From an uncultured Pseudomonadota bacterium (GTDB lineage: Bacteria; Pseudomonadota; Gammaproteobacteria; Methylococcales; Methylomonadaceae), in assembly GCA_903918375.1 (NCBI GenBank), contig CAIXED010000045.1, positions 1 to 56,527 on the forward strand: a stretch of 56,527 bases of DNA, given 5' to 3'. The position numbers and the translations under genes are program-made. Each line of letters opens with the position of its first letter. The first letter of the stretch is position 1. Of the stretch, positions 1 through 56,527 are shown one piece after another. The notes beneath the pieces were generated by a model that searched no databases, was not told where the DNA came from, and worked only from the letters and a program-made list of their open reading frames with translations.

Positions 1-1
1 C

Positions 2-1306
2 GGTACCGGCACCAATGCCGGTACTTACACCAGTGTTGCCAGCGGCGCCGACAGCAACTACAACCTGAGTTTTATTGATGGCAGTTTGAAAATCAACAAA
101 GCCAATGCGATTGTCACCGCCAACAGTGATTTGACCAAGGTTTACAACGGCCTTGATCAAAGCGTGACAGGCTTTACCGCCACCGGCTTGGTGAATGGTG
201 AAACCGAAGCGGTGTTGACTAATGTGACCGCCAGCGGCAGCGGCATCAATGCCGGCACCTACAGCAGTGTGGCCAGTGGTACCGATAGCAACTACAACCT
301 TCGCTTTGTGGATGGTCGCTTGCAAATCGCTAAAGCCGATGCCACCGTCACGGCTAATAGCGACTTGACTAAGGTTTACAACGGCCTTGATCAAAGCGTG
401 ACAGGCTTTACCGCCACCGGCTTGGTGAATGGTGAAACCGAAGCGGTGTTGACTAATGTGACCGCCAGCGGTACCGGCACCAATGCCGGTACCTACAGCA
501 GTGTGGCCAGTGGTACCGATAGCAACTACAACCTCAGCTTTGTGGACGGCAGTTTGCAAATAGATAAAGCGCCTTTAACATTATCAGCAAGCAATTTATC
601 GAAAATTTATGATGGAACAGCGTTACTCTCGAATATTAATCTAATTACTAATGGTGTTTTTTATAGTGATCAAGTCAATGTAATCGCTAACGGTAGCTTT
701 GAAAATAATCAAAGTAATGTCGGTACTAGTTTGGCATACACCTTAAATAATTTATTGCTGTCAGGTAGTGATGCCAATAACTACAGGATTGTGAATCAGG
801 TCACAGGTATTGGCGCTATTCAGCCTAAGCCGTTGATAATGATTGGCTCACAAGCTAAAGATAAAGTCTACGATGGTAATGTCGTAGCGCAAGTCACTTC
901 GGGTGATTTGATTGGATTGGTCGGTAATCAAACTTTAGGTGTTAATGTATTAGCCGAGTTCAAGTCTGCTGATGTCGCTAATAATATACCAGTAAACGCT
1001 ATTTATAAATTTAGTGATGGACAAAATGGTGGATTGTTGTCTAATTATTTATTACCTGATATTCAGTTATTGACCGCTTGTATTTTGCCATTGCCTAAAA
1101 AAGTTAACGCAGTTTCCGAAATCAATCCTGTGCCAGTCAATCCAAAATTTGAGATGGTTGATTCAAAACCGATGATTGATGAAAAAGTCTTTGGTGTTCA
1201 GTTAAATAAAGACATGCAAGCGCAATGTTCTGATGAGTTTTCAAAAGAATGTTCAAATAAAAGAGCTGGACTGAGAAAAGGTAATAAGTTTGAAACTTTT
1301 TATTAA
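2..1306 (+). CDS. MBG/YDG-repeat surface adhesin, C-terminal part (5' partial)
   Basis: The reading frame is open from base 2, so the start lies upstream of the window. The visible part begins with near-identical 78-residue repeats containing LTKVYNGLDQSVTGF and SNYNLSFVDG, the pattern of the MBG domain. Two diverged YDG-type units follow (LSKIYDGTAL, DKVYDGNVVAQV). These domains are known from long secreted haemagglutinin-like adhesins that are usually exported by two-partner secretion. The last 80 residues are hydrophilic, with two cysteines near the end (QCSDEFSKEC). No beta-barrel or sorting motif is seen. The frame stops just before a hairpin at 1323-1354. The export signal and partner would be upstream and are not visible, so the export route is an inference. 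Confidence 0.85.
   Translation, partial: GTGTNAGTYTSVASGADSNYNLSFIDGSLKINKANAIVTANSDLTKVYNGLDQSVTGFTATGLVNGETEAVLTNVTASGSGINAGTYSSVASGTDSNYNLRFVDGRLQIAKADATVTANSDLTKVYNGLDQSVTGFTATGLVNGETEAVLTNVTASGTGTNAGTYSSVASGTDSNYNLSFVDGSLQIDKAPLTLSASNLSKIYDGTALLSNINLITNGVFYSDQVNVIANGSFENNQSNVGTSLAYTLNNLLLSGSDANNYRIVNQVTGIGAIQPKPLIMIGSQAKDKVYDGNVVAQVTSGDLIGLVGNQTLGVNVLAEFKSADVANNIPVNAIYKFSDGQNGGLLSNYLLPDIQLLTACILPLPKKVNAVSEINPVPVNPKFEMVDSKPMIDEKVFGVQLNKDMQAQCSDEFSKECSNKRAGLRKGNKFETFY
101..568 (+). repeat. Tandem 234-bp coding repeats, two full units plus a partial one
   Basis: Units start at 101 and 335, 234 bp (78 codons) apart. The end of a preceding unit occupies bases 2-100. Bases 137-237 and 371-471 are identical over 101 bp, and the rest of each unit differs at scattered sites. 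Such identity implies recent duplication or ongoing recombination within the adhesin gene. Copy number may therefore vary between strains and may be collapsed in an assembly. Confidence 0.9.
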
Positions 1307-1322
1307 TCTGCTTTGGGAATAG

Positions 1323-1354
1323 TATTGCCGATATAAAAACTAATATCGGCAATA
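1323..1354. terminator. Palindromic hairpin between convergent genes
   Basis: A perfect 12-bp stem (tattgccgatat with its complement) encloses an 8-base loop, 17 bp after the adhesin stop and 5 bp after the stop of the convergent DUF3309 gene. There is no clear T-run on either side. A bidirectional terminator is the likely reading but is not proven. Confidence 0.5.
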
Positions 1355-1358
1355 TAGA

Positions 1359-1523
1359 TTAAATAATTCCTATTAAAGCTAAGACCAATAAAATGATTAA
1401 AACCAAGCCTACTACTTGAGTGGGAGCGTATCCCCATTGTCGGCTATGTGACCAAACCGGTAGTACGCCTAACAACATTAAAAAAAGAATAGTAAATATA
1501 ATCGTAGAAATTGACATGCTCAT
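1359..1523 (-). CDS. DUF3309 family small membrane protein
   Basis: The 54-residue product is one long hydrophobic stretch (IIFTILFLMLLGVLP), a short polar middle VWSHSRQWGYAPT, then a second hydrophobic stretch ending LALIGII. The SHSRQWGYAP segment between two membrane helices is characteristic of DUF3309, a family of about 50-residue proteins common in proteobacteria with no established function. The start at 1523 is chosen because AGGA lies 8 bases upstream. A second ATG two codons on (1517) is the alternative. The gene is convergent with the adhesin and lies 98 bp downstream of the CheB-CheR gene on the same strand, so they might be co-transcribed. Role unknown. Confidence 0.75.
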   Translation of the reverse strand: MSMSISTIIFTILFLMLLGVLPVWSHSRQWGYAPTQVVGLVLIILLVLALIGII

Positions 1524-1621
1524 GGCTAGATTCCTAGGCTGTGATGTAAAAGTGCTATGTCAGTATAGAGTCATACTTTATAGCTTGTCTGTGTTTTACA
1601 GCACATAAGCAATTTATTTTA

Positions 1622-4204
1622 TTAAGACTTTTCTCGTAGTTGTGCTTCTAAATGTTTGGTTTCAGAGATGTCAATAAAAGTAATCACTACGCCATCAATA
1701 ATATTGTCATGGGTTCGATAAGGCATAATGCGTACTTTGAACCAGCGTTGGTTGTTGGCAGTAACTTGTTTTTCTTTGAATATTAAGGTGCGAAGCACGT
1801 CTTCGGCATCTTGTTGCAATTGTGGATAATCTAAATCGTTAACAATATCTGATAGTGGGCGACCTAAATCACTATTGATTAATTTAAACAAATTGGTTGA
1901 ATTGCTGGTGAATCGACGTATATGTAAGGCATTGTCAAGAAATATGGTGGCAATTTCCATGCTATTGAGTAAATTGTTCATATCGTTGCTTGCCCTAGAT
2001 AAATCGTCTAGTTTGGCTTGTAATTGAGCATTTACAGTTTGTAATTCTTCATTTAATGACTGCATTTCTTCTTTAGATGTCATTAATTCTTCGTTCGATG
2101 ACTGTAGTTCTTCGTTAGTGGATTGTAGTTCTTCGTTGGCGGATCGCAGCTCTTCTTGCGAGGATTGCATATCTTCATAAGCTGATTGCAATTGTTCGCG
2201 GGTGCGTTTTAATTCGGTTTGTAATTTATGATGCTCTACATTACTACCGGTTTCCTGTGATTCTTTAGTTTCAGGGCGAGGTACATCGGTAAATACAACA
2301 ATTAACATGCCATTTAAAGCTTTTGGTTTATTAATTGCCTGAACAGTTAAGTTGATTGATTGGTTGATATTGTGAGATTCGACGGTTAAGTTTTTAATTT
2401 CTACCGCTTGAGTTTGATGTTGTGCTGTTTTTAATGCGGCAGATAATTCGTGGCGAATGCCATCACGCGCCATAGCATGAATATTCCAATTAGCTTTGCC
2501 TGCAGCAGGTTCTAAGTATTTACCTGTACGGCCACTAATAAATAATATATCTCCAGCAAAGTTAACTAATACAGCTGCTGGTGTAAATTGTTGTAGTAAA
2601 AGTTGTTCCGCTAATGTTTGTATATTGGCGATGGTCGGTGGTTTTTGCTCGGTACCTTGGTTAATAGATATCGATGGTAAGTATTTGGTAGGGAATTCAA
2701 TGCCGATAGGAAATGGGTATTGGATTCGTCGATATAAGCGTGATTTATTGTCGACTGTGCTGAATAAATGAGTGAAACCGCTAACTGTTTCTGCGTTACC
2801 TAATAATAAGACACCGTTGGTATTTAGTGTGTAATAAAACAAGGGTATTAATTTGTTTTGAAGCTCGGTATTAAGGTAAATTAATAAATTTCTGCAGAAT
2901 AATATATCTAGTTTGGTGAATGGTGGGTCCATGACTAGATTTTGTGGAGCAAAAATCACCATTTCCCGTAGATCTTTATTGATTCGATAACCATTACCTT
3001 CAATCGTAAAGAATTGCGATAATCGCTCCGCAGATACATCGGCTTTAATATTGGATGGATAATAACCTTGTCTAGCTATTTCTATAGCATCTTGGTCAAG
3101 GTCGGTTGCAAATATTTGTAATTTAAGTGAATTTGGTAATTGATTTGAGAGTAATGCTTCTTTGAAGATAATGGCTAGTGAATATGCCTCTTCTCCGGTT
3201 GAACAGGCTGCGACCCAAGCTCTGATTGGTTTGTTTTTATCATGGTTTAAGGTTAGTTCAGGCAGTATATTGGTTTTTAGTATATCCCATACTGCCGGAT
3301 CTCGGAAAAATTGGGTGACGCCAATTAATAATTCTTTAAATAATAAATCCAATTCTTGTGGGTTTTCATGCAAATAGTGCACATACTCCATAATGGATTG
3401 GATTTGGTGTAAACCTATGCGGCGTTCTATGCGGCGATAAATAGTATTTTTTTTGTATAGCGAAAAATCATTGCCATTGCGTTCGCGTAGCATAATGACA
3501 ATTTGATCTAAAGCACTTTGTGATTTTAACGTCAAAATAGGCTCTGAGATGTCGGATAAATTGGGGCAACCTGTTTTAATATAATTGATAATTTGTGTCC
3601 ACATTTCGTTGGGTTCAGCAATGATGTCGGCTAGACCTCCATCAATGGCGCTGAGCGGCATACTGTCAAATTTGGCTGATTCTGGTTTTTGGGCTAAAGC
3701 TAAGCCACCATTTTCTTTGATTGCTCGTAACCCCAAGGTGCCGTCGGAGCCCATGCCTGATAGCACGATACCTATTGCTGCTTGTTTTTGGTCTTGGGCA
3801 AGGGCACGAAAAAAACCGTCAATCGGTAATCTAAAGCCCCGATGAGCAATCGGTTCTAGTAAAAGCAGCCGACCATGTAAAATTGATAAGTCTTTGTTAG
3901 GTGGAATGACGTAAACCCAGTTTGGTTTGACTTTAACTCGCTCGCTCGCTTCTACCACCTTTAATTTGGTAATGTGCTGTAATAGGCTTGGAAGCATGTC
4001 CGGTTGAGTGGGGTCAAGATGCTGAATTACCACAAAGGCGACATTGCTGGTCGTGCTGATAGAGCTAAAAAATTGTTCGAGTGCTTCTAGGCCGCCAGCA
4101 GAGGCCCCAATGCCTATGATGATTGGTGTGTTGTTAATTAGTGTTGAGTCCATCTTGATTTTTTGAATATCTGAGTCAAGACGAGGTGAGTGAGTTTTGT
4201 CCAT
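1622..4204 (-). CDS. CheB-CheR-PAS fusion protein (chemotaxis methylesterase/methyltransferase hybrid)
   Basis: The N-terminal CheB methylesterase domain (about residues 28-210) has the catalytic Ser35 (GIGASAGG), His62 (IQHLDPTQPD) and Asp154 (SGMGSDGT). A CheR methyltransferase follows (about 225-490) with IYRRIERRIGL, the SAM-binding AACSTGEEAYSL and CRNLLIYL. About residues 655-745 form a heptad-rich coiled coil (repeated ELQSxNEEL). A single PAS domain ends the protein. Such hybrids act on glutamate residues of sensory proteins, or serve as sensory scaffolds. There is no receiver domain and no histidine kinase, which longer relatives carry after the PAS. No chemoreceptor or Che gene lies nearby, so its target is unknown. 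Both enzymatic motifs look intact. Confidence 0.93.
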   Translation of the reverse strand: MDKTHSPRLDSDIQKIKMDSTLINNTPIIIGIGASAGGLEALEQFFSSISTTSNVAFVVIQHLDPTQPDMLPSLLQHITKLKVVEASERVKVKPNWVYVIPPNKDLSILHGRLLLLEPIAHRGFRLPIDGFFRALAQDQKQAAIGIVLSGMGSDGTLGLRAIKENGGLALAQKPESAKFDSMPLSAIDGGLADIIAEPNEMWTQIINYIKTGCPNLSDISEPILTLKSQSALDQIVIMLRERNGNDFSLYKKNTIYRRIERRIGLHQIQSIMEYVHYLHENPQELDLLFKELLIGVTQFFRDPAVWDILKTNILPELTLNHDKNKPIRAWVAACSTGEEAYSLAIIFKEALLSNQLPNSLKLQIFATDLDQDAIEIARQGYYPSNIKADVSAERLSQFFTIEGNGYRINKDLREMVIFAPQNLVMDPPFTKLDILFCRNLLIYLNTELQNKLIPLFYYTLNTNGVLLLGNAETVSGFTHLFSTVDNKSRLYRRIQYPFPIGIEFPTKYLPSISINQGTEQKPPTIANIQTLAEQLLLQQFTPAAVLVNFAGDILFISGRTGKYLEPAAGKANWNIHAMARDGIRHELSAALKTAQHQTQAVEIKNLTVESHNINQSINLTVQAINKPKALNGMLIVVFTDVPRPETKESQETGSNVEHHKLQTELKRTREQLQSAYEDMQSSQEELRSANEELQSTNEELQSSNEELMTSKEEMQSLNEELQTVNAQLQAKLDDLSRASNDMNNLLNSMEIATIFLDNALHIRRFTSNSTNLFKLINSDLGRPLSDIVNDLDYPQLQQDAEDVLRTLIFKEKQVTANNQRWFKVRIMPYRTHDNIIDGVVITFIDISETKHLEAQLREKS

Positions 4205-4431
4205 GATTCAGTTTGATGTTGGTTTTATGTAACTAAAGCATAGCATGATATTAAATTATTCATAGGCTAGCTTAATCTGCAGCTAGTTTATTGAATCTAT
4301 CGGATATCTGAATTGCGATTATCAGTTTTTTGTTAATTTAAGGTAAATAGATTTCAGGTTTTTAATATCTGGATTAGTGTTATTTATAAATAATATTTTT
4401 ATTAATTTTAATGTATTTGAATAGTTAAGCT

Positions 4432-4593
4432 ATGAAAAGTAGAGATGACCAGGCTACACGTAGAGCCAAAAATATTGCAGCGGTTGTTTATATGATTGTG
4501 CTGATTTTTTTAGTCGGAGGCTCATATCTTCATCAGCACAAACAAGAGTCAGCCGTTCAAACAGAGGCGAATCCTAGTCAATTAGAACAGTGA
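4432..4593 (+). CDS. Hypothetical 53-residue single-pass membrane protein
   Basis: The frame starts with a basic segment (MKSRDDQATRRAKN), followed by a hydrophobic helix (IAAVVYMIVLIFLVGG) and a short polar tail, a plausible N-in single-span topology. It lies 112 bp upstream of alaC on the same strand and is divergent from the CheB-CheR gene. The ribosome binding site is weak. Codon composition and the clean helix support a real gene, but no family was recognised and a chance ORF is possible. Confidence 0.5.
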   Translation: MKSRDDQATRRAKNIAAVVYMIVLIFLVGGSYLHQHKQESAVQTEANPSQLEQ

Positions 4594-4705
4594 TTTAGCT
4601 TGGTTAAGGGCTGTTTTCAGCTTGTTGAAATTGACAATGCCCAGTAACACCAGTACCTTAGCCACCTTTGTTTAGAATTTATCAAACTTGCCACAAGAGT
4701 CGTTA

Positions 4706-5893
4706 ATGGAAGAATTTCAACGTATCAGCCGTCTCCCGCCTTATGTTTTTAATATCGTTAATGAACTGAAAGCCAAAGCCCGAGCGGATGGTGAAGACAT
4801 TATCGATTTTGGGATGGGCAATCCTGATCAACCAACACCACCGCATATTCTGAAAAAAATGCTGGAAGTCGCCGAGCGTGGTGATACCCATCGTTATTCA
4901 GTTTCTAAAGGTATTCCACGATTACGCAAAGCGATTTGTACTTGGTACAAAAACCGTTTCGATGTCGATTTGGATTACAACAGCGAAGCGATTGTCACTA
5001 TCGGTTCTAAAGAAGGTTTATCACATTTAGCATTAGCTACTTTAGGCCCAGGCGATGTGGTTTTAGTGCCCAATCCAGCCTATCCAATCCATCCTTATGG
5101 CGTAGTGATTGCCGGTGCTGATTTGCGCCATGTGCCATTAACACCGGGGACCGATTTTTTTGAAGAATTAAATAAAGCAATTGCTGAATGCTGGCCTAAG
5201 CCAAAAATGTTGATTCTTAACTTTCCTGGCAATCCAACCAGCCAATGCGTGGAATTGGATTTCTTCGAGAAAGTGGTAGCGATTTGTAAAGAACATAATA
5301 TCTGGATAGTTCACGATATCGCTTATGCCGACATCGTCTTTGATGGCTATGTTGCACCGTCAATTTTGCAAGTGCCTGGCGCTAAAGAGATTGCGGTTGA
5401 GTTTTTCTCATTATCAAAAAGCTACAACATGCCAGGCTGGCGGGTAGGCTTTATGTGCGGTAATCCGACTTTGGTGTCAGCATTAACTCGGATTAAGTCT
5501 TACATGGACTACGGCACTTTCACCCCGATTCAAGTCGCGGCGATTACTGCCTTGGAAGGTCCACAAGACTGCGTTAAAGAAATTTGCGAAATGTATCGAG
5601 TTCGCCGCGATGTGTTGTGCGATGGTCTAAATGCGATGGGCTGGAAAGTCGAAAAACCTAAAGCCACCATGTTTGTTTGGGTGCCAATTCCAGAAGCTTA
5701 TAAAGCGATGGGTTCCATCGAATTCGCTAAAAAATTAATTATCGATGCCAAAGTAGCGGTTTCGCCAGGTGTTGGTTTTGGTCAATACGGCGATGACCAT
5801 ATTCGCTTTAGTTTGATCGAAAACGAGCATAGAACACGGCAGGCGCTTCGCAGCATCCGCAATATGCTCAAGAAAGATAACGTCATTGTATAA
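4706..5893 (+). CDS. alaC: Alanine transaminase (class I/II aminotransferase)
   Basis: A fold-type I PLP aminotransferase of 395 residues. It contains the substrate-loop motif [12 protein letters not shown], the NPxxP-like [18 protein letters not shown] with the PLP-contacting Asp and Tyr, and [12 protein letters not shown] with the Schiff-base lysine (residue 238). This pattern is typical of AlaC, which makes alanine from pyruvate and glutamate. ATG 4706 is preferred over the in-frame TTG at 4688, since AAGAG lies 6 bases before it and the family begins around EEFxRI. A candidate -35 TTGACA sits at 4631-4636 without a good -10. It is followed 36 bp later by hom and then thrC, an amino-acid operon. 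Specificity within the family is inferred. Confidence 0.9.
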
Positions 5894-5929
5894 TCGCCGC
5901 CATTTTTGGTTTAGCAGTAGGAGTCAGGT

Positions 5930-7240
5930 TTGAAGCCGGTAAAAGTAGGTGTTTTAGGATTAGGGACTGTCGGTGGTGGCACCGTCAATGTACTGAAAAG
6001 GAATGCCGAGGAAATTGCTCGCCGCGCAGGTCGGCAGATTGTCGTCACGCGTGCCTCAGCGCGTGATTTGAGTCTGCAACGTATTTGCGACACTCAGGAT
6101 ATTGATTTAACCACCGATCCATTCGAGATTGTTAACGATCCCGACATTGAGATTGTGGTTGAACTGATCGGCGGTTACGACTTAGCCAAAAAATTGGTGT
6201 TAACCGCGATTGCCAACGGCAAGCACGTTGTTACCGCCAATAAAGCTTTGCTTGCTTTGCACGGTAACGAAATTTTCGCCGAAGCCAGCAAACAAGGTGT
6301 GATGGTGTTGTTTGAAGCGGCAGTTGCGGGTGGTATTCCTATCATCAAAGCAATTCGCGAAGGCCTCAGCGGCAACCGTATCAAATGGTTGGCGGGGATT
6401 ATCAACGGCACAGGCAACTTCATCCTGACCGAAATGCGCGACAAAGGCCGTGATTTTGCTGATGTATTAGCCGAAGCCCAAGCTTTAGGCTATGCCGAAG
6501 CTGATCCAACTTTCGATGTTGAAGGGATTGATGCAGGTCACAAATTAACCATTTTGGCTTCCATCGCTTTTGGCATTCCGTTGAATTTTGACAAAGTGTT
6601 TACCGAAGGTATCACCCAAATTACCCGTGCCGATGTTGAATATGCTGAAGCTTTGGGTTATCGAATCAAACATTTAGGTATCGCCCGTAACACCGAAAAC
6701 GGTGTTGAATTGCGCGTTCACCCAACCTTAATCCCAAGCCGTCGTTTAATCGCCAATGTTGATGGTGTAATGAATGCGGTATTGGTCTGTGGTGATGCTG
6801 TTGGCCCAACCTTGTACTATGGTGCTGGTGCCGGTGCAGAACCGACCGCTTCAGCGGTGGTAGCGGATTTGGTTGATGCGGTGCGGGCAATGACTACCGC
6901 GCCTGAAAATCGCGTGCCTTATTTGGCATTCCAAGCCGATTCAGTGGTTGAATTGCCGATTTTATCGGCTGACGATATTAAAACCGCTTACTACTTGCGC
7001 CTAACTGCCGAAGATAAGCCAGGTGTATTAGCCGATGTCACTCGGATTTTGGCCGCACACAACATCAGCATCGAAGCCTTGATACAAAAAGAACCACTCA
7101 AAGGTGAGTCATCGGTATCTATCATCATGTTGACTCAACTAACACTCGAAAAAGAAATGAACGCCGCGATCGCGGAAATCGAAGCGCTGGCAACTGTCAG
7201 CGGCAAAGTCGCCCGTATTCGCTTAGAAACTTTAGGATAA
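5930..7240 (+). CDS. hom: Homoserine dehydrogenase
   Basis: Converts aspartate semialdehyde to homoserine for threonine and methionine synthesis. The N-terminal NAD(P)-binding motif VLGLGTVGGG is followed by TANKALLALHG and GIINGTGNFILT from the catalytic domain. A C-terminal ACT domain (about residues 355-430, KPGVLADVTRILAAHNISIEA) suggests feedback control by threonine. At 436 residues it is the usual length of the monofunctional enzyme, with no aspartokinase fused. The start is TTG at 5930, supported by AGGAG six bases upstream; no ATG fits the conserved N-terminus. It is followed 3 bp later by thrC. Confidence 0.97.
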   Translation: MKPVKVGVLGLGTVGGGTVNVLKRNAEEIARRAGRQIVVTRASARDLSLQRICDTQDIDLTTDPFEIVNDPDIEIVVELIGGYDLAKKLVLTAIANGKHVVTANKALLALHGNEIFAEASKQGVMVLFEAAVAGGIPIIKAIREGLSGNRIKWLAGIINGTGNFILTEMRDKGRDFADVLAEAQALGYAEADPTFDVEGIDAGHKLTILASIAFGIPLNFDKVFTEGITQITRADVEYAEALGYRIKHLGIARNTENGVELRVHPTLIPSRRLIANVDGVMNAVLVCGDAVGPTLYYGAGAGAEPTASAVVADLVDAVRAMTTAPENRVPYLAFQADSVVELPILSADDIKTAYYLRLTAEDKPGVLADVTRILAAHNISIEALIQKEPLKGESSVSIIMLTQLTLEKEMNAAIAEIEALATVSGKVARIRLETLG

Positions 7241-7243
7241 ATA

Positions 7244-8338
7244 ATGGCAGCACATACACGTTATACCGGCTTGATTGAACATTATCGCGACCGTTTACCG
7301 GTTTCAGATAGCACCCGCTTAATCAGCCTAGGTGAAGGTAATACCCCGCTCATTCAATTGCACAACATTCCAAAATTGATTGGCAAAGACGTCACTATCT
7401 ACGTCAAATTTGAAGGTCTTAACCCAACCGGATCGTTTAAAGATCGCGGTATGACTATGGCGGTCACTAAAGCCGTTGAAGCGGGTAGCCAAGCGATTAT
7501 CTGCGCTTCAACCGGTAATACCTCGGCTGCTGCTGCTGCTTACGCAGTTCGTGCTGGTATCAAAGCGTTCGTTTTAATCCCAGAAGGCAAAATCGCTTTA
7601 GGTAAATTGGCGCAAACCTTGATGTACGGCGCTCAAATTATCCAAATCAACGGCAACTTTGATGCCGGTATGTCTTTGGTTAAACAAGTGGCAGACCATG
7701 CACCGGTGACCATCGTTAACTCGATTAACCCATACCGTTTGGAAGGCCAAAAAACCGCAGCGTTTGAAATTGTTGATGAATTAGGCACCGCGCCTGATTA
7801 TCACTGCCTACCTGTTGGCAATGCTGGCAACATCACTGCTTACTGGAAAGGTTACAGCGAATACGCGACCGACAGCGCGACTCACAAAGCGGTGACTAAC
7901 AAACGTCCAGTGATGTGCGGTTATCAAGCGGCTGGTGCTGCGCCATTCGTGGTCGGCAAAATGGTCGATAACCCAGAAACTATCGCTACCGCGATCCGTA
8001 TCGGTCATCCACAATCATGGGATTTGGCTTGGAAAGTTCAAGACGAATCAAAAGGCTGGTTCGATTCACAAACCGACGAGCAAATCTTGGTAGCACAAAA
8101 AATGCTGTCACAACACGAAGGCATTTTCTGTGAACCTGCTTCAGCAGCTTCATTATCGGGTGCCTTGCAAGACATCGCCTCTGGCAAAATCCCAGAAGGC
8201 AGCACTATCGTTTGTACTTTGACTGGCAACGGTATTAAAGATCCTGACATTGCGATTGCACAATGCAAAGACGCGCATCCGGTGACCATTGATGCATCGT
8301 TAGACGCTGTGAAAAGAGCGATTTTGGATAATATGTAA
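7244..8338 (+). CDS. thrC: Threonine synthase
   Basis: PLP-dependent enzyme converting O-phosphohomoserine to threonine. [11 protein letters not shown] carries the PLP lysine (Lys66), and the phosphate-binding region [14 protein letters not shown] and the glycine-rich [14 protein letters not shown] are typical. At 364 residues it is the short bacterial type. The AGGA ribosome binding site overlaps the hom stop codon and the genes are 3 bp apart, so translation is coupled. The operon ends at a GTAG-headed hairpin about 13 bp downstream. Confidence 0.97.
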
Positions 8339-8350
8339 TTGATGTTTTTG

Positions 8351-8381
8351 GTAGGGTGCATAACGTTAAGGCTTATGCACC
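8351..8381. repeat. GTAG-headed REP-like palindrome downstream of thrC
   Basis: GTAG is followed by a hairpin with a 9-bp perfect stem (ggtgcataa) and a 9-base loop. The tetranucleotide head plus palindrome is the form of REP sequences mobilised by RAYT transposases. Similar units occur at 26491 and 41413. It could also end transcription of thrC. The remaining 170 bp to the next gene hold nothing recognisable. Confidence 0.6.
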
Positions 8382-8551
8382 TTATCTCATTAGTTGAGCA
8401 TTACTTGAGGCTTCGGAAATATAGGCTAGAAAATCGAATAGATTGAATGTGTTACCGAATACATCTAATCAAACTGTTTTTTAGTGCTTAGGACAAGTGT
8501 TCTCAAAAAATTAAGGCTTTTGCTAGGTCTCACGTTGTTTACCGCCACCTT

Positions 8552-9370
8552 TTGGATGCTCACCAAATTATGATTAAAACTTGGACAAGTCATTTAAAAA
8601 TCGCAAATTACCTATTGTTGATAGTTGTCTTGTTTTTAGCAGGATGTGCATCAGCTCCAGGCCCTGTAAATGTCAAAGGTGAGGCGGTTTCAGATATTTA
8701 TTCAGTTTTTACAAACGGTGAAATCAGGCTTACGTGTAACTCACCCTCCTGTGCTGGTGGGTTTGGGTCTATTAGACGAGAAGCAAAGATTTTCTACGAT
8801 AATGGTCTATGGAAAGATTTAGTTTATGCAGTGGCTGGAGTTGGATATAAGGAAGATTTAGCTTATTTTTATCTAGGTGCCGCAGCAGAAAATTTGGGCT
8901 ATTTGGATGCTGCGCAAACTTATTACCGCTTAGCGGATACCGTACATAAATGCGATGGATGGCTTAATAACTGTGATGGTTTTGATATACCAGCATTATT
9001 GAGCCAAGCTCGAATCCGTATTCCTCAAACAGTCCAACCTGAAGATGTTGCGAGTAATAATAAAAACAAGCTTATTAGTCCTATTTCTGCCGATCCGAGT
9101 AGAGCGAGTTTGTTCTACAATCAACAGCCGATTTATCCTACAGAATCCAGAATAGCCAATGAACAAGGACAGGTGCTTATAAGTGTTTTAGTTAATGCGG
9201 ACGGTACTCCTCAGAAAGTGGCGGTATTTAAATCTAGTGGTTATATAAGACTGGATGATGCGGCTTTGACTGCGGTTATTAAATGGCGATTCTTGCCTGC
9301 CAATAAAAATGGCCAACCGATAGAATCTCGGGTGATAGTTCCAATTAAATTTTCATTGAAAAGTGAATAG
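8552..9370 (+). CDS. Lipoprotein with C-terminal TonB domain
   Basis: A signal peptide with lipobox LAGC (Cys near residue 32) predicts an envelope lipoprotein. The middle (about residues 70-135) resembles a TPR-like helical segment (AYFYLGAAAENLGYLDAAQTYYRLAD). The C-terminal 85 residues match the TonB/energy-transducer fold: YPTESRIANEQGQVLISV, then DAALTAVIKWRFLPA. TonB domains normally sit on a proline-rich, inner-membrane-anchored protein. Here the domain is on a lipoprotein with no long proline stretch and no ExbBD nearby, so classical energy transduction is doubtful. ATG 8552 and ATG 8570 are both possible starts; neither has a strong ribosome binding site. Confidence 0.8.
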   Translation: MDAHQIMIKTWTSHLKIANYLLLIVVLFLAGCASAPGPVNVKGEAVSDIYSVFTNGEIRLTCNSPSCAGGFGSIRREAKIFYDNGLWKDLVYAVAGVGYKEDLAYFYLGAAAENLGYLDAAQTYYRLADTVHKCDGWLNNCDGFDIPALLSQARIRIPQTVQPEDVASNNKNKLISPISADPSRASLFYNQQPIYPTESRIANEQGQVLISVLVNADGTPQKVAVFKSSGYIRLDDAALTAVIKWRFLPANKNGQPIESRVIVPIKFSLKSE

Positions 9371-9471
9371 CAGGTAATTTATTTCTGTAGCGACTCAAAA
9401 ATTTGGTTACTTCGTTACACTATAAGCTTGTCCGAGGTTTTACGTGCTATTTAGCAAGCTTAGGAGGTTGT

Positions 9472-9723
9472 ATGTTGCAAGCAGAAATTCAGATTGATAC
9501 TCAAGGACACTTAGTGATTCCTGTGGAATTAATGCAAGCTGTTAATTTTGGTAGAAACTCGGCCATGGTTGCCAGAGTCGATGGTGAGCGTTTAATTCTG
9601 GAGAAACGTGAGACAGTTAAACAACGAGTAAGGCAACGTTTTGCCAATATTCCCGCTGATCTGAGTTTGGTAGATGAGCTGATTGCCGAGCGTCGTCGAG
9701 ATGCTGATTTGGAACTGATTTAA
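9472..9723 (+). CDS. vapB: VapB-type antitoxin (AbrB/SpoVT fold)
   Basis: The 83-residue protein starts with a swapped-hairpin AbrB-like segment (EIQIDTQGHLVIPVELM, ARVDGERLILEKR) for DNA binding. An arginine-rich and acidic tail follows, likely the toxin-binding part. ATG 9472 is chosen because AGGAGG lies four bases upstream; an upstream in-frame start lacks this and would add unrelated residues. Its TAA overlaps the ATG of the PIN toxin by one base (TAATG), the normal arrangement of VapBC pairs. Such antitoxins autoregulate their promoter together with the toxin. Confidence 0.85.
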   Translation: MLQAEIQIDTQGHLVIPVELMQAVNFGRNSAMVARVDGERLILEKRETVKQRVRQRFANIPADLSLVDELIAERRRDADLELI

Positions 9724-10109
9724 TGAAAGTCGTTTTAGATGCTTCTGCTTTATTAGCCTTTCTACACAATGAGCCTGGAGCTGCCTTAGTTGATGACGTG
9801 ATTGCTGATAGTGTTATCAGTACGGTTAATTGGTCGGAAGTTATGCAGAAATGTCTGTTTCGAAGGGTTGATGTTGATGGTTTGCGTGACGATCTGGAAT
9901 CGCTGGGGTTAACAATTGTCAATTTCTCCGTTGAAGAAGCAGAGTGCGCTGCTGAATTATGGTCTGTTACTCGGTCGTTGGGATTATCTTTGGGTGATAG
10001 AGCCTGTCTTGCATTCGCATTGTTAGGTCGTTATCGGGTTTTGACAGCTGATAAAGCGTGGTTGAATGTGCCTGAAAATCTGAATCTTGATATTCAAGTC
10101 ATACGTTAA
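9723..10109 (+). CDS. vapC: VapC-type PIN-domain toxin ribonuclease
   Basis: At 128 residues this is a standard-length PIN nuclease. The four acidic metal-binding residues are present: Asp6 (VVLDASALLA), Glu39 (NWSEV), Asp92 (LGDRACLA) and Asp110 (TADKAW). VapC enzymes cleave tRNA or rRNA at specific sites when released from the antitoxin; the target of this one cannot be told. Translation is coupled to the antitoxin. A strong intrinsic terminator follows. Confidence 0.92.
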   Translation: MKVVLDASALLAFLHNEPGAALVDDVIADSVISTVNWSEVMQKCLFRRVDVDGLRDDLESLGLTIVNFSVEEAECAAELWSVTRSLGLSLGDRACLAFALLGRYRVLTADKAWLNVPENLNLDIQVIR

Positions 10110-10123
10110 ATTTTCACTTCATT

Positions 10124-10153
10124 AGCTTTGAAGTTTACGGTCAAAGCTTTTTC
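10124..10153 (+). terminator. Intrinsic terminator of the vapBC operon
   Basis: An 8-bp stem (agctttga with tcaaagct) and a 9-base loop are followed by a T-rich run (ttttcttt), 14 bp after the vapC stop. Confidence 0.8.
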
Positions 10154-10181
10154 TTTACGACGTTAGTCGCGAACTTATCAA

Positions 10182-11927
10182 ATGTATCTACAAGGCATCA
10201 AAAAAGCCATTGCCCCGCGTCCAGTGAGTGGCAATCCCTCAGCGTTATCCGAACTCGATCCGGTTTTACAAGGGATTTTCAGTACGCGCGGCATCAAAAA
10301 AACTGATGAACTGGAACGTAGCTTAAGCAAACTGCCTTCACCGTGGTTGTTAAGCGGGATGCAGTTGATGGTCGATGAATTGCTCAGTGCAATTCGCAAC
10401 CAGAAAGCGATTTGTATCGTCGCCGATTTCGATGCCGATGGTGCTACCAGTTGCGCTTTAGCCATGCAAGGCTTGGCTTTGCTCGGTGCCAAACGCTTAG
10501 ATTTTGTGGTGCCGAATCGGTTTGAATACGGCTATGGCCTGACGCCTGAAATTGTCGAACTGGTTAAGCAGCAACAGCCGGATGTGATTATTACCGTTGA
10601 TAACGGTATTTCCAGTATTGATGGGGTAAAAGCCGCTAAAGCCGCTGGCATTAAAGTGTTAATCACCGATCATCATTTACCGGGTACTGAGTTGCCTGAT
10701 GCCGATGCCATCGTTAACCCCAATTTGCCTGATGACAAATTCCCAAGCCGCAATATTGCTGGGGTAGGGGTGATGTTTTATGTTCTGATGGCGTTGCGGA
10801 TTCGTTTGCGTGAAGCGCATTGGTTTGAACAACACGCCATCCCCGAACCGAATTTGGCGCAATTATTGGATTACGTGGCCTTGGGCACGGTTGCTGACGT
10901 GGTGGCTTTGGATCAAGTCAATCGGATTCTGGTACATCAGGGGTTATTGCGGATTCGCTCCGGCCAATGTCATGCGGGGATTAAGGCCTTGGTAGAAATT
11001 GCCGGCAAGCAATTAGCCAGTATTCACGGGGCTGATTTGGGCTTTTCGATTGCCCCACGCTTAAATGCCGCAGGCAGAATGGACGATATGTCATTGGGGA
11101 TTCAATGTTTATTGACCCATGATGTTGAACTGGCGCGGGATATGGCCGAACAATTGGATACTTTGAACCAAGATCGCAAAGGTATCGAAGGCCAGATGAA
11201 AACCGAAGCGATGGCGTTGTTATCCGAGATGAAAGCTTTGGATGAAAAGCACGTTTCAGCCGGTGTCTGTCTTTATGATGACGGCTGGCATCAAGGTGTG
11301 ATTGGGATTTTGGCCTCGCGGATTAAAGACCGTTTGCATCGTCCAGTGATTGCTTTTGCACCCGCAGATGATGGTGAAATTAAAGGTTCAGCACGATCTA
11401 TCAACGGTGTGCATATTCGTGATGTCTTGAGTGAAATCGCCGCTGCTCATCCTCAATTGCTGAGTAAATTTGGTGGTCATGCAATGGCGGCAGGTTTAAC
11501 CATCAAGCTGCGTGATTATCCGCATTTTGTGTTGTTATTCGCGGAAACCGTGGAAGCGAAATTACAGCAAGTCGATTTAGAGCAAAAGGTTTGGACGGAT
11601 GGGCAATTGACTGAACAGCATCTAAACCAAGCTTTTGCTGAGCAATTACAACAAGCCGCGATTTGGGGGCAGGCGTTTCCAGAGCCGGTGTTTGATGGCG
11701 TGTTTGATGTGATTCAATGCCGGATTGTTGGTCAGCAACATTTGAAATTCGTGTTGCGTATGCCATTTAGCAATTTGTTGATCGATGCTATCGCTTTTTT
11801 TGCCGATAAACCCGAGCATTGGTTAGGTTGTCGCAAAATCAATGCCGCTTATAAATTGGACGTCAACGAATTTCGTAATCAGCGTAGTTTGCAGTTGCAG
11901 CTACAGTATGTTGAAAAATTGGAGTAA
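10182..11927 (+). CDS. recJ: Single-stranded-DNA-specific exonuclease RecJ
   Basis: A 5'-3' ssDNA exonuclease of recombination and mismatch repair, 581 residues as expected. The DHH phosphoesterase motifs are visible in order: VADFDADGATS, VITVDNGIS, ITDHHLPG and ALGTVADVV. A DHHA1 domain carries GGHAMAAGLTI, and a C-terminal OB-fold region follows. The next gene begins 9 bp downstream, so the two are probably transcribed together although unrelated in function. Confidence 0.97.
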   Translation: MYLQGIKKAIAPRPVSGNPSALSELDPVLQGIFSTRGIKKTDELERSLSKLPSPWLLSGMQLMVDELLSAIRNQKAICIVADFDADGATSCALAMQGLALLGAKRLDFVVPNRFEYGYGLTPEIVELVKQQQPDVIITVDNGISSIDGVKAAKAAGIKVLITDHHLPGTELPDADAIVNPNLPDDKFPSRNIAGVGVMFYVLMALRIRLREAHWFEQHAIPEPNLAQLLDYVALGTVADVVALDQVNRILVHQGLLRIRSGQCHAGIKALVEIAGKQLASIHGADLGFSIAPRLNAAGRMDDMSLGIQCLLTHDVELARDMAEQLDTLNQDRKGIEGQMKTEAMALLSEMKALDEKHVSAGVCLYDDGWHQGVIGILASRIKDRLHRPVIAFAPADDGEIKGSARSINGVHIRDVLSEIAAAHPQLLSKFGGHAMAAGLTIKLRDYPHFVLLFAETVEAKLQQVDLEQKVWTDGQLTEQHLNQAFAEQLQQAAIWGQAFPEPVFDGVFDVIQCRIVGQQHLKFVLRMPFSNLLIDAIAFFADKPEHWLGCRKINAAYKLDVNEFRNQRSLQLQLQYVEKLE

Positions 11928-11936
11928 CAGGTTTTG

Positions 11937-13454
11937 ATGCTGGATAAATCGCTGGCTTGGATTAATAAACATTTATTGACGCTGCTATTGGCTGTGGCTG
12001 GTTTGCGTTTGGGGTTTTTAGCCTTGAATGGCTTGGATTTGCTGGGCGATGAAAGTTATTACTGGGATTGGTCGCGGCAACCGGATTGGTGTTATTACAG
12101 CAAACCGCCGATGGTGGCTTGGCTGATTGGCGCGTTCACTTGGTTATTGGGCGATTACACCTTTACTGTGCGTTTGCCGACCGTGATTTTAGGCACGGTT
12201 TTTCTAGCGTATTTCTACGCGACTGCTAAAGCCTTTTACGGACAACGAGCGGCGGCATTTGCCTTGCTGATGGTTTTGGCAACGCCGATTAATATGTTGG
12301 CCAATTTCTTGATGACCATCGATCCACCGCTGTATTGCTTTTGGATGATGAGTTTGTATTACCTGCGAAAAGCTTTGTTTGATGGTGCTAGTCGGGCTTG
12401 GCTTTGGGCAGGGATTGCGGGTGGTGCTGCGTTGTTAAGCAAGCAGGTAGCGATTGCTTTGCCGTTGTTGGTGTTAGTATTTTTAATCATCGAGCCATCG
12501 CGTCGACGGTTCTTGAAGCGCGAATTTTTCTGGTATTTGCTACCGATTTTGTTAGCGGCTTTGCCGATTTTGCTCTGGAATCAACAGCATGAGTGGGTGA
12601 TGTTTGGGCATAGCAAAGGCCATTTTGAACATAAAGAAGCACTGAGTTTTGCTCAGCATTTGAAAGATACGCTGGACTTTTTGCTCTACCAAGTGTTGTT
12701 GGTGTCACCGATTTTGTTTGCTGTGGTGGTAATCGTCAGTATTCATGCAGCGATTAAATTCAAAACCTTAACCGCACAACAACGCTTTTTATGGTTAATG
12801 GGGCCGTTGTTGCTGTTGGTGATTTTAGTGCTGAGTTTGCTGCAAAAAGTGCAGGGCAATTGGCCGATGCCGTTTTACTTTAGTGGCTTGATTTTACTAG
12901 CCGGTTATTGGCAAGCGGGCGCATGGCAGAAAACCTTGAAATTTGGCTTGGGATTGGGTTATTTGATGGTGGTGATGACTTGCATTTTGCCGTTGTTGCT
13001 ACAGCTGTTCAATTTGCAAAACACCGCTTTTGATCCGACTAAACGCTTCAAAAACTGGCAGCAAGTGGCGGTTGATATTCATCAGCAACGCCTAACTGCC
13101 TTACCTGATTTGCATGATAGTTTCGTGGTGGCTTTAGGTCATCGCTATTTAGCTAGTCAATTAGGCTTTTACTTAGCCGATCATCCGCCGGTATATCGTT
13201 TTGATACCAGTGGGCAGGTTTTGACGCAATACGAAGTTTGGGAAGGGCCGTTAAAATTTGTCGGTAAAAACGCCTTTGTGATTAGCGAAAGCGCGGATCA
13301 GGTCCCGGCTGATTTAAAATCGGCATTTGCTAGTTTTCGTTTGGTAGCGGAAATTGCCAATCCCAATAAAGCCAATTCATCGTATTTTTTATATCTCGCT
13401 GAAAATTTACAGGCATGGCCAAAGTCGGCGCAGCCATCACAATCTGACCATTAA
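11937..13454 (+). CDS. GT39-family membrane glycosyltransferase (ArnT/PMT-like)
   Basis: A multi-pass membrane protein of 505 residues with about twelve hydrophobic segments. The first periplasmic loop carries the acidic motif LLGDESYYWDWSR followed by YYSKPPMVAWL, typical of GT39 lipid-linked sugar transferases such as ArnT. ArnT moves an aminoarabinose from a polyprenyl carrier to lipid A, but the sugar and acceptor here are unknown and no arn genes lie nearby. ATG 11937 is preferred; a TTG one codon earlier is possible. A PAP2 phosphatase starts one base after the stop, a pairing consistent with recycling of a polyprenyl phosphate or dephosphorylation of lipid A. Confidence 0.85.
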   Translation: MLDKSLAWINKHLLTLLLAVAGLRLGFLALNGLDLLGDESYYWDWSRQPDWCYYSKPPMVAWLIGAFTWLLGDYTFTVRLPTVILGTVFLAYFYATAKAFYGQRAAAFALLMVLATPINMLANFLMTIDPPLYCFWMMSLYYLRKALFDGASRAWLWAGIAGGAALLSKQVAIALPLLVLVFLIIEPSRRRFLKREFFWYLLPILLAALPILLWNQQHEWVMFGHSKGHFEHKEALSFAQHLKDTLDFLLYQVLLVSPILFAVVVIVSIHAAIKFKTLTAQQRFLWLMGPLLLLVILVLSLLQKVQGNWPMPFYFSGLILLAGYWQAGAWQKTLKFGLGLGYLMVVMTCILPLLLQLFNLQNTAFDPTKRFKNWQQVAVDIHQQRLTALPDLHDSFVVALGHRYLASQLGFYLADHPPVYRFDTSGQVLTQYEVWEGPLKFVGKNAFVISESADQVPADLKSAFASFRLVAEIANPNKANSSYFLYLAENLQAWPKSAQPSQSDH

Positions 13455-13455
13455 T

Positions 13456-14136
13456 ATGACCCATCAACGTCGTTTTTATGAATTAATCACCGTGTTGTTT
13501 TTAGCCAGTATCACCACTTTGGTGTTTTGGCTAACCGATTGGGATTACCGTTTGGCATCGATTTTCTACCATCCTGAAAATCCTAATGACGTCTGGCCTT
13601 TGCAACATGCTTGGTTTTTAAAACTGTTATTTGATTACGCTTTCCCTTTCACTGTCGCCGTCGGTGGCGGTGCTTTATTGGTGTTCTTGTTAAGTCATGT
13701 TCACGATCACAGTCGCCGCTATCGTCGCCAAGCTTTGTATATTTTGCTGGTGATTGCTTTAGGGCCAGGGGTGGTGGTGAATTTGATTGTTAAAGACCAT
13801 TGGGGCAGGCCGCGTCCGGTGCATATCCAAGAGTTTGGCGGTGAGTTTCAATATGTGCCGCCGGTTAAATTAGGCCACACCACCGATAAATCCTTTGTCT
13901 GCGGGCATTGTTCGGTCGGCTATGCTTTTTTTGCGGTGTATTTTTTGGCGCAAAACCATAAGTTAATTTATCTGGCTTTAACCTTGGGTTTGGCTTGGAC
14001 CATGGGCTTCACGCGGATGACGGCGGGCGGTCATTTTGTCTCGGATATTTTATGGTCAGGCTATTTAGTGTTCTTGGTGGCTTATGCTTTGTATTACGGC
14101 TGGTATGCCCGAATTAAGCCCAATGCGCTTGAATAA
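13456..14136 (+). CDS. PAP2-family membrane phosphatase
   Basis: A 226-residue membrane protein with the three PAP2 motifs: KDHWGRPRP, a variant second motif CGHCSVGYAF (Cys in place of the usual Ser of PSGH), and TRMTAGGHFVSD with the nucleophilic histidine. PAP2 enzymes dephosphorylate lipid A, undecaprenyl pyrophosphate or phosphatidylglycerol phosphate at the outer face of the membrane. ATG 13456 is chosen because it follows the GT39 stop by one base and begins just before the first hydrophobic segment. A longer frame into the GT39 gene has no support. The link to lipid A is inferred from the neighbour. Confidence 0.85.
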   Translation: MTHQRRFYELITVLFLASITTLVFWLTDWDYRLASIFYHPENPNDVWPLQHAWFLKLLFDYAFPFTVAVGGGALLVFLLSHVHDHSRRYRRQALYILLVIALGPGVVVNLIVKDHWGRPRPVHIQEFGGEFQYVPPVKLGHTTDKSFVCGHCSVGYAFFAVYFLAQNHKLIYLALTLGLAWTMGFTRMTAGGHFVSDILWSGYLVFLVAYALYYGWYARIKPNALE

Positions 14137-14156
14137 CTGGGTTTTCGAGTTTAGCT

Positions 14157-14165
14157 TGTTATAAT
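14157..14165 (+). promoter_or_regulatory. Extended -10 promoter for dapA-bamC
   Basis: TGTTATAAT gives a perfect -10 hexamer with the extended TG, 35 bp before the dapA start codon. The -35 region is poor, as is usual for extended -10 promoters. A transcript starting near 14172 would have a short leader containing GAGAG before the ATG. Confidence 0.6.
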
Positions 14166-14200
14166 GACCCAGTTTTGTATCACCCGAATGAGAGAATTGC

Positions 14201-15082
14201 ATGATTCAAGGTAGTATCGTTGCACTAGTAACCCCGATGACCGAGGACGGTGCGGTGGATGAAGTTAGCCTTAAAAAGCTAATTGAATTCCATATCGAGC
14301 AAGGCACAGATGCCTTAGTTGCAGTGGGCACCACAGGTGAATCAGCCACTTTAGATGAAGATGAACATTGCCAAGTCATTAAATTGACGGTAGATACGGT
14401 CGCTGGCCGGATTCCCGTGATTGCTGGCACCGGTGCTAATTGCACCCGCGAAGCAATTCAATTAACCCAAAGAGCCAAACAAGCCGGTGCCGATGCCTGT
14501 TTGTTAGTCACACCGTACTACAACAAGCCGACTCAAGAAGGTTTGTATCTGCATTACAAAGCGATTGCCGAAGCAGTCGATATTCCACAAATTCTCTATA
14601 ACGTCCCTGGCCGTACTGCTTGCGATATGTTGCCGGAAACGGTGGGTCGATTGGCTAAAATCAACAACATTGTTGGCGTTAAAGAAGCTACTGGCAAACT
14701 AGAGCGGGTTAAACAAATTCGTAATTTAGTCGGCGATGATTTTGCGATTTATACCGGTGATGATGCCACTAGCCGCGAATTTTGCTTATTAGGTGGTAAT
14801 GGCAGTATCACCGTCAGCGGTAATGTGGCGCCAAAATTAGTTCACCAAATGTTGATGGCAGCTATCAACGGCAACGCTGAGTTAGCAGCAGAAATCGACG
14901 TCAAATTGACCGGTTTGCATAATGATTTATTCATTCAATCCAATCCTATCCCAGTGAAATGGGCGGTGGCAGAAATGGGCTTGATGGGCAAAGGGATTCG
15001 TTTACCGCTGACTTGGTTAAGCCCTGAATGTGAAGCGACAGTTCGTCAAGCAATGCAGCAAGCAGGTGTGATCACAGCATGA
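14201..15082 (+). CDS. dapA: 4-hydroxy-tetrahydrodipicolinate synthase
   Basis: Condenses pyruvate with aspartate semialdehyde in the lysine/diaminopimelate pathway. All key residues fall at the same positions as in the E. coli enzyme: Thr44 (GTTGESAT), Tyr107 ([11 protein letters not shown]), Tyr133 (YNVPGRT) and the Schiff-base Lys161 (GVKEATG). The length of 293 residues is typical. The stop overlaps the start of bamC by four bases (ATGA), an arrangement also common in other gammaproteobacteria. Confidence 0.98.
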
Positions 15083-15792
15083 ATAAAACCATCATTAATA
15101 GAGGCTTAGCAATATTGGTATTGCTGCAATTCAGTACAGCATGTAGCACTATTAAAAGCTGGTTCCCTGATAAAGAACGTGATTATCAATTTAGATCAGA
15201 AATCGCGCCCTTAATTATTCCCGATGATTTAAAAGCTAAAACCGCATCGTTAGCGATGCCGGTGGCGAACGGACGCACACCAGAGCAAATGGCCGCAGCT
15301 GCGGTGGCTCAGGCAACTAACGAAGCTAAAGCGGTTGCGGCAGCACCGGCGAAAAAAGCTGAATCCGAAACTAAGGCACCGCCTACAAAAGCCGCTGGCT
15401 CCGGTGTCAGTAGCTTACAAATCGACCAGTCACAAACTCAATCGGCGCGTTTAGTCGGTCGAGCATTAAGTCGCCAAAAACTAGAAATTGTCGAACGTAA
15501 TATTGATAAAGGTTATTTCTATATCAAATTCGACCCTCATGCGGTTAAAGCCGAAGACAAAGATTTTTGGGATGAATGGAATTTTATGTTCGGCGCAGAC
15601 CCAAGTAACGAACAAGAATATCGGATTAGTTTGCAAGAAATTGCCCCACAATCGACCGAAGTGACGATTCAAGACAGCGATGGCAAAAGCTTATCCAATT
15701 CAGTCGCCACCAACTTACTTAAATTAATTGCCGAAGCGATTAATCAAGATCTAGCAACGCCAGCAGCGGCGGGTGATAAACCGGCACCATAA
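15079..15792 (+). CDS. bamC: Outer membrane assembly lipoprotein BamC
   Basis: A signal peptide with a lipobox ending FSTAC and the N-terminal conserved segment of BamC ([15 protein letters not shown], then PLIIPDDLK), which contacts BamD. An Ala-rich linker (about residues 60-105) leads to a helix-grip domain ([28 protein letters not shown]). At 237 residues it is shorter than the E. coli protein and appears to have only one helix-grip domain. It is a non-essential accessory of the BAM complex. Overlap with dapA supports co-expression. Confidence 0.88.
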
Positions 15793-15818
15793 TCGGTTTT
15801 GACAATTATTTGATCAAC

Positions 15819-15848
15819 AATCGCCCGTTTAACGGGCGATTTAATTTC
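15819..15848 (+). terminator. Intrinsic terminator after bamC
   Basis: A 9-bp GC-rich stem (aatcgcccg with cgggcgatt), loop TTTAA and a T-rich tail (taattt) lie 26 bp after the bamC stop and before purL. Confidence 0.8.
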
Positions 15849-15889
15849 ACACTTTCGCAACTCGCTTCACCCACGATTCCAAGGCTGAC

Positions 15890-18800
15890 ATGTTGACCAT
15901 TCCAGGAACCTCCGCACTTTCCCGTTTCCGCATTGAAAAATTGCTGACCGAACTTCAAGCGATTGATAGCCAAATTTCGGCTATTACTGCGCAATATCAG
16001 CATTTGATTTATCAAGACTTATCAGGTGTTAATAATTTTAGTGAAGACCAATTTAGTATGCTCAAACGGCTTTTAGATTACGGTTATGCTGAACCGATTA
16101 CACCTTTGCAAGGTGATAAGTTTTGGATTGTGCCTAGAATAGGTACTATCACTTCATGGTCTAGTAAAGCGACAGAGATAGCTCGAAGATGTGGATTAGA
16201 TATTTTTCGTATAGAACGAATTGTTGAATACACTATTGCAGCTACTTATTCCTTATCGGACGTAACACAGCAAAATATAAAAAAACTGCTGCATGACAGA
16301 ATGACTCAGCAAGTAATTATTGATCGCATTCAATTAAATTCTTTAATTACAGCTCATGACCCGCAGCCTTTACAAACTGTGGCGATTATTGAACAAGGCC
16401 GCAAGGCTTTGGTTCAAGCCAACACCAGCTTAGGCTTGGCATTATCGGCTGATGAAATTGATTATTTGACCAGCAGCTTTAGCCAACTAGGTCGTAACCC
16501 GACTGACGTTGAATTGATGATGTTCGCTCAAGCCAACTCTGAGCATTGCCGTCACAAAATTTTCAATGCCAGCTGGACTATTGATGGCGAGGAACAAGCA
16601 AAATCCTTATTCGCCATGATTCGTAATACACACACCCAAAACCCGCAAGGGATTTTGTCGGCTTACAGCGACAATGCTTCGGTGATGGAAGGTTCGACCG
16701 CGCAAGTGTTCATCCGCGATGCTAATAGTCATGCTTACGGCTATGTTGAAGAGCCGGCGCATATTTTGATGAAAGTCGAAACTCACAATCACCCAACCGC
16801 AATTTCTCCTCATCCGGGTGCGGCAACTGGTTCTGGCGGTGAAATTCGTGACGAAGGCGCGACCGGTCGTGGTTCGGCAACCAAAGCCGGTTTGACTGGT
16901 TTTAGCGTTTCACATTTAAAAATCCCCGGTTTCGAACAACCTTGGGAAACTGACAACGGTAAGCCGGAACGAATTGCTTCAGCGTTGAATATCATGCTCG
17001 AAGGTCCTATCGGTGGCGCAGCGTTTAATAATGAATTTGGTCGTCCTAACCTTGCTGGTTATTTCCGTAGCTTTGAACAAAACGCTGAAACTGGCGAAGC
17101 CAATCAATTCCGTGGTTATCACAAGCCAATTATGATCGCTGGCGGTATGGGCAATATTCGCCCGATGCTGGTGGATAAACATCCGATTCCAGCCGGTTCC
17201 TTGATCATCATTCTCGGCGGCCCTGCGATGTTAATCGGTTTGGGCGGTGGCGCAGCGTCTTCACAAACTTCCGGTGAAAGTGCCGCAGAATTGGATTTCG
17301 CTTCAGTTCAGCGCGAAAACCCAGAAATGGAACGTCGTTGCCAAGAAGTGATTAACCACTGTAATTCTTTAGGCGACAAAACCCCGATTATTTCGATTCA
17401 CGATATCGGTGCCGGTGGTTTGTCGAACGCGGTGCCAGAAATTATTCATGATTGTGATCGCGGCGGTCGATTTGAACTTCGCAAAGTAAAGAATGCTGAT
17501 TGGGGCATGTCACCAATGCAAATCTGGTGTAACGAAGCCCAAGAGCGTTATGTGGTGGCGATTAAGCCAGAATCATTGGCGCAATTTGAAGCCTTCTGCG
17601 AACGTGAAAACTGCTTATATGCGGTGATAGGCGAAGCGACTGACGAAGAACATTTAACCCTGAGCGATGAATGGTTAGGCGGTAAACCGGTCGATTTACC
17701 GATGTCGGTTTTATTCGGCAAGCCACCGAAAATGCACCGTGATGTCACTCGCGTCGTTAAAAACTTGCCTGACTTGGCGCTACAAAATGTCGATTTAAGC
17801 GAAGCGGTGAAGCGGGTTTTAGCTTTCCCAGCCGTGGCTGATAAAAGCTTTTTGATTCATATCGGTGACCGTTCGGTAACCGGTTTAGTGGCTCGCGATC
17901 AAATGGTTGGCCCTTGGCAAATTCCTGTCGCGGATGTTGCGGTGACGGCTTCTGGTTTTTACGCGCACACCGGTGAAGCGATGGCGTTGGGAGAACGTAC
18001 TCCGATCGCCTTGATTGATGGCCCCGCATCAGGCCGAATGGCGATTGGCGAAGCTTTAACCAACTTGGCTGCTGCTCGAATTGACAGCATCAATGACATT
18101 AAATTATCCGCTAACTGGATGGCTGCTGCCGGTAGTCCGGGCGAAGATGCGGTGTTGTTTGATACCGTTAAAGCGGTGGGTATGGAATTGTGTCCCGCTT
18201 TGGGGATTGCGATTCCGGTTGGTAAAGATTCTTTGTCGATGAAATCGGTTTGGAAAGATGACGCTGGCGAAAAAACCATGACTTCGCCGCTGTCGTTAAT
18301 CATTACCGCTTTTGCGCCAGTTGATGATGTTCGCAAAACCTTAACCCCACAACTGCAAGCGGTTGACAGCAGTTTATTGTTAATCGATTTAGGCCAAGGC
18401 AAAAATCGTTTAGGTGGTTCGGTTTTAGCGCAGGTTTATCAGCAATTAGGTAATCAAGCGCCGGATTTAAACGATGCTGAAGTTTTCAAAGCCTTCTTTG
18501 AGGCGATTCAAAACTTAAACCAAAACCGCTTGTTGCTGGCTTATCACGACCGTGCGGATGGCGGTTTATTAGCCACCGTTACCGAAATGCTGTTCGCTGG
18601 TCGTCAAGGCGTTGACTTGAATTTAGACAGTTTAGGTGCGGACTATTTAGCGGCTTTGTTTAATGAAGAACTAGGTGCTGTAGTGCAAGTTGCCAATAAA
18701 AACTTAGCTATTGTGCAACAAGTGTTTGCTTATGCCGGTTTAGTTGATCACTGTCATGTCATCGGCCAAGTGGTTGCTGGTCAGAGATTACAAATTAGCC

Positions 18801-19765
18801 ATCAGCAACAAGTGATTTTCAGCGCTGATCGGGCTGAATTACAACAAACTTGGTCAGAAGTCAGCTACCGGATGCAAGCTTTGCGTGACAATCCAGAGTG
18901 CGCCAAACAACAGTTTGAGCGAATTGCTGATGATAACGATCCAGGTTTAAGCGCGGTATTAACTTATGACCTCAACGACAATATCGTTGCCCATTTAGCC
19001 CACGGCCATAGACCTAAAGTCGCAATTTTGCGTGAGCAAGGTGTGAATGGTCATGTCGAAATGGCGGCGGCGTTTGATCGTGCTGGTTTTGCGGCGATTG
19101 ACGTTCACATGACCGACATTATTTCTGGTCGTGTGACTTTAGCTGATTTCACCGGCTTGGTGGCTTGTGGTGGTTTCTCTTACGGTGACGTATTAGGTGC
19201 TGGCGGCGGCTGGGCGAAATCAATTTTGTTTAACCCAACAGCCCGTGATGAATTCGCGGCCTTCTTTGCCCGCCAAGATACTTTCGGCTTAGGGGTTTGT
19301 AACGGTTGCCAAATGATGTCCGGCTTAAAAGAAATCATTCCTGGCGCAGAGCATTGGCCACAGTTCAAACGCAATTTGTCAGAGCAGTTTGAAGCCCGTG
19401 TCGCGATGGTGAAAATCCAAGCTTCACCTTCGGTATTCTTCAAAGGTATGGAAGGTTCCATGTTGCCTGTGGTGGTTGCTCATGGCGAAGGTCGCGCTGA
19501 GTTTGCCGGCAATCCAAGTGATGCAGCAGTTGCGGTTAGCTATGTCGATAATTACGGCAATTCAACCACCGTATTCCCAGCCAATCCGAACGGCTCACCA
19601 GATGGTATCACCGGCTTAACTACCACCGATGGCCGTTTCACCATCATGATGCCGCACCCAGAACGCTGCTTCCGCGCCGTGCAAAACTCTTGGCATCCAG
19701 CCGACTGGCAAGAAGATGGCGCTTGGTTGCGGATGTTTAGAAATGCACGGCAGTGGGTTGGTTAA
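15890..19765 (+). CDS. purL: Phosphoribosylformylglycinamidine synthase
   Basis: The large single-chain PurL of gammaproteobacteria (1291 residues), which converts FGAR, glutamine and ATP to FGAM in purine synthesis. The N-terminal PurS-like domain is followed by two AIRS-like halves ([34 protein letters not shown]). The C-terminal class I glutamine amidotransferase has its nucleophilic Cys in [13 protein letters not shown] and the His-Glu part in [10 protein letters not shown]. Start ATG 15890 gives the standard N-terminus [14 protein letters not shown]. It stands alone, as purL usually does. Confidence 0.98.
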
Positions 19766-19888
19766 TAACTGATGTTTTACTCATAGTTTGTATTTTTAAT
19801 AGGGAATCAGCGGTAAAGAATGAAAGTTTTGTAGCTATATCTAGTAGTGTTGGGTGACATTAGATTGGCATTATCATTAGTATGATGA

Positions 19889-19988
19889 CTAACAATAATG
19901 CCGTCATTCCCGCGAAGGCGGGAATCCAGAGGTCGAAGTCCGTCAGCTAGATTCCCGCCTTCGCGGGAATGACGAAGCTAACAATAAT
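19889..19988. repeat. Inverted-repeat element with 24-bp arms bounded by an 11-bp direct repeat
   Basis: Perfect 24-bp arms at 19902-19925 and 19951-19974 (beginning cgtcattcccgcgaa) flank a 25-bp centre. The direct repeat ctaacaataat lies at 19889-19899 and again at 19978-19988, immediately outside the element, and reads as a target-site duplication. Related arms recur at 50122-50194 and 56329-56356, so this is a dispersed MITE/REP-like family. No coding capacity. Confidence 0.8.
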
Positions 19989-20029
19989 AAAGAAGTCAAT
20001 GATATTTAAGGTAACTCTCTATGGCTTTG

Positions 20030-20220
20030 AAGCGCAGGAAGAAAGAGGCAGTAGTGGGGCTTTCTTTTGGTAACTTTCATTTGGCCATGCAAAAGAAAGT
20101 AACTCGCCTGTCGGTGCGACCAATCGGCAGGATAGCCGATTGGCATTTACCCGTTAGGGCGAAAAACAGGGATGTTTTTCGTGAAACCGACATCTAAATA
20201 AGCCTCGCAACGCGAATCCT
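20030..20220. other. Structured non-coding stretch upstream of the DUF447 gene
   Basis: There is no plausible gene. Two perfect inverted repeats are seen: ctttctttt at 20060-20068 with its complement at 20091-20099, and ccaatcggc at 20120-20128 with 20135-20143. From memory, blocks of the form CTTTCTTTTGG...AAAAGAAAGTAACTCGCC recur between genes in many proteobacteria, so this is probably a dispersed element. The 60 bp just before the gene show no clear ribosome binding site. Confidence 0.5.
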
Positions 20221-20260
20221 TTTTAATCCACTTTTTAGTTTGGCCAATACACACCGCAAA

Positions 20261-20827
20261 ATGATCCAAGAAACCCTAATCACCACCATCAACAACCAAG
20301 GCCAACCCCATATCGCACCAATGGGCGTCCATGTTGAAGCTGATGATTACATTATCCTGCCATTCAAACCCTCAACCACCCTCGACAACCTGCTAAACAC
20401 CGAAACCGCCGTCATCAACTACTGCGACGATGTACGAATTTTTGCTGGTTGTTTAACCGGACGCCGCGACTGGCCATTAAGCCCCGCCGAAACCATCAAA
20501 GGCTATTTTTTAAGCGACAGCTTGGCGCACAGCGAATTGCGTTTACAGCGGGTTGAAGACGATGAGTTACGCCCCAAGCTGATTTGCCGCGTGGTGCATA
20601 GCGTCAATCATCGGCCATTTCAAGGCTTTAATCGCGCCCAATATTCAGTATTGGAAGCAGCGATTTTAATCAGCCGTCTGGAAATGTTGCCTTGGGAAAA
20701 AATTCAGTCTGAACTGGATTATTTACGGATTGGTTTTGAAAAAACTGCGGGTGACCGCGAACGCCAAGCCTGGGATTGGTTAATGGCGGTGATAGCACAG
20801 CATCAACAGGCTAAAGGCTTACTATGA
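20261..20827 (+). CDS. DUF447 family protein, linked to methanopterin/methanofuran metabolism
   Basis: The 188-residue protein has the DUF447 opening IQETLITTINNQGQPHIAPMGVH, a split-barrel flavin-reductase-like pattern, and later CRVVHSVNHRPFQGFNRAQY. DUF447 proteins are found in methanogens and in bacteria that use tetrahydromethanopterin. Their exact reaction is not established. ATG 20261 is preferred because family members begin at this point; an upstream TTG at 20240 would add seven residues without a ribosome binding site. Its stop overlaps the start of mfnB by four bases (ATGA), which points to a shared pathway. Confidence 0.82.
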   Translation: MIQETLITTINNQGQPHIAPMGVHVEADDYIILPFKPSTTLDNLLNTETAVINYCDDVRIFAGCLTGRRDWPLSPAETIKGYFLSDSLAHSELRLQRVEDDELRPKLICRVVHSVNHRPFQGFNRAQYSVLEAAILISRLEMLPWEKIQSELDYLRIGFEKTAGDRERQAWDWLMAVIAQHQQAKGLL

Positions 20828-21498
20828 GTGCGATGTTAGCCAGCGTGAATAGCTTACCCGAAGCCTTGTTAGTACAAGGTTTCGCGGCAGATATTATCGA
20901 TTTAAAACAGCCAGAGCAGGGCGCATTAGGCGCTTTGGAAAACAAAGTTGTCGCGCAGATTGTTCAGGCACTAGCCCCTGAAACTACTATTAGCGCCACT
21001 ATTGGCGATATGGCGATGGAACCGCAACCGGTGTTTGATGCGGTACAAGCGATGGCGGCAACCGGCGTCGATTTTGTCAAAATTGGCTTGTTTCCCGAAG
21101 GCGATACCTTAGCCACGATTCAGCACTTAGCGGCCATTGCTCAGCAAGGCACAGCTTTAATTGCGGTGTTGTTTGCTGATGCCAAGCCGGATTTTGAAAT
21201 CTTGGAGGCTTTAGCCACAGCCGGTTTTCGCGGTGCGATGCTGGATACCATGCACAAAGGCCAAGGTTCATTAACCGATGTTTTGTCGTTGACAGCTTTA
21301 ACCGATTTTGTCCAACGCTGTGCCAACTTGGGCTTGTTGAGTGGTTTGGCGGGGTCTTTGCGCGAGTCGGATGTGACGGTTTTGTTGCCGCTCAATGCCG
21401 ATTATCTGGGCTTTAGAGGCGCTTTGTGCCAACAACAATCCCGCACCGCCGAGTTGGACAGACAGCAAATCGCCCGCATTCGCTACTTAGTGAAATAA
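20824..21498 (+). CDS. mfnB: (5-formylfuran-3-yl)methyl phosphate synthase
   Basis: MfnB makes the furan precursor of methanofuran from two molecules of glyceraldehyde 3-phosphate. The sequence shows IIDLKQPEQGALGA with Lys28 and GVDFVKIGLF with Lys86, the positions of the two catalytic lysines in the archaeal enzyme, plus MLDTMHKGQGSLTD. Length 224 is normal. In bacteria this gene marks the tetrahydromethanopterin/methanofuran C1 oxidation route of methylotrophs. It overlaps the DUF447 gene and precedes the transporter by 2 bp. Confidence 0.95.
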   Translation: MSAMLASVNSLPEALLVQGFAADIIDLKQPEQGALGALENKVVAQIVQALAPETTISATIGDMAMEPQPVFDAVQAMAATGVDFVKIGLFPEGDTLATIQHLAAIAQQGTALIAVLFADAKPDFEILEALATAGFRGAMLDTMHKGQGSLTDVLSLTALTDFVQRCANLGLLSGLAGSLRESDVTVLLPLNADYLGFRGALCQQQSRTAELDRQQIARIRYLVK

Positions 21499-21500
21499 AC

Positions 21501-22421
21501 ATGCACAACGCCTTAATTCAAATGACTGCGCTGATGTTACTGGGCGCGAGTTGGCGGGTGTTTTCGCCGAATCAATTACAGGCCGACCATACCCGCTTGG
21601 TGTTAACCACCACTGTTTATTACTTTTTCCTGCCAGCGATGGTGTTGTCGGTGTTGTGGCAAGCCGAGTTAGGCAAACAATCCTTGCAATATAGCTTGCT
21701 AGGCTGTTCCAGTATTTTAGTGGGTATCGTTTTAAGTTGGCTGATCGCCAAACTGTTTCGCTTCAAAAATCCACAAACTGGCGCTTTGATTTTGGCTGCT
21801 GCTTATCCGAATGTCACTTATCTGGGCTTGCCGGTTTTAGAACAAACCTTCGGTAGTTGGGCACGGTCGGTGGTGATTCAAATTGATTTATTCGCCGCCG
21901 CGCCGATGGTGTTTAGCTTAGGCATTGCCATCGCCAGACACTACGGTAAAGATCACGCGGCTGACCAAGGCAAATCTTGGCTGGGTTTTTTCAATGCGCC
22001 ACCGTTTTGGGCGGCGTTGATTGCGGTTGTACTCAACAAAACCGGCGTTCCCGCGCCTAGTTGGTTATTGGGTTTATTAGGCAAAATGTCCTCAGCGGTG
22101 GCACCGTTGATGATTTTTTCTTTAGGTTTGGCGTTAAGTTGGCGCGGAGTGCCGTTGCGAAATTTGAGCTATATCGCCCCAGTTGCAATCATCAAATTAT
22201 TGCTACTGCCAATTTGGGCGATTTGGATGGTGAATTGGCTGGATTTGGCGCAAGACTATCGAGCAGCGGCAGTGATGGATATAGCCATGCCGAGCATGGT
22301 GTTGGGCATTGTGTTTTGTGATCGTTATCAACTGGATAGCGCTTTGTATGCCGCCACTGTCACCATAACCACCGCTTTAAGTCTGCTCAGTTTGCCGTTT
22401 TGGTATAGCCAATTATTATGA
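21501..22421 (+). CDS. AEC-family (auxin efflux carrier-like) transporter
   Basis: A ten-helix membrane protein of 306 residues with two five-helix halves. Family features include PNVTYLGLPVL, SAVAPLMIFSLGLALSW and DIAMPSMVLGIVFCDRY. AEC carriers move small organic acids or related anions. ATG 21501, two bases after the mfnB stop, is preferred over longer frames that would overlap mfnB in another phase. Its position inside the cofactor operon suggests a substrate tied to C1 metabolism, but the sequence does not identify one. It overlaps the cinA-like gene by four bases. Confidence 0.88.
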   Translation: MHNALIQMTALMLLGASWRVFSPNQLQADHTRLVLTTTVYYFFLPAMVLSVLWQAELGKQSLQYSLLGCSSILVGIVLSWLIAKLFRFKNPQTGALILAAAYPNVTYLGLPVLEQTFGSWARSVVIQIDLFAAAPMVFSLGIAIARHYGKDHAADQGKSWLGFFNAPPFWAALIAVVLNKTGVPAPSWLLGLLGKMSSAVAPLMIFSLGLALSWRGVPLRNLSYIAPVAIIKLLLLPIWAIWMVNWLDLAQDYRAAAVMDIAMPSMVLGIVFCDRYQLDSALYAATVTITTALSLLSLPFWYSQLL

Positions 22422-23602
22422 AACCCATCGCCGAAATTTTTTCTCAAGGTGAAGAAGTCGTCACCGGCCAAACCGTTGATAGCAACGCCGCTTGGTTATC
22501 GCAACAGCTAAACGGGCTGGGATTTGCGGTTAAACGCCACACTGCAGTCGGTGACAATTTAGCGGATTTGGTGGCCTTAATCGGTGAAATTGCCAACCGC
22601 GCCGATTGCTGTATTTGCACTGGTGGATTAGGGCCGACGATTGATGACTTAACAGCCGAAGCGGTCAGTGTTGCCAGCGGTCAAGCTTTGCAATTTGACC
22701 CAATCGCTTTAGCGGCGATTGAACAGTATTACGCTCGTCGGCAAAGAATCATGCCCCCCGCCAACCGCAAACAAGCAATGTTGCCGCAGGATGCAATTCG
22801 GATTGATAACCCAGTCGGCACCGCGCCGGGTTTTGCCTTGCAAATTCAAACTTGCTGGTTTGTGTTTTTACCTGGGGTTCCAGCGGAAATGAAAGCGATG
22901 TTCAGCCAGCAAATCGTCCAGCAATTACCACAACACTTTGAATTAAAAGCTGATTGCTTAGTGACTTTGCGTAGCGTTGGCATAGGCGAATCAGCAATTC
23001 AGCAACAATTACAAGACCTTAAATTACCCGAAGCCGTTCAACTGGGTTTTCGCGCCGCAGTTGATGAAGTACAAACTAAATTACTGTTTCCCGCTGATTT
23101 TCCTGAAACCGAAAAACAAGGCTGTGTTGCAGAAGTCCGGCAATTAATTGGCGATTATGTGTTTGCGATTGATGGTTTAGCGGGCGAGGAGGGCGATTTG
23201 CTGACCGTGATTGACCGCTTAATTCAGCAACGCCAATTCAGCCTTACCTTATTAGAAACCGCCAGTCAGGGCTTGATTGCTGCTCGTTGTTTGCGACGCG
23301 ATTGGTTAAAGTCAGTTTCGATCCAGTTACAAACGCTTGATGATACTTCTGTTGAGCAACTCGCCAGCCAATTACAACAAAGCCAACAAACCGATTTAGC
23401 CTTAGTGCAACTTTACACCGGCACTGCCAGCGACTACCGCGATAAGCAGCAAGCCATCGTGCTTTATAATGCCTTACAAACCCCAGACGGCATTTTCAGC
23501 AGCCAAAATACCATCGCTGGCAGCCAAACTTATAAACAAACCCAAGCCGCTATCATGGCCTTGGACTTACTCAGACGTTACCTACAAAACTCATGCCTTT
23601 AA
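22418..23602 (+). CDS. CinA-like protein with degenerate C-terminal deamidase domain
   Basis: The N-terminal 170 residues are a molybdopterin-binding/CinA domain (EIFSQGEEVVTGQTVDSNA, CTGGLGPTIDDLTAE, LPGVPAEMKAMF), which in other CinA proteins is linked to ADP-ribose or NMN hydrolysis. The C-terminal region should be the NMN deamidase. However, the catalytic motif, normally AESCTGG, reads LETASQG, and the rest is weakly conserved. Deamidase activity is therefore doubtful. Overlaps of 4 bp upstream and 10 bp downstream place it in the mfnB operon, so a role in cofactor salvage or repair is possible. An ordinary but diverged CinA is the alternative. Confidence 0.85.
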   Translation: MKPIAEIFSQGEEVVTGQTVDSNAAWLSQQLNGLGFAVKRHTAVGDNLADLVALIGEIANRADCCICTGGLGPTIDDLTAEAVSVASGQALQFDPIALAAIEQYYARRQRIMPPANRKQAMLPQDAIRIDNPVGTAPGFALQIQTCWFVFLPGVPAEMKAMFSQQIVQQLPQHFELKADCLVTLRSVGIGESAIQQQLQDLKLPEAVQLGFRAAVDEVQTKLLFPADFPETEKQGCVAEVRQLIGDYVFAIDGLAGEEGDLLTVIDRLIQQRQFSLTLLETASQGLIAARCLRRDWLKSVSIQLQTLDDTSVEQLASQLQQSQQTDLALVQLYTGTASDYRDKQQAIVLYNALQTPDGIFSSQNTIAGSQTYKQTQAAIMALDLLRRYLQNSCL

Positions 23603-25473
23603 TTCGCTTAAATAATGTATCGATTGCCTTCGGCACCCACGCTTTGCTCGACAACGCGGCTTTTCAACTCGATGCCGGTGAGCGGGTCGGTTTGCTAGGC
23701 CGAAATGGTGAAGGCAAATCCACCTTGATGAAAATTATCGCAGGCGATATTCCCGCCGATCATGGCGAAATCTGGCGACAACCGGAATTGCGCTTGGCTT
23801 GGTTAGAGCAGACGCCCAATCTGGATGTTGAAGATACTATTTATGAAGCGGTCGCTGGCGGCTTGGGCGAATTAGGCAAAACCATCAGCCTTTATCATCA
23901 GCTATTAACCCACATGGACGGCAGCGAGCAATCTTTGCAAGCCTTGGGCGATGTGCAACATAAGCTGGAAGCGGCTAACGGCTGGGCGTTTCAAACCCGC
24001 GTCGAAGCGATTTTAAGCAAATTGCAATTACCTGCCGAAGTCAAAGTTGGCAGTTTATCCGGTGGCTGGAAACGCCGCGTGGCGTTGGCGAGAGCCTTGG
24101 TGATTGAGCCGGAAGTGTTATTGCTCGACGAACCAACCAACCATCTGGATTTTGAAAGCATTGCTTGGTTGGAAGAACAAATTTTAGCCTTCCAAGGCGC
24201 GGTGTTGTTTGTCACTCACGATAGAGCGTTTTTGCAAAAACTAGCGACACGGATTATTGATTTAGATCGCGGTCAATTAGTCTCATGGCCGGGCAATTAT
24301 CAGGATTATTTAGTTCGTAAAGCTGCCGCATTAGAAGATGAAGCCAATCAAAATGCCGAGTTTGATAAAAAACTCGCCAAAGAAGAAGCTTGGATTCGCC
24401 AAGGGGTTAAAGCTCGTCGTACCCGTAATGAAGGCCGTGTCAGAGCCTTGAAAAAACTCCGCTCCGAACGCAGCGAACGCCGCAATACCCAAGGCACCGC
24501 GAAATTAGCCTTATCAAAAGGCGATTCATCCGGCAAAAAAGTGGTGGAAGCGGTCGATGTCAGCTTCCAATATCAAGACAAAGTGATACTGAAAGATTTT
24601 TCATTATTGGTTGAACGCGGCGACAAAATCGGCTTAATCGGCAATAACGGTGCCGGTAAGTCGACCTTGTTGAAATTGTTATTAGGCCAATTACAACCGA
24701 CTCAAGGCACGATTGAATTGGGTACTAATCTGCAAATTGCTTATTTTGACCAGTTGCGGGAACAGCTCGATCCTGAAATGTCGGTCGCTGACAGCGTGTT
24801 AGACGGTGGCGAATTTGTCGATACTGCCGAAGGCAAGCGCCATGTGATGTCGTATTTAGCCGACTTTTTATTCGCCCCAGCTCGCGCCCGTTCGCCGGTT
24901 AAAAGTTTATCGGGCGGTGAAAAAAATCGTTTGTTATTAGCGCGTTTATTTACCAAACCGGCTAATTTAATCGTCATGGACGAACCGACCAATGACTTGG
25001 ATTTGGAAACCCTAGAAATTCTCGAAGAAAAACTAGTCGATTACCAAGGCACTTTATTATTAGTCAGCCATGACCGTGAGTTTTTAGACAACGTGGTAAC
25101 CAGCGTTTTAGTGTTTGAAGGCGAAGCGCAGGTGAATGAATATATTGGCGGTTATGCGGATTGGTTTGCTTTAAAAGAGAAAACCCAAAAAGCGGCCGCC
25201 GCCAAAATAGCCGAAGAAACCGTTAAAAAAGAAAAACCCAAATCAGCACCTGTTAAAAAACTCAGTTTTAAAGAACAGCGCGAATTAGAGCAATTACCGC
25301 TGAAAATTGAGGAGTTAGAAAATCTACAGGCTGAATTGAACGCAAATATTAATAGTGCTGAGTTTTATAAGCAAAGTGCAGAGGCAGTGGCGGCTTGTTT
25401 GGAGCGGTTGAAAGCGACTGACGAGGAATTGAGTGCGGCTTATTTGAGATGGGATGAGTTGGAGGGGGTGTAG
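23593..25473 (+). CDS. uup: ABC-F ATPase Uup
   Basis: A soluble tandem ABC ATPase without membrane domains. Both cassettes are complete: Walker A GRNGEGKST with signature LSGGWKRR and Walker B LLLDEPTNHLD, then GNNGAGKST, LSGGEKNR and LIVMDEPTNDLD. A charged linker lies between them. The C-terminal 80 residues form the basic coiled coil that binds DNA in Uup (KLSFKEQRELEQLPLKIEEL). At 626 residues it matches Uup rather than EttA or YheS. Uup acts on ribosomes and in tolerance to replication intermediates. The start overlaps the cinA-like gene by 10 bp. Confidence 0.95.
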   Translation: MPLIRLNNVSIAFGTHALLDNAAFQLDAGERVGLLGRNGEGKSTLMKIIAGDIPADHGEIWRQPELRLAWLEQTPNLDVEDTIYEAVAGGLGELGKTISLYHQLLTHMDGSEQSLQALGDVQHKLEAANGWAFQTRVEAILSKLQLPAEVKVGSLSGGWKRRVALARALVIEPEVLLLDEPTNHLDFESIAWLEEQILAFQGAVLFVTHDRAFLQKLATRIIDLDRGQLVSWPGNYQDYLVRKAAALEDEANQNAEFDKKLAKEEAWIRQGVKARRTRNEGRVRALKKLRSERSERRNTQGTAKLALSKGDSSGKKVVEAVDVSFQYQDKVILKDFSLLVERGDKIGLIGNNGAGKSTLLKLLLGQLQPTQGTIELGTNLQIAYFDQLREQLDPEMSVADSVLDGGEFVDTAEGKRHVMSYLADFLFAPARARSPVKSLSGGEKNRLLLARLFTKPANLIVMDEPTNDLDLETLEILEEKLVDYQGTLLLVSHDREFLDNVVTSVLVFEGEAQVNEYIGGYADWFALKEKTQKAAAAKIAEETVKKEKPKSAPVKKLSFKEQRELEQLPLKIEELENLQAELNANINSAEFYKQSAEAVAACLERLKATDEELSAAYLRWDELEGV

Positions 25474-25674
25474 GAGGGGGCAATCGAATTTTTTCTGCGA
25501 ATACACTAACGGCAGCACTTAATTCTTAATAGTGAGCTTTATTCCGGTGCAGAAATCCATTACACTTGGCTAATGACTGCTTACGGTATATAAGTTATCC
25601 AACTCAAGTGCGTGGAAGTTTAAACTCAATTATAAAACCGTTTGACGCTAAAGCTTAAGTATTAGGATCAAAAC

Positions 25675-26376
25675 ATGAAAAAACTTGTTGTAGCACTAAT
25701 GGTGATCACAATTGCCGCAGTGGGATATTTTGGATTTTTGAAGTATAAACAAGAAAATGTCATCGAATCTCCAACTTCGTCTACCGAATCAAGTAATCTA
25801 GTTCAACAAGAGGCAACTACCACCGAACAAGGTATGCTTCTTAAGCAACTGGTCAACAATCAGATACAAAGCATCCCGAAATCAAAGGTTTGGGGAAAAT
25901 CGTCATTTGATGATGTGATATTCGAATTAAATTACCAATCGAAAGTTAGACCAACTGAATTAATTATTGGACAAGATCATCCTAACGGAACAAAGATTTT
26001 GGCTATATTTCCTAGATACGGTGTACATCTTCCATTGCAGTTTGCTGATGATTTTGAAGGCTTTAATGAGTTTGGTGACATAAATGAGGGTTATTACCTT
26101 CAAGTGGCTGAGCACGATTTCGACAACGATGGTGAGCCTGAAATTGTTGTAGCTGTTGGCGATGGTTTAGTTAATCTCAGTATTAATATCGTTAAGTATC
26201 ATGCCCCGCTGTCAACAGAGGATGCTGGACGCGATGAAAACTGGGAGTTAGTCGGAACATTTTCAGGCCAAGAGAATGCTGTTATGGATGGAAATACAAT
26301 CTCGCTACCTTATGGCTCGCAAGGTCTCTTTACCGAATACACTTGGGTCAAGAATAAGTTTATACAAACCAATTGA
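25675..26376 (+). CDS. Hypothetical membrane-anchored or secreted protein
   Basis: The 233-residue product begins with a signal-anchor (MKKLVVALMVITIAAVGYFGFLK). A Ser/Thr-rich linker (about residues 30-50) and a globular domain follow. DFDNDGEPEIVVAVGDG resembles an FG-GAP/calcium-binding repeat of the kind seen in integrin-like proteins, but only one copy is present. AGGA lies 9 bases before the ATG. It stands alone between uup and the brnTA remnant, at lower GC than its neighbours, which fits accessory DNA. No function assigned. Confidence 0.65.
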   Translation: MKKLVVALMVITIAAVGYFGFLKYKQENVIESPTSSTESSNLVQQEATTTEQGMLLKQLVNNQIQSIPKSKVWGKSSFDDVIFELNYQSKVRPTELIIGQDHPNGTKILAIFPRYGVHLPLQFADDFEGFNEFGDINEGYYLQVAEHDFDNDGEPEIVVAVGDGLVNLSINIVKYHAPLSTEDAGRDENWELVGTFSGQENAVMDGNTISLPYGSQGLFTEYTWVKNKFIQTN

Positions 26377-26490
26377 TTACCCCGATATACCGCGATACGA
26401 TGCGCCTCGCATGGCTCTGCACAACCTATATCTTTTTTTCATAGCTAATTGAAAGGTATTAATGAGCTTGAAATTAAGCGTCAATAGCAA

Positions 26491-26760
26491 GTAGGGCGTA
26501 ATAGCGACAGCGAATTACGCCGCCGAATGCCGTCTTTAGCCAATCCTTCAAAGCATCATTCATGCGAACTCGTAACCTTCGCTAAATATAGGATGCGGTA
26601 AACATCGTGCACCGCATCAATCGCGACAGGTGCGGTTCGTAAACTCACCGATCCCTACAGACTGACAAATAGAGCGATCAGGGAGTAATAGCAACAACTA
26701 AGCCGCGGAATGCGTCTTTAGCCAATCTTTCAAAGCGTCATTCATGCGAGTTTGCCAGCC
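26491..26760. repeat. GTAG-headed REP palindromes and duplicated antitoxin tail
   Basis: GTAG at 26491 begins a palindrome (ggcgtaat with attacgcc, 26495-26522). A second hairpin (gatgcggt at 26592-26599 with accgcatc at 26611-26618) lies 70 bp on. Bases about 26498-26578 closely resemble 26686-26760, the 3' end of the brnA pseudogene: both contain tctttagccaat and cattcatgcga. The arrangement implies a partial duplication of the antitoxin tail with repeats between the copies. The rest of 26377-26490 holds no recognisable feature. Confidence 0.65.
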
Positions 26761-26959
26761 TTTGCCGTTTGCTTTAAAGGCTTCGTGACATCAGCATCAA
26801 AACGCACCGTAGTCGATATTTTGGTCGCTGCTTTCTGTTTGCCGCGACCGCTGAGTTTATCTTTTAGTGATTCTGGCAATCCATCAAAGCGAATCGACTG
26901 TCATCTGTCCATTCTGGATTATCGTTGTCTATCAGTTCAGGATTGGCTGGCTTGTTCAT
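26698..26959 (-). pseudogene. brnA: brnA antitoxin gene disrupted by two frameshifts
   Basis: Reading the minus strand from ATG 26959 gives NKPANPELIDNDNPEWTDD, the typical BrnA beginning, then a stop. Shifting frame near 26890-26902 restores LPESLKDKLSGRGKQKA and ISTTVRFDADV. A second shift near 26786 restores FKANGKGWQTRMNDALKDWL, the conserved BrnA C-terminus, ending at 26698. Each break looks like the loss of one base. The three frames together give a full-length BrnA (ribbon-helix-helix antitoxin), so this is a recent pseudogene or a pair of sequencing errors. It overlaps the 3' end of brnT by 23 bp, the normal arrangement. Confidence 0.8.
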
Positions 26960-27212
26960 AGCGTTTTACCTCGTGTTTATTCGCTTTACGAAAGCTGATC
27001 ACCCGAATGCCGGTTTTGGTTTCGGTGAATACCAATGAGTGAACTCTGCTAAACAGCAAACCCAATGCGGAGATGCGCGTTTTGGGGTATGTCTTGCGGT
27101 AGTCAATCCAGATGATCGCTGTTTCAAAATCGAAATCAACCACACGCTCAAAGTTCAAGCCGCGTTCGGCAATGTTTTTGGCGTTTTTAATCGGGTCAAA
27201 TTCAATATTCAT
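26937..27212 (-). CDS. brnT: BrnT-type toxin (ribonuclease)
   Basis: A 91-residue BrnT family protein: MNIEFDPIKNAKNIAERGLN, FETAIIWIDYRKTYPKTR, and the C-terminal IRVISFRKANKHEVKRYE with the basic residues of the RelE-like active surface. BrnT is a bacteriostatic RNase that is neutralised and autoregulated by BrnA. The frame is uninterrupted, whereas the downstream brnA is frameshifted. Either the toxin is weak or not expressed, an antitoxin acts in trans, or the brnA lesions are sequencing errors. Confidence 0.88.
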   Translation of the reverse strand: MNIEFDPIKNAKNIAERGLNFERVVDFDFETAIIWIDYRKTYPKTRISALGLLFSRVHSLVFTETKTGIRVISFRKANKHEVKRYEQASQS

Positions 27213-27532
27213 TGCTTTATTGTAAGGATGGCATAGGGTTTTAACAATGTATTTTGTTACTACGTTTCACTTCGCATGGCTTGGTAAACGCTATATCTCT
27301 GTATTAATCGAGATTGTAAGGTGCTCAAGATAATTTTTCTTTAGCTGTATCAGGTATGATTCAGTGCCTGGCTAAGTTTAAATTTATAGAGCTAACGATA
27401 GTTACAATTACATTAGAGATTTACCTGGTGAACCACTGAAAATGTACTCTTTAATTCTGAATGTAAAGACAAAGAGTAACTGCATTCAGAATTGGTATTT
27501 ATTAATTTTAGTAAAAAATAATTTTATATATA
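27213..27532. other. AT-rich intergenic stretch with two interleaved inverted repeats
   Basis: No gene is seen. At 27445-27493 four arms alternate: A (tactcttt, 27445-27452), B (aattctgaatg, 27453-27463), A' (27471-27478) and B' (27483-27493). Both pairs are perfect (8 and 11 bp). As RNA they would form mutually exclusive hairpins or a strained pseudoknot, 39 bp before the next gene, which itself has no clear ribosome binding site. A regulatory leader is possible. Chance is a real alternative in AT-rich DNA. Confidence 0.45.
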
Positions 27533-28051
27533 ATGGATAATTTGGCAATTAAACAAACATTATTGGCTTTTACAGTTGATAAAGTTGAACAGTTTTTGCG
27601 AGAAAACCCAGAATTGATTTTTTATGCGTTCGCTTATGATTGCAATGCAGAATATGCTGAAGTGAATCTTTGTTTTAATACGCAACAAGATTTCGAAAAT
27701 AGCTTGATCGAATCTCAAGCTAAATATCCCTGCGATTACCTATTGGATAGTCAAATTACTGATTTTAAATATAATATCGGTAATTGGGCTTTTCAGTGTT
27801 TTGAGTCTATTCAACTTTTAACGGAAAACCAATTAACCGATTTATTCGATAGTTTGCCGGAAGATAATTATCAATCTTGGCATCGCGTTGTCGCAGAGTT
27901 GATGCAATTATTTGATGAATGTTTATTAGAATTTTTGAAGTCTGATAGCTTTAAAAAAATACCTAAAACGCAAGATTTTATTGCCTTTTCTATTGACCAT
28001 GATGAAGAGGTTGAGGTGGCAATTGCGAGATGGCAAGCCAAGTTAATTTAA
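27533..28051 (+). CDS. DUF4303-like hypothetical protein
   Basis: A 172-residue soluble acidic protein. The N-terminal pattern (helix, then FYAFAYDCNAEYAEVNLCFNT, later YNIGNWAFQCF) resembles DUF4303, a family often encoded near polymorphic toxins or as lone immunity-like proteins. The late segment DFIAFSIDHDEEVEVAIARW repeats the strand-helix motif. No signal peptide or membrane helix. No toxin gene is adjacent. Family assignment is by pattern only. Confidence 0.6.
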   Translation: MDNLAIKQTLLAFTVDKVEQFLRENPELIFYAFAYDCNAEYAEVNLCFNTQQDFENSLIESQAKYPCDYLLDSQITDFKYNIGNWAFQCFESIQLLTENQLTDLFDSLPEDNYQSWHRVVAELMQLFDECLLEFLKSDSFKKIPKTQDFIAFSIDHDEEVEVAIARWQAKLI

Positions 28052-28092
28052 TAAACCAACGCCAAAATAATTGTTATTGACCTAATAAACTT

Positions 28093-28623
28093 ATGGCATC
28101 CGCATTTTCACATATAGCTATTCCTGCCGTTCTCTACGCTAACTTCAAAAACCAAGCGGTAAATTTCAAGCTGTTATTAATGGCTTCGATTTGTTCTGTC
28201 ATTCCTGATGCGGATGTCATTGCTTTTAAATTTGGTATTTCCTATCAATCGCAGTGGGGACATAGAGGTTTTACTCATTCCATTGTTTTCGCTGTGGTGC
28301 TGGCTTGTATTTGTCTATTGTTTTATCGCCGTGTCAACTCGCGACCGTGGATTGTGTTTTGGTTTTGTTTTATATCCTGTGTCTCTCATCCGCTGTTGGA
28401 CATGATGACCAATGGCGGGCTTGGTGTTGCTTTGTATTGGCCGTTTAGTGAGGAAAGAGTGTTTTTTTCGTTTCGGCCAATACAAGTGTCTCCGATTGGT
28501 GTCGGGCGTTTTTTTACCGAAAACGGTTTTAAGGTGATGGCATCGGAACTGATGTGGGTGTTGATGCCATCATTGCTGTGGGTTGCTATTGGCGCGGGAT
28601 TGAGGCGTAAATACAGCAAATAG
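28093..28623 (+). CDS. YdjM/DUF457-type membrane metal-dependent hydrolase
   Basis: A 176-residue membrane protein with about four hydrophobic segments and the conserved histidines and acids of the family: N-terminal AFSHIAIPAVLY, IPDADVIAF, GHRGFTHSIVFA and SHPLLDMMTNGG. E. coli YdjM belongs to this family and is SOS-regulated; the reaction is unproven. It starts 41 bp after the DUF4303-like gene on the same strand. No LexA box was identified upstream by eye. Confidence 0.8.
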   Translation: MASAFSHIAIPAVLYANFKNQAVNFKLLLMASICSVIPDADVIAFKFGISYQSQWGHRGFTHSIVFAVVLACICLLFYRRVNSRPWIVFWFCFISCVSHPLLDMMTNGGLGVALYWPFSEERVFFSFRPIQVSPIGVGRFFTENGFKVMASELMWVLMPSLLWVAIGAGLRRKYSK

Positions 28624-28884
28624 CAGCTTGTTGAAAATGTAATATATTGTAAATAATTTGTGTTGAATCGGTGGTTGGTGATGTCGGAAAATTATTGTCA
28701 CATTAAGTTCACAATCATGCGGCGATAGATAGTTTAATATGTCAAGTTTTGTTGCCATCTCTACTGCCAGAAAATATTTATGAAAATATTAGATTAACTA
28801 ATTATAAAAAATGATTAGGTTAAATCGAACCTAGATGGCTTCTTACTTACCAACACAACTAAATAATTTTTATACCCTTCTAAA

Positions 28885-31050
28885 ATGACAACGTTTAATC
28901 AGAATTCTCAAGCCCAAGTAGTGGTTAATGAAGACCCTTTGGTAATCTGCTTTAGTTTATTAGCGGCACTGCATGATAGACAGATTGGCCCAGCTGCTTT
29001 AGCGCATGGTTTTGCGCGTGATGAGCATGGGTTAGTGGATCGGGGAGAAATGGCTGAAATTGGTCGTCGTCACGGCTTTATTACCAGTTGGTTTATGAGT
29101 AAACCTTCACAAGTGCAAAGTGTCGCTTTACCTGTTTTAGTGAATCTTAAAGACGGTCGAGCCTTTGTTTTGTTAGCCAAAGAGGGTAATAACGCACGCT
29201 TATTAATGCCGGAAACCGGGATGGGCGAGTGCAGCATGGACTTGGATATGCTGGATGATTTAGCGGAAGATGAGGTGTTGTTGGTTAAGCCTTTGATTCA
29301 AGGCAATGCCCGTACTCTAGTGCCAATGGGCGATTCGCCATTGAATTGGTTTTGGGGCACTTTATGGCGCTTTAAAGGCTTTTATATTGAGTCAATGTTG
29401 GCGACCATAGTGGCTAATTTATTGACTTTAGCCTCGGTGTTTTTCTCGATGAATGTCTATGATCGAGTGATTCCTACTCAGGCTTATCACACTTTATGGA
29501 CGCTGGCGATTGGTACCTCGGTAGCGGTTTTAATGGAGTTTTTCTTGCGCTGGATGAAAGCGCGTTTAATTGATATGGGTGGTAAACGCGCTGATTTGGC
29601 GATTAGCGCTACTTTGTTTCGCGAGATGATGACGATTAGTTTGGAGCATCGTCCGGCATCGGTGGGTTCATTCACCAATGCCATGCGTGATTTTGATCAG
29701 CTACGCGATTTTATTTCCTCAAGCACCTTAGTGACTTTGACTGATTTACCGTTTGCTTTGATGTTTATTGTCATCATCGCCTTAATTTCTGGGCCGTTGG
29801 CTTGGGTGCCGGCGATTGCTATGCCACTAATCATTATCTTAGGGATATTGGTACAAATTCCTCTGGGTCGTTATATGGCCGAAAACATGAAGGAATCTGC
29901 CGAACGTCAAAGCGTATTGGTAGAGTCTTTAGTGAATTTGGAAACCGTGAAAGCCAATAATGCCGAGCATTTTTTGCAAAAACGTTGGGACGAAGCCCAC
30001 GCTTTAGGCTCTGAAACTTATCAAAAAATCCGTAGCTTGACCAATTTGATGATGGGGATGATGGCCAGCATGGGGCAGGTGGTTAACATCACCATGATTG
30101 TTTGGGGTGTGTATTTAATCCACGACAACAAAATGACCATGGGGGCATTGATTGCATCGGTGATTTTAGCCGGTCGTGTGATTGGGCCTCTTGGTAGCGT
30201 GATGGGGTTAGCGGTACGTTTTCAACATGCCAAAATGTCATTGAAAACTTTGGATGGCTTAGTGAAGCGTCCTCGTGACCGTGCCGCAGGTCGTAATTAT
30301 TTAACCCCTAATTCGGTAAAGGGCGCTTTTCGCGCAGAGGATTTGGATTTCTCTTATCCTGGGGAAGTAAAAATTCCGGTGGTTAATCGCTTGTCGGTCA
30401 CTTTGCAACCGGGGCAAAAGTTAGCTTTGTTAGGTCGCGTTGGTAGTGGCAAGTCAACTTTGCAGCGTTTGCTGGCTGGTTTTTATGTGCCAGAAGCCGG
30501 TGCGGTATATTTGGATGATATTGATATTAAGCAAATTGATCCTGCGGTTTTACGACGCCATATCGGTTATTTAGGTCAGGAAACCCAGTTGTTTTTTGGC
30601 ACTTTGCGTGAAAACTTGGTGTTAGGCGATGCTTGGATTAGCGATCAACATATTTTAGAAGTTCTGCAATTGTTGGAACTGCATCATATGGTTAATCAGC
30701 ATCCACGAGGTTTGGATATGACCTTGTCGGAGTCGGGCGGCGGTTTGTCCGGTGGTCAGCGACAATTGATTTCCATTGCCCGTTTGATGTTGCGTTCGCC
30801 GCGAGTGGTATTGCTGGATGAACCCACCTCGGCGATGGACCCTAATACCGAAGCGCGGATTATTCAAGTTTTGGGTCATTGGTTGCGCGACAAAACCTTG
30901 GTATTAGTCACGCATCGAACTCAGCTGCTGGAATGGGTGGATCAAATTGGTGTTGTTGATCGTGGCAGTATGCTAGCAATAGGGGGTAAAGCAGAAATGT
31001 TAGCCAAATTGTCTACCGGTATTTCGGTATCTAACCAAGCAGGAGCTTAA
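28885..31050 (+). CDS. Type I secretion ABC transporter (LapB-like permease-ATPase)
   Basis: A 721-residue exporter with three parts. Residues about 15-140 are a C39-like domain that appears to lack a catalytic Cys-His arrangement, so it probably docks substrates rather than cleaving a leader. A six-helix membrane domain spans about 165-460. The ATPase carries Walker A GRVGSGKST, signature LSGGQRQLIS, Walker B VVLLDEPTSAMD and the His switch LVTHRT. Members of this class export RTX adhesins and giant surface proteins. The adaptor gene follows by 2 bp. No TolC-like channel or RTX substrate gene is in the window. Confidence 0.93.
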   Translation: MTTFNQNSQAQVVVNEDPLVICFSLLAALHDRQIGPAALAHGFARDEHGLVDRGEMAEIGRRHGFITSWFMSKPSQVQSVALPVLVNLKDGRAFVLLAKEGNNARLLMPETGMGECSMDLDMLDDLAEDEVLLVKPLIQGNARTLVPMGDSPLNWFWGTLWRFKGFYIESMLATIVANLLTLASVFFSMNVYDRVIPTQAYHTLWTLAIGTSVAVLMEFFLRWMKARLIDMGGKRADLAISATLFREMMTISLEHRPASVGSFTNAMRDFDQLRDFISSSTLVTLTDLPFALMFIVIIALISGPLAWVPAIAMPLIIILGILVQIPLGRYMAENMKESAERQSVLVESLVNLETVKANNAEHFLQKRWDEAHALGSETYQKIRSLTNLMMGMMASMGQVVNITMIVWGVYLIHDNKMTMGALIASVILAGRVIGPLGSVMGLAVRFQHAKMSLKTLDGLVKRPRDRAAGRNYLTPNSVKGAFRAEDLDFSYPGEVKIPVVNRLSVTLQPGQKLALLGRVGSGKSTLQRLLAGFYVPEAGAVYLDDIDIKQIDPAVLRRHIGYLGQETQLFFGTLRENLVLGDAWISDQHILEVLQLLELHHMVNQHPRGLDMTLSESGGGLSGGQRQLISIARLMLRSPRVVLLDEPTSAMDPNTEARIIQVLGHWLRDKTLVLVTHRTQLLEWVDQIGVVDRGSMLAIGGKAEMLAKLSTGISVSNQAGA

Positions 31051-31052
31051 TC

Positions 31053-32243
31053 ATGGCGATTCATTATTCACATCATCATAGTGATGACATGCAGTATGCC
31101 GGTCGCGGTTTGTTATATGCGGTGATTTTTACCGTATTAGCAGCCTTTGTTTGGGCTTATTACTTTGATTTAGACGAGATTACCAAAGGCCAAGGCAAGG
31201 TGATTCCATCGAGCCGAGAGCAGGTGATTCAAGCCAGAGATATGGGCACTATTGTTGAGATTGCGGTAGAGGAAGGGCAATTAGTCGAGCGTGATCAAAT
31301 GCTGATTAAGATTGATCCAACCCGAATGGAAGCGGGTTATAACGAAGTCCATGAAAAATGGGTGGCTTTGGTTGCTGTTGAAGCGCGTTTAAAAGCCGAG
31401 TCGCTAGGGATACGTTTGAGTTTTCCTGACAGCATTAAAAATCAACATGCGGTGATTAATCGTGAGACCGAGATTTATCATTCACGCTTAAAAGCCATGC
31501 AAGATGCGGTTGGTAGTTTGAGTAAATCCCTAGGCTTGGTGCAAAAAGAAATTGCGATGACCGAGCCTATGGTGGCGCAGGGTGTGGTATCGAATGTTGA
31601 ATTGTTCCGTTTACGTCGGCAGGAAACCGAAATTCAAAACCAAATTTCTGAGCGTCAAAATCGTTTTAGAACTGAAGCGGGTAATGAATTAACTCGGGTT
31701 TCTTCGGAGTTGGCGCAAACCCATCAAAACTCAATTGTTCGCCATGATTTGATGGTGCAAACCGTGATTAAGTCACCGATGGCGGGGGTGGTGAAGAATA
31801 TTCGTACCACCACGATTGGCGCTGTGGTGCAGGCTGGTCAAGATATTATGGAAATCGTTCCTGCTGGCGATGAGTTATTGGTTGAATCGTTTATTAAGCC
31901 AGCCGATGTGGCGTTTGTGCATGTCGGGCAAAGGGCTATGGTGAAGTTTTCGGCTTATGATTTTGGTAAGTTTGGTGGTATTGGTGGTGAGATTGTTCAC
32001 GTCAGTCCTGATACCTTGAAAGACGAACGCCAGCAAAAACCCGGTAATCCAGTGGCATTGGAAGAAGGCCATTATCGGGTGATCGTGAAATTAGATCACA
32101 GCGCGATTGACTATCAAGGCGAGAAAATGCCGATTATTGCCGGTATGGTGAGCACAGTCGATATTCGTACTGGCACCAAAACAGTATTGGAGTATTTGTT
32201 AAGACCGCTGCAAAGAGTCTCTGAGGCGATGACTGAAAAGTGA
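31053..32243 (+). CDS. HlyD/LapC-family periplasmic adaptor of the type I system
   Basis: A 396-residue membrane fusion protein: a short cytoplasmic tail rich in His (HYSHHHSDD), one membrane helix (about residues 20-40), a lipoyl-like half (VIPSSREQVIQARDMGTIVEI), a long helical hairpin (about 90-220), then the second lipoyl half (SPMAGVVKNI) and a beta domain. The C-terminus matches the HlyD pattern (GMVSTVDIRTGTKTVLEYLLRPL). It links the ABC exporter to an outer membrane channel. A hairpin follows the stop. Confidence 0.93.
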   Translation: MAIHYSHHHSDDMQYAGRGLLYAVIFTVLAAFVWAYYFDLDEITKGQGKVIPSSREQVIQARDMGTIVEIAVEEGQLVERDQMLIKIDPTRMEAGYNEVHEKWVALVAVEARLKAESLGIRLSFPDSIKNQHAVINRETEIYHSRLKAMQDAVGSLSKSLGLVQKEIAMTEPMVAQGVVSNVELFRLRRQETEIQNQISERQNRFRTEAGNELTRVSSELAQTHQNSIVRHDLMVQTVIKSPMAGVVKNIRTTTIGAVVQAGQDIMEIVPAGDELLVESFIKPADVAFVHVGQRAMVKFSAYDFGKFGGIGGEIVHVSPDTLKDERQQKPGNPVALEEGHYRVIVKLDHSAIDYQGEKMPIIAGMVSTVDIRTGTKTVLEYLLRPLQRVSEAMTEK

Positions 32244-32259
32244 TGTTTTTGTTTGGGAT

Positions 32260-32289
32260 GACAGGCAGTGTTGATAACATCTGCCTGTC
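32260..32289. terminator. Hairpin between convergent genes
   Basis: A 9-bp perfect stem (gacaggcag with ctgcctgtc) and 12-base loop lie between the adaptor gene and the convergent nitrilase gene. The T-run is weak, so termination is probable rather than certain. Confidence 0.5.
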
Positions 32290-32354
32290 TAACTGATTGT
32301 AAATAATTCAAATTATGGTTTGGTTGTCAGTCTTATGTCTTACCTTTTTCCAGA

Positions 32355-33215
32355 CTATTGACAATCAAACTGCTTAGGCCAGTCTTTATAATTAAATACC
32401 TGTCCTTCTAAGCGTACTTTTTCAACCGCGGCTAAATCCAAATCCGCATAAACCCATTGGGTTTGGTTGTATTCGCCTATCGACAAAATGCCATTGCTCG
32501 GAAAACCACGGTCAACCGGCGTATAAATCGCCGCTGCGCCGCAATTGACATCAACTGCCTCTGACCATTCAGCATTACCCACCAAGCTGGCTTGCACCAC
32601 ATAGCATTGATTTTCTAATGCTCGCGCCTGACAGCCAATCCGCACTCGATAATAACCGGCTTCTGTGTCCGTACAGCTAGGTACCAAAATCAAAGCCGCG
32701 CCGCGTTCAGCTTGTTGACGGGCGTAGTGGGGGAATTCGCTGTCGTAGCAGATGTTAATTGCGACTTTGCCAAACACAGTGTCAAACACTTTGATTTCCA
32801 AGCCACGCGAAATATGCCAATGCTCGTTTTCAAAACGGGTCATGGTCAATTTTTCTTGAAAATCAACATCACCTTGTGGGGTAAAGAAATAAGCGTGATT
32901 GTGAAACTCGCCATTGTCATGCAACACAGGAAAAGTGCCGGCTTGGATATAAACCCGATGCTCGCTGGCTAAGCGGCTAAACAAAGCCAAGTAATCGTCT
33001 TTCAATGTTTGTAAGGCGGTTAATTGCTCAGATAAGGATGAATAAACTGCTTTGGGAAACAGAGAGGACAGCTCCATGCAAGCGTATTCGGGAAACAGCA
33101 AAATATCGGCTTTATTGCTGGCCGCTTCTGCCACCCAGCGGCGGATTTTCGCTTCAAAGTTAGCCCAGTTTTCTAAGAAGCTGATGTCATATTGGGCGGT
33201 AGCGATTCTAGGCAT
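32355..33215 (-). CDS. Carbon-nitrogen hydrolase (nitrilase superfamily)
   Basis: A 286-residue nitrilase-fold amidohydrolase with the catalytic triad context visible: Glu in LLFPEYACMELS, Lys in QEKLTMTRFE and Cys in AINICYDSEFP. The substrate is unknown. The start overlaps the end of the upstream acetyltransferase gene by 8 bp. In some bacteria these two domains occur fused as one GNAT/nitrilase protein, so the pair probably act in one pathway on an amine or amide metabolite. Confidence 0.92.
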   Translation of the reverse strand: MPRIATAQYDISFLENWANFEAKIRRWVAEAASNKADILLFPEYACMELSSLFPKAVYSSLSEQLTALQTLKDDYLALFSRLASEHRVYIQAGTFPVLHDNGEFHNHAYFFTPQGDVDFQEKLTMTRFENEHWHISRGLEIKVFDTVFGKVAINICYDSEFPHYARQQAERGAALILVPSCTDTEAGYYRVRIGCQARALENQCYVVQASLVGNAEWSEAVDVNCGAAAIYTPVDRGFPSNGILSIGEYNQTQWVYADLDLAAVEKVRLEGQVFNYKDWPKQFDCQ

Positions 33216-33810
33216 GATCTTCCTTTAACCAAAAAGTCATCGGTTTTGGGGTTTCGTGTTCATCGTCCAAATCTTTCCAGGTGTAAGTGGTTTTCAACTC
33301 AGGATGTTTGAAGTAGTGGCGTTTGTTCCAAAAAGCATCCAAAGGCACATATTCGGCTGGACGGCGAGGGTGGTCAACAGGGCGTTCCACACAGCAAAAA
33401 CAAATATGTTTAAAGCCACCTAAATCAGCAGCATGAGCTTCGCGCTGTTCAAAAAACCGTACACCGATGCCTAAGCCGCGATAGTTTTTGTTTAATACTG
33501 ATTCGCCGCAGTAAAAGATTTCATCAGGGTTATAGCCGTTTTCGATAAAGGGTTTTTTCACTTCATCAGTTTCGTATTTCATCGGAATGGCGGTAGATGC
33601 ACCGATAATCGCTTCGCCATCAAATGCCAGCACAATTACGCTTTCTGGGCAGTCGATGTAAGTTTGCAGATATTTTTTTTCGTAGTCGTAATCGCCATCG
33701 TACAAATAAGGAAAATCGCGAAAGACTTCAATTCTAAGCCGAGCAAGTTCTGGAATGTATTTAACTAAAGCATTGCCGCTTAAGCGTTCAATGCGAATAT
33801 CGTTGGCCAT
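33208..33810 (-). CDS. GNAT-family N-acetyltransferase
   Basis: A 200-residue protein with GNAT features: DFPYLYDGDYDYEKKYLQ, IVLAFDGEAIIGASTAIP, then the acetyl-CoA loop region ESVLNKNYRGLGIGVRFFEQRE. A C-terminal extension contains CCVERPVDHPRRPAEY, typical of members paired with nitrilases. It is co-transcribed with, and overlaps, the nitrilase gene. It is divergent from rlmG, with 170 bp between the starts that must carry both promoters. The substrate is not known. Confidence 0.88.
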   Translation of the reverse strand: MANDIRIERLSGNALVKYIPELARLRIEVFRDFPYLYDGDYDYEKKYLQTYIDCPESVIVLAFDGEAIIGASTAIPMKYETDEVKKPFIENGYNPDEIFYCGESVLNKNYRGLGIGVRFFEQREAHAADLGGFKHICFCCVERPVDHPRRPAEYVPLDAFWNKRHYFKHPELKTTYTWKDLDDEHETPKPMTFWLKEDHA

Positions 33811-33980
33811 GCGTGGTTCTCTTGGTTAATGAATTAAATAAGCTGATTAGGTTTCGACAAGCGGATCAGGTGTTGCGTTGAACTTGCCGAAGTTCAAGTT
33901 TTAGAATTTACATTAATTGGAAATCATTGAATTATACCTGTTACCCTTATTGGATTGCCTGATAACTGCCGAATAGCATT

Positions 33981-35114
33981 ATGGAAAATAGATTAAATGT
34001 CCCGCAAGGCCAGTTTCAACTGTTGCGTTTGCCTTATCGTAAACAAGAGTTGTTACGGGCTTGGGATGCCGCTGATGAGTATTTACTCAATCATTTCGCC
34101 GAACATTGTCAAGCTAGTAACCAAGCCAAAATTGTCATCGTGAATGATAGTTTTGGGGCTTTGGCGGTGGCGTTAGCTGATTACCAGCCAATTGCGATTT
34201 CTGATTCGTATTTATCCCAACAAGCAACCAAGCTCAATTTAGCCGCCAATCAGCGACTTGCCGAATCAGTGGTTTTATTGGATAGCTTGAGTTTGCCGGT
34301 AACTGAAATTGATTATTTATTGATTAAAGCCCCTAAAACCTTGGCTTTATTGGAATATCAACTCCACCGTTTACGGCCTTTGTTAAAAGCCAATTGCACG
34401 GTGATTGTGGCTGGGATGGTGAAAAACCTGCCGCCAACGTTGTGGAAAGTGTTAGAAAAATTGATTGGCCCAACTAAGCCTTCAATTGCGGTCAAAAAAG
34501 CCCGGATGATTTTTGCCGAGCTTGACCCTAATCTATCAATACCAGCAAATCCCTATCCGATTGTTTATCAATTAGAAGATAGCCAATTACAGATTAGTAA
34601 TCACGCCAATGTGTTTTCCCGTGACAGTTTGGATATTGGTACGCGGTTTTTACTACAACATTTGCCCACTAATCCGGCGTATCAAGATTTTATTGATTTG
34701 GGCTGCGGCAATGGTGTGGTGGGTTTATCGCTTGCGCTGCAACTGCCGCAGGCGAATTTGTGCTTTGTCGATGAATCATTCATGGCCTTAGCTTCCGCCA
34801 AGCAAAATTTTATGGCGGCATTGTCAGAAACCGGTAGCGCACAATTTATTGCTGCTGATTGTCTGAATGGTTTTACTGCCAATCGTGCTGATTGCATCGT
34901 TTGCAATCCACCTTTTCACCAACAACATGCTGTTGGCGACCATATAGCTTGGCAAATGTTTCAACAAGCGCATAAAGTATTGCGTGCTGGTGGCGAATTG
35001 CGAGTGATTGGTAATCGTCATCTCAATTACCATCTCAGCCTTAAAAAATTGTTTGGTAATTGCCGGCAAGTGGCCAGTAATAGTAAATTTGTAATATTTA
35101 GTAGTATTAAATAG
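33981..35114 (+). CDS. rlmG: 23S rRNA (guanine(1835)-N2)-methyltransferase
   Basis: RlmG methylates G1835 of 23S rRNA. The protein has the duplicated-fold layout of the RlmG/RsmC group: an N-terminal domain without a complete SAM site, including VAGMVKNLPPTLWKVLEKLI, and a C-terminal Rossmann methyltransferase with DLGCGNGVVGLSLA and the catalytic CNPPFHQQHAVGDHIA. Length 377 is almost identical to the E. coli enzyme. Transcribed alone. Confidence 0.95.
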   Translation: MENRLNVPQGQFQLLRLPYRKQELLRAWDAADEYLLNHFAEHCQASNQAKIVIVNDSFGALAVALADYQPIAISDSYLSQQATKLNLAANQRLAESVVLLDSLSLPVTEIDYLLIKAPKTLALLEYQLHRLRPLLKANCTVIVAGMVKNLPPTLWKVLEKLIGPTKPSIAVKKARMIFAELDPNLSIPANPYPIVYQLEDSQLQISNHANVFSRDSLDIGTRFLLQHLPTNPAYQDFIDLGCGNGVVGLSLALQLPQANLCFVDESFMALASAKQNFMAALSETGSAQFIAADCLNGFTANRADCIVCNPPFHQQHAVGDHIAWQMFQQAHKVLRAGGELRVIGNRHLNYHLSLKKLFGNCRQVASNSKFVIFSSIK

Positions 35115-35133
35115 TCAAAAAACGGTGCTGATT

Positions 35134-35139
35134 TATAAT
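35134..35139 (+). promoter_or_regulatory. Candidate -10 element of the Mce/Mla transporter operon
   Basis: A perfect TATAAT lies 31 bp before the permease ATG. The only -35-like match (TAGTCA at 35113-35118) is spaced 15 bp away, which is short. A start near 35146 would give a leader of about 24 bases. Confidence 0.35.
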
Positions 35140-35169
35140 CAAACCGATAATTTCATTGGATGAATTTTG

Positions 35170-36306
35170 ATGTCAGAACTGATTAACCCGCCTTGCGCTA
35201 TTGAAGCTGATTACCGAGATCATTGCTTAGAGATTCAACTAAGCGGTGATTGGTCTATTAAGGCCGCGGTGCCCGATTCAAAATTGATTATCACAGCTAT
35301 TAACCAGCCAGGTGTAGAGGTGCTGCGTTTTTCGACTCTCAACCTAGGTAGTTGGGATAGTCTGTTAGTCGCTGAAATTATCAAAATCATCAATAGCGCT
35401 GAAAAACGTAATCTTATTGTTGATAAAACCACTTTACCCGAAGCGATACAAGGCTTACTGGCGCTAGTTTATGCTGTTCCTGAGCAACATGAGGTACGCA
35501 CCAGAACACCGAGAAAATGGTCAAGCATCCTACAAGCTAATCTTAGGCTGTGGCAAAAAGAAGCGCTTGATATTGTTGAGTTTATCGGCGAAATGGTACT
35601 GAGTGGTTATGACACTTTTCGTGGCCGTAGTCATTTTCGATCGGTGGATTTATGGCTGCATATTCAAGAATGTGGCCCTTCGGCTTTACCTATCGTGACT
35701 TTAATTAGTTTATTGGTGGGCTTGATTTTGGCGTTTGTCGGTGCGGTGCAGTTGTCGTTGTTTGGCGCACAAATCTACATTGCGAATTTGGTTAGCTTAG
35801 GGATGACTCGGGAAATGGGCGGTTTGATGACGGCAATCATCATGTCCGGTCGAACCGGTGCAGCCTATGCCGCGCAACTCGGTACGATGCGGGTCAATGA
35901 GGAAATTGATGCGCTAAAAACCATGAATTTACAGCCAATGGCTTTTTTGGTGTTACCGCGAATGTTGGCTTTGATTGTGATTATGCCGCTGCTGTGTCTG
36001 TATGCGGATTTGATGGGCATTATTGGCGGGGCTTTAGTGTCGATTAATATCTTTGATGTATCGGTCGCTGAATATGTCGATAGAACCATTCATGCTGTGA
36101 AAATGAAGGATTTTGTGATTGGCTTTGTCAAATGCGCGGTATTTGGGGTGTTGATTGCTTTGTCGGGCTGTATGCGTGGGATGCAATGTGGACGCAGTGC
36201 TTCGGCGGTCGGCGATGCAGCGACTTCGGCAGTGGTGACCAGCATCGTGTTTATCGTGGTGGCGGATTCGATTATGACCATTATGTGTAATCGGCTGGGG
36301 ATTTAA
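35170..36306 (+). CDS. MlaE-family ABC transporter permease with N-terminal STAS domain
   Basis: The 378-residue protein joins a STAS-like N-terminal domain (about residues 1-110; the equivalent of MlaB) to an MlaE permease with five hydrophobic segments. Permease signatures are VTLISLLVGLILAFVGAVQL, REMGGLMTAIIMSGRTGAAYAA and LGTMRVNEEIDAL. ATG 35170 is chosen over the TTG one codon earlier. First gene of a four-gene lipid transport operon across the envelope. The fused STAS explains the absence of a separate mlaB. There is no mlaC, so this is the MlaC-less type with a lipoprotein partner. Confidence 0.93.
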   Translation: MSELINPPCAIEADYRDHCLEIQLSGDWSIKAAVPDSKLIITAINQPGVEVLRFSTLNLGSWDSLLVAEIIKIINSAEKRNLIVDKTTLPEAIQGLLALVYAVPEQHEVRTRTPRKWSSILQANLRLWQKEALDIVEFIGEMVLSGYDTFRGRSHFRSVDLWLHIQECGPSALPIVTLISLLVGLILAFVGAVQLSLFGAQIYIANLVSLGMTREMGGLMTAIIMSGRTGAAYAAQLGTMRVNEEIDALKTMNLQPMAFLVLPRMLALIVIMPLLCLYADLMGIIGGALVSINIFDVSVAEYVDRTIHAVKMKDFVIGFVKCAVFGVLIALSGCMRGMQCGRSASAVGDAATSAVVTSIVFIVVADSIMTIMCNRLGI

Positions 36307-36309
36307 ACC

Positions 36310-37089
36310 ATGACTCAGGCTTGTTTAAGCGTCAAAAATTTGACTATGGCTTATGGCGATAATCTGATTCAGCGGGATTTGAATTTTACCGTTAATCGCG
36401 GGGATATTTTCATCATTATGGGCGGCAGTGGTTGTGGCAAAAGCACTTTGTTACGGCATCTGATTGGTTTGCAAGCACCAGCGCAGGGCGATATTTACTA
36501 CGGCGAGCAAAATTTTTGTCTAGCCTCTGAAAGCGAGCGAAGACAGTTGTTGCAGGGCACGGGGGTGTTATTTCAAAGCGGGGCTTTGTTGAGTTCGATG
36601 ACTTTGGCTGAAAATGTCGCTTTGCCGTTAACTGAATCCACGCAATTGTCCAAATCCAAAATTCGCGAAATCGTTGCCTATAAATTGGCCTTGGTCGGTT
36701 TAGCGGGCTTTGAAAATTATTATCCAGCTCAGATTAGTGGCGGGATGCAAAAACGCGCTGGTTTGGCGAGGGCGATGGCGCTTGATCCGGCGATTTTGTT
36801 TTTTGATGAACCGTTAGCTGGCTTAGATCCGATTACCTCGAAACGTTTGGACGACTTGATTTTACGCTTGCGAGATAGTTTGTCGGCGACGGTGGTGATT
36901 GTCACCCACGAATTAGCCAGCATTTTTGCGATTGGCAATAATTCGGTGTTCCTCGATCCAGAAACCAAAACCATGATCGCCAGCGGCCCACCTAAACAAG
37001 TATTAGCCGAATCCAACGACCCCAAAGTGATTAATTTTTTAACGCGCGGCAGGACACCGCAACAGCAACCCGGAGTAGGGTATGAGTAA
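36310..37089 (+). CDS. MlaF-like ABC transporter ATP-binding protein
   Basis: A single ATPase cassette of 259 residues: Walker A GGSGCGKST, Q-loop LFQSGALLSSMT, signature ISGGMQKRAGLARA (the GGMQKR form typical of MlaF), Walker B AILFFDEPLAGLDP and the switch histidine in IVTHELAS. It powers the adjacent permease. The start follows the permease by 3 bp and the stop overlaps the MlaD-like gene by 8 bp. Confidence 0.94.
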   Translation: MTQACLSVKNLTMAYGDNLIQRDLNFTVNRGDIFIIMGGSGCGKSTLLRHLIGLQAPAQGDIYYGEQNFCLASESERRQLLQGTGVLFQSGALLSSMTLAENVALPLTESTQLSKSKIREIVAYKLALVGLAGFENYYPAQISGGMQKRAGLARAMALDPAILFFDEPLAGLDPITSKRLDDLILRLRDSLSATVVIVTHELASIFAIGNNSVFLDPETKTMIASGPPKQVLAESNDPKVINFLTRGRTPQQQPGVGYE

Positions 37090-38062
37090 ACCGATTAAAC
37101 CATTAGCTATCGGCGCGTTTTTGGTCGGGGCTTTAGTGTTATTAGCCAGTGGCATCATGCTGTTTGGCGGCAACGATTTTTTTAAAGATAAAAAACGCTT
37201 TGTGATTTTTTTTGATTCAGCTTTGAACGGCTTGAATATCGGTGCACCGGTTAAATTGCAAGGCGTACAAATTGGCAACGTCAAAGAAATTTCACTACAA
37301 ATTGACACAGTTTCAGGGCGTATTTTTAAGCCAGTCGTGATTGAAATTGATCCCGAATTATTGCGTTATTTTTCCGGCAGCGAATCCCATGCCCATTCTG
37401 ATAAGCAACGCTTACAAGATACTAAGCAATTGATTGATGCTGGCTTAAAAGCACGGCTAGAAACTCAAAGTTTATTAACCGGCTTGCTGTATGTGGATTT
37501 GAATTTTTACTACGAGAAACAAGGCAATCTAACCAGTTTGAATTACAAAGATTTGCCAGAGTTACCGAGCGTACCAACCACGGTCGATGAAATTAGAAAC
37601 ACTGCCGAGGCTTTAATTAGCAAAGTTCGGCAATTGCCTTTAGAGCAAATGGTCAAAGATTTATCGGAAACTTTGCGCGAAACCCGTGATTTATTGAAAT
37701 CGGATGATGTCAAAAAATCGCTGGCGGCTTTGTCAAAATCACTACAAGAAACTCAGCAGCTGATGCTAACCATGAACCAGCAAATGGGGCCGTTATTGAA
37801 CAATGCCAATGCTGCTGTGACCGATACTCGCGCCAATATGCAGCAAATGTTGCCGGTATTAAAAGCCACTGAGCAAAGCTTGGTGACTGCAACCAAGCTA
37901 TTACAAGAATCGCATCACGCGGTCAATGCTGTGGAAACTTTAGCAACCCCGGATTCACCGCTAGGCCAAGCGCTGTTTGGAATCCGTGATGCCTCTCGAT
38001 CTTTGAAAGATTTAACCGAATCCTTGGAGCGCCAACCGAATGCGATTATTTATGGCAAATAA
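37082..38062 (+). CDS. MlaD/MCE-domain substrate-binding protein
   Basis: A 326-residue protein with one N-terminal membrane helix (about residues 8-28), a single MCE domain (FFDSALNGLNIGAPVKLQGV, then IGNVKEISL), and a long helical C-terminal half rich in Leu, Gln and Lys, suited to forming a periplasmic tunnel as in longer MCE proteins. It binds lipids between the ABC core and the outer membrane lipoprotein. The stop overlaps the following lipoprotein gene. Confidence 0.92.
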   Translation: MSKPIKPLAIGAFLVGALVLLASGIMLFGGNDFFKDKKRFVIFFDSALNGLNIGAPVKLQGVQIGNVKEISLQIDTVSGRIFKPVVIEIDPELLRYFSGSESHAHSDKQRLQDTKQLIDAGLKARLETQSLLTGLLYVDLNFYYEKQGNLTSLNYKDLPELPSVPTTVDEIRNTAEALISKVRQLPLEQMVKDLSETLRETRDLLKSDDVKKSLAALSKSLQETQQLMLTMNQQMGPLLNNANAAVTDTRANMQQMLPVLKATEQSLVTATKLLQESHHAVNAVETLATPDSPLGQALFGIRDASRSLKDLTESLERQPNAIIYGK

Positions 38063-38645
38063 ACAGTGTGGATTAGTGATTAGCTTGGCGTTGTTACTTA
38101 GCGCTTGCGGCGGCACTTCACCAATGCGTTTTTATATGTTGGAAGCGCCATTAGCTAAGGCCAATCAAGAGACGGTGTTGAATAAAAATACCGTGATTGG
38201 GCTTGGGCCAATTCATTTACCTGAGTATTTGGATAGGCCACAAATGGTGGTAGCGATAGGCGAGAATCAGTATCAGTTTGATGAAAAAAATCGCTGGGCA
38301 GAGCGCTTGGATCAAAATTTAAGTCGAGTGTTGGCACAGCAATTGGCCGCCGATTTAGGCGTTGAACAAGTGGTTCGCCACCCTTGGGCGCCACGACAAA
38401 CAATTGATTATCAAATCACGCTCGATGTACTGACTTTCCATCAAACCGCCAGCGGTGACAATCGTTTATCAGCGCAATGGCAGATTAAACAGCAAGACCA
38501 GACTTTGTTAACTAAGCGTTTTGAATGCGCTATTAATGCCGATGCTAGTCAGACTGCGGCAATGGTGAAAGCGCAAAGTCAGTGCGTGGGGCGATTGGGG
38601 GATGAGATGGTGAATGGGGTTAAGGCGGTGAGAGTTAATCGTTGA
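38040..38645 (+). CDS. ABC-type transport auxiliary lipoprotein (PqiC-like)
   Basis: A signal peptide with lipobox ending LLSAC (Cys near residue 23) opens a PqiC/DUF330-type domain: MRFYMLEAP, IGLGPIHLPEYLDRPQMV and WAERLDQNLSRVLAQQLA. Members are outer-membrane-attached partners of MCE systems. ATG 38040 has GGAG ten bases upstream; ATG 38052 is an alternative that shortens the signal peptide by four residues. It overlaps the MlaD-like gene and closes the operon. Confidence 0.88.
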   Translation: MRLFMANKQCGLVISLALLLSACGGTSPMRFYMLEAPLAKANQETVLNKNTVIGLGPIHLPEYLDRPQMVVAIGENQYQFDEKNRWAERLDQNLSRVLAQQLAADLGVEQVVRHPWAPRQTIDYQITLDVLTFHQTASGDNRLSAQWQIKQQDQTLLTKRFECAINADASQTAAMVKAQSQCVGRLGDEMVNGVKAVRVNR

Positions 38646-39253
38646 TATGTGTTTTGCAGGATGCTCAATTTGACCACCAAAATCTTGTATATCATCCAGT
38701 TCGATACAATAGATTCCACGGTCAAGGAGCTGCGGTTCCGTACAACCCTCAAACTAGATCCGTTTTCTCGGCTTGTGCGGAAGTCGAGAAATTCTAAGCA
38801 GTTCAAAAATAGCTACTTTTTAGCTTTTCTGTAGTGACAGTCTATAAAGGCTGTTACTAAACCTCAAAATCAGCCTCAAAAACCTACCGAGCTATCCTCT
38901 TGGTTAGGCGCAACGTTGTTCAAATATCTAGCCTATAAAATCAATGTCAATAAAACAGAAATAAGTATTATTGCTGTTTTTGTACTTATTAAAAAATACA
39001 AATATTGTTTTTATTTTTATCTAAAGTTGGTTTTCGACGAAAGCCAAGTCACTAAAATAAACCAGTCACTAGCAAAATAATTATCTTATGTTCGTTGTCG
39101 AACAGAATGTGATTGATGTGGCCTATATTATTTTATCCCATGGTTAATTGTTTAACTGTAATTGGTAAAAATTGTATTCTAAGCAATGTGCTTTTTGAGT
39201 CTAGTTATTGTTTGGTTTATATAAATTAAATTCATTAGATTAAGGGATAAATT
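38646..39253. other. Long non-coding stretch before the polysaccharide locus
   Basis: 608 bp without a supportable gene. Short frames on both strands in the first 200 bp show no family resemblance and no ribosome binding sites. The second half is AT-rich and presumably carries the promoter of the dehydrogenase gene. An AAGGG ribosome binding site lies just before its ATG. No confident -35/-10 pair, terminator or riboswitch could be picked out. Confidence 0.5.
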
Positions 39254-40534
39254 ATGACAGTTGTTGCTGTAATTGGCTTGGGTTATGTGGGGCTTCCGCT
39301 AGTCGTTGAATTTGGGAAGCATAATCGGACAATTGGCTTTGATATTGCCGAATCAAAAGTAGAGTCCTGTAAAAATGGTATTGATCCTGCACATGAATTA
39401 TCCGAAGCGGATATGAATTCTGCAATTTATGCTGAGTATTCATCTGATCCAGCTGTGTTAGCAGAAGCAGATGTGATTATTGTTGCCGTACCTACACCGG
39501 TTGATGGTGCCCATATTCCTGATTTTAGCCCGCTGATTGGTGCTAGTCGGTGCGCTGGTCAATATATGAAAAAAAATGCCGTGGTGATTTATGAATCAAC
39601 AGTCTATCCCGGCGCTACTGAAGAAGTTTGTATTCCCGTATTAGAAAAAACATCAAACATGAAATGGAAAAAGGATTTCTTTGTTGGTTATTCACCAGAA
39701 CGAATTAATCCTGGTGACCGTGAACATACGTTAACTAAAATTCTAAAAGTGGTTTCTGGTGATACTCCTGAAACGCTGGAAAAAGTCGCTAATTTATACG
39801 AAAAAATTGTTATTCCTGGTGTGCATCGTTGTAGCAGTATTAAAGCCGCTGAAGCGTGCAAAGTGATTGAAAATACCCAGCGTGATTTGAATATCGCCTT
39901 AATGAATGAATTGGCGATCATTTTTGAAATGCTCGATATTGATACTAATGAAGTATTTGAAGCGGCTGGCACTAAATGGAATTTCTTGAATTTCAAACCC
40001 GGTTTAGTTGGTGGCCATTGTATTGGTGTTGATCCTTATTATTTAACCCATAAAGCAGTGACTATGGGTTATCACCCGCAAGTGATTTTAGCGGGTAGAC
40101 GAATTAATGATGGTATGGGTAAGTTTATTGCCGAACAAACCATTAAAGTGATGATTTCTTGTGGTAGTTATGTCAAAGGCGCAAGAGTTAATATTTTAGG
40201 TCTTACTTTTAAAGAAAATTGTGCCGATTTGCGTAACTCAAAAGTGATTGATGTGATTAATGAGTTAGCTATTTATGGTGTGGATGTATTTGTTCATGAT
40301 CCTCATGCCGACCATGAAGAAGCGATGAATGAATATGGTGTCAAATTATTACCGTGGAATGATATGCCAAGAGCAGACGCCATTGTCGCGGCAGTTTCAC
40401 ATCAACAATTTAATGAGTTATCGACTGATGATTTTCAACAAAAACTGATTAAAGGTGGTTGTTTAATCGACGTTAAATCGAGTTTTAATGTGCCAGAAAT
40501 GGAAGCGGCAGGTATTAAAGTTTGGCGACTTTAA
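39254..40534 (+). CDS. tviB: UDP-N-acetylhexosamine 6-dehydrogenase (TviB/WbpA-like)
   Basis: Oxidises a UDP-N-acetylhexosamine to the uronic acid in two NAD-dependent steps. The N-terminal Rossmann domain has VIGLGYVGLPL and VAVPTPVD. Downstream are ESTVYPGATEEVC, the central YSPERINPGDREH and the catalytic Cys256 in GGHCIGVDPYYLTHKA; the C-terminal domain has GLTFKENCADLRNSK. The DPYYLTHKA form and length of 426 match TviB-type UDP-GlcNAc/GalNAc dehydrogenases rather than UDP-glucose dehydrogenase. It opens the polysaccharide locus and suggests that an aminouronic acid is a building block. The exact epimer is not determined. Confidence 0.92.
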   Translation: MTVVAVIGLGYVGLPLVVEFGKHNRTIGFDIAESKVESCKNGIDPAHELSEADMNSAIYAEYSSDPAVLAEADVIIVAVPTPVDGAHIPDFSPLIGASRCAGQYMKKNAVVIYESTVYPGATEEVCIPVLEKTSNMKWKKDFFVGYSPERINPGDREHTLTKILKVVSGDTPETLEKVANLYEKIVIPGVHRCSSIKAAEACKVIENTQRDLNIALMNELAIIFEMLDIDTNEVFEAAGTKWNFLNFKPGLVGGHCIGVDPYYLTHKAVTMGYHPQVILAGRRINDGMGKFIAEQTIKVMISCGSYVKGARVNILGLTFKENCADLRNSKVIDVINELAIYGVDVFVHDPHADHEEAMNEYGVKLLPWNDMPRADAIVAAVSHQQFNELSTDDFQQKLIKGGCLIDVKSSFNVPEMEAAGIKVWRL

Positions 40535-40567
40535 TAGTATTTAAAATAAAAAACAGGATGGTTGTTT

Positions 40568-41389
40568 ATGCGAAATGCCTATATTAGTTATTCTTATTGG
40601 TTTATGGCTTTTTTGAGTAGTAGCTCTCGAATCGCATCCGGTTCCGGTATGGTTGATGATTTTGATCAAACCACGCCGTCAATGATGTATGAAACCGGTG
40701 CAATGAGTGAATCGACCGAGCCAAACTGGTGGTTAAACTCAGGTGGACAACTGACACGAAACGGCAAATTTCTCAGCACCGTTCAGGGACAATTAGCCAA
40801 TTCAGATAGCTTTCGTAACCTATATGCCGACTCTAATCCTGTTGATACCGACAACGGTTATCGACCACAAAATTTATTAAGATTAGTCACACGAGTTAAG
40901 TTTAAAAACTTTAATCAACAGGTGTTTTTTAATATTCAAAATATCAATACCTCAGAGAGTCCGAACCGGAATCAATCCAATGGGGTGTTTTTCTTTAATC
41001 GCTATCAAGATGGTAAAACGCTTTATTACGTCGGGATTCGAGTTGATGGTACAGCGGTGATTAAAAAGAAGTTTGCTGGGGAATATACGACTTTAAAGTC
41101 GGCGATTGTTTATCCAGGTACTTATCAACACGAAACACAACCCAATTTATTGCCGACTCATCGTTGGATAGGTATTCGTTCTGAAGTGATTAATACTAGT
41201 AATAATTCAGTTATGATTGCGATGTATATCAATGATATTAATTTGGGAACAGGTTGGATTAAAATCTTAGAAGTAGAAGATTCTGGGCAGAATGGCGATA
41301 CTATTTTGAATGAAGGTTTTGCAGGGATTCGGAGTGATTTTATGGATGTTAATTTCGATGCTTATGCGGCGGTTGAAAATCCAGAATAA
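40568..41389 (+). CDS. Hypothetical secreted protein, possible lectin/lyase-like jelly roll
   Basis: A 273-residue protein with a weak signal peptide (SYWFMAFLSSSSRIASG) and an all-beta pattern of alternating strands and aromatic residues: VTRVKFKNFNQQVFFNIQNI, NGVFFFNRYQDGKTLYYVGI, HRWIGIRSEV and GTGWIKILEVEDSG. Similar strand patterns occur in polysaccharide-lyase and concanavalin-like domains. The start at 40568 has AGGA nine bases upstream. It lies 33 bp after the dehydrogenase and is likely co-transcribed. A distant resemblance to the convergent protein at 41512-43152 (GxxWIKxxEVxDxG versus [13 protein letters not shown]) suggests a shared domain. Function unknown. Confidence 0.65.
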   Translation: MRNAYISYSYWFMAFLSSSSRIASGSGMVDDFDQTTPSMMYETGAMSESTEPNWWLNSGGQLTRNGKFLSTVQGQLANSDSFRNLYADSNPVDTDNGYRPQNLLRLVTRVKFKNFNQQVFFNIQNINTSESPNRNQSNGVFFFNRYQDGKTLYYVGIRVDGTAVIKKKFAGEYTTLKSAIVYPGTYQHETQPNLLPTHRWIGIRSEVINTSNNSVMIAMYINDINLGTGWIKILEVEDSGQNGDTILNEGFAGIRSDFMDVNFDAYAAVENPE

Positions 41390-41412
41390 CTAAATTAATT
41401 TTTGAAAATCAA

Positions 41413-41497
41413 GTAGGTAGGGTTATGCGTTAGCCGTAACCCAACGCGTTGGCCTTCGATTGTTGGGTTCGCTCTATCGAGCGAACCCAACCTACTT
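41413..41497. repeat. REPIN: two inverted GTAG-headed REP palindromes
   Basis: The element opens aagtaggt and closes acctactt. Inside are a 6-bp hairpin (gggtta at 41420-41425 with taaccc at 41437-41442) and an 11-bp hairpin (ttgggttcgct at 41463-41473 with 41480-41490). Head GTAG and tail CTAC face each other, the REPIN arrangement of RAYT-mobilised sequences. It lies between convergent genes and may also serve as a terminator. Confidence 0.75.
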
Positions 41498-41511
41498 ATT
41501 ATTTATATTAA

Positions 41512-43152
41512 TTACGGAACGATGCTCACAATTTTGCACACCGAATCCGAACCAACACTGGCTATGCTGGCAAAGTTATTAATAATTGGTACATAAGATT
41601 GTTCGGTACGAAATAATAGGTTTTTACCAATAATCTGATAATTGGTGCCATCAGCGCTGACATAGGCGTTGTAACGATGCGTCATTAGATTAATATATAA
41701 CCTAAACCGATAAGCTTTATTCGGTAAATAACGAATCGAAGTGCTGGCTTTGTAAGTACCGCCACTACGTGCATCGATTTTGCCATTGGTATTAAATCTA
41801 ACTGCTGCGGCTAAGTCGCTGTAGTTATCTGCGATACCGTTGGATAATCCAAACACACCGTCGATATTAGAACCAGACGGTGTTGCATCAAATTCAACCG
41901 TCATGGTTGATTTAGTAGCTGTGATTGATTTATTCACCCATTGGCCCGTGCTGCTGATGCAGTTATCAACGGTTTTAAATGATTGATCACTCGATGTGCC
42001 AATGTTGCCAGAGGTGTCTTCCGATTTAACCAGATAGTGATAAATGGTATTCAGGCTTAGACCGGTCAAATCGACATTATGAATCGTCACCAAGACCTCA
42101 TCCAAAATACTGGGTTTTTCATAAGCGGTCGAAGTACCGTATTGCACTTCAGAGCTTGCTAATTCATCTGTGGTCCAAGTTACAGTTGCTTGTTCACCTT
42201 GGATATTCTCAGTGGCAACGTCACTAATCACCGGAGCTATGGCATCAGGCAAAATTGAAGCATTCGGGGCGATTTCTCGGATGGTCATTTTTTTATAAAC
42301 CAAGCCATTAGTCGAGACATCGTCACTGCGGAAATAGACAGTGATATTCGGTTTACCTGATTCGCTGCCTGGTCTGGCATCGACATTGCTCAACTTAATG
42401 CCAGGGTTGATTCCCGATTTACAGGGCGTACCTTGTGCGCCAAAATTGCTGCCAGTATCAACTAACTCATTAACTTTAATCCAGTTACCGCCATTTAGAC
42501 CATCGGATTGATCCATCCATAATTCCATTTTGACGTTACCGTCCGGTTGGTCATAGACCACATATTTATAGCCAATCCAGACGTTTTTCGGTAAGCCAGA
42601 CGACCAAACAGTTTTGTTTTGAATCGCGGTCGAGTTGGGGTGACTGGTTTCCTTTTCAAAATCGATATGACCGTCATAGCGTATTCGCGCCGCGATGCCG
42701 CGAGTGTCGCAAAGATTGGCGGTTTCCGAGCCTGTGGTGCCGTGGTTGGTGCGAGCGATGCCAACGATGCCACCCCAATCGGTGCCACTGTCGGCAACCC
42801 GCATCGCGTACACCGTCATTTCGACATTACGCCAGCTATCTAATTTAGCTGGGTCGTGGATATACATTCTCGGCACCGAACCAGAAATTTTAAATAAGCC
42901 TTTGCCATCGACGTTGTAGGTTGCATCGCCATGATCGGCATCAAACCACGTGTCTTGCGGGTCTATCCCTGAAAACGAGCGGCTAATGCCGTTATCCCAT
43001 TTTGATACCCATGACTTTCCGTCATTAAGCGATGGGTAGATTTGGGTTATGCCAAATTTGTCGTTGGCAGCCTTCACCGGTGTCGCCAATATCAAGCCAG
43101 TGGCGATACCGATCGCTAATAATTTTGATCGAGAAAAGGGGGGTAGATTCAT
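41512..43152 (-). CDS. Secreted multidomain protein with fibronectin III-like domain
   Basis: A 546-residue protein with a signal peptide ([18 protein letters not shown]). Residues about 30-290 are an all-beta region with conserved aromatics ([22 protein letters not shown]-like [28 protein letters not shown]), resembling polysaccharide-lyase or concanavalin-type folds. A fibronectin III-like domain follows (about 305-395; [37 protein letters not shown]). A final beta domain of about 145 residues ends the protein. It is the only minus-strand gene in the polysaccharide locus. Binding or cutting of the polymer is likely by context; no catalytic residues can be named. Confidence 0.7.
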
Positions 43153-43621
43153 TGCTTTACTCCATGTTAATGAATAATGACTTTTCCAATCTAAGAAAAA
43201 ATTAGGTCAATAAACATAAATAAGTTTTTGTTTATTTTTTCTGAATAAAACAATAGATATTTCCTATCCCCTGATAATATCTAATCGTAACTGATGTTCT
43301 TAGATGGTTTTAAACTGAGTGTAACGGGGATTATTTGATTCTAGCGCTAAAATCTAGGCTTGTTTTTTATTTGGTGATGAAATTAACAAATATGTATTAA
43401 CTATTGTTTATGCTGATTAATTATTAATGTTCGCTAGTTAACGAATGTGTTTTATCGTACAGAACGGCATTGTTTAGATTGATATGGTTACTATGAGTTG
43501 AAGCATATTCAACTGGTTTTAAATAGTAATTGCCTTGTTAAAGGCCGTCAATTTTTGCAGAAGCATTTATAGGATTTCAAAATTGTATAAATAATTCAGT
43601 AAACCCGTTTTGGAGAGAGCG
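43153..43621. other. AT-rich divergent intergenic region
   Basis: 469 bp between the divergent secreted-protein and glycosyltransferase genes, with no gene. It holds an inverted repeat tagatatt (43254-43261) / aatatcta (43276-43283), suited to a dimeric regulator, and a weak hairpin aataaac / gtttatt (43209-43236) followed by T residues. Both divergent promoters must lie here but cannot be assigned with confidence. Confidence 0.45.
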
Positions 43622-44956
43622 ATGTTATCAACCGAAAAAGCAGATTCAATCGTCGATTACGACGCCGCGGTGCTAAGTCCGCCGATCAACGGCTGGAATT
43701 TAGATTTCAAACGCCTATTTATTTTTATACTGGCTGTGGGTTTAATTATTTTTGCCATGACCACGGTTTTCGGTCTCCGTTTAAGTAACTTTACTTATTA
43801 TTGGTATAGCCCTTATGCCAATTTATATTCGATAGCGATTGCCGGTTTTATCTTTTCCCGTTTTATATTTTCTTTGCTGTATCGCACCCCGTACAACGCC
43901 CATATCACCCCTAAAGTCAGCATTATCATTACCGCGTTTAACGAAGAAGAAGCAATTTATAGAACCGTTAAAGCTTGCTATGACATTGATTATCCAGCCG
44001 ATATGTTTGAGGTGATCGTGGTGGATGATGGATCTAGCGATGGCACCGTTGCCGAAACTCGACGGGCTCAGAAACGCTGGCCAGAACTGAAATTAGAAAT
44101 TTTTGCTCATAACAAAGGTAAGCGCGAAGCGATGGCGGCAGGGGCTTATATTTCTGATGGCGAAATTTTGGTCTATGTCGATTCCGACAGCTTTGTTAAG
44201 CGCGATGGCGTACGCAAGATTGTTCAAGGCTTTGCTGATCCGCGTGTCGCGGCGGTGGCAGGTCATACCGAAGTGGCTAATGTCGGTGAAAACAGCCTGA
44301 CCCGAATGCAACAAGCCCGTTATTACGTGGCGTTTCGCGTCATGAAAGCCGCTGAGAGTATTTTCGGCACCGTCACTTGCTGCCCCGGTTGTTTCTCCGC
44401 TTATCGTCGCAGTTGTGTGATGGAAGTGTTGCCGGTGTGGTTGAATCAGCATTTCTTAGGTATTCAAGCCACTTTTGGTGATGACCGCAGTTTAACCAAT
44501 TACTTGTTACGCAAATATCGAGTGATTTACGCTGCTGATGCGGTTGCCACTACCATCGTGCCAGAACATCACAAGCAATTTCTAAAACAGCAATTACGCT
44601 GGAAAAAATCTTGGTTCCGCGAAACCTTAATCGCCGCCACCTTTATGTGGAAAAAACACCCGTTTGCAGCGATTGCTTTTTACGCCCAGCTTTTGTTCCC
44701 CATCATCGCGCCATTGTTGATTTTGCGCTTGTGCTTGTGGTTGCCGATTATGGAAACCGATTTGATTTCACCGCTGTTGTATTTAATGGGCACGGTGGTG
44801 ATTGGCTTAATGTTTTCTGCCTATTACCTATTCTGGAAAGCTGACCGTTACTGGATTTATGGCCTGTATTTCACCGTGTATTACTTGATGTTTTTGGTTT
44901 GGCAAATGCCGTATGCGATAGCCACCCAACGCGATAACAGATGGGGGACAAGATGA
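43622..44956 (+). CDS. Processive GT2 glycosyltransferase (polysaccharide synthase)
   Basis: A 444-residue membrane synthase. Two N-terminal helices (about residues 31-85) precede a GT-A domain with DD at 135-136 (VVVDDGSSDGT), the UDP/metal DSD at 187-189, GDD at 286-288 in place of the usual ED, and QQLRW at 323-327. This is the full D,D,D,QxxRW set of processive beta-synthases such as PgaC, NodC and hyaluronan synthase. Three or four C-terminal helices follow. ATG 43622 is chosen because GGAGAG lies four bases upstream. It overlaps the next gene by four bases. The polymer is not determined; the neighbouring dehydrogenase suggests a UDP-aminosugar or its uronic acid as donor. Confidence 0.92.
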   Translation: MLSTEKADSIVDYDAAVLSPPINGWNLDFKRLFIFILAVGLIIFAMTTVFGLRLSNFTYYWYSPYANLYSIAIAGFIFSRFIFSLLYRTPYNAHITPKVSIIITAFNEEEAIYRTVKACYDIDYPADMFEVIVVDDGSSDGTVAETRRAQKRWPELKLEIFAHNKGKREAMAAGAYISDGEILVYVDSDSFVKRDGVRKIVQGFADPRVAAVAGHTEVANVGENSLTRMQQARYYVAFRVMKAAESIFGTVTCCPGCFSAYRRSCVMEVLPVWLNQHFLGIQATFGDDRSLTNYLLRKYRVIYAADAVATTIVPEHHKQFLKQQLRWKKSWFRETLIAATFMWKKHPFAAIAFYAQLLFPIIAPLLILRLCLWLPIMETDLISPLLYLMGTVVIGLMFSAYYLFWKADRYWIYGLYFTVYYLMFLVWQMPYAIATQRDNRWGTR

Positions 44957-46836
44957 GTAGCTTACCGATGCAACATCGTTTTCCTAAACAGCCTTTGCCT
45001 GTCAGTCATAAACGCAATCTGATTTGGTGGTTGCTATTAATTGCCGCAGTGATTACCGGTCATGAGTTACCGAAATTACTAGCCAGCACTGGCAACCAAA
45101 CCCAGCCAGTTGTCACCAGTATCGAAAACCAAGCGTTTTTGGCTTTAAGCTTTGGCAAAGTCAGTAATACTCCCGGTTTGGCAATTTCGGTCAATAGCTT
45201 AAAAGACGATTTAAACGCGATTAAACAAGCGGGTTATCACACGCTGAGTATGGCGCAGATCAATCGTTGGCGAACCAGCAATAAGGAATCGCTACCCAGC
45301 AATCCCGTGTTGCTGACTTTTGAAGAAGCGAATCGCGAAACCATAGAAATTGTTGATCCAGTGTTAGCTCGACTAGGCATGACCGCTACCGTATTTGTCG
45401 ATGTCGCCGAATTGGAGCAAGCCAATATTCATTTGGTGTCGTGGCATAAGTTGGAGCTGATGGCTAAAAGTGGCCGCTGGGAAGTGGCGGTGTCTGCTTG
45501 TCCAAATGGCGATGACCAAGGCTTTGCTAACCCGGTGTTGTTGGCGCAGAAACTGAGCCAACAACGGCAAAGACTAGAACAGCGGCTACAAATTCCAGTG
45601 TTAGTGGCGGATTGTTCACGCGCGTGGAATCCGGCTTATGGCGATGGTGCGGTGATTTGGCCGCAAACATTGACTGAGGCTGGTTTTACTATGGGCTTCG
45701 TCGCTGCCGCCTCGGGTGCCAATTATCAAGTGGATAGTGCCAATCATTTGAAACGGATTCGGGTTTCCAGAACTTGGGCTCCAGCCGAATTAGTCAGCCA
45801 ACTCAATAATAACCAACCGCGCCGCACCGAATTTGTTGACCAATTTGATTCGGCGCTTTCGGCCTCGGCGTGGATTGTTGATAGTGGTGAGATGACGATA
45901 GCACCGGGTAATCTGCGCTTAACCAATAGCCCGAACGAGCAGGGCGCTTTGATGAGTTTGGCGGGCACTGAAAAATGGCGCGATGCCGATGTTGAAGTGC
46001 AATTAGCCGCGCATCCTACTGGCCAATTTTGGCTGTCTTTACGCAATGATCCTCACCGCGCCTCGATTCGGTTAGGGATTGCTAATGGTCAGGTTTTATT
46101 GCAAGAGTCACTGGCTACCGATGTCCATCGCCAATTAGCCAGTGTTGATGTTAGTGAAGGGCCGTTGACTTTGAGACTACGGGTGGTCGGTAAAGGCGCG
46201 ATGGCTTATTTGAATGACCAGCCGTTAACCAATCGCCCGGTTGCCATGCCAGAAGGCGCTGAACAGGGACCTGTAGCCTTGGCGGTTTGGCAGCCAGCGT
46301 CTGAATCAGCTGATTTAACCGAGGCGGTGGTCAATCTCAGCAAAGTCATTGCCAAGCCGCTGGTTGCCAAAGCCGGCATTATTACCCCAGTGTTAGACGA
46401 AACCGGTTGGCAACAACTGCATGATGCGGTTGAGCAATTAGCGATACTCAGTCCGCAGTATTTCGCTTGGCAAGACGGCAAATCTCAAGCGTTAGCGGCT
46501 TATGACAATGCCTTAGAGATTTTTGCCCGTTATCACCAGCTTAGTTTTCAACCGGCTGTGGTGGTTGATGGGCAAACGCCGCTGTCCGATGCGCCATTAT
46601 TGGCTGGTCAACTTCTTAATTGGGCTAGTGAGTCGGGATTTGATGGGCTGAATCTGGTTGTCAATGATTCCATGTTAAATGACGGTTGGCGGGCATTTTT
46701 GACTGATTTAATCCAGCGTATCCGTCAAGCGGGTAAGACTCTGACTGTCACCGTACTCGATGTTAATCAACAGTCTCAACCTAGGGATGCTAATAATTTT
46801 TTATGGATGGTGGCTAGTTCGTCATCAATAAATTAA
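44953..46836 (+). CDS. Membrane-anchored hybrid: degenerate deacetylase-like, lectin-like and GH18-like domains
   Basis: A 627-residue protein anchored by one helix (about residues 22-38). Residues about 65-290 have the NodB/PgaB-like lead-in (SLKDDLNAIKQAGYHTLSM), but the catalytic TFDDG is LTFEEA (Glu124-Glu125) and the HxxxH metal motif is absent (AVSACPNGDD in its place). A concanavalin/LamG-like region spans about 295-450. The last 150 residues resemble a GH18 barrel (LLNWASESGFDGLNLVVND), but the acidic DGxDxDxE set is missing. It is probably a non-catalytic periplasmic partner of the synthase, with which it overlaps by four bases (ATGA). ATG 44953 is preferred over ATG 44941 for this reason. 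Confidence 0.75.
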   Translation: MSSLPMQHRFPKQPLPVSHKRNLIWWLLLIAAVITGHELPKLLASTGNQTQPVVTSIENQAFLALSFGKVSNTPGLAISVNSLKDDLNAIKQAGYHTLSMAQINRWRTSNKESLPSNPVLLTFEEANRETIEIVDPVLARLGMTATVFVDVAELEQANIHLVSWHKLELMAKSGRWEVAVSACPNGDDQGFANPVLLAQKLSQQRQRLEQRLQIPVLVADCSRAWNPAYGDGAVIWPQTLTEAGFTMGFVAAASGANYQVDSANHLKRIRVSRTWAPAELVSQLNNNQPRRTEFVDQFDSALSASAWIVDSGEMTIAPGNLRLTNSPNEQGALMSLAGTEKWRDADVEVQLAAHPTGQFWLSLRNDPHRASIRLGIANGQVLLQESLATDVHRQLASVDVSEGPLTLRLRVVGKGAMAYLNDQPLTNRPVAMPEGAEQGPVALAVWQPASESADLTEAVVNLSKVIAKPLVAKAGIITPVLDETGWQQLHDAVEQLAILSPQYFAWQDGKSQALAAYDNALEIFARYHQLSFQPAVVVDGQTPLSDAPLLAGQLLNWASESGFDGLNLVVNDSMLNDGWRAFLTDLIQRIRQAGKTLTVTVLDVNQQSQPRDANNFLWMVASSSSIN

Positions 46837-46927
46837 GGAGTTTTTCATTTAGCTTTGGGATTAGTGCAGGGCGAATGAAAAAAGGTGAGACCACTAAGCG
46901 ATGTAGCAAAGCCGTGGTTTTTATATG

Positions 46928-46970
46928 AATAAGTCATTAACTAGACGATGAGTTCGATGACTTATTTTTA
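46928..46970 (+). terminator. Intrinsic terminator or leader hairpin before the first deacetylase module
   Basis: A 10-bp perfect stem (aataagtcat, 46928-46937, with 46957-46966) with an inner aact/agtt pairing is followed by tttta. Another weaker stem accac/gtggt with a following T-run ends near 46922. Together they separate the synthase pair from the next gene and suggest a transcript end or an attenuated leader. Confidence 0.6.
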
Positions 46971-46995
46971 ATCTGTCATTTAAGGAAGCTATGCC

Positions 46996-47550
46996 ATGAA
47001 TCAATATAAGAATCATCAACTCAACTATTCAGGGGGCGGGCGCTGTCGGCCATCCCGTTTAATCGCTGCGACTTTGCTGATAGCAGCTTCAGCTTCGGTG
47101 TTTGCTGATGCCCATTTGGGACTGACATTAACAGGTCCCAAAACCGCACCATCGGGTTATCCGGTTGAAGGGATTAAGGTTAAATTGGTCAATCAAGATG
47201 CCACCGATGCGCCCGCTTCACGCTTACGGTTATTTATTCACGATGAGTTAGACCGCGATTTACAAGCCAGCGATATCAAAATTGATGTGTTGGAAGGTGG
47301 TGATTGGCAGGCTTTATCGCTGGAGCCGATTGATGGCGGCGTGATGGCGGCGATTGGTTCAGCCGGTTTGCCACATGATGATAACCATGAAAAAGGCGGC
47401 TTTTCGATTGATAAAAAAACCATTAAAGAATGGCGTTTACGAGTAACGCTGGCTTTGGCGGGGCATTATTCGGTGGTGGTGGCGGTATCTCCAGATAACG
47501 GCAGTACCCATTTAGCGAAACCGGCTAGTTTGAAGTTGGAGGCTTTATGA
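46996..47550 (+). CDS. Small secreted protein of unknown family, deacetylase partner 1
   Basis: A 184-residue protein with a signal peptide (LIAATLLIAASASVFADA). The mature beta-rich domain contains LGLTLTGPKTAPSGYPVEGI, ASRLRLFIHDEL, DGGVMAAIGSAGLPH and KKTIKEWRLRVTLALAGHYS. It has the look of an immunoglobulin-like or transthyretin-like fold. AAGGA lies nine bases before the ATG. It overlaps the following deacetylase by four bases, and the paralogue at 50405 has the same arrangement, so the protein probably works with the deacetylase. No named family recognised. Confidence 0.75.
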   Translation: MNQYKNHQLNYSGGGRCRPSRLIAATLLIAASASVFADAHLGLTLTGPKTAPSGYPVEGIKVKLVNQDATDAPASRLRLFIHDELDRDLQASDIKIDVLEGGDWQALSLEPIDGGVMAAIGSAGLPHDDNHEKGGFSIDKKTIKEWRLRVTLALAGHYSVVVAVSPDNGSTHLAKPASLKLEAL

Positions 47551-49961
47551 GAATTCAGTCCTTCAAACTCATGTTGATGGTTTTGTTGTCGCTAGTGACT
47601 TTAAATCAGTCGGTACAAGCAGCACCAATGTGGCGAACTTTAGTGTCGTTAACCTTTGATGATGGCTTAAGCCAATCGGCAGCGCTGGCAATTTTGGCTA
47701 AACACAAGATGGTCGGTACGTTTTACGTTAATACTGACCGGATTGATGACACTGACTATTTGTCCAGAGCCGAGTTAGATAGCTTAGTGGCCAGCGGCAG
47801 TGAAATTGGTGGCCATACCATCAACCATGTCGATTTAGCGACTTTGTCAGATTCAGCCCAACGCACGGCGATTTGTGATGATATGAATAACTTGGTCAAT
47901 TGGTTTGGTGCTGATCAAGTTCATAGCTTTGCTTATCCGTTTAGTTCGACTGGGCCGACCACGCAAAGTGTCCTCGCTGCCGGTTGTTCCGGTGTTGGTA
48001 GTTATGAAAGTGCGCGAGCTGTTGGTGGTTTAGTCAGTGGTACGTCTTGTACTAGCTGTCCTTGGGCGGTTAACGTACCACCGGGTAATCCTTATTTCAT
48101 TCCAACCAATAGCTCAACCAAATCATTCAACACCTTGGCTGATTTACAAGGCTATGTATTACAGGCAGAACAACATGGCGGTGGCTGGATACCGATTGTG
48201 TTTCATCGGGTCTGTGATGGCTGTGACACTTTATCGGTCAGCCCTGCGGTATTGGAGGATTTTTTAGCTTGGTTAGAACCACGAGCGGCAGCGAATGCCA
48301 CTTATGTCAGAACGGTGCATCAAGTGATCGCGGGTGATTATCCGGCTGCGCCACCAGCACCAGTATTGGGCACTAATCTGCTGAAAAATCCATCTTTGGA
48401 ATTGGATGCAGATAAGAACAATCAAGCCGATTGTTGGTATCGCTCTAACTATGGCACCAATACTGCGGTTTGGTTGCATCGTAATGATCCGAGCAAAGCC
48501 CATAGCGGCAGCTTTAGCGAAACAGTGACGATTAGCAGTTATAGCAATGGTGATAGAAAGTTGTTGCCAACTTTAGATGCAGGCCAAGCGGCTAATGCTT
48601 GTGCGCCTAATGTGGTGGCAGGGCAAACCTATGAGTTAAGTGCTTGGTATAAATCAACCGCGCCAGTGTCGTTGACCTTGTTTTATCTTGATGCCAATAA
48701 CGTCTGGCAGTATTGGCGCGATGGGCCTTTATACGCAACAGCGACCAATTGGACGCAAGTGAAGTATTACGCCACTGAGTTGCCAGTCGGTGCTAAAGCG
48801 GTGAGTTTTGGGCTGTCATTAGCGGCTGTTGGCGAATTAAGTACCGATGATTACTCGCTGGCTACTGTGAGCAGTTCGCCTGTGGTGATCACGGATACCA
48901 CGCCGCCGGTTATTTCAAACTTAGCCCCAGTGGATGGCACCACCGTGTCGGGTACTGTGTCGCTAACCGCCAATGTCAGTGATGATACAGCGGTAAAACA
49001 AGTCGAGTTTTTAATTAACGGTAGTGTGGTCGGTACGGATAGCACTAGCCCTTATTCGGCTGCGTGGAATTCCACGGCAGTGGCTAATGGTTCGGTGACG
49101 TATAGCGTTAGAGCGACTGATAGCAGTGATAATCAAAGCTTGTCTACGGCCAATAATTTGACTGTCAAAAACGATGCCGCCGCGCCAACGATTAGCTTTA
49201 ACCAGCCGCCGACACCGAATGCTGGTGATACTGTTTCTGGTCAAGTGTCTTTGTCAGCCAATGCTAGTGATGATATTGGTGTCACCAAAGTTGAGTTTTT
49301 GGTGAATAACGTGGTGCTGGCAACGGTTAACGCCAGTCCTTATACAGCGACTTGGAATACCGCGCTTAATGCCAATGGCTCAGCAACTGTCACCGCTAAG
49401 GCTTATGACGCTTCTGGTAATGTCACCACCACACCGACGCTTAGCGTGACAATCAATAACAGCCAAGTGGTGAGTTTATTGAGCAATGCTTCTTTGGAAA
49501 CGGATGCCAATAACGACAGTATTCCTGATTGTTGGCAGCGAGATGCTTATGGTTCGACCAGTAATCGGGTGGTTTGGACGCGGATCAATAATCAAGCCCA
49601 TAGCGGAACTTACGCACAATCGGTACAGTTGACCCGCTATAAATCGGGAGATGTGAAGCTGCTTCAAGATGAATCAAACAGTGCCTGTGTGCCGTCGGTT
49701 GTTGCGGGTAAGAAATACACCATCAGTGCTTGGTATAAATCAACTGTCGCGACCAGCATGGCGGTGTTTTACCGTGATGGATCGGGGAACTGGGTGTATT
49801 GGTTAAACAGTCCTAACTTCGCAATTAGCAGTGCTTGGAAACAAGCTAGTTACACCCTGCCAGCTGCGCCCGCCGGTGCGACTGCCATCTCATTTGGCTT
49901 AGCTATTCAGAAAGTCGGTACTTTAATCACCGATGATTATGCAATGGTGGCTGCGCCTTAA
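47547..49961 (+). CDS. Secreted polysaccharide deacetylase with CBM-Ig-Ig-CBM tail, copy 1
   Basis: An 804-residue protein. Signal peptide 1-26. NodB/CE4 deacetylase about 30-265, with catalytic Asp38-Asp39 (LTFDDGLSQ), metal histidines 90 and 94 (GGHTINHVD), third motif SFAYPFSSTG, and VFHRVCDGCD near its end. About 275-440 is a carbohydrate-binding jelly roll (NPSLELDADKNNQADCW, YELSAWYKS). Two bacterial Ig-like domains follow (APVDGTTVSGTVSLTANVSD and NAGDTVSGQVSLSANASDD), then a second carbohydrate-binding domain to the end. It would remove acetyl groups from an extracellular aminosugar polymer while bound to it. Translationally coupled to the small secreted protein. A terminator follows. 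Confidence 0.92.
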   Translation: MRIQSFKLMLMVLLSLVTLNQSVQAAPMWRTLVSLTFDDGLSQSAALAILAKHKMVGTFYVNTDRIDDTDYLSRAELDSLVASGSEIGGHTINHVDLATLSDSAQRTAICDDMNNLVNWFGADQVHSFAYPFSSTGPTTQSVLAAGCSGVGSYESARAVGGLVSGTSCTSCPWAVNVPPGNPYFIPTNSSTKSFNTLADLQGYVLQAEQHGGGWIPIVFHRVCDGCDTLSVSPAVLEDFLAWLEPRAAANATYVRTVHQVIAGDYPAAPPAPVLGTNLLKNPSLELDADKNNQADCWYRSNYGTNTAVWLHRNDPSKAHSGSFSETVTISSYSNGDRKLLPTLDAGQAANACAPNVVAGQTYELSAWYKSTAPVSLTLFYLDANNVWQYWRDGPLYATATNWTQVKYYATELPVGAKAVSFGLSLAAVGELSTDDYSLATVSSSPVVITDTTPPVISNLAPVDGTTVSGTVSLTANVSDDTAVKQVEFLINGSVVGTDSTSPYSAAWNSTAVANGSVTYSVRATDSSDNQSLSTANNLTVKNDAAAPTISFNQPPTPNAGDTVSGQVSLSANASDDIGVTKVEFLVNNVVLATVNASPYTATWNTALNANGSATVTAKAYDASGNVTTTPTLSVTINNSQVVSLLSNASLETDANNDSIPDCWQRDAYGSTSNRVVWTRINNQAHSGTYAQSVQLTRYKSGDVKLLQDESNSACVPSVVAGKKYTISAWYKSTVATSMAVFYRDGSGNWVYWLNSPNFAISSAWKQASYTLPAAPAGATAISFGLAIQKVGTLITDDYAMVAAP

Positions 49962-49989
49962 ATTCAGGTCTTTTTTAAAAGCTTAATTA

Positions 49990-50056
49990 AAACAACCAAA
50001 GCCTTTTTCTGTTTGTTCCGCTTGGGGCAAATGGGAAGGGCTGCGGTTGTTTTTTA
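49990..50056 (+). terminator. Intrinsic terminator after deacetylase 1
   Basis: The arms aacaacc (49991-49997) and ggttgtt (50045-50051), extended by an agcc/ggct pairing, are followed by a T-run, about 30 bp after the stop. The loop is long. Confidence 0.55.
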
Positions 50057-50121
50057 TGTCCTTGAATTCAATACACTTAGTTTGGTTTTATCCATTAGCT
50101 CCCACCATTGCCTATTGACTT

Positions 50122-50194
50122 CGTCATTGCCGCGAAACAGGGAAGCTAGGTTGTTGGCTTCGATTTCTGGATTCCCGCCTTCGCGGCAATGACG
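50122..50194. repeat. Inverted-repeat element, same family as 19889-19988
   Basis: The arms cgtcattgccgcgaa (50122-50136) and ttcgcggcaatgacg (50180-50194) are perfect over 15 bp, with a diverged 43-bp centre that still includes attcccgcc. The rest of the 443-bp gap 49962-50404 holds the terminator before it and no gene after it. Confidence 0.7.
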
Positions 50195-50404
50195 GTGAGA
50201 TTTGTCAGCGTTATGTAACCGCTGGCAAATGCGAGTTACCCCTCTAAGTAATTGATCCTAAGCGGTTTATCGCACAGATAACCACCCAATGTTGCCTTTA
50301 AGCTGTATGTGCGTTCACAGACGTTTTGATAAGCCATTAATTTAATCGTCGGTTGAATAAAGTTAAAAAACATCCGTTAATCAGCAGCTTAAGGACTCTA
50401 CGCT

Positions 50405-50968
50405 ATGAATCACTATCAAAATCCGCCACTTGCACAATGTCGAAAATTCACTTATCGATTGGGCGTGACTTTATGCATTGTTTCCGCCGCTATCAGCGTT
50501 AGCCAACCGACATTAGCCGACAGTCGCCCACGTTTAGGCCTTAGTCTGACTGGGCCGAAAAATGCACCATCGGGTTATCCGGTTGAAGGGATTAATGTCA
50601 GATTGGTTAATCAAGATTCGGTAGAAGCAGCGGCTTCGCGGTTACGCTTGTTTATTCACGATGATCAATTGAGTGATTTGCGGGTGGCTGATGTGAAACT
50701 GGATGTTCAGGAAGGTAATGAGTGGAAGCCTTTACCGCTAGAACAGGTGGATGGTGGGGTGATGGCGGCAATTAGTTCCGCTGGTTTGCCACATAGCGAA
50801 CATCATAAACGTGGCGGTTTTCCGATTAATAAAAAAACCATTAAAGAATGGCGATTGCGAGCAACTTTGGCGCAGGCTGGGCATTACTCGTTGGTAGTGG
50901 CGGTTTCACCGAATAACGGTGGTACCCATTTAGCACAGCCAGCTAGTTTGAAATTGGAGGCCTTATGA
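50405..50968 (+). CDS. Small secreted protein of unknown family, deacetylase partner 2
   Basis: A 187-residue paralogue of the protein at 46996: a signal peptide ending near TLADS, then LGLSLTGPKNAPSGYPVEGI, ASRLRLFIHDDQ, DGGVMAAISSAGLPH and KKTIKEWRLRATLAQAGHYS. Conservation is high in these blocks and lower between them. AAGGA lies about 12 bases before the ATG. It overlaps the second deacetylase by four bases, exactly as in copy 1, which supports a functional pair. Confidence 0.75.
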   Translation: MNHYQNPPLAQCRKFTYRLGVTLCIVSAAISVSQPTLADSRPRLGLSLTGPKNAPSGYPVEGINVRLVNQDSVEAAASRLRLFIHDDQLSDLRVADVKLDVQEGNEWKPLPLEQVDGGVMAAISSAGLPHSEHHKRGGFPINKKTIKEWRLRATLAQAGHYSLVVAVSPNNGGTHLAQPASLKLEAL

Positions 50969-53373
50969 TGCGTTATGGTTTTTTAAAGCTAATCCTATTG
51001 GTTCTGTTAGTCATCGTCGCCTTCAATCAGCCCTCACAAGCCGCTAATGTCCGTTGGCAAACCTTGGTTTCGTTGACTTTTGATGATGGCTTAACTCAAT
51101 CTCCGGCGCGTGCGATTCTGGCTAAACACGGAATGCATGGCACTTTTTACATCAATTCCAACAAAGTTGATTCTGGTGGTGGTTATCTAACCAAAGCCGA
51201 AGTGGATGGCTTATTGGCCGATGGCAATGAAATTGCCGGCCACACCATTAACCACGTCGATTTAGCTACCTTGTCGGATACCGATCAACATAATGCTATT
51301 TGTGACGATATGCGCAATTTGGTGGATTGGTATGGTTTGGATCAAATTCACAGCTTTGCTTATCCGTTTGGCTCGACTGGGCCAAGCAGTCAGAGCGTGG
51401 TGGCGGCTGGTTGCGATGGTCTTGGCACTTATGAAAGTGCTCGCGCAGTCGGTGGCTTGATTAGTGGCCCTTATTGTCAAGATTGTCCTTGGGCGGAAAG
51501 CATTCCACCTGGCAATCGTTTTTTCGTCGCCAGCAATAGCTCGGTGGCAACTACCACCACCTTGGCTGATATGCAAAGCTATGTGATGCAAGCTGAACAA
51601 CATGGCGGTGGCTGGGTGCCGTTGGTGTTTCATCGAGTTTGTGATGGCTGTAGTACCTTGGCGGTAAAGCCGGCTGATTTGGATGCGTTTTTGACTTGGC
51701 TGGAAACCCGTACCGCTAATGATACTTATGTTAGAACCGTGCATGAAGTGATGTCTGGCGATTATCCAGCCCCGCCACCGCCACCGCAATTAGGGCCGAA
51801 TTTGATTGTTAATCCATCTTTAGAAGTCGATAAAAATAATCAAGCTCAGTGTTGGTATCAGTCCAATTATGGGGCTAATACAGGTAATTGGAGCCATCTG
51901 AATGATACTTCCAAAGCGCATAGTGGTAGCTATAGTGAAACCTTAGTGATTAGCGGCTATAGCAGTGGTGATCGAAAGTTATTACCTGAATTAGATGCAG
52001 GTCAGGCGGCGGGTGGCTGTGCGCCCAATGTTGTTGCCGGTGAATTGTATGAATTGAGTGCTTGGTACAAATCAACAGTACCTACCACCTTGGTGATGTT
52101 CTATTTGGATGCTAATGGCAACTGGCAATATTGGCGTGATGGACCTGTTTATACAGCGGTTAATAACTGGACCCAGTTCAAATATTACGCCAGAGATTTA
52201 CCGGCTGGCGCTCAAGCTTTGAGTTTTGGGCTTTCACTGAATAGTACCGGCGAATTAAATACCGATGATTACTCAATGGCGGCAGTGCTTGGTAACGTTG
52301 CGGCAGTTGATAGTAATTCACCTGTGATTGAAAGTTTTGGACCGGCTGATGGTAGTTCGATCACTGGCCCTGTTTCATTAACGGCATCGGTTACCGATAA
52401 TTCGGTGGTGCAAAGCGTGGAGTTTTTAATCAATGACACTGTGGTTGGTACTGATCACACCAAACCTTATTCAGTGACTTGGAATTCTAGTTCGGTGCCC
52501 AATGCTGTTGCCACTTATACGGTTCGAGCCACGGATGATAGTGCTAATCAAACCTTGTCAGCGGTTAATAATCTGACTGTGCAAAATGACTTATTACCAC
52601 CAACTATCAGCTTTATCCAACCACCAACCCCTAGCGAAGCTGATAACGTCTCTAAGCAAGTGACTTTGTCGGCGGTTGCCGAGGATGATGTCGCGATTTC
52701 AAAAGTCACATTTTTAGTGAATGGTGCAGTGCTTGGTGTGACCAATAGCAGTCCTTATACAATCAACTGGAATACCTTGTTAAATGCCGACGGCCCAGCG
52801 ATTTTGACCGCCAAAGCCTACGATACAGCAGGCAATATCACCACCACGCCAGCGATTAATGTCGTGGTGAACAACTACGCCGGCAATCCTGTCAACAATG
52901 CGTCTTTGGAAATTGACGCCAATAAAGACAGTATTCCTGATTGTTGGCAATTAGGCGGGCAGGGCACTAACAGCTTTGTTTGGACGCGGATTAAAGATCC
53001 TGCTTTGACCCATAGCGGAAATTTTGCCGAATCCTTACAAATCACCAGCCGTAGTTCTGGCGACCGTAAACTGGTGCAAAAACAAGATAGCAGCACCTGT
53101 GCGCCCAAGGTAACGCCAGGCACTCGCTATACCTTAAATGCTTGGTATAAATCGACGGTACCGACTGGCTTTGTGGTCTATTACCGCAATAGCGCCGGTG
53201 TTTGGACTTACTGGCTAACCAGCCCGAATTTCGTCAGTACCAATAACTGGACTCAAGCCAGCTACACCATTCCCGCTGTCCCTGCTGGCGCTACGGCCTT
53301 ATCGTTTGGTTTGTATATCAATCAGGTAGGGACTTTGCTGACCGATGATTATGGGATGGTGAATTTGCCGTAG
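50965..53373 (+). CDS. Secreted polysaccharide deacetylase with CBM-Ig-Ig-CBM tail, copy 2
   Basis: An 802-residue paralogue of the 47547 product with the same domain order. Catalytic Asp40-Asp41 (LTFDDGLTQ), His93 and His97 (AGHTINHVD), SFAYPFGSTG and VFHRVCDGCS are intact. Carbohydrate-binding domains lie at about 278-440 and 645-802, with two Ig-like domains between. Differences are spread over the whole length, most visibly in the Ig-like domains, so the duplication is not recent. Two active copies may act at different polymer lengths or conditions. Confidence 0.92.
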   Translation: MMRYGFLKLILLVLLVIVAFNQPSQAANVRWQTLVSLTFDDGLTQSPARAILAKHGMHGTFYINSNKVDSGGGYLTKAEVDGLLADGNEIAGHTINHVDLATLSDTDQHNAICDDMRNLVDWYGLDQIHSFAYPFGSTGPSSQSVVAAGCDGLGTYESARAVGGLISGPYCQDCPWAESIPPGNRFFVASNSSVATTTTLADMQSYVMQAEQHGGGWVPLVFHRVCDGCSTLAVKPADLDAFLTWLETRTANDTYVRTVHEVMSGDYPAPPPPPQLGPNLIVNPSLEVDKNNQAQCWYQSNYGANTGNWSHLNDTSKAHSGSYSETLVISGYSSGDRKLLPELDAGQAAGGCAPNVVAGELYELSAWYKSTVPTTLVMFYLDANGNWQYWRDGPVYTAVNNWTQFKYYARDLPAGAQALSFGLSLNSTGELNTDDYSMAAVLGNVAAVDSNSPVIESFGPADGSSITGPVSLTASVTDNSVVQSVEFLINDTVVGTDHTKPYSVTWNSSSVPNAVATYTVRATDDSANQTLSAVNNLTVQNDLLPPTISFIQPPTPSEADNVSKQVTLSAVAEDDVAISKVTFLVNGAVLGVTNSSPYTINWNTLLNADGPAILTAKAYDTAGNITTTPAINVVVNNYAGNPVNNASLEIDANKDSIPDCWQLGGQGTNSFVWTRIKDPALTHSGNFAESLQITSRSSGDRKLVQKQDSSTCAPKVTPGTRYTLNAWYKSTVPTGFVVYYRNSAGVWTYWLTSPNFVSTNNWTQASYTIPAVPAGATALSFGLYINQVGTLLTDDYGMVNLP

Positions 53374-53489
53374 TTTGATTGAAGTCTTAGCGCTTTTGTT
53401 GGGCGGGATATTGATTCCGTCCATCGAAGATTGAATCTACCAAGCTGCTCTTGTATAGTGTTTCATGTAACTAATCAGGAGGAGCGAAT

Positions 53490-53714
53490 ATGGCAACAAC
53501 ACATGTCAATATGCGGGTTCAAAAACACCGAGAAGCATTACGAATGGCGGGACTTCGCCCTGTACAAATATGGGTGCCTGATACAAGACGAGCTGGTTTT
53601 GCTGAGGAATGTCGTCGCCAATCGCGTTTGGCAGCACAAGCTGATGCGATTGATCACGATATGCAGCAATTTATGGATCAAGCCTTAGCGGATTTGGATG
53701 GATGGACTGAATAA
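53490..53714 (+). CDS. MazE-type antitoxin (DUF3018 family)
   Basis: A 74-residue protein: NMRVQKHREALRMAGLRPVQ, IWVPDTRRAGFAEECRRQS, then an acidic toxin-binding tail (DQALADLDGWTE). This is the DUF3018/antitoxin MazE family pattern. AGGAGGAG lies five bases before the ATG, one of the strongest ribosome binding sites in the window. Its TAA overlaps the toxin ATG by one base. A longer frame from 53431 in another phase is spurious. Confidence 0.85.
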   Translation: MATTHVNMRVQKHREALRMAGLRPVQIWVPDTRRAGFAEECRRQSRLAAQADAIDHDMQQFMDQALADLDGWTE

Positions 53715-54037
53715 TGCGTGGCGATTTCGTAACTATCGCCATGCAAGGTGATTTTGGCAAACCTAGGCCAGCTCTGATTATTCAAGCCGATCTGTTCAGC
53801 GAACTTGAGAGCGTGACTGTTTTGCCGGTAACAAGTACCTTGGTCGAAGCCCCGTTGTTTCGTGTCACAGTGCAACCTACTTCAGCAAACGGCTTACAGA
53901 AGCCTTCACAGGTAATGGTAGATAAAGCCATGACCGTGAGGCGTGACAAGATAGGGCCGGCTTTTGGGCGGATAGATACTAATTCGCTGGTCGAGGTCGA
54001 GCGTTGTTTGGCTGTGTTGTTAGGGATTGCAAAATAA
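53714..54037 (+). CDS. mazF: MazF/PemK-type toxin endoribonuclease
   Basis: A 107-residue toxin with the MazF fold: RGDFVTIAMQGDFGKPRPALIIQ, the strand VTVLPVTSTLVEAPLFRVTV, PSQVMVDKAMTVRRDKIG and a C-terminal helix VEVERCLAVLLGI. MazF enzymes cut mRNA at short sequence motifs; the motif here is unknown. It is translationally coupled to the antitoxin. A large palindrome begins 44 bp downstream. Confidence 0.9.
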   Translation: MRGDFVTIAMQGDFGKPRPALIIQADLFSELESVTVLPVTSTLVEAPLFRVTVQPTSANGLQKPSQVMVDKAMTVRRDKIGPAFGRIDTNSLVEVERCLAVLLGIAK

Positions 54038-54080
54038 CAGTTATCACAAGTGCTCTTGTTTGATTTTAGAGACAACTCCG

Positions 54081-54184
54081 CTAACTCATTGATTTAAGCA
54101 GTTATCCACAAAAGCTGTGGATAACTCTGTGGATTCAAGCTGAATAGCCCCTCTAACTGCTTAATTTTTCACGGATTGAGTTAG
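54081..54184. other. Nested palindrome carrying two perfect inverted DnaA boxes
   Basis: Outer arms ctaactca (54081-54088) and tgagttag (54177-54184), middle arms ttaagcagtta (54094-54104) and taactgcttaa (54154-54164), and an inner 10-bp hairpin gttatccaca (54101-54110) with its complement at 54116-54125, loop aaagc. The inner arms contain TTATCCACA, the consensus DnaA box, in both orientations; a partial third box (tgtggat) is at 54129-54135. There is no T-run. The remaining 290 bp to the BON gene hold only a short hairpin ggctca/tgagcc at 54427-54442. Confidence 0.7.
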
Positions 54185-54473
54185 ATTGATCATCTTTTAG
54201 ACACTCGATTTAGATTAATATAAATCAATAACTTAGCGAATTTTTGCTTATGGCTTTAGCTGTTAGGTTCAAAAAAGTAGCTAGTCGAAACTGTCAATCT
54301 GTTTATGTTGATAAGTGTGTTAAATAACACAGTTTTCTAAATAGATTGCTGATGTTTGCCAGCGCACCGATCAATATCAATTCTGCCGCTAGAGTATTTC
54401 AAAGGTTTTAACCAAAACCGTATCTTGGCTCATTGATGAGCCGGATAGAGATCACTCAATTGGAGAATTAGTT

Positions 54474-54788
54474 ATGAAACAACTTATCAGCATTTTTAGT
54501 GCTTTTATTCTGGCCTTAACCCTAATCACCGCGACTGGCTGTGCCTCAACTGCAAAGCATGAAGGCACGGGTGAATATCTCGACGATAGCGTCATCACTA
54601 CCAAAGTCAAAGCGGAATTGTTCGATGAGCCTAATCTGAGATCCGGTCAAATCAACGTCGAAACGTTCAAAGGCGTGGTGCAACTAAGTGGCTTTGTCGG
54701 TAGTAGTGCAGATATTAACCGTGCCGTTGAAATTGCCCGTGGCGTAAAAGGTGTGGTGTCAGTTAAAAACGATATGCGCCTTAAATAA
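54474..54788 (+). CDS. BON-domain lipoprotein
   Basis: A 104-residue envelope protein with signal peptide and lipobox ending TATGC (Cys near residue 23), then one BON domain: LDDSVITTKVKAELFDEPNL, INVETFKGVVQLSGFV and ARGVKGVVSVKNDMRL. BON domains bind phospholipid or other envelope ligands and are often induced by osmotic or envelope stress, like OsmY. AATTGGAGAA lies before the ATG. It heads a run of small stress-type genes spaced 14, 13 and -4 bp. Confidence 0.9.
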   Translation: MKQLISIFSAFILALTLITATGCASTAKHEGTGEYLDDSVITTKVKAELFDEPNLRSGQINVETFKGVVQLSGFVGSSADINRAVEIARGVKGVVSVKNDMRLK

Positions 54789-54802
54789 TCGGGAGAATCA
54801 CT

Positions 54803-55033
54803 ATGGAAGCCGTTGATAAAGTATCAAATTTCGCCCACGAAGCTGTCGATAAACTCGCCAGTGTTTCTAATCAAGCTGCTGATAATTTTGATGAAAAAAG
54901 TCAGGAGTTGAAAGATGTTGAGCAGCGTTTAGTTAAAGAGTGTCAGGTCTACATTCGTGATAATCCTGTCACTTCGCTAGGTATTGCGGTAGCGGCGGGT
55001 TTTTTACTGAGTCGTGTATTAAGTAGTCGTTAG
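54803..55033 (+). CDS. DUF883 (ElaB/YqjD) family membrane-anchored protein
   Basis: A 76-residue protein with an amphipathic coiled part (residues 1-50) and a C-terminal membrane helix (PVTSLGIAVAAGFLLSRVL), the tail-anchored layout of YqjD/ElaB. Those proteins bind ribosomes at the inner membrane in stationary phase. GGGAGAA lies seven bases before the ATG. The following genes resemble YqjE and YqjK, so the E. coli yqjDEK order is reproduced. Confidence 0.85.
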   Translation: MEAVDKVSNFAHEAVDKLASVSNQAADNFDEKSQELKDVEQRLVKECQVYIRDNPVTSLGIAVAAGFLLSRVLSSR

Positions 55034-55046
55034 GTCGCAAGACTCA

Positions 55047-55457
55047 ATGTCACTGGATAACACGAAAGGTAAGCCGTTGACAGAAAACGCCGATCCACTC
55101 AGTGAGATCGGCGTTCTGGACGATATTCGCTTATTAGGGCTGGCGCTAAAAACCCTAGTCCATGATTATTTTCAACTCGCCGGACTAGAAGCCCAACGTG
55201 CTGGCCGCAGTTTAGTGACCATGTTGATTGCTGGGGTGATGTTTGCCTTGCTGTTAAATCTCGCCTGGCTGGGGTTGGTAGTGGTTGCCATCTTAGCGAT
55301 GATTGAAAACGGGATAGCGCTTAGTAGCGCAATATTGTTGGCGGTTGCTGGCAATTTGTTATTGGTTTTACTGTGTTCAATGTTGGTTCGCTATAAAAGT
55401 CGTTATCTAAAATTTCCCGCCTTGCTGCGTAGTTTAAAGTCCAATCCTGAGTCATGA
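55047..55457 (+). CDS. YqjE/holin-like two-helix membrane protein
   Basis: A 136-residue protein with a soluble N-terminus (about 1-65), two hydrophobic helices (SLVTMLIAGVMFALLLNLAW and AILLAVAGNLLLVLLCSML) separated by a short loop, and a basic tail. This is the phage-holin-family/YqjE layout. It follows the DUF883 gene by 13 bp and overlaps the next gene by four bases. Probably a stationary-phase envelope protein; no reaction known. Confidence 0.75.
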   Translation: MSLDNTKGKPLTENADPLSEIGVLDDIRLLGLALKTLVHDYFQLAGLEAQRAGRSLVTMLIAGVMFALLLNLAWLGLVVVAILAMIENGIALSSAILLAVAGNLLLVLLCSMLVRYKSRYLKFPALLRSLKSNPES

Positions 55458-55786
55458 AGATAATGACACTGAACCAGCGCATTAAAGCTACAGAACGCCA
55501 GTTATTGAGCCGTCACCGACAAATCGATACCGTTAGCAGCCGATTACTTCGTCATTTACATCGAAAAATGATCGCGCCATCGAGCCTAGTGTTAGCGGGG
55601 GCGAGCGGTTTTATGCTCGGCGAACTCACTCATTCACAAGTGCAAAATTGTGATGATGCAGAGGCTAATAACACCACTTTCTTTAACCTACGCAAGCTAA
55701 TCGCCACGTTTAATAGCGTCTCGTCGGTTTTGCCTTTGGCTTTGATGATTAAGTCGTTCTATCAAGCACAGTCTCGTTGTCGTTAA
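55454..55786 (+). CDS. YqjK-like hypothetical protein
   Basis: A 110-residue basic protein whose first half (TLNQRIKATERQLLSRHRQI) is helical and rich in Arg, Gln and Leu. A hydrophobic patch (SSLVLAGASGFMLGEL) and a second one near the end (SVLPLALMIKSFY) follow. It is assigned mainly by position after the YqjE-like gene, with a 4-bp overlap (ATGA). Sequence resemblance to YqjK is weak. Confidence 0.6.
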   Translation: MKIMTLNQRIKATERQLLSRHRQIDTVSSRLLRHLHRKMIAPSSLVLAGASGFMLGELTHSQVQNCDDAEANNTTFFNLRKLIATFNSVSSVLPLALMIKSFYQAQSRCR

Positions 55787-55911
55787 TCCCATCAATCTAT
55801 GTGATTTCCCGAACCGATTAAGCCAAGTTATCAATGTATCGTCTAAATCACGGTGCTTGAATAGCTATTTAACATCGTGCTTGAAATCAACAATAAACAA
55901 GGAGAACAATC

Positions 55912-56091
55912 ATGAACAAAGACCAAGTTAAAGGCCACGTTGAGGAAACTAAGGGCAAAGTTAAGGAAGTTGCCGGCAAGATATTGCAAGATGAGGATAT
56001 GGAATTGGAAGGCAATATTCAAAAGAATGTCGGCAAAGTACAAGCCGGTATTGGTGATATCAAACAAGATATTAAAGATGCCATTAAATAA
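55912..56091 (+). CDS. CsbD family stress-response protein
   Basis: A 59-residue hydrophilic protein: MNKDQVKGHVEETKGKVKEV, AGKILQDEDMELEGN and VGKVQAGIGDIKQDIKDA, the complete CsbD pattern of two helical Gly-Lys repeats. CsbD proteins are general stress proteins of unknown biochemical role; some are under SigB or stringent control. GGAG lies eight bases before the ATG. It is separate from the preceding run by 125 bp. Confidence 0.93.
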   Translation: MNKDQVKGHVEETKGKVKEVAGKILQDEDMELEGNIQKNVGKVQAGIGDIKQDIKDAIK

Positions 56092-56132
56092 ATGGTCTGA
56101 TTCTATTAATCACCTTTTTCGGATAAATAATT

Positions 56133-56282
56133 ATGCTTGAAACAATTGCGATTCTTTTGATTTTACTTTGGGCGCTCGGCTTGGTGTCATCGTACACACT
56201 GGGCGGATTTATTCATTTATTACTAGTTATCGCGGTGATTGTCATTGTGTTGAGAATTATCAGAGGCCGGCGAGTGCTTTAA
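56133..56282 (+). CDS. Lmo0937-family small membrane protein
   Basis: A 49-residue protein of two hydrophobic helices (ETIAILLILLWALGLVSSY and FIHLLLVIAVIVIVLRII) joined by TLGG, with a basic end RGRRVL. This matches the lmo0937 family of tiny membrane proteins, often located with CsbD genes, as here 41 bp downstream. Ribosome binding is weak. Function unknown. Confidence 0.8.
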   Translation: MLETIAILLILLWALGLVSSYTLGGFIHLLLVIAVIVIVLRIIRGRRVL

Positions 56283-56328
56283 TTGTTTGGGGAGCTGTGT
56301 CGGGTAACCGACCAGTTCCTCATTTTTA

Positions 56329-56356
56329 CGTCATTCCCGCGAAAGCGGGAATGACG
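56329..56356. repeat. Short palindromic repeat, same family as 19889-19988
   Basis: A perfect 12-bp hairpin (cgtcattcccgc, loop gaaa, gcgggaatgacg). It is the compact form of the element seen at 19902-19974. Confidence 0.8.
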
Positions 56357-56388
56357 AAGCCAATAGAACTAAAGTTAAAAATGATAAT

Positions 56389-56527
56389 GGAGGGTATAAA
56401 TAATTTTGTGTAAACGGTCACTTGGCAGGAAACTGTCGTTACTTTGCGAGGAATAGAAATGACCGACACAAAATCAATCCCGACCGACCTGATAGATGCC
56501 TTATTGTCAGGTTATAAAAAACCCGAA
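56389..56527 (+). mobile_element. Left end of an IS256-family insertion sequence (partial)
   Basis: A terminal sequence beginning about ggagggtataaa and containing ttttgtgtaaacggt resembles IS256-family inverted repeats. The transposase start follows at 56459. The boundary at 56389 is approximate, and the right end lies beyond the window. The insertion is 33 bp after a palindromic repeat. Confidence 0.65.
56459..56527 (+). CDS. IS256-family transposase, N-terminal fragment (cut by window end)
   Basis: The 23 visible residues (TDTKSIPTDLIDALLSGYKK and PE) match the conserved beginning of IS256-family DDE transposases. A GAGGA ribosome binding site precedes the ATG by seven bases. Whether the gene is complete cannot be seen. 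Confidence 0.75.
   Translation, partial: MTDTKSIPTDLIDALLSGYKKPE

Follow-up and report, generated by a model that had tools for sequence, protein, structure and literature searches.

A probable Pga-like exopolysaccharide system in methanotrophs with a deacetylase apparently housed in its exporter

Background

In Escherichia coli, where pgaABCD directs poly-beta-1,6-GlcNAc formation, the PgaB-type deacetylase docks on the TPR domain of PgaA. According to two reports, a deacetylase and a TPR-containing porin likewise act together on the HexNAc polymer of the Pel system (PelA/PelB; PMC12022489, PMC9384988), and a third report describes Zymomonas BcsZ-BcsC fusions, a precedent for joining a periplasmic enzyme to an export porin (PMC7112194). 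We describe a locus from an uncultured Methylomonadaceae bacterium that probably forms most of a Pga-like synthase-dependent exopolysaccharide system, one with an apparent embedded-deacetylase exporter and extra deacetylases predicted to act outside the cell. The DNA analysed is a stretch of 56,527 nucleotides (the window).

Locus organization and conservation

Nine open reading frames between positions 39254 and 53373 of the window are all open; proteins without a name are designated below by the first coordinate of their genes.

39254..40534, + strand: nucleotide-sugar dehydrogenase of a locus type, TviB-like, above the TIGR03026 cut-off and apart from generic paralogues
40562..41389, + strand: jelly-roll (concanavalin-like) protein, putative lectin or lyase/hydrolase, secretion judged by eye
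41512..43152, - strand: protein combining a 40562-like region with an Fn3-like domain; the C-terminus may hold a CBM, and a signal peptide is judged by eye
43610..44956, + strand: GT2 synthase of NodC/HAS/chitin-synthase type, with hydrophobic segments at both ends and DDG, DSD, GDD and QQLRW motifs
44941..46836, + strand: PgaB-like pseudo-deacetylase with an N-terminal membrane anchor and a middle jelly-roll-like region by eye
46996..47550, + strand: sA1, small partner of the following CE4 gene, with a 4-base overlap with CE4a; family A5
47547..49961, + strand: CE4a deacetylase, two Big_7 domains; by eye, a signal peptide and a repeated binding-like module in the C-terminal part
50405..50968, + strand: sA2, small partner, 66% identical to sA1
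50965..53373, + strand: CE4b deacetylase, 64% identical to CE4a and alike in layout

The nine-gene set of the original prediction is upheld, as is the locus in a search elsewhere: related loci occur in 10 other methanotroph genomes (11 counting the window's own), and most of the set recurs together in other genera at ~40-87% identity, which argues that the grouping is more than chance. The constant core consists of the GT2 synthase, the PgaB-like pseudo-deacetylase, jelly-roll protein 40562 and a TPR-CE4-barrel-like exporter candidate encoded outside the window. The synthase, the periplasmic PgaB-like protein (matched in 11/11 synthase-bearing genomes) and the exporter are kept together in all 11 genomes, the exporter being partial in G156, a genome omitted from the protein alignments. 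Protein 40562 was matched in 11/11 synthase-bearing genomes and 0/5 controls, its G156 copy being incomplete and containing an in-frame TAA. Nine of the 11 have secreted CE4 proteins, with CE4a-type proteins missing from both Methylocaldum genomes, and 41512 is found in the gene neighbourhoods of six. A second glmS is present in 5/11 genomes and adjoins the locus in three, which fits an amino-sugar product. None of the nine locus proteins passed a cut-off of the curated equivalog models, and no title or abstract opening among the open-access literature matches listed concerned this locus or a PgaA-deacetylase fusion.

Deacetylases, exporter and accessory proteins

Gene 44941 overlaps the synthase gene by 16 bases. 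Its product has only sub-threshold CE4/PgaB matches, aligns with solved CE4 chains at 1.4e-6 (4wcj) and 1e-5 (PgaB, 3vus), and scores 37.6 bits with the model for PgaB with an active CE4 (TIGR03938), whose cut-off is 321.9. TFEE replaces TFDD, the motif-2 histidines are missing, and the CE4 motifs are lost in 9/9 methanotroph rows; a hydropathy scan of the protein gave no segment over threshold. In the inactive deacetylase/GH18 hybrid originally proposed, the lost motifs and the coupling to the synthase stand. The GH18 half has no Pfam match, and hhalign with a single GH18 protein gave it a probability of 24% (E 8e-4); it was rejected as fact.

The original prediction had noted no named export porin. 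An exporter candidate is encoded on another contig (C18) of the window's genome: a ~1345-aa protein in which TPR repeats are combined with a CE4 domain of PgaB type and a PgaA-barrel-like region at the C-terminus. It was matched in 11/11 synthase-bearing genomes (nearly full length in 10; residues 1-661, the TPR half, in G156) and in 0/3 controls, by which the reading that the system has no exporter is rejected. Its gene adjoins the locus in eight genomes; in the window's genome and its two nearest relatives the two lie on different contigs. The embedded CE4 aligns throughout with PgaB (PDB 3vus, 1e-16; E. coli PgaB, E 1.3e-15). Remote homology suggests that the C-terminal region may be an outer-membrane barrel: hhalign against the E. 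coli PgaA barrel scored 37.7 (E 1e-4, probability 56%), and against whole PgaA it gave a probability of 42%. None of 100 shuffles scored above 23.4, and one DUF1207 control reached 20.7. An NQR block is common to this region and the PgaA barrel and occurs in 6/8 orthologues. The PgaA-barrel Pfam model (PF21197) gave the window genome's exporter 20 bits, below the cut-off of 27; G091 is also below the cut-off, a match is absent in 3/4 rescanned relatives, and the structure model of the exporter is poor (pLDDT 44). A 645-residue CE4-barrel piece matched 30/398 phylum genomes; beyond its own protein, none of the matches listed extended past query residue 215, within the CE4 part, and one lay in a 1726-aa frame. 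Activity of the embedded CE4 is uncertain because its motif reads H-x5-H instead of the H-x4-H of PgaB and because two catalytic residues are lost in G018. In a deacetylase tree (8/12 CE4a/b rows omitted), the exporter CE4 is nearer to the Pacebacteria CE4 and PgaB than to the pseudo-PgaB, a placement made tentative by long branches. We read these sequences as a PgaB-type deacetylase fused into the exporter, accompanied by a free PgaB-like protein without catalytic residues.

CE4a and CE4b retain TFDDG and HxxxH, and secreted-type CE4 motifs are intact in 12/12 rows. Both proteins give weak NodB-model matches and are predicted to be extracytoplasmic, in agreement with the two CE4 deacetylases proposed at the outset; secretion and binding tails in locus proteins were judged from sequence by eye. 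Among the supposed secreted proteins of unknown family, 40562, 46996 and 50405 indeed have no Pfam match, and 41512 departs from this description with an above-cut-off match to a purple-acid-phosphatase N-terminal (Fn3-like) domain and a sub-threshold match to a sialidase-like CBM. Nothing convincing emerged when solved relatives of the sA proteins or of 40562 were sought by sequence. The structure model of 40562 (pLDDT 57) has low-confidence matches to CBM66, galectins, PL7 and glucuronan lyase. At 1e-5, samples of 398 phylum genomes matched 40562 in its own genome only, and the plasmid collection held no match.

Synthase, precursor and product

The synthase is the single glycosyltransferase at the locus, as predicted, and at 1e-80 it was matched in samples of 398 phylum genomes by its own genome only. 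When Vi capsule genes were sought among the nine locus proteins, the dehydrogenase scored 482.5 bits with its closest equivalog model, TviB, under the cut-off of 592. With 38.8 bits for PRK15057 it is not the UDP-glucose 6-dehydrogenase partner of a hyaluronan system, and it is likely a UDP-HexNAc 6-dehydrogenase. Among 10 genomes searched (G605 omitted), a distinct locus-linked paralogue is present in eight, its copies clustering separately from generic paralogues; the two genomes without it retain a generic paralogue. Dehydrogenase and synthase are largely co-conserved, as the original prediction supposed; its aminouronic precursor is not obligatory at the locus. The separate grouping led us to reject a dehydrogenase unconnected to the locus, the GC difference given below notwithstanding.

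The product could be a chitin- or chitosan-like bacterial homopolymer, for which the GT2 would use UDP-GlcNAc only and the dehydrogenase would serve decoration or another pathway; we hold this to be a tentative but credible alternative. NodC is the nearest curated model for the synthase (TIGR04242, 192 bits, below the cut-off of 550; 29% identity to NodC), the PgaC-type model (TIGR03937) reaching 121 bits against a cut-off of 422, and the synthase contains a CPGCFSAYR stretch that we take to resemble fungal chitin synthases. A Gram-positive relative combines CE4, GT2, CE4 and GH18 with no dehydrogenase among the listed neighbours of an incomplete gene table. The two genomes whose core lacks the locus dehydrogenase have synthases no more divergent than others; in the alignment (G089 synthase omitted, broken frame), those of SW43 and Methylocaldum show 72-78% to other methanotroph rows. 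The separately grouped dehydrogenase copies, however, and the generic paralogue kept by both genomes without the locus type speak against a homopolymer. A hyaluronan-like product, in which a single synthase would alternate residues from UDP-HexNAc and UDP-HexNAcA and the chain would later be deacetylated to a zwitterion, seems rather unlikely. Hyaluronan synthases are the best-scoring solved relatives (2.4e-34), the dehydrogenase is linked to the locus, and a distant plasmid GT2 (32% identity) adjoins a gene resembling UDP-glucose dehydrogenase (501 bits, cut-off 757), but the dehydrogenase is not universal and the alignment, which has no characterised HAS row, cannot separate HAS from NodC kinship.

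It is unlikely that alternating HexNAc/HexNAcA from one HAS-like synthase is deacetylated in the export pore into a zwitterionic glycosaminoglycan, the porin doubling as modifying enzyme. Very doubtful is a division into two adjoining units, with the dehydrogenase and 40562 serving another glycan pathway and the exporter system made up of 43610-53373 and the C18 protein. GC contents of 38-39% in those two genes against 45-49% in the other seven would suit such a division, as would divergent gene 41512 lying between; against it, 40562 turns up in every synthase-bearing genome and in none of the controls, and two 40562 homologues lie ≤5 kb downstream of a distant Pacebacteria synthase. We read the product as a partly de-N-acetylated HexNAc polymer of a Pga-like synthase-dependent system, and it may possibly be a zwitterionic HexNAc/HexNAcA copolymer.

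Proposed system and significance

The original prediction is supported in its synthase-dependent polysaccharide system, in a largely co-conserved dehydrogenase and synthase, and in deacetylases predicted to be extracytoplasmic. In the proposed Pga-like system, the GT2 would polymerise UDP-GlcNAc, possibly together with UDP-HexNAcA provided through the locus dehydrogenase, and, judging by its family, would push the chain through the inner membrane. The PgaB-like protein, dead by its motifs, may hold or guide the periplasmic chain, and the exporter, encoded elsewhere in the genome, would lead it along the TPR repeats present in its sequence. Immediately ahead of the putative barrel, the exporter's own PgaB-type domain may de-N-acetylate the chain, which the barrel would then let out. 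Outside, the two CE4 proteins, with their binding-like tails and small partners, could deacetylate it further and the jelly-roll proteins could bind or trim it, giving a matrix polymer that is deacetylated in part and carries cationic or zwitterionic charge.

The locus is a candidate matrix system for several methanotrophs, including Crenothrix polyspora, which is filamentous and sheathed; no part in forming that sheath is proposed for it. Because the apparent deacetylase-exporter fusion mirrors the reported PgaA/PgaB interaction, modification at the pore could be tested with a single polypeptide. The locus could also lead to a biopolymer of a new kind, deacetylated or zwitterionic.

Comparison with known systems

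The original prediction held that the gene set does not match pga, but the synthase, PgaB-like protein and PgaA-like exporter follow the Pga plan in modified form. E. coli pgaABCD shares with the system a GT2 synthase, a PgaB-like protein, an exporter with TPR repeats and a region remotely like the PgaA barrel and, in the embedded CE4, a PgaB-type domain. Unlike in E. coli, the synthase scores higher with NodC than with PgaC models; no PgaD lies between or beside the synthase and 44941 (overlapping genes, with no same-strand ORF of at least 100 aa between 41389 and 43610); the free PgaB-like protein is degenerate, with the CE4 inside the exporter; and CE4, sA and jelly-roll proteins and a dehydrogenase are added. 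Pel is alike in its deacetylase and TPR-containing porin acting on a HexNAc polymer, but its gene set is different and the locus proteins have no Pel family among their matches. Hyaluronan synthase and NodC-NodB are alike in synthase motifs, nearest models and the NodB-model matches of the CE4 proteins; low identity to NodC, a dehydrogenase that is TviB-like and not of UDP-glucose type, and an exporter candidate of its own set the locus apart. Clusters on a Paenibacillus cellulositrophicus plasmid (L102) and in Pacebacteria (L028) have a GT2 of 40-44% identity adjoining CE4, and L028 adds its two 40562 homologues. In the stretches of these clusters that were read, a TPR-barrel exporter was not noticed, and the L028 CE4 keeps PgaB-type motifs. 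The Zymomonas fusion joins a cellulose hydrolase to the porin where the present protein carries a deacetylase. The window apparently carries the larger part of a rebuilt relative of the known Pga biofilm machine, in which one deacetylase seems to have been moved inside the export pore.

Gene content of the locus

All nine open reading frames that the original prediction placed at 39254-53373 are present where it put them. The window spans all of contig C45, and the genome totals 2.79 Mb. One near relative, from the same genus, is a MAG that carries the label Methylomonas koyamae. The features with domain assignments are as follows.

Domain assignments at the locus (Pfam and NCBIfam)
39254..40534, + strand: nucleotide-sugar dehydrogenase
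43610..44956, + strand: GT2 synthase
44941..46836, + strand: 44941 protein (PgaB-like pseudo-deacetylase), sub-threshold CE4 match
47547..49961 and 50965..53373, + strand: CE4a and CE4b, each with CE4 and two Big_7 stretches

The synthase keeps its DDG, DSD, GDD and QQLRW motifs and its gene overlaps that of the 44941 protein by 16 bases, while the small partner genes of CE4a and CE4b (46996 and 50405) each overlap their own CE4 gene by 4 bases. A Pfam scan of the 40562, 46996 and 50405 proteins gave no matches; the 41512 protein has an Fn3-like match and a sub-threshold CBM match (Pfam and NCBIfam). The structure modelled for 40562 (pLDDT 57) has a jelly-roll fold and best matches CBM66, with other matches to galectins, PL7 and glucuronan lyase. 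A short dispersed repeat between the 40562 and 41512 genes (41413-41496; 16 further matches in the genome) is partly palindromic and REP-like by eye. Directly after CE4b, a small ORF that is MazF-like by eye (53714-54037) occupies the place that the exporter or glmS takes in certain relatives.

A probable exporter with an embedded CE4 domain

The 44941 protein is present in 6 of 151 family genomes, in all of which it also matched, as query, part of a 1343-1370 aa frame.

Exporter of the source genome (found with the 44941 protein as query)
Contig C18, 810-4847: exporter gene
To about residue 660: TPR
Residues 756-902: CE4
Near residues 971-1043: more TPR
C-terminal region: weak PgaA_barrel match

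The C-terminal part alone scores 20 bits against PgaA_barrel (cut-off 27), and three of four relatives' exporters scanned have no such match. Alignment with the E. coli PgaA barrel by hhalign scored 37.7 (E 1e-4, probability only 56%) versus at most 23.4 in 100 shuffles, 14.2 for the reversed sequence and 20.7 for one DUF1207 protein; the structure model is of too low quality for use. One exporter match occurs in each of the 11 synthase-bearing methanotroph genomes and none in three controls. It adjoins the synthase in eight (G089, G115, G091, G018, G009, G662, G618 and G605) and lies on a separate contig in the source genome (G000), G174 and G156, where the G156 match, on a short contig, covers only residues 1-661 (the TPR half). 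A PRC-barrel protein and then a DUF1207 protein follow the source genome's exporter (L029 4990-8016), and likewise in G174.

The CE4a/CE4b type retains TFDDG and HxxxH in 12/12 rows. The exporter-embedded CE4 is of PgaB type; it has DD and the first histidine in 7/8 rows each and the second histidine in 8/8, with H-x5-H spacing compared to H-x4-H in PgaB. In G018 (L036 2536-6609) the embedded domain lacks two of the catalytic residues: DD has become DG, and Gln replaces the first motif-2 His. In the 44941 protein, DD is replaced by EE, DV or DE and neither motif-2 histidine is left in nine of nine methanotroph rows; a Pacebacteria relative retains DD and HTWDGH. Given this motif loss and the PgaB-type CE4 of the exporter, the active PgaB-type deacetylase appears either to have been relocated to the exporter or to have decayed in its free form after the fusion; the deacetylase tree agrees with this, but weakly.

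Distribution and co-conservation

The synthase was found in 9/251 order genomes (threshold 1e-100), 3/61 relatives (1e-60) and 1/398 phylum genomes, the source genome itself (1e-80). A genome collection gave eight loci, including Crenothrix polyspora, Methylovulum psychrotolerans, Methylocaldum and a Pacebacteria MAG (43%). Equal contig coordinates were taken to mark identical genomes (G662 and G598, G618 and G597, G156 and L021). In the G089 assembly (L043 549-1892) an in-frame TAA breaks the synthase at position 239 of 448, whereas the exporter frame is open. A Gram-positive relative, the Paenibacillus megaplasmid cluster L102 6586-14216 (CE4, PilZ-GT2, CE4, GH18), has a synthase with a c-di-GMP-type domain.

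The 40562 protein matches in 11/11 synthase-bearing genomes (incomplete in G156, where the copy contains an in-frame TAA), 0/5 controls and, among 398 phylum genomes, the source genome only. The CE4a type occurs in 9/11, missing from both Methylocaldum genomes, and in 0/5 controls. A second glmS is present in 5/11 versus 0/3 controls, and one copy adjoins the locus in G089, G115 and G662. In both G089 and G115 the dehydrogenase has a PAS histidine kinase nearby, and in G115 also a LuxR-type regulator.

Dehydrogenase and synthase, which the original prediction required to be co-conserved, are so, but not universally. Locus-type dehydrogenase copies (81-100% identity; Crenothrix 64%) occur in 8 of 10 synthase-bearing genomes (G605 left out) and form one group in a tree of 24 dehydrogenases (node label 100, although labels may shift on rerooting). 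G091 and Methylocaldum 14B have only a 53-55% copy, like those in controls; among 11 controls, none of which had a 44941 match in the family-genome search, nine have only a 53-58% copy and two none at 1e-60. In the synthase/exporter tree the locus type is missing from Methylocaldum, which serves as root, and from G091, and gain and loss are therefore not cleanly separable. The polymer may be a chitosan-like homopolymer, or it may be a HexNAc/HexNAcA copolymer.

Comparison with known systems

The core comprises four genes, three at the locus and the C18 exporter, joined by accessory deacetylases and, in most genomes, the dehydrogenase. Although the locus does not pass curated membership tests for Pga, it would probably function like a Pga system.
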